From a virus: a stretch of DNA of 21,466 nucleotides. The stretch is taken from positions 1 through 21,466 of the IMG/VR virus record IMGVR_UViG_3300027805_000095. One strand, given 5' to 3'. The notes beneath the pieces are model-generated. The model saw only the letters and a list, made by a program, of their open reading frames with translations, had not been told where the DNA came from and made no database searches. This document shows, piece after piece, positions 1-21,466 of this stretch (its first letter is position 1; every line of letters begins with the position of its first letter). The position numbers were made by a program, and so were the translations under genes.

Positions 1-174
1 TAGTTTGCCATCTGCTGTGCTTTGTGCTGCGGCTGCGGCTGCGGCTGCTAATGGTATTGTTTGAACACTTGTAACCGTTGACCTCTTAGTTACTCCGCCT
101 TGATTTACTACTACTACCTCCGCACCTGTTAATGTTGCGGCTGATGGTAAGTTTGATATTTTTTGCTTTGCCAT
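1..174 (-). CDS. Phage structural (tail-associated) protein, N-terminal fragment
   Basis: The reading frame opens at an ATG at 174 and runs off the left edge after 58 codons. The start MAKQKISNLPSAATLTGAE, followed by a VVVVNQGGVTKRSTV segment, is the kind of N-terminus seen on phage tail and appendage proteins, where a short module precedes variable domains. A run of seven alanines follows (residues about 43-49), encoded by a GGCTGC hexanucleotide repeat on the plus strand. The gene begins 4 bases after the stop of the 179-754 gene, so it probably belongs to the same late operon. The family is inferred from the N-terminal pattern only, because the functional part lies outside the window. Confidence 0.7.
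   Translation of the reverse strand, partial: MAKQKISNLPSAATLTGAEVVVVNQGGVTKRSTVTSVQTIPLAAAAAAAAQSTADGKL
27..49. repeat. Hexanucleotide tandem repeat (GGCTGC, about 3.5 copies)
   Basis: The plus strand reads as successive GGCTGC units within the fragment gene and encodes its alanine run. The unit is a multiple of three, so copy-number change would lengthen or shorten the alanine tract without shifting the frame. Confidence 0.6.
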
Positions 175-178
175 TTTT

Positions 179-754
179 TTATTGTTGTATTACTAATTCA
201 TAACCACTTTCTGTTGTTATCTCAAATCCATCCTCAGTTGACAATATTACATCGTCTGCTAATACGCCTGTTCTTATTGTATTATTATCAATTATTGGAT
301 CTACATTTAATATTAAAGTGCTAACTGTTGCATCTACTGTCGGCAAATTTACGGATGTTACATCTAATCCTGTAACTTGGTAACTAATAATGTAATCTTG
401 AATATTTGTATGGTCGAAATTTTGCGTTTCTGACCTCCTTAAAAACTTGGTGTTGTTAGGTGTTGACCATCCGTGTATTAACTCGTTTAAATCTTGTTTT
501 AGTTGAAGGATGTCGGTGTCCTCAGTTTTGTAAGATTCAAATCCTAAGTGAATATTAATCATTAACGTGCCACGCTGACGAAGATTAAGGTCATCAACAT
601 AAGATGTATCTGCAAACTCAATAAAGCAACAAGGATAGCCAAATGGCACATTCACATCTTCACGTTCAAATTGATTATTCCATAGTGCAACATATTTAAG
701 TGCCGCTAATGTGCTAATCCTTTGTTTTAAATCGTTATAAATTGATAATTGCAT
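179..754 (-). CDS. Probable neck or tail-terminator-type protein
   Basis: This 191-residue protein starts MQLSIYNDLKQRISTLAALK and has a mixed alpha/beta, cysteine-poor sequence with a conserved-looking FEREDVNVPFGYPCCFIEF segment (about 29-47). Its start overlaps the stop of the gpG-like gene by one base (TAATG), so it is translationally coupled to the connector module. In Mu-like and HK97-like late operons, the gene after the gpG or gp10-type completion protein is often the tail terminator, and size and position fit. The C-terminal third is rich in Thr, Val and Asp and looks like a beta-rich extension. I did not recognise a family motif, so the function is inferred from gene order. Confidence 0.5.
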   Translation of the reverse strand: MQLSIYNDLKQRISTLAALKYVALWNNQFEREDVNVPFGYPCCFIEFADTSYVDDLNLRQRGTLMINIHLGFESYKTEDTDILQLKQDLNELIHGWSTPNNTKFLRRSETQNFDHTNIQDYIISYQVTGLDVTSVNLPTVDATVSTLILNVDPIIDNNTIRTGVLADDVILSTEDGFEITTESGYELVIQQ

Positions 755-1167
755 TACTTAAATGTGTTGTCTAATCGTTTAACAATTATTTTTTTTATCC
801 TTTCATTGAGGTTGTAAGAATCACCCATAAATTGTCTTTTGGGCATACCTTTCAATCCATTGTTGTGCCTTGCTGCATAAACTAAATCTGTGCTAATCTT
901 TATACTTAACGCTGCTCTATTTGCAGGATTACGAATTATTGACCTTCTTAAATCTCCTGTCTTTACCAATATTGCTCTACCTGCCCTCTTATCTGCTTTT
1001 TTTCTTGGCTGCCACTTTTCTACATTCTTATCGTCAAATCCCTGCTTTCTGAAATTTTCAACAAAAAAACTTTTGGCAGAGTTTCCAATCTCTACCATAG
1101 CATTCTCTAAAGTAGTTCTCGCTTTCTTTTCTATCCCCTTAAAATTGAATTTATTTTGCTTTGCCAT
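754..1167 (-). CDS. Phage virion morphogenesis protein, Mu gpG-like
   Basis: This 137-residue connector or tail-completion protein resembles the Mu gpG / phage virion morphogenesis family (Phage_tail_S). Visible family features are KWQPRKK (51-57), ILVKTGDLRRSI (66-77), VYAARHNNG (96-104) and MPKRQFMG (108-115), then a basic C-terminal helix. Such proteins act at the head-tail interface after DNA packaging. The open frame extends upstream to 1191, but I chose the ATG at 1167 (MAKQNKFNFKG). It overlaps the stop of the preceding gpF-like gene in a TAATG junction, as at the neighbouring junctions. Family assignment is firm; the exact position in the virion is inferred. Confidence 0.86.
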   Translation of the reverse strand: MAKQNKFNFKGIEKKARTTLENAMVEIGNSAKSFFVENFRKQGFDDKNVEKWQPRKKADKRAGRAILVKTGDLRRSIIRNPANRAALSIKISTDLVYAARHNNGLKGMPKRQFMGDSYNLNERIKKIIVKRLDNTFK

Positions 1168-1964
1168 TATACTAAAATAGGTAAATTCCAATTCTTTTTT
1201 GCGTTCTCTTTGTCATCCTTAGCAATGTCAAAGTAAGGATGTTTGTCCTTTCCTTTCTCCTTAAATATGTACCCATCCTGCCCGGTGTTCATTCTAAATA
1301 ATGGTGGCACATCGTCAGGTGGGTTAAATCCTGCCATATCCGTTAATGGCTCGTCATCTGCTGCTAATTGTGTAACCGTACATCTACATCTCCATCCGTT
1401 TGGTGGATAATATTGCTTCCAAAAAGCATCGGTTATTGGTCTTACTATGTTATCTAATGCAGCGTGTGTTGGTCTTACTCTTCCATCGCCAACAGTCTGA
1501 TATTTTAGCACTGGCAACACATCGGCATCTGCCTCAATACGTTTCCACTCTGCACCCATCCTGGCACTTGCTTTGGCTGTCTGATATTCGGCTTGTAAAT
1601 AATCTTCGTTGTAAACATTAAAGATGCTTTTTGCTTGTTCTTTAAATTTATAGAAATTAGATTGAAACTCAGGAACTGCCAACAATGATGTTAATGCTTT
1701 TGTTTGTTGATATGTCTTCGCACCGCTAAAAACATAAATATTATTTAGTAAATCGGTTTTCAATACCTCGTCAACTATTGGTGCTAAGTCAACTCCATCC
1801 TTTAAATAACTTGCTGTTTTTAAATAAATTCCTGTTGGCAAAATATCCGTATTAATCGCACCAATCCATACATCATTTGCGAAACGATTAAAGTCGTTTT
1901 CATCAAATGGTGTTGGTGGATCAACTTCCTTACCAATATTTTGTATGTCGCAAAATCCGCACAC
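1167..1964 (-). CDS. Mu gpF-like minor head protein (phage head morphogenesis)
   Basis: This 265-residue protein carries the MuF signature: KYQTVGDGRVRPTHAALDN (154-172), then PPNGWRCRC (187-195), where the Cys residues and the His after RVRP are the typical conserved positions. These proteins sit inside or at the portal vertex of the procapsid and help assemble the head. The start codon is GTG at 1964, in a TAGTG overlap with the portal stop. That coupling is the reason to accept a GTG; an alternative ATG would cost the N-terminus. It lies directly after the portal gene, the classical position. Length is typical for the short form, with no fused toxin or ADP-ribosyltransferase domain. Confidence 0.92.
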   Translation of the reverse strand: MCGFCDIQNIGKEVDPPTPFDENDFNRFANDVWIGAINTDILPTGIYLKTASYLKDGVDLAPIVDEVLKTDLLNNIYVFSGAKTYQQTKALTSLLAVPEFQSNFYKFKEQAKSIFNVYNEDYLQAEYQTAKASARMGAEWKRIEADADVLPVLKYQTVGDGRVRPTHAALDNIVRPITDAFWKQYYPPNGWRCRCTVTQLAADDEPLTDMAGFNPPDDVPPLFRMNTGQDGYIFKEKGKDKHPYFDIAKDDKENAKKNWNLPILV

Positions 1965-3163
1965 TACTTATACAAGTTTTTAAGTTTATTAGCAACCGTT
2001 TCCACTTCCATTTCTTCATCCATCAGTTCAATGCCATATTTATGTTCCAAGTATTCGTGTTCAAACTTAACATAAGGCATAAATGAGGCATCTATCTTAG
2101 CTTGTTCTGCCAATGGCATTGTTTGGCTATCGTCATATTTAAAAGTACATCCTGCAAGGTCAAATCCGTTTCTAATCATCATTGGAACTAACTGATTTTG
2201 GATAACAAATTGCATTTTCAATGTATCTTGCTTTGCAATCATATCCGCCACGTTTTCGTGAACATTCGCACTTCCTGAGTATGCTTTTTCATCTGTTGTG
2301 CCTGTTTGCCCTAAGATTATTTTACTAATCTCACTATTGCACCTTTCTACCATGTTATCAAACACTTGATAGGCATCTGTTCTGCTTGCCTGCATCAACT
2401 CGATATTGTCGTTAAGGTCTAACACTGCCCAAGAAGCTACTCCCATATTGCGAAGCATATTCTCCATGTTTTTGCGTGTCAATTCATCCCTGACATCTGT
2501 TTTGCCGATACGAATAGGTGAGCCAAATACCTCAGCAAACTCTGCCCATGCTGCCATTGCGTTTTTCTTCCAAATAACATAAGGGGCAAGGTACATCATA
2601 ATACCTAAATCCTTTTTCTCACCCACTCCAATGCACCAATTGTTGTATGGTGGCTCATCAAAGTGCTTACCCTCAATAACCGTTGCTGTGTTTGTTCTTA
2701 CTAAGCTAAACTCAGGCACTACATAGATACGTGGTATCAATTCAACTGATGTATATTGGTCGTTAATTATCTGACCGAATTGCACACAACTAAACCCCCA
2801 AAAAATAGAATCTAAAGCTAAATTGCTAAAGTCATAAAACCACTTTTGATTAAAATAAGCTGTTTTGGCTTCATCCATTTCGCCATCTGGTCCACAAACA
2901 ACAAACTTTTTGCAAAGTATTTTTGACTTACGTTGCAACATTGCACTTTGCACCTGCCCATCCAATACAATCTGTTGATACGTTTGCATCAACAAGAATC
3001 TATTTGGGTACATTGGACTTTCTGCCGCCTGTAATGCAATATTGAATGATTGAGCATCCTGCCTTACTCTTTGAAGTTGCTGCTCAAAGTCAATAGTTTT
3101 GCGGATGTTAGCCTTTTGTGGCTGCGGTTTATTAAAGTTAAATATGTCGTTATACCAAGCCAT
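1964..3163 (-). CDS. Portal protein, DUF935 (Mu gp29-like) family
   Basis: This 399-residue protein is recognisable as a Mu-type portal: AAWAEFAEVFGSPIRIGKTD (204-223) and IILGQTGTTDEKAYSGSANV (282-301) are the core DUF935 motifs, and a MADMIAKQD-like helix follows. It would form the dodecameric ring through which the terminase packages DNA. It is shorter than Mu gp29 (about 500 residues), as is common for Bacteroidetes versions. The ATG at 3163 overlaps the stop of the gp36-like gene (TAATG), and its own stop overlaps the gpF-like start, so the three are tightly coupled. The acidic C-terminal tail (MDEEMEVE) is ordinary for the family. Confidence 0.93.
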   Translation of the reverse strand: MAWYNDIFNFNKPQPQKANIRKTIDFEQQLQRVRQDAQSFNIALQAAESPMYPNRFLLMQTYQQIVLDGQVQSAMLQRKSKILCKKFVVCGPDGEMDEAKTAYFNQKWFYDFSNLALDSIFWGFSCVQFGQIINDQYTSVELIPRIYVVPEFSLVRTNTATVIEGKHFDEPPYNNWCIGVGEKKDLGIMMYLAPYVIWKKNAMAAWAEFAEVFGSPIRIGKTDVRDELTRKNMENMLRNMGVASWAVLDLNDNIELMQASRTDAYQVFDNMVERCNSEISKIILGQTGTTDEKAYSGSANVHENVADMIAKQDTLKMQFVIQNQLVPMMIRNGFDLAGCTFKYDDSQTMPLAEQAKIDASFMPYVKFEHEYLEHKYGIELMDEEMEVETVANKLKNLYK

Positions 3164-3837
3164 TATTTAAAGAAATTATCTTGTTTGTCTAAACTATTTC
3201 CGTATCTGATTGAATACCCTGTACTATCTGTTGTGTTGATGTTAAGCACTTCTGCTGTATCTGTGCCACTTGCCCATCTGTCTAATTGGTCTAAGGCTTC
3301 TCTGTTGCGTTCAATTCTTAACTCTGGGATGTTGCGTGGGTTTATTCTTGCGTGTAGGTTGTAAAGTGTCATATCCATTGCCAACTCAACAAACATAGGA
3401 TAACGATTATCGCCTACCTCCCAATAAGTAGCGTTGGAGGTTGCAATGTTGGTCATTGGTGTCCAATACGCTGTTAATGTCAAAGGTTGGTTAGTGCTAT
3501 TGGCAATCGCTGTGTACACATAACCATTGTCATCAGTAACGATGTTTCCTATAACATAATTAGTTGTTTTTACCCATCTATTAAAGTCATTAACGTGGGT
3601 TATCGTTTCGCCTGCAATTACTCTATCTCTTGTCCTGTAATGTTTTGCTGATGAATAGGCATCCATCGTTCCAAGTTCAATGTCAACCATGTACCTTTGG
3701 ACTAATTTTGTCCTCATTCTACTGATTGCCTTAACTTCACTATCGTACAAATTCTGAACTACATTCTCGGTAATTTGATTGAGGTCAACCGTTTGGATAA
3801 TTGAAGAATAATCGGAGGTCTTTAAAAATCTTGCCAT
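3163..3837 (-). CDS. Mu gp36-like (DUF1320) connector protein with a CBM5/12-like insert
   Basis: The C-terminal part (143-190) matches the gp36-like pattern: a RYPMFVELAMDMTLYNLHAR stretch, then NPRNIPELR, an ALDQL helix and a G at the end, typical of head-tail connector proteins. The N-terminal DUF1320 helices are at 1-60 (SDYSSII, RTKLVQRYM). Between them, about residues 84-128, sits a small beta domain shaped like a CBM5/12 chitin-binding module: FNRWVKTTNYVIGNIV, then GYVYTAIANS, then YWTP. The frame is open to a TTG at 3855, but the ATG at 3837 (MARFLKTSDY) gives the expected N-terminus. The gene sits between the terminase and portal. Connector role is probable; the insert's sugar binding is only inferred. 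Confidence 0.75.
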   Translation of the reverse strand: MARFLKTSDYSSIIQTVDLNQITENVVQNLYDSEVKAISRMRTKLVQRYMVDIELGTMDAYSSAKHYRTRDRVIAGETITHVNDFNRWVKTTNYVIGNIVTDDNGYVYTAIANSTNQPLTLTAYWTPMTNIATSNATYWEVGDNRYPMFVELAMDMTLYNLHARINPRNIPELRIERNREALDQLDRWASGTDTAEVLNINTTDSTGYSIRYGNSLDKQDNFFK

Positions 3838-3882
3838 AATGCAAAATTGTAACAAAATTTTTTATTTAATCAAATTATGTAA

Positions 3883-5250
3883 CTAAAATCTTGATGTGGA
3901 TTTGTATTCTGCATCTCGGCCCACAATTGTAAAAGGTTTGATTAATCCTGTTTGGAATTTAGAATATTGACTGCTGAATACGGTTGTAATTAGGTAGCGT
4001 GTTAAATCTACTATGTGTCCGTATGGCTGATAGCTTACTTTGGTAACTGGGTCTGTAACTGTCTTTTTATCTACCTTACCATTTTTATCCTCCTTTGTGT
4101 TTTCAAAGTCTAAAATCGCAACTCTGCAACTTTCATCGGCAACAAAACTAATCCCTTGTTCTTGATAGTCTAAAATAGCATTAAAGAAGTCAGCAGATGG
4201 TCGTACATTTGGATTTGACTTGGCAACTCTGCGGATAGGTTTAACTTCGTCTAATTCATTTATCAATAGCCTAAACAAATCAAATCCTTTTTCTTGCTTA
4301 ACATCGTCTTTTTGCGATGTACTATCACCACACACATAAACAAAGCCTGAATGTCTCCATTGTCTTAATTTGGCTAATATTGCCCTGCCCATTGCTTTTG
4401 TTGTGTTGTCGGGGTTTTTCAGTGCTATGCAATCAATCATTCTTATTTCATTCTCATCGCTAACTTGAAAAATGCCACATGGAAAATAAGGGTTTACGTT
4501 TTCATCGAATGATAACCAAATAGCAAGTGATGGATCATAAGAAACTATTGAAGTGTGTTTTATTGTACTCCAACTTTTAAGAAACTCACCTCCAAAATCT
4601 ACCTTGCCCCATTCACCTAAAACATAAACTTTGTATAGATTTGGGTTCGCCTTAACTCTTTCTTGCAGATGGTGAATGTAATCCTCGTCTAAGAATGAAT
4701 TGTCTTTGTAGGTGGTGTTAAGTATGTAAGTTTCGCTGTCTTGATTATCAAAAAACCTTTTTTTCAACCAATGCTGTTCTGATATTGGATTGAATGTAAT
4801 AATAAATTGTTTGTAGGTGCTTGTTTCACCTCTTACCCTTAACTCTAACTGATTAAAGTCTAATTCGTCTAACTCGGTGGCTTCTTCACACCAAACTGAT
4901 GTAATCCCGGCAATAGATTTGATTTTCTCTTGGTCATCCATACCGTGCAGGATTAATTCGTTTCCTGTTGGGTTGTGAGTAAATCTCATTTCCGATTTGT
5001 TGATGGTGAACTCTGAATAGATTTCGTATTCAATAAGTTTATCAATCACCAATTGATAGATTGAGTTTCTTAATGTGGTGGCAACTTTTCTAACACATAA
5101 AATCCTATGTTTTTTTTCTGAGGTAACTCTTAAAATTAACTTTTGGACTGCAAAAATAGATTTTCCACTTCCTGCTCCGCCTTTCAAAACTAAATATCTC
5201 TTTTGGCTTGTTAATGCTTGAGAATAAACTTTATTTACTTTTATCTCCAT
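3883..5250 (-). CDS. terL: Terminase large subunit (Terminase_3 / PBSX type)
   Basis: This 455-residue packaging motor has both expected domains. The ATPase shows Walker A GGAGSGKS (24-31), Walker B SVWCEEA (118-124) and the coupling motif TFNP (152-155). The RNase H-like nuclease shows acidic residues in the expected contexts: D249 (LSFDEN), D309 (VCGDS) and D415 (HIVDLTRYL). It would translocate phage DNA into the procapsid and cut the concatemer. The start (ATG at 5250) overlaps the small-subunit gene by 20 bases, which supports coupling and complex formation. The length is normal, both active sites are intact and there is no sign of an intein or truncation. Packaging mode (cos or headful) cannot be told from the sequence. 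Confidence 0.96.
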   Translation of the reverse strand: MEIKVNKVYSQALTSQKRYLVLKGGAGSGKSIFAVQKLILRVTSEKKHRILCVRKVATTLRNSIYQLVIDKLIEYEIYSEFTINKSEMRFTHNPTGNELILHGMDDQEKIKSIAGITSVWCEEATELDELDFNQLELRVRGETSTYKQFIITFNPISEQHWLKKRFFDNQDSETYILNTTYKDNSFLDEDYIHHLQERVKANPNLYKVYVLGEWGKVDFGGEFLKSWSTIKHTSIVSYDPSLAIWLSFDENVNPYFPCGIFQVSDENEIRMIDCIALKNPDNTTKAMGRAILAKLRQWRHSGFVYVCGDSTSQKDDVKQEKGFDLFRLLINELDEVKPIRRVAKSNPNVRPSADFFNAILDYQEQGISFVADESCRVAILDFENTKEDKNGKVDKKTVTDPVTKVSYQPYGHIVDLTRYLITTVFSSQYSKFQTGLIKPFTIVGRDAEYKSTSRF

Positions 5251-5503
5251 CTGTTATTACAACAGTCCATTGTTTTATTTCTTCGCCTTTAGATGTAAGG
5301 TCGGCATTCAGTGATGTTGGGATTAGCTTTGCCGCCAATCTATAAAAGTCTGTTGTGTTTTCTTTTGCCCACGTTGCCAAGTTTGCTTTTTTGTCGGATT
5401 GCAATTCATTAAAAGCAATCTCAAAAGCCTCCTTAACTGATTTAGTCAGTTTGTTTGGTTTTCCTTTACGACTTCCTCCGCCTGATTTTTTGCCTATTGC
5501 CAT
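5231..5503 (-). CDS. Probable terminase small subunit
   Basis: This 90-residue basic protein begins MAIGKKSGGGSRKGKPNKLT, the GRKGxPNK-type N-terminus common in small phage proteins placed directly before TerL. It continues with two helices (VKEAFEIAFNEL, LATWAKENTTDFYRLAAKLI) and ends in an acidic, flexible tail. The role would be recognition of the packaging start site and handing DNA to TerL. I chose the ATG at 5503 rather than the GTG at 5521, because the MAIGKK start matches the family pattern and leaves room for the promoter at 5536-5563. It is the first gene of the late operon and overlaps TerL by 20 bases. DNA binding is inferred. Confidence 0.75.
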   Translation of the reverse strand: MAIGKKSGGGSRKGKPNKLTKSVKEAFEIAFNELQSDKKANLATWAKENTTDFYRLAAKLIPTSLNADLTSKGEEIKQWTVVITDGDKSK

Positions 5504-5535
5504 TTTATCGCATTTTAACACACTTTGCCATTGTG

Positions 5536-5563
5536 CAAATATACAAATTATTTAATTGTCAAA
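5536..5563 (-). promoter_or_regulatory. Bacteroidetes-type promoter for the late head operon
   Basis: On the minus strand TTTG (5563-5560) is followed after 16 bases by TATATTTG (5543-5536), an exact TAnnTTTG. The spacer is a base or so shorter than typical. The predicted start of transcription near 5529 leaves a leader of about 25 bases before the TerS ATG at 5503. It lies in the only gap between the replication genes and the packaging genes. Confidence 0.6.
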
Positions 5564-5577
5564 TTTTAAAAGTTTTT

Positions 5578-5621
5578 TTTGTCAGTTTATAGCCTTACTT
5601 TTTTTATTTGTTTGTCAGTTT
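5578..5621. repeat. Pair of direct repeats TTTGTCAGTTT upstream of the late promoter
   Basis: TTTGTCAGTTT occurs at 5578-5588 and again at 5611-5621, 33 bases apart (about three helical turns). The second copy ends one base before the stop codon of the primase-helicase gene. Both lie 15-60 bases upstream of the late promoter in the direction of transcription, where an activator or repressor could bind. The repeats are visible; the operator role is inferred. Confidence 0.5.
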
Positions 5622-5622
5622 G

Positions 5623-7458
5623 TTAAAATGCATCGTTGCCAATATCTGAAAATTCATTCTTTGTGATAAAGTCCCAATTATCTTTTTTGTTTATTGGTGT
5701 GTCGAATGCTCCGTTGGGCTTTATTTGGGTTGGTGGTAGTTCAAATGCTTCTACTTGTTTCTTTTCGCCTAATATCCAATTGGTATTGTCGGGAATAAAT
5801 GTATAATATCTGCCATTGATAAAATGCCATCCCAATGAACACATTGTGCCTGACTGCCCCCAGTGTTTGAATTTTACTTTTTGTATGTAAATTTCTGTTT
5901 TCTTGGAATCATAGTTGCGATATACGGTTAATCCGTTGTGAGTTTTATTGAAGAAGTTTGCAGATCCATTTATGTTGTAAAGGTTTGGCACTTCAAATAA
6001 TCCCGTTTTTTTATCTTTCATAATCTTTGTTGGGTGTGCTACAAGAAAACAATGCACCATGTTTCTTTCACAAAATGTTGCCAATATATCCAATTGTTTT
6101 GAAACATAATGTGTTGAATCTTCATTATGTTCAAGTTTATTCCAAGCATCAATTACAAAGGCATTTACTCCGTATTTTCTAATTAAACTTTTTACCATCC
6201 GCAAAATATCCTCAAGTTTAAAATCATTTTCGGGTTTTATGAAAAAGAAGTTTTTTGAAAAGTAATCTTTGGCTAAGTCTAACTCCATCTTATTCATTTT
6301 GTAATTTCCATCAAATGCTTTGCCTATTAATTTCTCAGCAAACTTGCTAAAGTGAAGTTCTAAAGGATAGTTTTCAGGGCTGAATAAACCAAACTTCCAC
6401 CCGGCACGAATGTTTAACGATGCACAAATAAAATCTAATACCTCCGACTTTCCGTGATTTGGGATGCCTGTAATCGTTGTGATGTATCCTAAATGAAATT
6501 TAAGGTTTTCATCAAATGTTTCTAAGCCTATTGTTTCTCCTTGTGGCAATCCGTTGTTGTAATAATTATCTATCTCTTCGTTTAAGTCTGTGGAGGTAAA
6601 TATGCCTACCAATGGATACTCTATTTTGTTGTTTATGCTTTCCAATACTCCATCCATTCCATACTTAACCAAGCATTCATTTGCATCCTTGCAATCTTTG
6701 AACGCTACCTTTGAGCAGTTTTCAACTCCTAATCTTCGTGCAAATTCATCTCTTAAACTATTCCCTGCTTGGTCATTATCTAATGCCAATATAAACCTTG
6801 TATCTTCATCAAATAGGTCTATGCAATTATCTAAGTAAGTAAGATTGTTTCTGCCTATTGTAGCACCATTTGGAACGCTAATAACATTTTCAATTCCGCA
6901 CTCAATTAAAGTTAAGCAATCAATTTCACCCTCAACAATTATTATTTCTTTTTGGTCTTTTATTGCATCCAAATTATAAAAAATCAACTCAGCATCTTTT
7001 GCTAACTTAAATTGTTTGTTACCAGTGCGATATTTTACGTTTATCAATTCACCATCTCTAAAGTAGTTAAATTGTACGGTGTTGATGTTTCCATTTGTTT
7101 GTGGCATCCATTCTAACCCCTCTGTAATCTTTGCCTTTAAAAGTGTTTTTTGACTAATCTTTCTGCCCTCAAACCACTTAACCAACTTTTCAGATAGTGT
7201 TGTTTCGTTTTTCCAAATCGGTCGTTTATATTCAATCCTTTGGTAGTTGTTTTCTAATTTCTCTAACTTCTTGTAAAATGCTTTGCCACAATGTGAGCAA
7301 CTGCCTACTTCCTTTGTTGCATTGTAGCTAAAACATTTATCTTTTGACTTTTTACGTTCGTGAGAACAAGCTGGGCAAGTCTGTTTGTTTTCGCCACCTT
7401 TGGAAATATCAATTAGATATTCACGTTTTGATTCCTTTTCTATTACTGCTATTGTCAT
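5623..7458 (-). CDS. Bifunctional DNA primase-helicase (T7 gp4/Twinkle-like)
   Basis: This 611-residue protein would prime and unwind DNA at the phage replication fork. Domains in order: a zinc-binding element with CPAC (28-31) and CSHC (54-57); a TOPRIM primase core with VEGEID (175-180) and LALDNDQAG (224-232); then a DnaB/RecA-like helicase with Walker A GIPNHGKS (331-338), Walker B VIDAWN (435-440) and a VAHPTK segment (473-478). All key residues are present, so it should be active in both roles. It follows the initiator-like gene by 2 bases, so the two probably act together, the upstream protein recruiting or loading the helicase. The C-terminal 40 residues (KPNGAFDTP to the end) look disordered and acidic. 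Confidence 0.94.
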   Translation of the reverse strand: MTIAVIEKESKREYLIDISKGGENKQTCPACSHERKKSKDKCFSYNATKEVGSCSHCGKAFYKKLEKLENNYQRIEYKRPIWKNETTLSEKLVKWFEGRKISQKTLLKAKITEGLEWMPQTNGNINTVQFNYFRDGELINVKYRTGNKQFKLAKDAELIFYNLDAIKDQKEIIIVEGEIDCLTLIECGIENVISVPNGATIGRNNLTYLDNCIDLFDEDTRFILALDNDQAGNSLRDEFARRLGVENCSKVAFKDCKDANECLVKYGMDGVLESINNKIEYPLVGIFTSTDLNEEIDNYYNNGLPQGETIGLETFDENLKFHLGYITTITGIPNHGKSEVLDFICASLNIRAGWKFGLFSPENYPLELHFSKFAEKLIGKAFDGNYKMNKMELDLAKDYFSKNFFFIKPENDFKLEDILRMVKSLIRKYGVNAFVIDAWNKLEHNEDSTHYVSKQLDILATFCERNMVHCFLVAHPTKIMKDKKTGLFEVPNLYNINGSANFFNKTHNGLTVYRNYDSKKTEIYIQKVKFKHWGQSGTMCSLGWHFINGRYYTFIPDNTNWILGEKKQVEAFELPPTQIKPNGAFDTPINKKDNWDFITKNEFSDIGNDAF

Positions 7459-7460
7459 AA

Positions 7461-8090
7461 TTAATATACCATTGGGCGTTTAACTTCTGTTGGAGGTGGA
7501 TTTTCAATTCTTTCTTTGTTCAGCCATTTCTTTGCAGTCAAATACAAACTTTTATATTTTGTATTGCCTTTGTAGTTTTCTATTGATTCCAATACTTCAT
7601 CGATTTGAAACTTTGTAAATCCAAGTTCTTTTATTTTTTCTACTTCTTCAATTGAAATAGATAGGTGGGAGAAAAATTTATAAATTTCTCTATTGTTTAT
7701 AGGTTTATTAGTTTCATTGTTTAATAGTTTATTTAAGTTCCCTTTCTGTTCTTCATTCTGTTCCTCTTCTGTTCTTAGTTTTATTCCTGTTTTATTCTTA
7801 GTTTTATTCTCTAAATTAAGAATAAAAACTTTAGGTTTTTTTGAGTTTTTTATCCCCTTAGTATATTCAATTAACTTTTCATTGTGGAGTGTTTCCATAC
7901 AAGCGTAAAAAGTATTTTTTGAAATACTTGCAGTTTGACAAACATATTCAAAATGGCACACAAAAGGATTTAACCAGTTAAGATTATTGCAGTAATTTAA
8001 TAGAGCAAAATATGTAGCTATTTCACTTGATGAAAATTGTTTATCCTCAGCAATTTTCCAAAATCCATTAATTTGAGATATGTAATTCAT
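7461..8090 (-). CDS. Replication-initiation or helicase-loader-like winged-helix protein
   Basis: The 209-residue protein has an N-terminal winged-helix-like region (about 1-95): FSSSEIATYFALLNYCNN, then ISKNTFYACMETLHNEKLIE, the shape of phage replication proteins of the DnaD or O type. A low-complexity Asn/Lys/Glu linker follows (about 95-135), then a C-terminal helical part ending YKSLYLTAKKWLNKE (about 176-190), like DnaD-type C-termini that contact single-stranded DNA or helicase. Its position 2 bases before the primase-helicase gene supports origin recognition or helicase loading. It starts 3 bases after the small 64-residue gene. Assignment rests on architecture and context, not on a decisive motif. 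Confidence 0.65.
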   Translation of the reverse strand: MNYISQINGFWKIAEDKQFSSSEIATYFALLNYCNNLNWLNPFVCHFEYVCQTASISKNTFYACMETLHNEKLIEYTKGIKNSKKPKVFILNLENKTKNKTGIKLRTEEEQNEEQKGNLNKLLNNETNKPINNREIYKFFSHLSISIEEVEKIKELGFTKFQIDEVLESIENYKGNTKYKSLYLTAKKWLNKERIENPPPTEVKRPMVY

Positions 8091-8093
8091 AAT

Positions 8094-8288
8094 TTATTTA
8101 AAAACTGTTCTTAATAATGCAATTGTTTGTGATAGTTTTTTGTTTGTTTCTTCAAGTTCGTCCAAACTTAAATCTTTAACAATTGCTGAAGGTGTAGAAT
8201 CCTCAATGGTTATCTCTTTTCCTGAGCCTAATTTAATTGATAGTTTGAAATTGTCATTGTTATCAATGTTCCAAGTAATATCTTCCAT
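8094..8288 (-). CDS. Small protein of unknown function, first gene of the replication unit
   Basis: This 64-residue protein starts at the ATG at 8288 (MEDITWNIDNND). A GTG at 8324 would extend it by 12 residues, but that extension reads through the strong hairpin at 8303-8348, so I reject it. The protein has a beta-rich first half (FKLSIKLGSGKEITIED) and a helical second half (LDELEETNKKLSQTIALLR), possibly a coiled-coil dimer. It is followed 3 bases later by the initiator-like gene. The leader upstream holds two hairpins with complementary loops, so this gene is the likely first target of any RNA-level control. No family recognised. Confidence 0.7.
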   Translation of the reverse strand: MEDITWNIDNNDNFKLSIKLGSGKEITIEDSTPSAIVKDLSLDELEETNKKLSQTIALLRTVFK

Positions 8289-8302
8289 AATGTTTATTAA
8301 CG

Positions 8303-8399
8303 TCAAAACCCTCGATATTTTCACGGCATTGAAAATATGAGGGTTTGATGTATATGCAATATTGCTATTGCTTATTTCTATTCGTTGTATGCCGACAAC
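8303..8399 (-). ncRNA. Structured leader with two hairpins and complementary loops
   Basis: Hairpin B pairs 8303-8323 with 8330-8348: 19 base pairs with two single-base bulges and the 6-base loop AUGCCG on the minus-strand RNA. Hairpin A pairs 8384-8388 with 8395-8399 (GUUGU/ACAAC) and has the loop CGGCAU. The loops are perfect reverse complements, as in a kissing complex. A GCAATATTGC palindrome (8356-8365) lies between them. Hairpin B ends 14 bases before the ATG at 8288. There is no U-run after it, so it is not an ordinary terminator. The 8349-8465 stretch has no gene. Confidence 0.6.
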
Positions 8400-8429
8400 T
8401 ATTAATTGTAAATTTTAAGAACGGTTTTG

Positions 8430-8461
8430 CAATGTTACGGATTATTTTTTTAATCTGCAAA
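8430..8461 (-). promoter_or_regulatory. Possible promoter for the replication unit
   Basis: On the minus strand TTTG (8461-8458), 20 bases, then TAACATTG (8437-8430), one mismatch from TAnnTTTG. It lies just after the stop of the methyltransferase gene and would start RNA near 8423, giving a leader of about 135 bases that holds both hairpins. One mismatch and AT-rich surroundings make it only a fair candidate. Confidence 0.4.
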
Positions 8462-8465
8462 TGAA

Positions 8466-9473
8466 TTAGAATGCAGAAATTTGTTTTTCTAAAGATTTAA
8501 AACGATGTTCAGCTTCTTTTAAATTTAATACAGCTTGTTTATAATATGAATCTTTTAACTCAATTCCTATTGCTTTTCTGCCTAACGATACTGGAGAATA
8601 AACCTCACTCCCAACTCCCATAAAAGGCGTTAAAACAACTTCATTAGGATTTGAATACAATTCTACCAATCTATCAATTACATCTAATTGCAATGGGTGT
8701 ACGTGTTTTTCGTCATCTTCTTCTCTTGAATCTCTAAAAGGTAAAATATTATCGTTTCTAATGTCATCCCAAACACTTGAAGCATACCTTTGCCAAATAA
8801 TTTGACTTAATTTGTTTTTTAAATGATTATCGCCATCATTGTCAGCATTTTTATACTTTTCTAAAATATGTTCCCATTTACCATATTTTTTTTCCATTGC
8901 TGGCAATAATGGAGTTTCACCATGATAAATTTTAAAGCCTTTTGGATTTGTTACTTTTACTTTATTTTCGCCAATTTTTTTAAATATCAAAACATAATCA
9001 GGTATAGCGGTAAAACACATTGTTGAATCCTCAGCAATATTTTTGTGCATTAATGACCTTACCATTGTTCTCATTCTTACTTCTAATGGCTCTTTCCAAA
9101 TTGTAATACGGTTATGTAAATTAAAGCCATATTTTTTATGCAACTTAATAATTTCGTGTGGAAAATCATACAAAATATGAGCAGTTGTATCTGTTAAAAT
9201 ATCCTGACAATGTACTGCATTAATTCTGCCCGGCTTTGTTACTCTAGCCATTTGTGCAACTAAGAATTCATATTGAGCCATAAACTCTTCTTTGCTGTTG
9301 CAATTACTAAAATCCTTTTCAGAACTTGAATAGTTATACAATCCTGCAAATGGTGGAGAGTAGATAGATAAATCAATTGAATTGTCATCTATTGTTGTTA
9401 ATACATCCATGCAATCACCATTGTAAATTGCATAGTTTTCTTTGGTTAATTGGTCTTTTACTTTTGTTTCCAT
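8466..9473 (-). CDS. DNA methyltransferase, N4/N6 amino-MTase family (beta-type order)
   Basis: This 335-residue enzyme would transfer a methyl group from S-adenosylmethionine to the exocyclic amine of cytosine or adenine in DNA. The catalytic motif IV SPPF is at 39-42 and the AdoMet-binding motif I FMGVGS at 284-289, preceded by HPLQLDVIDRLV (259-270). Motif IV before motif I is the order of the beta group. SPPY/F is more common in N4-cytosine enzymes and DPPY in N6-adenine ones, so N4-C is slightly favoured. Target recognition probably lies in 100-250. It follows the helicase gene by 4 bases and no restriction endonuclease is nearby, so it likely protects phage DNA or works with the helicase. 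Confidence 0.93.
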   Translation of the reverse strand: METKVKDQLTKENYAIYNGDCMDVLTTIDDNSIDLSIYSPPFAGLYNYSSSEKDFSNCNSKEEFMAQYEFLVAQMARVTKPGRINAVHCQDILTDTTAHILYDFPHEIIKLHKKYGFNLHNRITIWKEPLEVRMRTMVRSLMHKNIAEDSTMCFTAIPDYVLIFKKIGENKVKVTNPKGFKIYHGETPLLPAMEKKYGKWEHILEKYKNADNDGDNHLKNKLSQIIWQRYASSVWDDIRNDNILPFRDSREEDDEKHVHPLQLDVIDRLVELYSNPNEVVLTPFMGVGSEVYSPVSLGRKAIGIELKDSYYKQAVLNLKEAEHRFKSLEKQISAF

Positions 9474-9477
9474 TTTT

Positions 9478-10842
9478 TTATAAAAATTTAGGTTTGATTA
9501 TTTCTTTTGTAAATTTTTTTTTTGATAAATCAACTAATCCATTAATGTTACTTTGAATTAATTTGTTAAATTCAATAGCTTTATTAGTTTTATAAAGCAA
9601 GGTATCAATTACTCTTTTTTGACCATCCGATAATACTAAATCAACTGTTACATCTTTTGTTTGTCCGAACCTCCAAAATCTTCTTATTGATTGATAATAT
9701 TGCTCATAACTCCATGTAGGAAAATAAACTGTATGATTGCAATGTTGCCAATTTAATCCAAAAGAAGTTATTTTTGGTTTTGTTATAATTCTCTTAATGT
9801 TTCCGTTGGCAAAATTCAATAAAATATCTTCTTTTTTTTCAATTGTCATGCCTCCTTTTAATTGAACTGCATCTTTGTCTAACTCATCAAGCAAATCTCC
9901 CTCATCATTAAAATTACACCAATATACAGAAGTTTTATCCATTGCCAATTCGACCGCCTTTTCACATCTTTCTTTAAATGTTCCTTTTTGTTCTTCTCTT
10001 ACCTCACTCATTGTTTTAGCAATTCCATTAAACATCATTACTTGACCATTAATAATCCAATTTTTTTCATTTTTTACAAATATTTTATTTTCAATAAGAT
10101 TAGGCAAAACGTATTTTTCATCTGAAAATCCTAAATCACTTGGCTTTTTTATTGACAAACTCCATTGATTTAACCAACTAAAAAACTCTTGTTTTGCGTG
10201 TGGTTTTAAATACCACTTTGTTCCAATATCTTGAGGTCTTACATTGTTTTCATTGTTTGCAAAAAACTTTGTAAGCATATCCATGTAAGGAAAATATCCT
10301 AATGCTTCACTACTTGTACCAAATTCAATATAATCATTAGGGGCTGGGGTTGCTGTTGATAAAATCCTATAAGGTATTTTTTTCATAAAATCAGTAACTG
10401 ACCATTTTGTTTTACCATCAAAGTTTTTAAGTATTGAACTTTCATCTAAAATAACTCCTACAAAATCAGATGAATCAAAGTAGTGCAATCTTTCATAGTT
10501 GCAAATAACAATCTTTTTAGTGTGCTTACCATCCTTAGAATATTCAATGTCATCAATTCCAAGTTTCTCAGCTTCTAAAATAAATTGAAATGCAACCGCT
10601 AAAGGAGTTAAAATTAACACTTTTTTATTTGTGTGTTCAATAATATTTTTAGCAATTGATAATTGAATTAAGGTTTTACCTAATCCAGTGTCGGCAAAAA
10701 TTGCCATCCGACCTTTTTTTACTGCTTTCTCAATAATAAATTTTTGAAAGTCAAAAGCAATTTTAGGAACATAATTTGCTTCAAATCCAAAGTCCCCTAT
10801 TGAGTGCTTCTTTTTTTCTAAAAACTCTAAATAGTTTTGCAT
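9478..10842 (-). CDS. SNF2/SF2-type DNA helicase
   Basis: This 454-residue ATPase has all the SF2 motifs: Walker A DTGLGKT (51-57), LDESS in place of DEAH (132-136), STATP motif III (162-166), motif V SFGLNWQ (360-366) and motif VI QSIRRFWRFGQ (384-394). The RxxRxGQ ending is typical of SNF2-like translocases. The role would be ATP-driven movement on or remodelling of DNA, with the adjacent methyltransferase as partner; such pairs are frequent in phages. The gene follows a long leader with a pseudoknot-like fold and has its own promoter upstream. A run of ten A residues on the coding strand (9523-9514) encodes KKK near the C-terminus and leaves the frame intact. Confidence 0.93.
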   Translation of the reverse strand: MQNYLEFLEKKKHSIGDFGFEANYVPKIAFDFQKFIIEKAVKKGRMAIFADTGLGKTLIQLSIAKNIIEHTNKKVLILTPLAVAFQFILEAEKLGIDDIEYSKDGKHTKKIVICNYERLHYFDSSDFVGVILDESSILKNFDGKTKWSVTDFMKKIPYRILSTATPAPNDYIEFGTSSEALGYFPYMDMLTKFFANNENNVRPQDIGTKWYLKPHAKQEFFSWLNQWSLSIKKPSDLGFSDEKYVLPNLIENKIFVKNEKNWIINGQVMMFNGIAKTMSEVREEQKGTFKERCEKAVELAMDKTSVYWCNFNDEGDLLDELDKDAVQLKGGMTIEKKEDILLNFANGNIKRIITKPKITSFGLNWQHCNHTVYFPTWSYEQYYQSIRRFWRFGQTKDVTVDLVLSDGQKRVIDTLLYKTNKAIEFNKLIQSNINGLVDLSKKKFTKEIIKPKFL

Positions 10843-10858
10843 AGTTTATAAATAGTTA

Positions 10859-10942
10859 AACCCCCTATCAATGCTGTCAACCGCCAAGTTAAGCAACATC
10901 AATAGAGGGTTATTTTTTAAGTTTCTTTTCATCTTGGCGGTT
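10859..10942 (-). ncRNA. Pseudoknot-like leader RNA of the helicase-methyltransferase unit
   Basis: On the minus-strand RNA, 10911-10894 pairs with 10876-10859 in an 18 base-pair stem without mismatch, counting four G-U pairs. The 17-base loop (10893-10877) contains CUUGGCGGUU, which is perfectly complementary over 10 bases to AACCGCCAAG at 10942-10933 upstream. The interleaved pairing is the layout of an H-type pseudoknot. The G-U pairs become mismatches in plus-strand RNA, so it favours the minus strand, the direction of transcription. The stem ends 16 bases before the ATG at 10842. The 10843-10977 gap holds no gene. Confidence 0.65.
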
Positions 10943-10952
10943 ATTTCGTTGG

Positions 10953-10982
10953 CAAATGTATTAAATTTATTTAATTATCAAA
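10953..10982 (-). promoter_or_regulatory. Promoter for the helicase-methyltransferase unit
   Basis: On the minus strand TTTG (10982-10979), 18 bases, TACATTTG (10960-10953), an exact match to the Bacteroidetes pattern. It overlaps the last codons and stop of the upstream gene. Predicted RNA start is near 10946, so the transcript would open just before the AACCGCCAAG strand of the pseudoknot, which supports a real leader RNA. Confidence 0.65.
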
Positions 10983-11256
10983 TTTGTTTAACTTTTCTTT
11001 TTGCAAAAAATCCCTTCAACTCAGGATGTTCAGCCTCGTACAACCTCGCATAGTAAGGAGTATAATTGTTGTTTACCTTAAATCCATCCTTTTTGATTTC
11101 ATCGTGCTTAGTAAATCTTACAATGTGCAATACTCCATCGGATGAATACTTCTTAAATCCTCTGTTTATTAACTGAGCAATTACTTCTTTGTAAAAAGCA
11201 TAAACCTTTGGATATTTGGCGTGATAGTCAATAAATTTTTGTGGGTAGGTTTCCAT
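10978..11256 (-). CDS. Conserved small phage protein of unknown function
   Basis: This 92-residue basic protein is of a kind often found in phage replication or recombination operons: FYKEVIAQLINRGFKKYSSD (about 21-40), then HIVRFTKHDE, then FKVNNNYTPYYARLYEAEHP with a final GFFAKRK. The pattern of a helix, an R-rich strand, and a YYARL helix ending FFxxRK is consistent with a small winged or helical nucleic-acid-associated fold, but no catalytic residues are evident. It starts 2 bases after the NinB-like stop and closes the recombination operon. Its stop codon overlaps the next promoter. Function not assigned. Confidence 0.75.
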   Translation of the reverse strand: METYPQKFIDYHAKYPKVYAFYKEVIAQLINRGFKKYSSDGVLHIVRFTKHDEIKKDGFKVNNNYTPYYARLYEAEHPELKGFFAKRKVKQI

Positions 11257-11258
11257 AA

Positions 11259-11753
11259 TTAATAATTAATTGTTTGTTGTTCTTCTGGTGATGGCAAAGT
11301 AATTCCAAGAAAGTCTTTTGCCCAAGCAATAAGGTTATCAATAAAATCAATAAACTCTGATTTGGTTAGACTTGTTGTTGATCCAATCTTATCATAAGGC
11401 TCAACTTTTTTAATGTCGTGAATTTCGCCGGTAGATACATCAACATAGATTCCATCCTCCAATGCTAAGATAACTGATTTGCCATTTACAATGGATATAA
11501 AGCGTTTTAATTTAAGAAACTTATATTTTACCAACTCGTGCATTTCGTCTTTGCTGTGGCCTAATTCTTTGCTTAAAATGTCGATATAAACCCAATATAA
11601 CTTATTCTGTTGCAAACTTCTTGAACTCTTTTGTTTTTCGATTGTAATAACCACTCTTTTACCCTCCAAGTGTTTTAATTCTTGGAGGATATTTTGAGTT
11701 GTGTTTTTTTGCAACTTACCATCTTTAACCGTGCTGAAAAAAGTTGATTTCAT
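11259..11753 (-). CDS. NinB/Orf-like recombination protein
   Basis: This 164-residue protein looks like the lambda NinB (Orf) family. It has SSRSLQQNKLYWVYIDILSK (about 43-62) with the conserved QNxLYW, ELGHSKDEMHELVKYKFL, then TTSLTKSEFIDFIDNLIAWA (about 127-146) and LPSPEEQ at the end. Lambda Orf binds single-stranded DNA and helps recombination by replacing RecFOR functions. The ATG at 11753 overlaps the stop of the Gp157-like gene (TAATG). Together with the ssDNA-binding-like protein, and NinG further upstream, it forms a recombination set. Assignment is by motif pattern; a specific recombinase partner (Erf, RecT or similar) is not visible in this window. Confidence 0.8.
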   Translation of the reverse strand: MKSTFFSTVKDGKLQKNTTQNILQELKHLEGKRVVITIEKQKSSRSLQQNKLYWVYIDILSKELGHSKDEMHELVKYKFLKLKRFISIVNGKSVILALEDGIYVDVSTGEIHDIKKVEPYDKIGSTTSLTKSEFIDFIDNLIAWAKDFLGITLPSPEEQQTINY

Positions 11754-12250
11754 TACTTGATTTGAATGTTTTGATTTACTTGCAACCTTGCACCGATAAC
11801 AACCTCGCCTTTCTTAATGGCTTCTTTAATGGCTGTTTTATCAATTGTGTAAGTTGTTTTTTCCTTTAAGAATTGTGCAGGTATCTCAGCCTCATTATCA
11901 ATTTCAACTGATTCACTTTTGCGAAAGCTAATCTTTAAGGTAGGAGTTTCTAATTTCTCAATCTGATACAATTGCATTGCATTAGATACGGTTGTTTCTA
12001 ATCTGTCAATAGTTTTAAGTCTTGACTTTTTAAGTTCGCCCAATCGCTTAATTTCGGCATCAATTATTGATATGTCATTCTCCATTTGCTTAACAACAAA
12101 TCCGTAACCCCTTGCTTTTTGCTCAAGTTGCTCCTGGTTTATTGTAAGTTGCAATTCGAGTTCGAGGGAACATTCTCCCCCCGATTCGATTAGTTGATTT
12201 GCAAGTTCTAAATACTCACTTTCTATCTGAAAAATATTAAGGTTGCTCAT
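11753..12250 (-). CDS. Siphovirus Gp157-like coiled-coil protein
   Basis: This 165-residue protein has the Gp157 layout: an N-terminal helical part, a long coiled coil (about 38-95: IDAEIKRLGELKKSRLKTID and on), then a beta-rich C-terminal part with LETPTLKISFRKSESVEI (about 99-116), a PAQFL segment and KGEVVIGARL near the end. Family members occur in phage recombination clusters beside SSB and recombinase genes. One streptococcal member was associated with phage resistance when expressed, but the molecular role is not established. It starts 9 bases after the ssDNA-binding-like gene and overlaps the NinB-like gene by one base, so all three are probably made together. Confidence 0.82.
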   Translation of the reverse strand: MSNLNIFQIESEYLELANQLIESGGECSLELELQLTINQEQLEQKARGYGFVVKQMENDISIIDAEIKRLGELKKSRLKTIDRLETTVSNAMQLYQIEKLETPTLKISFRKSESVEIDNEAEIPAQFLKEKTTYTIDKTAIKEAIKKGEVVIGARLQVNQNIQIK

Positions 12251-12259
12251 ATTACAAGA

Positions 12260-12901
12260 TTAAAAAGGTAAATCATTAACTTGGTTACTTGTGTGTTCTT
12301 CAACATCACTTGGCATCTCTGTATGGCTTGGATTCATTATTGCCACATACTCTAAAGATGTCATCATTTTGCTTTTAATAAACTCAGGCAATGAATTGAA
12401 TTGCTCAGTATTAAAATCGTCATAAGACAAAATAAATGTAGGATTCATTTGAGTTGGGCAAACCATACCTTTAGGCATTGGAGTTATCCCGGCAATCTCT
12501 TCATAAATTTTAGTTGCATCTTTTTTGCTTGGCTTGTGAATAATATTAAGCATACAAGGCACACCAATTAATTTAGTGATGTCAAAGCATTTTGCTTCTT
12601 CTTCGGTAAAGTCTTTGCCTCTCCAAGATTTAAGCATTGCTCTTAAACCGCTTTTTTCGTGCATAGACAAAGTAAATTCTTTGTCAATTACTAAGGGTTG
12701 CTCACCCTTTTCTTCGTTAAATACTTTTAGTTCAGTTGGTAGTTCCCAACCAATTCTAACTTTGTTTAAAATTTTCTTTTCTCCTAAAATGATTTCTTGA
12801 ACCGTTCCGATTTGAATCATTTTGTAGCATCTTGCTATGTAGTTAGATGCTGGAATTAGTTCTCTTGAAGTCGAACCATTACTTGTTGCGTTGATTGCCA
12901 T
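12260..12901 (-). CDS. Probable single-stranded DNA-binding protein
   Basis: This 213-residue protein resembles a widespread phage family in recombination operons: PASNYIARCYKMIQIGTVQE (17-36), VRIGWELPTEL (48-58), FTLSMHEKSGLRAMLKSWRG (76-95) and the GVPCMLNI strand (113-120). It reads as an OB-like beta fold. The last residues, NDLPF after an acidic stretch, resemble the C-terminal tip of bacterial SSB (DDxPF), the peptide that recruits partner proteins. The gene sits directly before the Gp157-like and NinB-like genes, as expected of an ssDNA binder serving replication and recombination. Single-stranded DNA binding is inferred from the tail, fold pattern and context. Confidence 0.7.
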   Translation of the reverse strand: MAINATSNGSTSRELIPASNYIARCYKMIQIGTVQEIILGEKKILNKVRIGWELPTELKVFNEEKGEQPLVIDKEFTLSMHEKSGLRAMLKSWRGKDFTEEEAKCFDITKLIGVPCMLNIIHKPSKKDATKIYEEIAGITPMPKGMVCPTQMNPTFILSYDDFNTEQFNSLPEFIKSKMMTSLEYVAIMNPSHTEMPSDVEEHTSNQVNDLPF

Positions 12902-12927
12902 AACTGTTTTTTTTAGATTGTTTTTAA

Positions 12928-13179
12928 TTATTTAAGTAGTTCTGTGAAATATTCAATAGCTTGTTCTTTGGTTTCAAAAGTATGCTCATAATTGATTAAG
13001 TCAGAGTTATATCCTTCTAACTTAAACCAAATTCTCCATTTTATTTCGTTTTCTGTTACTTCGGCATCTATTCGCCAAATTTTACCACTTTTTAATTTAT
13101 TATCCTTTAAGTAAAAGATTTCTTGCCATATATTATAAGGCAAAGTAAATGTTGTTTGTACTTCTGTTAAGTTTTCCAT
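12928..13179 (-). CDS. Hypothetical protein in the recombination operon
   Basis: This 83-residue protein has no family I recognise. It is rich in aromatic residues (IWQEIFYLKD, KIWRIDAEVTENEIKWRIWF) and looks like a short beta sheet followed by a C-terminal helix (TKEQAIEYFTELLK). No signal peptide or membrane segment is present. It follows the 116-residue gene by 20 bases and precedes the ssDNA-binding-like gene by 26 bases. The same operon context suggests a DNA-metabolism accessory or a regulator, but nothing in the sequence fixes this. Confidence 0.65.
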   Translation of the reverse strand: MENLTEVQTTFTLPYNIWQEIFYLKDNKLKSGKIWRIDAEVTENEIKWRIWFKLEGYNSDLINYEHTFETKEQAIEYFTELLK

Positions 13180-13199
13180 TTTGATTGTTTTTTTTGGGT

Positions 13200-13550
13200 T
13201 TATTTAATTGTTTTGATTTTTACTTCGTGTTCTTCGATAACCTCAAATACTTCTTGTAATTTGTCATACAATTGCTCAATTCTTGCATTCTCTAACAAGT
13301 TAATAGTCATATAAGACATTCTATCTTCCTCGATTGGTTCGCCTTCACCTTGCGTTAATTGGTCAATCCTATCAATGTATTGAAAGGTTAAGATACCATC
13401 TTTTACCCAAAAATCTACCATCTGATTGTCGGGGAAATGAAATCCGTTCATAACTCTTGCCTGTCTGAACATTGCTACTTGAGCAATTGTTACTAATGGC
13501 AAATAAGGGTCTGCTGTTGTTTGTGTTGTTGTGTTTTCTAATGTGTTCAT
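13200..13550 (-). CDS. Hypothetical protein, first gene of the recombination operon
   Basis: This 116-residue acidic protein begins with a Thr/Asn-rich tail (residues 1-14), then TIAQVAMFRQARVMNGFHFP (about 22-41), a central FWVKDGILTFQYIDRIDQ, and a C-terminal helical coiled-coil-like segment (LENARIEQLYDKLQEVFEVI). No family or catalytic motif was recognised. The ATG at 13550 lies about 27 bases downstream of the promoter at 13578-13607, so it is the promoter-proximal gene. This position is often taken by early regulators or small accessory proteins. Confidence 0.68.
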   Translation of the reverse strand: MNTLENTTTQTTADPYLPLVTIAQVAMFRQARVMNGFHFPDNQMVDFWVKDGILTFQYIDRIDQLTQGEGEPIEEDRMSYMTINLLENARIEQLYDKLQEVFEVIEEHEVKIKTIK

Positions 13551-13577
13551 AGTTTTTATGTTTTAAATTGTTGGATG

Positions 13578-13607
13578 CAAAAATATAAAAATATATTAAT
13601 ATATCAA
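13578..13607 (-). promoter_or_regulatory. Promoter of the recombination operon with a palindrome in its spacer
   Basis: On the minus strand TTG (13607-13605), 19 bases, TATTTTTG (13585-13578), an exact TAnnTTTG. The spacer contains the perfect 14-base palindrome ATATATTAATATAT (13591-13604). The promoter at 17865-17893 has the same core, TATATTAATATA, at the same place, so a shared regulator is likely. The predicted leader before the ATG at 13550 is about 20 bases. Confidence 0.65.
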
Positions 13608-13648
13608 TACTATCAATAAATATAAATTGTAAATTATTGTTAATGAGG

Positions 13649-14344
13649 CTAATTAATTTTTAACTCTGCTAATTTATCTAAGATAGAATTGCAATCAAAA
13701 TCATTATTTCTTATCTTCTTTTCGACTATTGCCCTAAATTCTCTAAGCCAATTAATAGGATAACTAAATACCTTAAATTCTATACTTAGTTTTTTTAAAT
13801 GATTAAATTCTTCTAACCCTATTTTAGAAATTAAATTAGGTGTGTACTCTGCAAGATTGCCATCGTTGTATTGATTACATCCGACACACTGGCTCCAAAT
13901 ATTATTTGGATGGAATATAGTACCGGAAAACAACTCTGCTTTAAAATGATGACCTCCATTAATTGCTGTTCCATTAAACTCTCTTTGACAACTTATGCAG
14001 GTTTTATTATTTGAATATTTATCTCTTAAAACACACCACTTCTGAATTGGTTTTTTTGTCAAGATTAATTCTTGTTGGTAGGATCGTGTTTCTTTTTTTT
14101 GTTCACGTTTAAACTTGGCCCAATTCTTATTTGCTTTTTCTTGCCATTCAATTGCAGACTTGTTTTTTTCTTCTTTTTTGACAATTATCTTCTTTGCCTT
14201 TTCTCTTGCCTCAGCTTGTTTTTTTTGACCTTCAGGTGTATTGATTAACCAAGTTATGTAATGCGATTGATTAACTTGTTTTTGCCCTATTTTCGTAGGG
14301 ATAAACTCAGTTCCACAACCACAATTACATATCTTAGCTTTCAT
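13649..14344 (-). CDS. NinG-like recombination nuclease (Rap family)
   Basis: This 231-residue protein fits lambda NinG (Rap), a structure-specific endonuclease acting on branched recombination intermediates. The N-terminus has a short Cys cluster CNCGC (6-10). A basic helical region covers about 40-90. The HNH-like core is CISC (116-119), GHHF (131-134) and SQCVGC (151-156), then QYNDGNLAEYTPNLISKIG (158-176), the conserved NinG stretch. Metal ligands are intact. It starts 9 bases after the DnaA-like gene and ends 40 bases before the next promoter. The two modules flanking it point to a role in resolving junctions during phage replication. The long Lys/Glu region may be a DNA-contacting arm. 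Confidence 0.88.
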   Translation of the reverse strand: MKAKICNCGCGTEFIPTKIGQKQVNQSHYITWLINTPEGQKKQAEAREKAKKIIVKKEEKNKSAIEWQEKANKNWAKFKREQKKETRSYQQELILTKKPIQKWCVLRDKYSNNKTCISCQREFNGTAINGGHHFKAELFSGTIFHPNNIWSQCVGCNQYNDGNLAEYTPNLISKIGLEEFNHLKKLSIEFKVFSYPINWLREFRAIVEKKIRNNDFDCNSILDKLAELKIN

Positions 14345-14353
14345 TGAGCAAAT

Positions 14354-14926
14354 CTAAACATTTGCCTCTATACTTTCAAATGGTTGATTGTCAAACGTGG
14401 ATTTCTCTAATCGTTCCTTCCAATACACTATCCCATTGATGAATGTTTCTGCATCGGCACATTGACTTGTAATGAATGGCAATCTTTGCCCGGAATCTGT
14501 TGTAATATAGAACTCGCTTAATAATGTTTTATGAATGATGAATCCCTTGTAGCCATATTTAACCTTGCTTCCTTCAAAGTTATGCTCAAATGCAACCGCT
14601 AAAGCATCAATCAACGCTTTGTTCTCAGGCAAATATCCTTCCATTGCCTTTTCGTACATTTTGCCATAATAAATAATCGTGGAGTGGTCCTTGCCTATCA
14701 ATTCACCAAATAAATCTAAGGAAATGATTTGTTTGTATTTAAGATAAGCTAAATAGCCAACTACTTCTCTTTTCATTACTATGTGGCGAAGTCTGCTCTT
14801 GTTTGCGAATATCGTATCAAAATCAGTTCCTATCGTGTCGCAGAGGTAGTCTATGTATTGCCTCACCTCGCTATCAATGATGTTGTACTCGTGTTTTTGT
14901 TTTAGTTTTCTGCCTGCTTTTTGCAT
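14354..14926 (-). CDS. DnaA domain IV-like DNA-binding protein without an ATPase
   Basis: This 190-residue protein carries a DnaA C-terminal domain: RLRHIVMKREVVGYLAYLKY (45-64), then SLDLFGELIGKDHSTIIYYG (69-88). GKDHSTI holds the family signature DHSTI used by DnaA to read DnaA boxes. No AAA+ domain is present. The C-terminal part, about 115-180, reads as a separate small fold (KYGYKGFIIHKTLLSEFYIT). It could bind DnaA-box-like sites to guide origin firing, interfere with host DnaA, or regulate transcription. It follows the small ribbon-helix-helix gene and precedes NinG, within a run of DNA-metabolism genes. The signature is clear; the biological target is inferred. Confidence 0.87.
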   Translation of the reverse strand: MQKAGRKLKQKHEYNIIDSEVRQYIDYLCDTIGTDFDTIFANKSRLRHIVMKREVVGYLAYLKYKQIISLDLFGELIGKDHSTIIYYGKMYEKAMEGYLPENKALIDALAVAFEHNFEGSKVKYGYKGFIIHKTLLSEFYITTDSGQRLPFITSQCADAETFINGIVYWKERLEKSTFDNQPFESIEANV

Positions 14927-14951
14927 TTTGTTTATTTTTAGATTGTTTATA

Positions 14952-15143
14952 TTAAAATGGACAGTAATTGTCCTTTCTTTCTTTTATTCCTTTCCAATCA
15001 CGAGATATTTTTTCTCGGACTGCAATTCTAATAAATTCATTGACATTTACATCGTAATCTTCAAGTTTTTTCAATGACTTTTTTTGTTGCTCAGTAAATG
15101 AAATTACCTTTTTGTAAGTTAGTTGTAAATCAGTTGGTTTCAT
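14952..15143 (-). CDS. Small ribbon-helix-helix-like protein
   Basis: This 63-residue protein begins MKPTDLQLTYKKVISFTEQQ, then KKSLKKLEDYDVNVNEFIRI and AVREKISRDW: a short strand and two helices, the layout of ribbon-helix-helix (CopG/Arc-type) DNA-binding proteins, although sequence alone cannot prove this. Such proteins dimerise and place the paired strands in the major groove. It sits just after the cassette-like array and 25 bases before the DnaA-like gene, and has no promoter of its own that I can see. It is one candidate for the regulator acting on the two palindrome-bearing promoters. Confidence 0.7.
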   Translation of the reverse strand: MKPTDLQLTYKKVISFTEQQKKSLKKLEDYDVNVNEFIRIAVREKISRDWKGIKERKDNYCPF

Positions 15144-15179
15144 AGATTATTGATATAGTTATTGTACGCAAGTCGAGTA

Positions 15180-15450
15180 GTTGGGCGCAATACTAACGAA
15201 CCAACTCATCAAGAGCCAACTCGAACAAAGTAAAAGCCAACTCTTTGTTTTTCATTTGCGACCTATGATAACCGACTGTTATTTTTAAATCCAATTCTTC
15301 CGATATTAAAATTGAAGGGTAAGCCCGACAAGGCGATACGCTTTGACCACCTGTTATGGCAGGTCGTTCAGTGTCCCATTTTACGTTGGCTTTTATTTGT
15401 TCTTTCATTTCATTTAAGTCCATAATCCAGAATAAAGTACTGCGCCCAAC
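15180..15450. repeat. 15-base inverted repeat flanking a small gene
   Basis: GTTGGGCGCAATACT (15180-15194) is matched in inverted orientation by AGTACTGCGCCCAAC (15436-15450), with one mismatch in 15. The pair encloses the 76-residue gene. The right copy is also one end box of the hairpin at 15443-15538, so the unit has cassette-like boundaries. GCCCAAC and GTTGGGC fit the RYYYAAC and GTTRRRY end boxes of integron attC sites. Confidence 0.6.
15193..15423 (-). CDS. Hypothetical small protein in the cassette-like array
   Basis: This 76-residue protein (MDLNEMKEQIKANVKWDTER...) has a central cysteine (SPCRAYPS), a KITVGYHRSQMKNKELAF segment (about 48-65) and a final FELALDELV helix. I recognise no function. 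Its base composition is clearly less AT-rich than neighbouring phage genes. It is enclosed by the 15-base inverted repeat at 15180 and 15436, and its stop codon lies within the left copy. The ATG at 15423 comes about 20 bases after the end of the preceding hairpin, with no promoter visible in between. Confidence 0.75.
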   Translation of the reverse strand: MDLNEMKEQIKANVKWDTERPAITGGQSVSPCRAYPSILISEELDLKITVGYHRSQMKNKELAFTLFELALDELVR

Positions 15451-15538
15451 AGCGGTTTAGCGCAATGCCGCTGAGAGTGCAGTGGTTAATAATTAAGTTA
15501 GTGTATGCGGCACTGCGCCAAGCCGCATCACGTTAGCG
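15443..15538. repeat. attC-like imperfect hairpin between two small genes
   Basis: The arm at 15451-15472 (after GCCCAAC at 15444-15450) pairs with 15506-15527 over about 20 bases with a few mismatches; their shared core is GCGCA. Outer boxes are GCCCAAC and GTTAGCG. A loop of about 33 bases joins the arms. The stop codon of the upstream lipoprotein gene lies in the second box, as is typical for compact cassettes. The arms are GC-rich in an AT-rich window. Confidence 0.6.
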
Positions 15539-15796
15539 GTAATGCTGAAAACACAGCGTATCACCAGCATTGAACTTACCAACACTATCCACAAACCAAG
15601 TATTATTCATATTCAAATCCATTTTTCCGATAGGCTCGACTAAGTAAATACTTGTTCCTTTCGTTTTGTTAGGTTCAATCCTTGTTACTATAAATTTTGA
15701 TTGACTGTTAGGGAATTTAGTTTCTTCACCACAAGAAGAAAGCACTACCGCTAACAACACATAGGCAAAAAAGCCGTTGGTTTTTCTATTTGACAT
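15533..15796 (-). CDS. Small predicted lipoprotein in the cassette-like array
   Basis: This 87-residue protein has a lipoprotein signal peptide: a basic start MSNRKTNGF, hydrophobic FAYVLLAVVL and the lipobox LSSC, so Cys22 would be lipid-modified. The mature part is short and soluble, with a KFIVTRIEPN strand and NAGDTLCF near the C-terminus. Export to the periplasmic face or outer membrane of a Bacteroidetes host is expected. Its stop codon lies in the end box of the hairpin at 15443-15538. Its role is unknown; surface or superinfection-related lipoproteins are often carried as phage cargo. Confidence 0.78.
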   Translation of the reverse strand: MSNRKTNGFFAYVLLAVVLSSCGEETKFPNSQSKFIVTRIEPNKTKGTSIYLVEPIGKMDLNMNNTWFVDSVGKFNAGDTLCFQHYR

Positions 15797-15834
15797 TTTG
15801 TTTAAATTTTAAAGTTTATCATTCTAATTAAGTT

Positions 15835-15875
15835 CTCGTTTCGGCTTCTTCGCCTATCTGCAAAACGTTATGCGT
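15835..15875. repeat. Half-copy of an attC-like arm
   Basis: The sequence CGGCTTCTTCGCC (15842-15854) followed by the CGTTATGCG box (15866-15874) resembles one arm of the hairpin at 16420-16550, which has CCGCTTCTTCGCC and then CGTTATAAC. The matching second arm is not found before the lipoprotein gene. This looks like a truncated site. Confidence 0.45.
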
Positions 15876-16038
15876 CACCTTGCAGACGCTCCGAAACATA
15901 ATCTTTGACCATTTTCTTTATCGGTTCGACAAATTCGACACGAACCCGAAAGGCAATAGTTTTTGTTTCATAGTTTGCTTTTTTTCGACCAGAGAGGGGG
16001 CGTTTACCCCCTCTCGTTTCTTTTTTCTTTTTAAGCAT
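15868..16038 (-). CDS. Small basic protein (56 residues), possible DNA-binding
   Basis: This gene is easily missed. It starts at the ATG at 16038, overlapping the stop of the 81-residue gene by 8 bases. It reads MLKKKKETRGGKRPLSGRKK, then ANYETKTIAFRVRVEFVEPI, and ends KKMVKDYVSERLQGDA. The basic N-terminal tail, a strand (TKTIAFRVRVEF) and a helix (VEPIKKMVKDYVSERL) resemble small ribbon-helix-helix-like proteins of Bacteroidetes mobile elements. Its stop codon lies in a CGTTATGCG box, the same pattern as elsewhere in the array. A perfect 9-base-pair hairpin lies inside the coding sequence. Function not established. Confidence 0.72.
   Translation of the reverse strand: MLKKKKETRGGKRPLSGRKKANYETKTIAFRVRVEFVEPIKKMVKDYVSERLQGDA
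15992..16015 (+). terminator. Terminator-like hairpin read on the plus strand, inside a minus-strand gene
   Basis: GAGAGGGGG (15992-16000) and CCCCCTCTC (16007-16015) form a perfect 9-base-pair stem with loop CGTTTA, followed on the plus strand by a T-rich run (16016-16032). It has the form of an intrinsic terminator for plus-strand RNA, yet no plus-strand gene is seen. It may stop antisense transcription or simply be a coding coincidence (ETRGGKRPLSGR on the other strand). Confidence 0.35.
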
Positions 16039-16276
16039 TGTTAGTCTTTTTTATCATTCTAACAACCATTTTTTCTAATTGCTCGATAACTCTTACTGGA
16101 ATGTTTGAACCATTTTTTGCGGTCCATTGTAACGGTGCAGATAAACCGTTTAAAATTGCAATTCTTTGTCCTTTGTAAAATACATCTGTAAAACCATTGT
16201 ACATTGAAGGCACATTTTTAAAAGTGAAAGTGTTGTTATCACTTATTAATTCTGGGTTGATTGCTAAATTTCTCAT
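16031..16276 (-). CDS. Hypothetical small protein in the cassette-like array
   Basis: This 81-residue protein (MRNLAINPELISDNNTFTFK...) has a beta-rich first half and ends in a helical basic segment (RVIEQLEKMVVRMIKKTNNA). No family was recognised. It has its own promoter upstream (16310-16340) with a leader of about 27 bases, making it the first gene of a two-gene cassette whose second gene, the 56-residue basic protein, overlaps by 8 bases. Having a promoter within a cassette is unusual for integron-like arrays, where expression mostly comes from an outside promoter. Confidence 0.72.
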   Translation of the reverse strand: MRNLAINPELISDNNTFTFKNVPSMYNGFTDVFYKGQRIAILNGLSAPLQWTAKNGSNIPVRVIEQLEKMVVRMIKKTNNA

Positions 16277-16309
16277 TTTTTTGATGTTTTATTTGTTATT
16301 ATTATGGTA

Positions 16310-16340
16310 CAAATATACAACCTATTTTGATAACTGCAAA
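16310..16340 (-). promoter_or_regulatory. Promoter inside the cassette-like array
   Basis: On the minus strand TTTG (16340-16337), 19 bases, TATATTTG (16317-16310), the full consensus with ideal spacing. RNA would start near 16303 and reach the ATG at 16276. It drives the two-gene cassette and probably the genes that follow, as no terminator on this strand is seen before 15143. The rest of the 16277-16556 gap is the hairpin at 16420-16550. Confidence 0.7.
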
Positions 16341-16419
16341 CTTTTTTCAAAGTATTTTTCATTTATTTTTAAAATAGTTTCTAACTTCCTGAAAATCAAC
16401 ACGATAAAATAAGGCGAAC

Positions 16420-16550
16420 GCATAACAAAGTATTGGCAAAAAAGCGGTTTTAGTGCTTCGTATGAACATTTGTAGTAGTTTGACCATTGGTGCTTCGTAT
16501 CAACTTTAGTAGTCAAAGTCCGCTTCTTCGCCAATACAAATCGTTATAAC
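16420..16550. repeat. attC-like long inverted repeat
   Basis: The left arm (16420-16447) has GCATAAC, then GTATTGGC, then AAGCGG. The right arm (16520-16550) has the inverse, CCGCTTCTTCGCCAATAC, then CGTTATAAC. Arms match with small insertions. The 72-base loop holds a 15-base direct repeat, GTGCTTCGTATGAAC at 16453-16467 and GTGCTTCGTATCAAC at 16490-16504. The right arm begins within 10 bases of the stop of the 65-residue gene. Ends fit GTTATGC and GTTATAA-type boxes. Confidence 0.6.
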
Positions 16551-16556
16551 CAATGC

Positions 16557-16754
16557 TTAGTTCTCGTTCCAAAATTTAATTGCTTCATCTACTGATACAC
16601 CAAATTTATTCCACGTTTTACTTCTGTCTAATGGAATGTGCATTATTTCAATATCACCATCTTCATCAATTATTAAGTTGATGTAACCACCTTTACCATC
16701 AGACTTATGTATCAGTAGTTCACCTTCTCCTGTTTTACTAATTTTCGTTTCCAT
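16557..16754 (-). CDS. Hypothetical small acidic protein in the cassette-like array
   Basis: This 65-residue protein starts at the ATG at 16754 (METKISKTGEGELLIHKSDG); a GTG at 16763 would add three residues and lies in the preceding hairpin, so I reject it. It has two short beta stretches (GGYINLIIDEDGDIEIMHIP), then a DRSKTW segment and a C-terminal helix (VSVDEAIKFWNEN). The acidic, two-strand layout resembles small immunity-like or accessory proteins, but I do not recognise a family. It lies between two attC-like hairpins with no promoter of its own in sight, which is how a captured cassette would look. Confidence 0.72.
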   Translation of the reverse strand: METKISKTGEGELLIHKSDGKGGYINLIIDEDGDIEIMHIPLDRSKTWNKFGVSVDEAIKFWNEN

Positions 16755-16762
16755 ATTTCGCA

Positions 16763-16861
16763 CTGGTTATAACAAGGTATATACGAAATACCCTATTAAA
16801 GTTTGTAATTAAATTTAAACTTTATTGTTAGGGTACTTCGTATATACCCAACCGTTATCAG
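16763..16861. repeat. attC-like long inverted repeat
   Basis: The left arm 16776-16804 starts GGTATATACGAA, then TACCCTA, then TTAAAGTTT. The right arm 16817-16848 is its inverse with one substitution and a three-base insertion; the loop is 12 bases. End boxes are GGTTATAAC (16765-16773) and CGTTATCAG (16853-16861). The arm length exceeds that of any intrinsic terminator and there is no U-run. The 16862-16908 remainder of this gap holds no other feature I can support. Confidence 0.6.
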
Positions 16862-16908
16862 ATTGACTTATCATACATTAAAGACTATATTCATAGTTAA
16901 TGATTGAA

Positions 16909-17103
16909 TTACTCGCCATCCAAATCTATGTTAGAATTGCGTTTTTTGAATGACTTGAACTCAGGATGGCTCTCAATAAATATCTTTCCGAATGCTTCTC
17001 CTTTTTTCAAACTACTGCTTGGCTCTGTTGCCTTGTAGATAATTGAATCCACAAATGCTGATTGCAATGGACTAATGACGAATTGAATTTTTTTCTTTGA
17101 CAT
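16909..17103 (-). CDS. Hypothetical small protein
   Basis: This 64-residue basic protein (MSKKKIQFVISPLQSAFVDS...) has a short strand and a helix at the start (IQFVISPLQSAFVDSIIYKA), a Ser/Lys-rich middle (PSSSLKKGEAFGKIFIE) and a Lys/Arg-rich tail ending in acidic residues. The strand-then-helix start could be a divergent ribbon-helix-helix fold. It starts one base after the stop of the 55-residue gene, so the two are made from one message. It is the last gene before the cassette-like array. No family recognised. Confidence 0.7.
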   Translation of the reverse strand: MSKKKIQFVISPLQSAFVDSIIYKATEPSSSLKKGEAFGKIFIESHPEFKSFKKRNSNIDLDGE

Positions 17104-17104
17104 A

Positions 17105-17272
17105 TTAATTGTGTTTTGTGGTTATTCCGTTGTGAGTTGTCTGCCAGATTCTTATCTTTTTTTCTTCTTGCTTTGGCTGTTGAACGTGGTATCTATCACG
17201 ATGTGAGGTACACCATTCATACTTTAGTAATAAGTTGTTTAGATAGTCTGTAAATTGATTTAGTTTTTTCAT
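17105..17272 (-). CDS. Hypothetical small protein (55 residues)
   Basis: This gene was found by reading the gap between two others. ATG at 17272 gives MKKLNQFTDYLNNLLLKYEW, then CTSHRDRYHVQQPKQEEKKI and a final WQTTHNGITTKHN. It has an N-terminal helix and a basic, polar remainder with several His. It starts 27 bases after the stop of the 180-residue gene and ends one base before the start of the 64-residue gene. The tight packing supports it. A 23-base tandem duplication just upstream reaches into the stop codon of the preceding gene. Function unknown. Confidence 0.65.
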   Translation of the reverse strand: MKKLNQFTDYLNNLLLKYEWCTSHRDRYHVQQPKQEEKKIRIWQTTHNGITTKHN

Positions 17273-17276
17273 AGCA

Positions 17277-17322
17277 TTAAATGTAAAATGATTTGCTTGT
17301 TAAATGTAAAATGTTTTACTTG
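17277..17322. repeat. 23-base tandem duplication spanning a stop codon
   Basis: Two adjacent copies (17277-17299 and 17300-17322) share TTAAATGTAAAATG and differ at two later positions. The minus-strand stop codon of the 180-residue gene is the first three bases of the second copy, so duplication extended the intergenic spacer rather than the protein. Confidence 0.7.
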
Positions 17323-17842
17323 TTTTTTGAGTTTCCAATAATTGTAATGTATGCTTATTATTTGCATCAATTCTATCTTTTAAACTTCTGATTTCTGCCT
17401 GTAATTCCCTAATCTCAATAGATTGTTTGGCTGTTTGATTTTCCAAGAACTTAGAATGATTAACATAAACCTCCAATTCTGTTTCTAAATCGTTGATTTT
17501 TTTATCCTTTTGGTCAATTGTTTTTAAATTTTCTGCTATCATATTAGTATAACTTTGTGGTTTTTCTTCGATTTTTGGTTTAACTTCTTTTGGTTTATCC
17601 TCAATAAATTCTATCTCTGCCCATCTTTTATCTTTAACGTATCTCATTTCAATACTTGTTGCAGGTCGTAATGCTTGTGCTGCTATTTGACTGTGAGATG
17701 TAGTTTCTACAACTCCATTTGCAACCATTCTAATTACAGTTGCAATCAGTGGCTTTTCGCCTTTAATAACCACTACATCGCCTTTTTTGTAGCGTTTTCT
17801 AATATTAAATTGTTCGGCTCTTTTTTGGATTTTTATTTTCAT
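17300..17842 (-). CDS. SH3/KOW-like protein with C-terminal coiled coil, function unknown
   Basis: This 180-residue protein starts at the ATG at 17842 (MKIKIQKRAEQFNIRKRYKK). The upstream extension to 17896 overlaps the promoter, so I reject it. The first half has a small beta-barrel look: KKGDVVVIKGEKPLIATVIR (about 19-38), then ANGVVETTSHSQIAAQALRP. A Lys/Pro/Glu linker is at about 83-95 and a coiled coil runs from about 105 to 170 (DKKINDLETELEVYVNHSKF, then heptads). No family recognised. It is the first gene after the terminator and promoter that open this unit, so it is probably an early protein. Confidence 0.75.
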   Translation of the reverse strand: MKIKIQKRAEQFNIRKRYKKGDVVVIKGEKPLIATVIRMVANGVVETTSHSQIAAQALRPATSIEMRYVKDKRWAEIEFIEDKPKEVKPKIEEKPQSYTNMIAENLKTIDQKDKKINDLETELEVYVNHSKFLENQTAKQSIEIRELQAEIRSLKDRIDANNKHTLQLLETQKTSKTFYI

Positions 17843-17864
17843 ATTAATTTTTATTTGTTGTCTG

Positions 17865-17893
17865 CAAAAATATACAATTATATTAATATACAA
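17865..17893 (-). promoter_or_regulatory. Promoter with a palindrome in its spacer
   Basis: On the minus strand TTG (17893-17891), 18 bases, TATTTTTG (17872-17865). The spacer contains the palindrome TATATTAATATA (17879-17890), shared with the promoter at 13578-13607. RNA would start near 17858, about 16 bases before the ATG at 17842. It follows directly after the terminator of the lysis unit. Confidence 0.65.
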
Positions 17894-17945
17894 CACAACT
17901 ATATTTAATTATCTGATACTCAAATAGATTAATTTTATAGAAACG

Positions 17946-17970
17946 AAAAAACCCACCTATAAGATGGGCT
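17946..17970 (-). terminator. Intrinsic terminator of the lysis unit
   Basis: On the minus strand CCCATC (17968-17963) pairs with GGTGGG (17957-17952), loop TTATA, and is followed by six T residues (17951-17946). It lies 36 bases after the stop of the spanin candidate and separates the lysis unit from the next promoter. The remaining bases up to 18005 hold nothing else I can support. Confidence 0.8.
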
Positions 17971-18005
17971 TCTCGAACAATCAATTACCAGTCTATGAAA
18001 ACTAA

Positions 18006-18527
18006 TTAAGACAAAGGAAAGTATTTCTTTTTGATTTTCCAAACTGCTACCAAAATAAACAGAAAGAATGTTATTCCTATTGTTATCCACATCCACAATG
18101 GCAATGACCATTTCTTGACTTCCTTAACTTTTACTAACTCGCTTTTTGACTTGCTTTCTTTTGACTTGTCAGATTTTGACAAATCTATTTTTTTGCTTTC
18201 TGTGGAGGTTTCTTTTTTATCCTCTTTTTCTTTTGCAATTATATTGCCTTTAATATTGGTTTTTGTCGTTGTGGTGCGATTAATAACCTTGCCACTATCA
18301 TTCATAACCTCGTATATTGTAACCTCGCTTAAATCGAAAAATTCTGTCTTTGTATCGGTTGTGAAAGTTGATACTATTTCCTTTTCCCTTTCGACCTCAG
18401 CAACTGAATCAACTTTTGTTTCTTGATCCGTTTTAGTTTCCTCTTTGCTTTTTTCTTTTCGCAAATTCTTGATGACATTGCAACTAATCGTTGTTGCTAT
18501 CAGTAGGACCAGGATTATTTTTTTCAT
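18006..18527 (-). CDS. Candidate unimolecular spanin (OM lipoprotein with C-terminal TM)
   Basis: This 173-residue protein starts at the ATG at 18527 (MKKIILVLLIATTISCN); a longer frame to 18716 lies within the holin-candidate gene, so I reject it. The N-terminus is a lipoprotein signal with the lipobox ending TISC at Cys16. The periplasmic part (17-139) is highly charged and Lys/Glu/Ser/Thr-rich (SKSDKSKESKSKSE). The C-terminus has one transmembrane segment (about 144-163, LWMWITIGITFFLFILVAV), then a basic tail KIKKKYF. An outer-membrane anchor and an inner-membrane anchor in one chain is the layout of T1-type unimolecular spanins, which fuse the two membranes at the last step of lysis. It overlaps the holin candidate by 44 bases, and the endolysin lies just upstream. 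Function inferred from architecture and position. Confidence 0.75.
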   Translation of the reverse strand: MKKIILVLLIATTISCNVIKNLRKEKSKEETKTDQETKVDSVAEVEREKEIVSTFTTDTKTEFFDLSEVTIYEVMNDSGKVINRTTTTKTNIKGNIIAKEKEDKKETSTESKKIDLSKSDKSKESKSKSELVKVKEVKKWSLPLWMWITIGITFFLFILVAVWKIKKKYFPLS

Positions 18528-18783
18528 TTTTTTTGTTTTTTTCTGATTGAAGTAAATTAAATCCTGCTGCAATAAATAATGGCGAAATAAATAAAATAAA
18601 ATCCGTAATAGTTGCCTTGAGAACCACCAAAATAAAGTAAGTCCAATACATAGCAAGAATGGTAGTAACAAACAAACTACGCTCAATTTTTTTGCTACTA
18701 AGGAAACTTTTTTCACTGCTAAAAGTTCTGTAAAAATCTCTTAAAGTATTTAACGAAATATTTTTTATAAATGTTCGCCACAT
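18484..18783 (-). CDS. Candidate holin (two transmembrane segments)
   Basis: This 99-residue protein has two hydrophobic segments (about 36-56 LFVTTILAMYWTYFILVVL, and about 60-78 TDFILFISPLFIAAGFNLL) between a basic N-terminal region and a hydrophilic C-terminal tail (SEKNKKNEKNNPGPTDSNND). Small size, two membrane segments and a charged tail match many holins, which make the inner-membrane hole that lets endolysin reach the peptidoglycan. The ATG at 18783 overlaps the endolysin stop (TAATG) and the 3' end overlaps the spanin candidate, so endolysin, holin and spanin are consecutive. Holins share no common motif, so this call rests on topology and context. Confidence 0.65.
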   Translation of the reverse strand: MWRTFIKNISLNTLRDFYRTFSSEKSFLSSKKIERSLFVTTILAMYWTYFILVVLKATITDFILFISPLFIAAGFNLLQSEKNKKNEKNNPGPTDSNND

Positions 18784-19265
18784 TATGCAGGAAATTTAGA
18801 CATTTCAAAGTGCATTCCATCGCAACGACCAAAATCATATCCAGCAATCAATCCACAATCCCTTGCAGTTTGCTGAAATAACTCGCTAAATGGTTTCAAT
18901 CCTCTATGTATAGCTTGTGTTCTTGTTAATCCTAATGGGTTTTGTGTAGGGTTTAAATCAACCGCTATTCCCCAAGTGTGCATTGAAATATCTTTTTTAC
19001 TACCTCTAATTAATCGAGGCATAAAACATTCATCATTTGAATTTATTTCTTTGTGCAATCCTTTACGAATTAACTCATTTAAAAACTTTTCATAAGTTGG
19101 TTGAAAATCTCTATTTATGTAAATTGATTTTCCCAAACTTGGTATTAACTCTCTTATTTGTAAAGGATAATTCCAAATAGTCATAAATGCCTTTTCAAAT
19201 TTTCCTCTTTCATCTGCTGAGGCTAAAGGGTTTCCGTAACGTGCGATTAATTGGGATTGTTTCAT
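18783..19265 (-). CDS. Endolysin, M15-type D-Ala-D-Ala peptidase
   Basis: This 160-residue peptidase would cut the peptide side chains of peptidoglycan during lysis. The M15 zinc site is visible: SMHTWGIAVDLNP (94-106), with His96 and Asp103 as ligands, and DGMHFE (149-154), with His152 as the third ligand and Asp149 a possible general base. LNP after the first motif is characteristic of the M15_4/VanY-like group. There is no signal peptide, so release depends on a holin. The ATG at 19265 overlaps the preceding stop (ATGA). It lies between a coiled-coil membrane protein and the holin candidate in a lysis unit. All motif residues are intact. Confidence 0.92.
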   Translation of the reverse strand: MKQSQLIARYGNPLASADERGKFEKAFMTIWNYPLQIRELIPSLGKSIYINRDFQPTYEKFLNELIRKGLHKEINSNDECFMPRLIRGSKKDISMHTWGIAVDLNPTQNPLGLTRTQAIHRGLKPFSELFQQTARDCGLIAGYDFGRCDGMHFEMSKFPA

Positions 19266-19492
19266 AAATTAGTTTTTGCGTTCATTTGTTTTGCCTGTTC
19301 CTCCAACATCCTCAAATTTGCCTCACTCTCAGATAATACTTCAAATAATTCATCGTATGAAATATTCTTAGTAACTCCATTTAATATTAGCTTTGCCTCC
19401 CTCTTTTCGGGATAGTTGGCAATTACTCTATAAGTTCCGTTTTTGTAGATTGCCTGTGGCCCTTGCGTGTAATTTCTTGGTTCGATTTTCAT
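19262..19492 (-). CDS. Hypothetical small protein in the lysis unit
   Basis: This 76-residue protein (MKIEPRNYTQGPQAIYKNGT...) has a small beta-barrel look in the first half: YKNGTYRVIANYPEKREAKL, then NGVTKNISYDELFEV, and a helical C-terminus (SEANLRMLEEQAKQMNAKTN). No signal peptide, lipobox or membrane segment is present. It overlaps its neighbours by 4 bases on each side (ATGA junctions), so it is translated with the endolysin. A role in endolysin timing is possible but unsupported by any motif. Confidence 0.72.
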   Translation of the reverse strand: MKIEPRNYTQGPQAIYKNGTYRVIANYPEKREAKLILNGVTKNISYDELFEVLSESEANLRMLEEQAKQMNAKTNL

Positions 19493-19854
19493 AGTTGTTT
19501 TGTTAATTGTTTAATTGTTAGTTTCATTTCTTCGTGTTCATCCTGTATTTTTTCAAAATGTTGCATAATAGGCTCCATCCTTTTAATAGCGTTTTTTGTG
19601 TCGCTAATAAACCCTGCGTCATTATGTAATTTTTGTGTTACCACTGCTTTGAACTCTGCAAAGTCTTTGATTAGTTGGTCAATCTTGTAAGTGTTAAACG
19701 CTTCCAACTCCTTAACTTTATCGTGAATTATTAATCCATTTTGTTCAAGTTTTTCAACCCTCCTAATTATGATGTCGTAAATAATTTTTACTAAGCCAAA
19801 AGTAATGCCTAAAATCAAGGCAACAATACCAAATGCTATTGAAGATGTAATCAT
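19489..19854 (-). CDS. Membrane-anchored coiled-coil protein in the lysis unit
   Basis: This 121-residue protein has one N-terminal transmembrane segment (about 5-28, SIAFGIVALILGITFGLVKI) followed by a long helical, coiled-coil-rich domain (about 30-121: RRVEKLEQNGLIIHDKVKEL and onward). This is the topology of holin-like or inner-membrane spanin-like lysis proteins, though no lipoprotein partner is needed given the spanin candidate downstream. It overlaps both neighbours by 4 bases (ATGA). The domain order suggests a lysis regulator or an accessory anchored in the inner membrane. No family recognised. Confidence 0.68.
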   Translation of the reverse strand: MITSSIAFGIVALILGITFGLVKIIYDIIIRRVEKLEQNGLIIHDKVKELEAFNTYKIDQLIKDFAEFKAVVTQKLHNDAGFISDTKNAIKRMEPIMQHFEKIQDEHEEMKLTIKQLTKQL

Positions 19855-20240
19855 AATCTAAGAGTAAAAATGTATTTAAAATGTAATTCAAATGTAACGC
19901 CAAATAAGGCTCTTAATAATATCAGATGTACGATTGCCTCCCTTGTTGTAAAATCGTGCAAGGCAATCAAAAATAAGGCTAAAAAAATAGTGTTTAAAAA
20001 TATGAATTGCATCAAGTGCCATCCATCGGTGAGAAAAACAAACAATGTTGAACTAAATGGATAATCTTCTCCAAGTTCAGGCTTTCCATCCCTCCATTTA
20101 TTTTGCCAACTATATTCACTATTCCAAAATCTATGGCTTAACTTTGAAAATATACTTTCGTAAAAATGAAAGTTTAATTTGTCCATCGCTGCTTTGGCAA
20201 TCGCTGAAATCATTACAAGTATGTAGATTATACTAATCAT
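19851..20240 (-). CDS. Conserved-looking membrane protein of unknown function
   Basis: This 129-residue membrane protein has a hydrophobic N-terminus (about 2-22), a hydrophilic middle with SEYSWQNKWRDGKPELGEDY (about 41-60), then PFSSTLFVFLTDGWHLMQF (about 61-79) and two hydrophobic stretches (76-94 and 101-123). The YSWxNKW, GE and SSTxFVFxTDGWH pattern recalls transmembrane proteins of Bacteroidetes and their phages that lie near tail and lysis genes. It overlaps the 56-residue gene by 8 bases. It may be an additional holin or a membrane protein of cell entry, but no activity can be read from it. Confidence 0.72.
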   Translation of the reverse strand: MISIIYILVMISAIAKAAMDKLNFHFYESIFSKLSHRFWNSEYSWQNKWRDGKPELGEDYPFSSTLFVFLTDGWHLMQFIFLNTIFLALFLIALHDFTTREAIVHLILLRALFGVTFELHFKYIFTLRL

Positions 20241-20403
20241 TGATTATAGCGTATAATACCATTGCAAAAAAATGTAGCACTAACACAAATGCTATTAGTA
20301 AAGCTGTAATTCCAAATGCATCTTTAGTTATAACTAAGTTGATTGCAAATATTAACAATATCGCTATTAATATTTCCCATTGATATGTTCTCCAAGTTTT
20401 CAT
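20233..20403 (-). CDS. Small two-segment membrane protein
   Basis: This 56-residue protein (MKTWRTYQWEILIAILLIFA...) is almost wholly hydrophobic, with two likely membrane segments (about 10-26 and 30-52) and a short charged loop (ITKDAF). I chose the ATG at 20403; a TTG at 20418 lies in the promoter -7 element. RNA would start only about 6 bases upstream, so translation may be nearly leaderless. As the first gene of the lysis unit it could be an antiholin or second holin subunit, but this is inferred from topology. Confidence 0.65.
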   Translation of the reverse strand: MKTWRTYQWEILIAILLIFAINLVITKDAFGITALLIAFVLVLHFFAMVLYAIIND

Positions 20404-20415
20404 AGTTTTTTTTGA

Positions 20416-20444
20416 CAAATATAATTATTTAATCGAAAATCAAA
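20416..20444 (-). promoter_or_regulatory. Promoter of the lysis unit
   Basis: On the minus strand TTTG (20444-20441), 17 bases, TATATTTG (20423-20416), an exact consensus match. The -33 element lies in the last codons of the 55-residue gene. RNA would start near 20409, leaving almost no leader before the ATG at 20403. Confidence 0.6.
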
Positions 20445-20596
20445 CTTTCAATTGCCTTTTTTAATTCTTCGATTGTTTCAAACTCTGTATCTTCTAAATG
20501 TACAAGTCTTATACATCTTTCTAATTCACAATGTGCAGATACTTCATCTACTTGCTCAAAAAAGTTACTTGTTACTTCTAAATTATTTATTTTCAT
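20429..20596 (-). CDS. Hypothetical small acidic protein (55 residues)
   Basis: ATG at 20596 opens a 55-codon frame ending at 20429: MKINNLEVTSNFFEQVDEVS, then AHCELERCIRLVHLEDTEFE, then TIEELKKAIESLIFD. It is acidic and helical, with two cysteines, and has a clean start 2 bases after the stop of the tail-appendage gene. The close spacing and coding-like sequence support it. The promoter for the lysis unit overlaps its 3' end, so it is likely the last gene of the tail operon. No function recognised. Confidence 0.7.
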   Translation of the reverse strand: MKINNLEVTSNFFEQVDEVSAHCELERCIRLVHLEDTEFETIEELKKAIESLIFD

Positions 20597-20598
20597 AT

Positions 20599-21466
20599 TT
20601 AGTTTATTGATATAAATTCACAATTACTACTATCAGCAGATGAACCATTTTGCAACGCAATTATAAAATAATAAGTTGTTGTTGTAAAATTTGGTGTTAA
20701 TGTAGTATTTGCAGCTGTTCTTGTGGTAAAATCATTGACTTGATTTGCAGTTGTATTTGTTACCCTTGTTCCACTTCCACTTCCATCTGCTTTAATTATT
20801 GCCATTGCTCTTTGCATATTTTGACCTAATGTAGTTGCTGCCAAAACTCCAACAACAGACCCAACCAAAATTGGTGAACCACTTAAATTATTAGTTGTGT
20901 TTAAATACATTCTAATTGCTAATGTTCCTGCTGTTCCCGTTTTAATTACTCCTGCATTACACATTGGGCAATCACCATCAACAAACCACCCAGCAGGTAT
21001 TTCCAATCCTTTGCAATATGTGCTTGCTGTTGTACCTGTTACTGCTGTTCCTATTAATGCAGATTGTATTGTTTTTCTTTTACCATCTAATTGTGTTTGA
21101 ATAGCACTTGTAACACCCTTTACATAAGATAATTCTGTTAGGCTCGGCTCTGTCGCAGTATCAAAATGCGTAGGAATACCATTTGCATCTGACTTTAATG
21201 CCCTTGCTGCGGTAATCGCTGCGGCATCGTCTATAACTTGTGCTGCGGTGAAATATGCCAATCTATTAACCGTTCCTGCTCCTGTAATTGCATCAACTGG
21301 CACACCATCTAAATTGATAACCCACGTTGCAAAAGTGCCACCTCCTGTGTGATGTTGAACGTCAACAATAAGTTGACCAGTCGTAGAGTTATAGCTCGTA
21401 ACCTCTCCATGCATGTGGTTTGATGGGTCATAAACTATCAATACTTCTTGTAAAGGAATGTAAGAT
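20599..21466 (-). CDS. Tail appendage or fibre-like protein, C-terminal part
   Basis: The frame is open to the right edge; the codons upstream of the TTG at 21441 read SYIPLQEV and continue out of the window, so the N-terminus is missing and the TTG is not the start. About 289 residues are seen: YDPSNHMHGEVTSYNSTTGQ, then AGTVNRLAYFTAAQVIDDAA and TELSYVKGVTSAIQTQLDGK, the segments common in phage tail-fibre and appendage proteins. The C-terminal domain is rich in Thr, Asn, Gly and Ser with a CPMC pair (DGDCPMCNAG) and is probably beta-structured. It may bind the host surface. The stop at 20599 is 2 bases before the next small gene. Confidence 0.8.
   Translation of the reverse strand, partial: SYIPLQEVLIVYDPSNHMHGEVTSYNSTTGQLIVDVQHHTGGGTFATWVINLDGVPVDAITGAGTVNRLAYFTAAQVIDDAAAITAARALKSDANGIPTHFDTATEPSLTELSYVKGVTSAIQTQLDGKRKTIQSALIGTAVTGTTASTYCKGLEIPAGWFVDGDCPMCNAGVIKTGTAGTLAIRMYLNTTNNLSGSPILVGSVVGVLAATTLGQNMQRAMAIIKADGSGSGTRVTNTTANQVNDFTTRTAANTTLTPNFTTTTYYFIIALQNGSSADSSNCEFISIN

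Follow-up and report, generated by a model that had tools for sequence, protein, structure and literature searches.

A candidate class of kissing-hairpin leader RNAs preceding replication genes in Bacteroidota phages

The two leaders in the window

The stretch of DNA analysed here (the window) comprises 21,466 nt of a virus record, IMGVR_UViG_3300027805_000095, in which an SF2/DEAD-type helicase gene and a DNA methylase gene follow one another on the minus strand. An earlier note on this DNA had proposed that the helicase-methyltransferase unit is led by a single pseudoknot-like RNA, in which a 5' strand (A) pairs with the loop (A') of a downstream hairpin, P2 (strands B and B'), giving the order A-B-A'-B'. 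A second copy of the element was located in the window by a structure scan. The features of both copies are as follows.

10981-10979, minus: TTG, putative -33 element, 18 nt upstream of the -7 motif (sequence)
10960-10953, minus: TACATTTG, putative -7 element (TAnnTTTG), shared with relatives (sequence)
10942-10933, minus: A, 5' pseudoknot strand, AACCGCCAAG (sequence)
10932-10912, minus: A-rich linker from A to B, 21 nt (sequence)
10911-10894, minus: B, 5' side of P2 (18-bp hairpin), AACCCTCTATTGATGTTG (sequence, folding)
10893-10877, minus: P2 loop, 17 nt (sequence)
10888-10879, minus: A', P2-loop segment complementary to A, CTTGGCGGTT (sequence)
10876-10859, minus: B', 3' side of P2 with a weak U-run, UUUAACUAUUUAU, behind it (sequence, folding)
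10931-10845, minus: upstream ORF (uORF), 28 codons, MKRNLKNNPLLMLLNLAVDSIDRGFNYL, overlapping the structure (sequence)
10842-9478, minus: SF2/DEAD-type helicase led by copy 1 (Pfam Helicase_C, DEAD, SNF2-rel)
9473-8466, minus: DNA methylase (Pfam N6_N4_Mtase)
8399-8306, minus: copy 2 of the element (structure scan; score z -5.1)
8288-8094, minus: small gene directly behind copy 2 (ORF)
8090-7461, minus: replication-initiation-like protein of the copy 2 unit (phrog_19658, E 7e-8)
7458-5623, minus: Toprim primase/helicase-like protein of the copy 2 unit (Pfam Toprim_2)

The 18-bp stem, 17-nt loop, 10-bp loop complementarity and 21-nt spacer described in the earlier note were exact in every coordinate and count, and the four G-U pairs of the stem in minus-strand RNA were confirmed. 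The P2 hairpin of copy 1 spans 10911-10859 and leaves 16 nt to the helicase ATG. Folding gave -29.8 kcal/mol for the minus strand (z -4.4, equalled by 0 of 200 shuffles) and -25.2 kcal/mol for the plus strand (z -2.5). The comparative data given below support the proposal that the leader was shaped as minus-strand RNA. Scored for A-B-A'-B' pairing, the 131-nt region of copy 1 reached -48.8, whereas shuffles averaged -5.8, none of 1000 dinucleotide shuffles matching it (best, -28.1), and it was the top-scoring tile among the 1294 tiles of the window.

Both P2 and the A:A' helix of copy 1 (10-11 bp) are longer than in relatives, and the P1 stem that surrounds A in most relatives is absent, which makes copy 1 an H-type pseudoknot variant of a kissing-hairpin class. 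By our own estimate a 10-bp helix within a 17-nt loop, with 5 + 2 nt free, is tight and looks feasible. The U-run behind P2 is weak, consisting of just UUUAAC. TTG/TAnnTTTG is the Bacteroidota promoter consensus, and the motif match places the putative start near 10947, just before the 5' pairing strand, as had been predicted. The uORF encodes a peptide beginning MKRNLKNNPLL, and its stop lies 3 nt before the helicase ATG. A leader-peptide role was rejected, since in two leaders of the window type, L336 and L357, the structure is retained although TTG replaces the uORF ATG and the reading frame stops after 12 codons; as it is not kept in all window-type relatives, the uORF is probably incidental.

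Copy 2, which heads the replication-initiation/primase unit of the window, has a P1 stem, GTTGT[CGGCAT]ACAAC, at 8399-8384 (minus). Its P2 lies at 8346-8306 with the loop ATGCCG at 8329-8324, and is followed by a U-run and then the ATG at 8288; its promoter is only TAAAATTTA. Elsewhere in the window, two G+C-rich hairpins, ATGCGGC[TTGGCGCAGT]GCCGCAT and AGCGG[CATTGCGCTAAA]CCGCT, occupy the intergenic region 15545-15430 (minus) before the gene 15193-15423. Their loops pair over ~10 bp and the pseudoknot score is high on both strands, with no TAnnTTTG and no U-run in the region.

Conservation and distribution of the element

Viral contigs yielded helicase loci with 137 distinct leaders. Few are near-identical, and the diverged ones show the order A-B-A'-B' with unrelated sequences; the same order was found behind a TAnnTTTG motif in dozens of unrelated leaders. 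In most diverged leaders A is the loop of a small 5' hairpin, so that the element is a pair of kissing hairpins. The single structure first described is thus present as described, but it is one member of a class whose usual form is a hairpin-hairpin kissing complex. Among the 23 distinct promoter-bearing helicase leaders, 13 have the element with differing sequences, compared with 3.6% of shuffles, and 10 keep the gene without it. Loss of pairing beside a retained gene had been named as evidence against the proposal; these ten leaders do not refute the pseudoknotted-leader reading.

Covarying homologues, which the earlier note had suggested looking for, do occur in other Bacteroidetes phages, and in window-type leaders both helices are kept through two-sided changes. 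Window-type relatives with the loop letters CGCCAAR/YTTGGCGG were located by pattern search; the matches listed by a CGCCAA..TTGGCG scan were mostly chance, but L336 and L357 were recovered. Five pairs are altered on both sides between the window and L289. In a MAFFT alignment of 8 sequences, where L336 and L357 seem to be off by one column, pairing holds in 81.8% of cells; with the partner slid by 1-3 columns it falls to 40-52%. The same alignment gave 7 two-sided pair changes and a covariation score above all 500 shuffles; the slid control at -2 has more two-sided changes, and thus their number alone is not decisive. Peptide and DNA similarity searches of phage records with the leader gave no match.

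Pairing is also kept in leaders of homologous genes, as in L129/L122 (before MKTLF..) and L115/L117 (before MSKDLFQ..). Here another complementary stem has taken the place of all or part of the P1 stem around an unchanged kissing loop, GGTCAG, and on their sequences these pairs are clean examples of compensatory change. In L142/L427 the pairing is likewise kept through two-sided changes. Taken together, the comparison supports the reading that the helicase-methyltransferase unit has a pseudoknotted RNA leader behind a Bacteroidota-type promoter.

The architecture of P1, A-rich linker, P2 with U-run and with a loop that pairs with that of P1, and start codon was seen in 45 non-redundant Bacteroidota phage leaders. 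A loop-blind selection (TAnnTTTG promoter, any P1 hairpin, any terminator-like P2, ATG) gave 49 non-redundant leaders. In 34 of them the two loops match in an uninterrupted Watson-Crick stretch of 6 bp or longer; the corresponding shares are 1.6% for cross pairs and 2.1% for shuffled loops. Conversely, TAnnTTTG lies upstream of 26 of 45 structure-only hits scoring -40 or better (background 2.5%). Thresholds were set after examples had been seen; the promoter and loop tests are independent of the selection features. The loop sequences differ between copies, even inside one genome. As a structural class alone, kissing-hairpin leader RNAs can be accepted with high confidence.

A feature of the DNA (a cruciform, an origin or a protein site) or accidental complementarity might produce similar patterns, and the location in the replication module would suit it. 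Such an explanation is highly improbable in view of the shuffles of copy 1, the promoter link and the strong strand bias, with 55 of 61 non-redundant hits on the transcribed strand. The P2 registers, which contain 74 G-U against 5 A-C, point the same way, although this bias is partly built in because the finder counts G-U as pairs.

By the window helicase, the nearest annotated phage relatives are Flavobacterium phages (68% identical), and close helicases were found on contigs assigned by binning to Lutibacter and other Bacteroidetes. Three clear copies of the element occur in phage hattifnatt9-1, two in FCV-1 and one each in phages 11b, Polaribacter P12002L and Bacteroides B40-8, the last preceding a pRha gene with CCGCCAA/UUGGCGG as in the window. 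The class is thus spread over phages of Flavobacterium, Polaribacter and Bacteroides and many metagenomic relatives. OP947161 carries a weak copy only, and a convincing copy was not found in Nonlabens phage P12024S. A limited sample of 716 kb of Bacteroidota MAG DNA gave five hits with a promoter, and in no case did an ORF follow. Genes behind the copies encode helicases, DUF6291/primosomal, Lin1244_N initiation and Prim-Pol proteins, an HTH_36 replication protein and NUMOD4/HNH nucleases, besides several small genes of no known family; in most classifiable cases they are replication genes.

Three observations were made alongside. In hattifnatt9-1 (L423, 5301-5372, plus strand) a strong kissing-like structure, GCGGTTA/TAACCGC, lies among minus-strand small genes and without the usual promoter spacing; it may be another copy or chance. 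OP947161 (L424) is named a Rhodobacteraceae phage, has a G+C of 0.29 and a helicase 66% identical to that of the window, and its host label may deserve a check. A more sequence-conserved subfamily (L158 4900-5004, L009 6380-6489, L163, L002 and similar) lies ~2.5 kb downstream of the helicase start and has a GTAAAACATTGT linker and a ACTGCGAG...CGCAGT inner stem.

Anatomy and possible roles

The P1 hairpin begins a median of 5 nt after the promoter motif, which puts it roughly where transcription would start. Most P1 loops have 6-8 nt, and often they are paired throughout. The linker to P2 has a median of ~17 nt in relatives and is A-rich; AAAACATT recurs in 5 copies, where 0.12 would be expected. 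In 7 of 45 leaders P2 has AGUA opposite GAA around an inner stem (0.065 expected). This arrangement is typical of bulged-G (sarcin-ricin-like) internal loops, one of which may form there. Behind P2, U occupies positions +1, +2, +3 and +4 in 80, 78, 67 and 73% of cases, although no U-run was required.

Of the mechanisms considered, leader attenuation is the likeliest, with P2 as a cis-acting terminator clamped by the 5' hairpin, and we give it an even chance. RNA polymerase would start at the TAnnTTTG promoter and make P1 at the extreme 5' end, then the A-rich linker and the terminator-like P2, whose loop would kiss the P1 loop; in copy 1, with the P1 stem lost, A would pair with the P2 loop directly in an H-type pseudoknot. 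The loop-loop helix would clamp P2 to the 5' end, and P2 would act as the leader terminator (attenuator) heading the replication transcription units. Only some polymerases, or those altered by a factor from phage or host that recognises the folded domain, would read through and so be admitted to the helicase, initiation and primase genes. Termination, control of readthrough and any sensed factor are what we infer here; the architecture, the private complementary loops, the U-run and the position before replication genes can be read from the leaders themselves.

The U-run, promoter link, loop complementarity, two-sided changes and replication-unit position were counted in favor of attenuation, and the weak U-run of copy 1 against it. 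P2 can form even when the kissing loops are paired in full at both ends, so kissing may have no bearing on termination. A classical attenuator that works by alternative pairing was rejected, as pairing of an antiterminator with the 5' strand of the terminator was not enriched over shuffles (native -6.98, shuffled -6.50, s.e. 0.41).

The position of P1 at about the transcription start suits a 5' stabiliser, in which the P1-P2 kissing complex would form a compact cap against 5'-end-dependent or 5'-to-3' decay of replication mRNAs and leave an unstructured A/U-rich start region to ribosomes. The A/U-rich stretch before the ATG is indeed free, and the loop letters are irrelevant, the fold alone being kept. 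A cap has no need of a strong U-run abutting P2, and we regard this role as rather unlikely, though a serious rival. An ATG lies 6-30 nt downstream of P2 in 45 of 61 non-redundant hits; this constant short distance also fits a role in translation or stability, which tells against attenuation.

A translational role would make the fold an operator, bound by a phage replication protein (for example a single-strand DNA-binding protein) that represses or permits translation, or would let the pseudoknot itself activate. In T4, gp32 acts at its own leader pseudoknot, and in IncB/IncI plasmids a pseudoknot activates translation. The element stands before replication genes in most classifiable cases, and copy 1 has a weak match to PK-repBA (E 6.5e-4, below the gathering score). 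Against this, P2 ends far enough upstream to leave the ATG uncovered, leader uORFs are not conserved, and antisense TAnnTTTG motifs are not in excess over the leaders (6 against 6.15 expected, weaker promoters lying outside this motif test). We consider an operator unlikely, though it too is a serious rival. The 5' hairpin and the 3' terminator hairpin with its U tail also resemble stable small RNAs, and an RNA of ~95 nt ending at P2 might act in trans, for example as a decoy, with the downstream gene expressed by readthrough only. This is very doubtful, because an ORF of at least 40 codons begins within 30 nt in most cases and the loops differ between copies of one genome.

We tentatively entertain, as less likely than not, a general device that keeps nothing but architecture and complementarity constant. 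Each copy would have a private kissing code, so that one structural signal would switch all replication units of a phage together without cross-talk among its leaders. The class would offer a handle on the timing of DNA replication in little-studied Bacteroidota phages. RNA surveys seem to have missed it, probably owing to a sequence under almost no constraint, and searches based on complementarity instead of sequence can uncover RNA classes so far missed.

Comparison with known RNAs

At gathering scores, Rfam 15 gave no match for the window or 16 related loci. Below threshold, copy 1 matched PK-repBA (RF01089) with 26.6 bits against a threshold of 45, and PK-repZ (RF01087) with 19.3 bits against 44; neither family matched in the 16 related loci. 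The PK-repBA match is probably due to a shared UUGGCG loop. In the repBA/repZ leaders of IncB/IncI plasmids, as in the element, a UUGGCG loop pairs with CGCCAA in a cis pseudoknot ahead of a replication gene. In repBA the complement of the loop lies downstream near the rep start, and control involves translation of a leader peptide together with an antisense RNA. In the element the complement lies upstream, behind the promoter, and there is neither a conserved uORF nor a detectable antisense promoter.

Hairpin loops of 6-8 nt that can pair fully are shared with RNAI/RNAII, CopA/CopT and the HIV DIS, in which kissing is between molecules, whereas in the element it would be within one leader. 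The T4 gene 32 leader likewise has a pseudoknot before a replication gene of a phage. It serves one gene, is bound by its own product and has no terminator, while the element heads varied genes and has a terminator-like P2. HK022 put RNAs are also structured RNAs right behind phage promoters; they are conserved in sequence and act on polymerase to pass later terminators, whereas the element itself carries a terminator-like hairpin.

Purine and lysine riboswitch or attenuator leaders share the position between promoter and gene, a loop-loop contact and a terminator, and the AGUA/GAA bulged-G-like internal loop in a subset of copies is a further likeness. Unlike in these riboswitches, no conserved ligand pocket or antiterminator was seen and the loops are not conserved. 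The literature searched, which did not cover a 2017 survey of 224 RNAs, held no description of the element, and the class is apparently both widespread in Bacteroidota phages and undescribed. Judged by its sequences, the element appears to be a structured leader RNA, which is a known kind, and to be unusual in conserving complementarity without conserving sequence.
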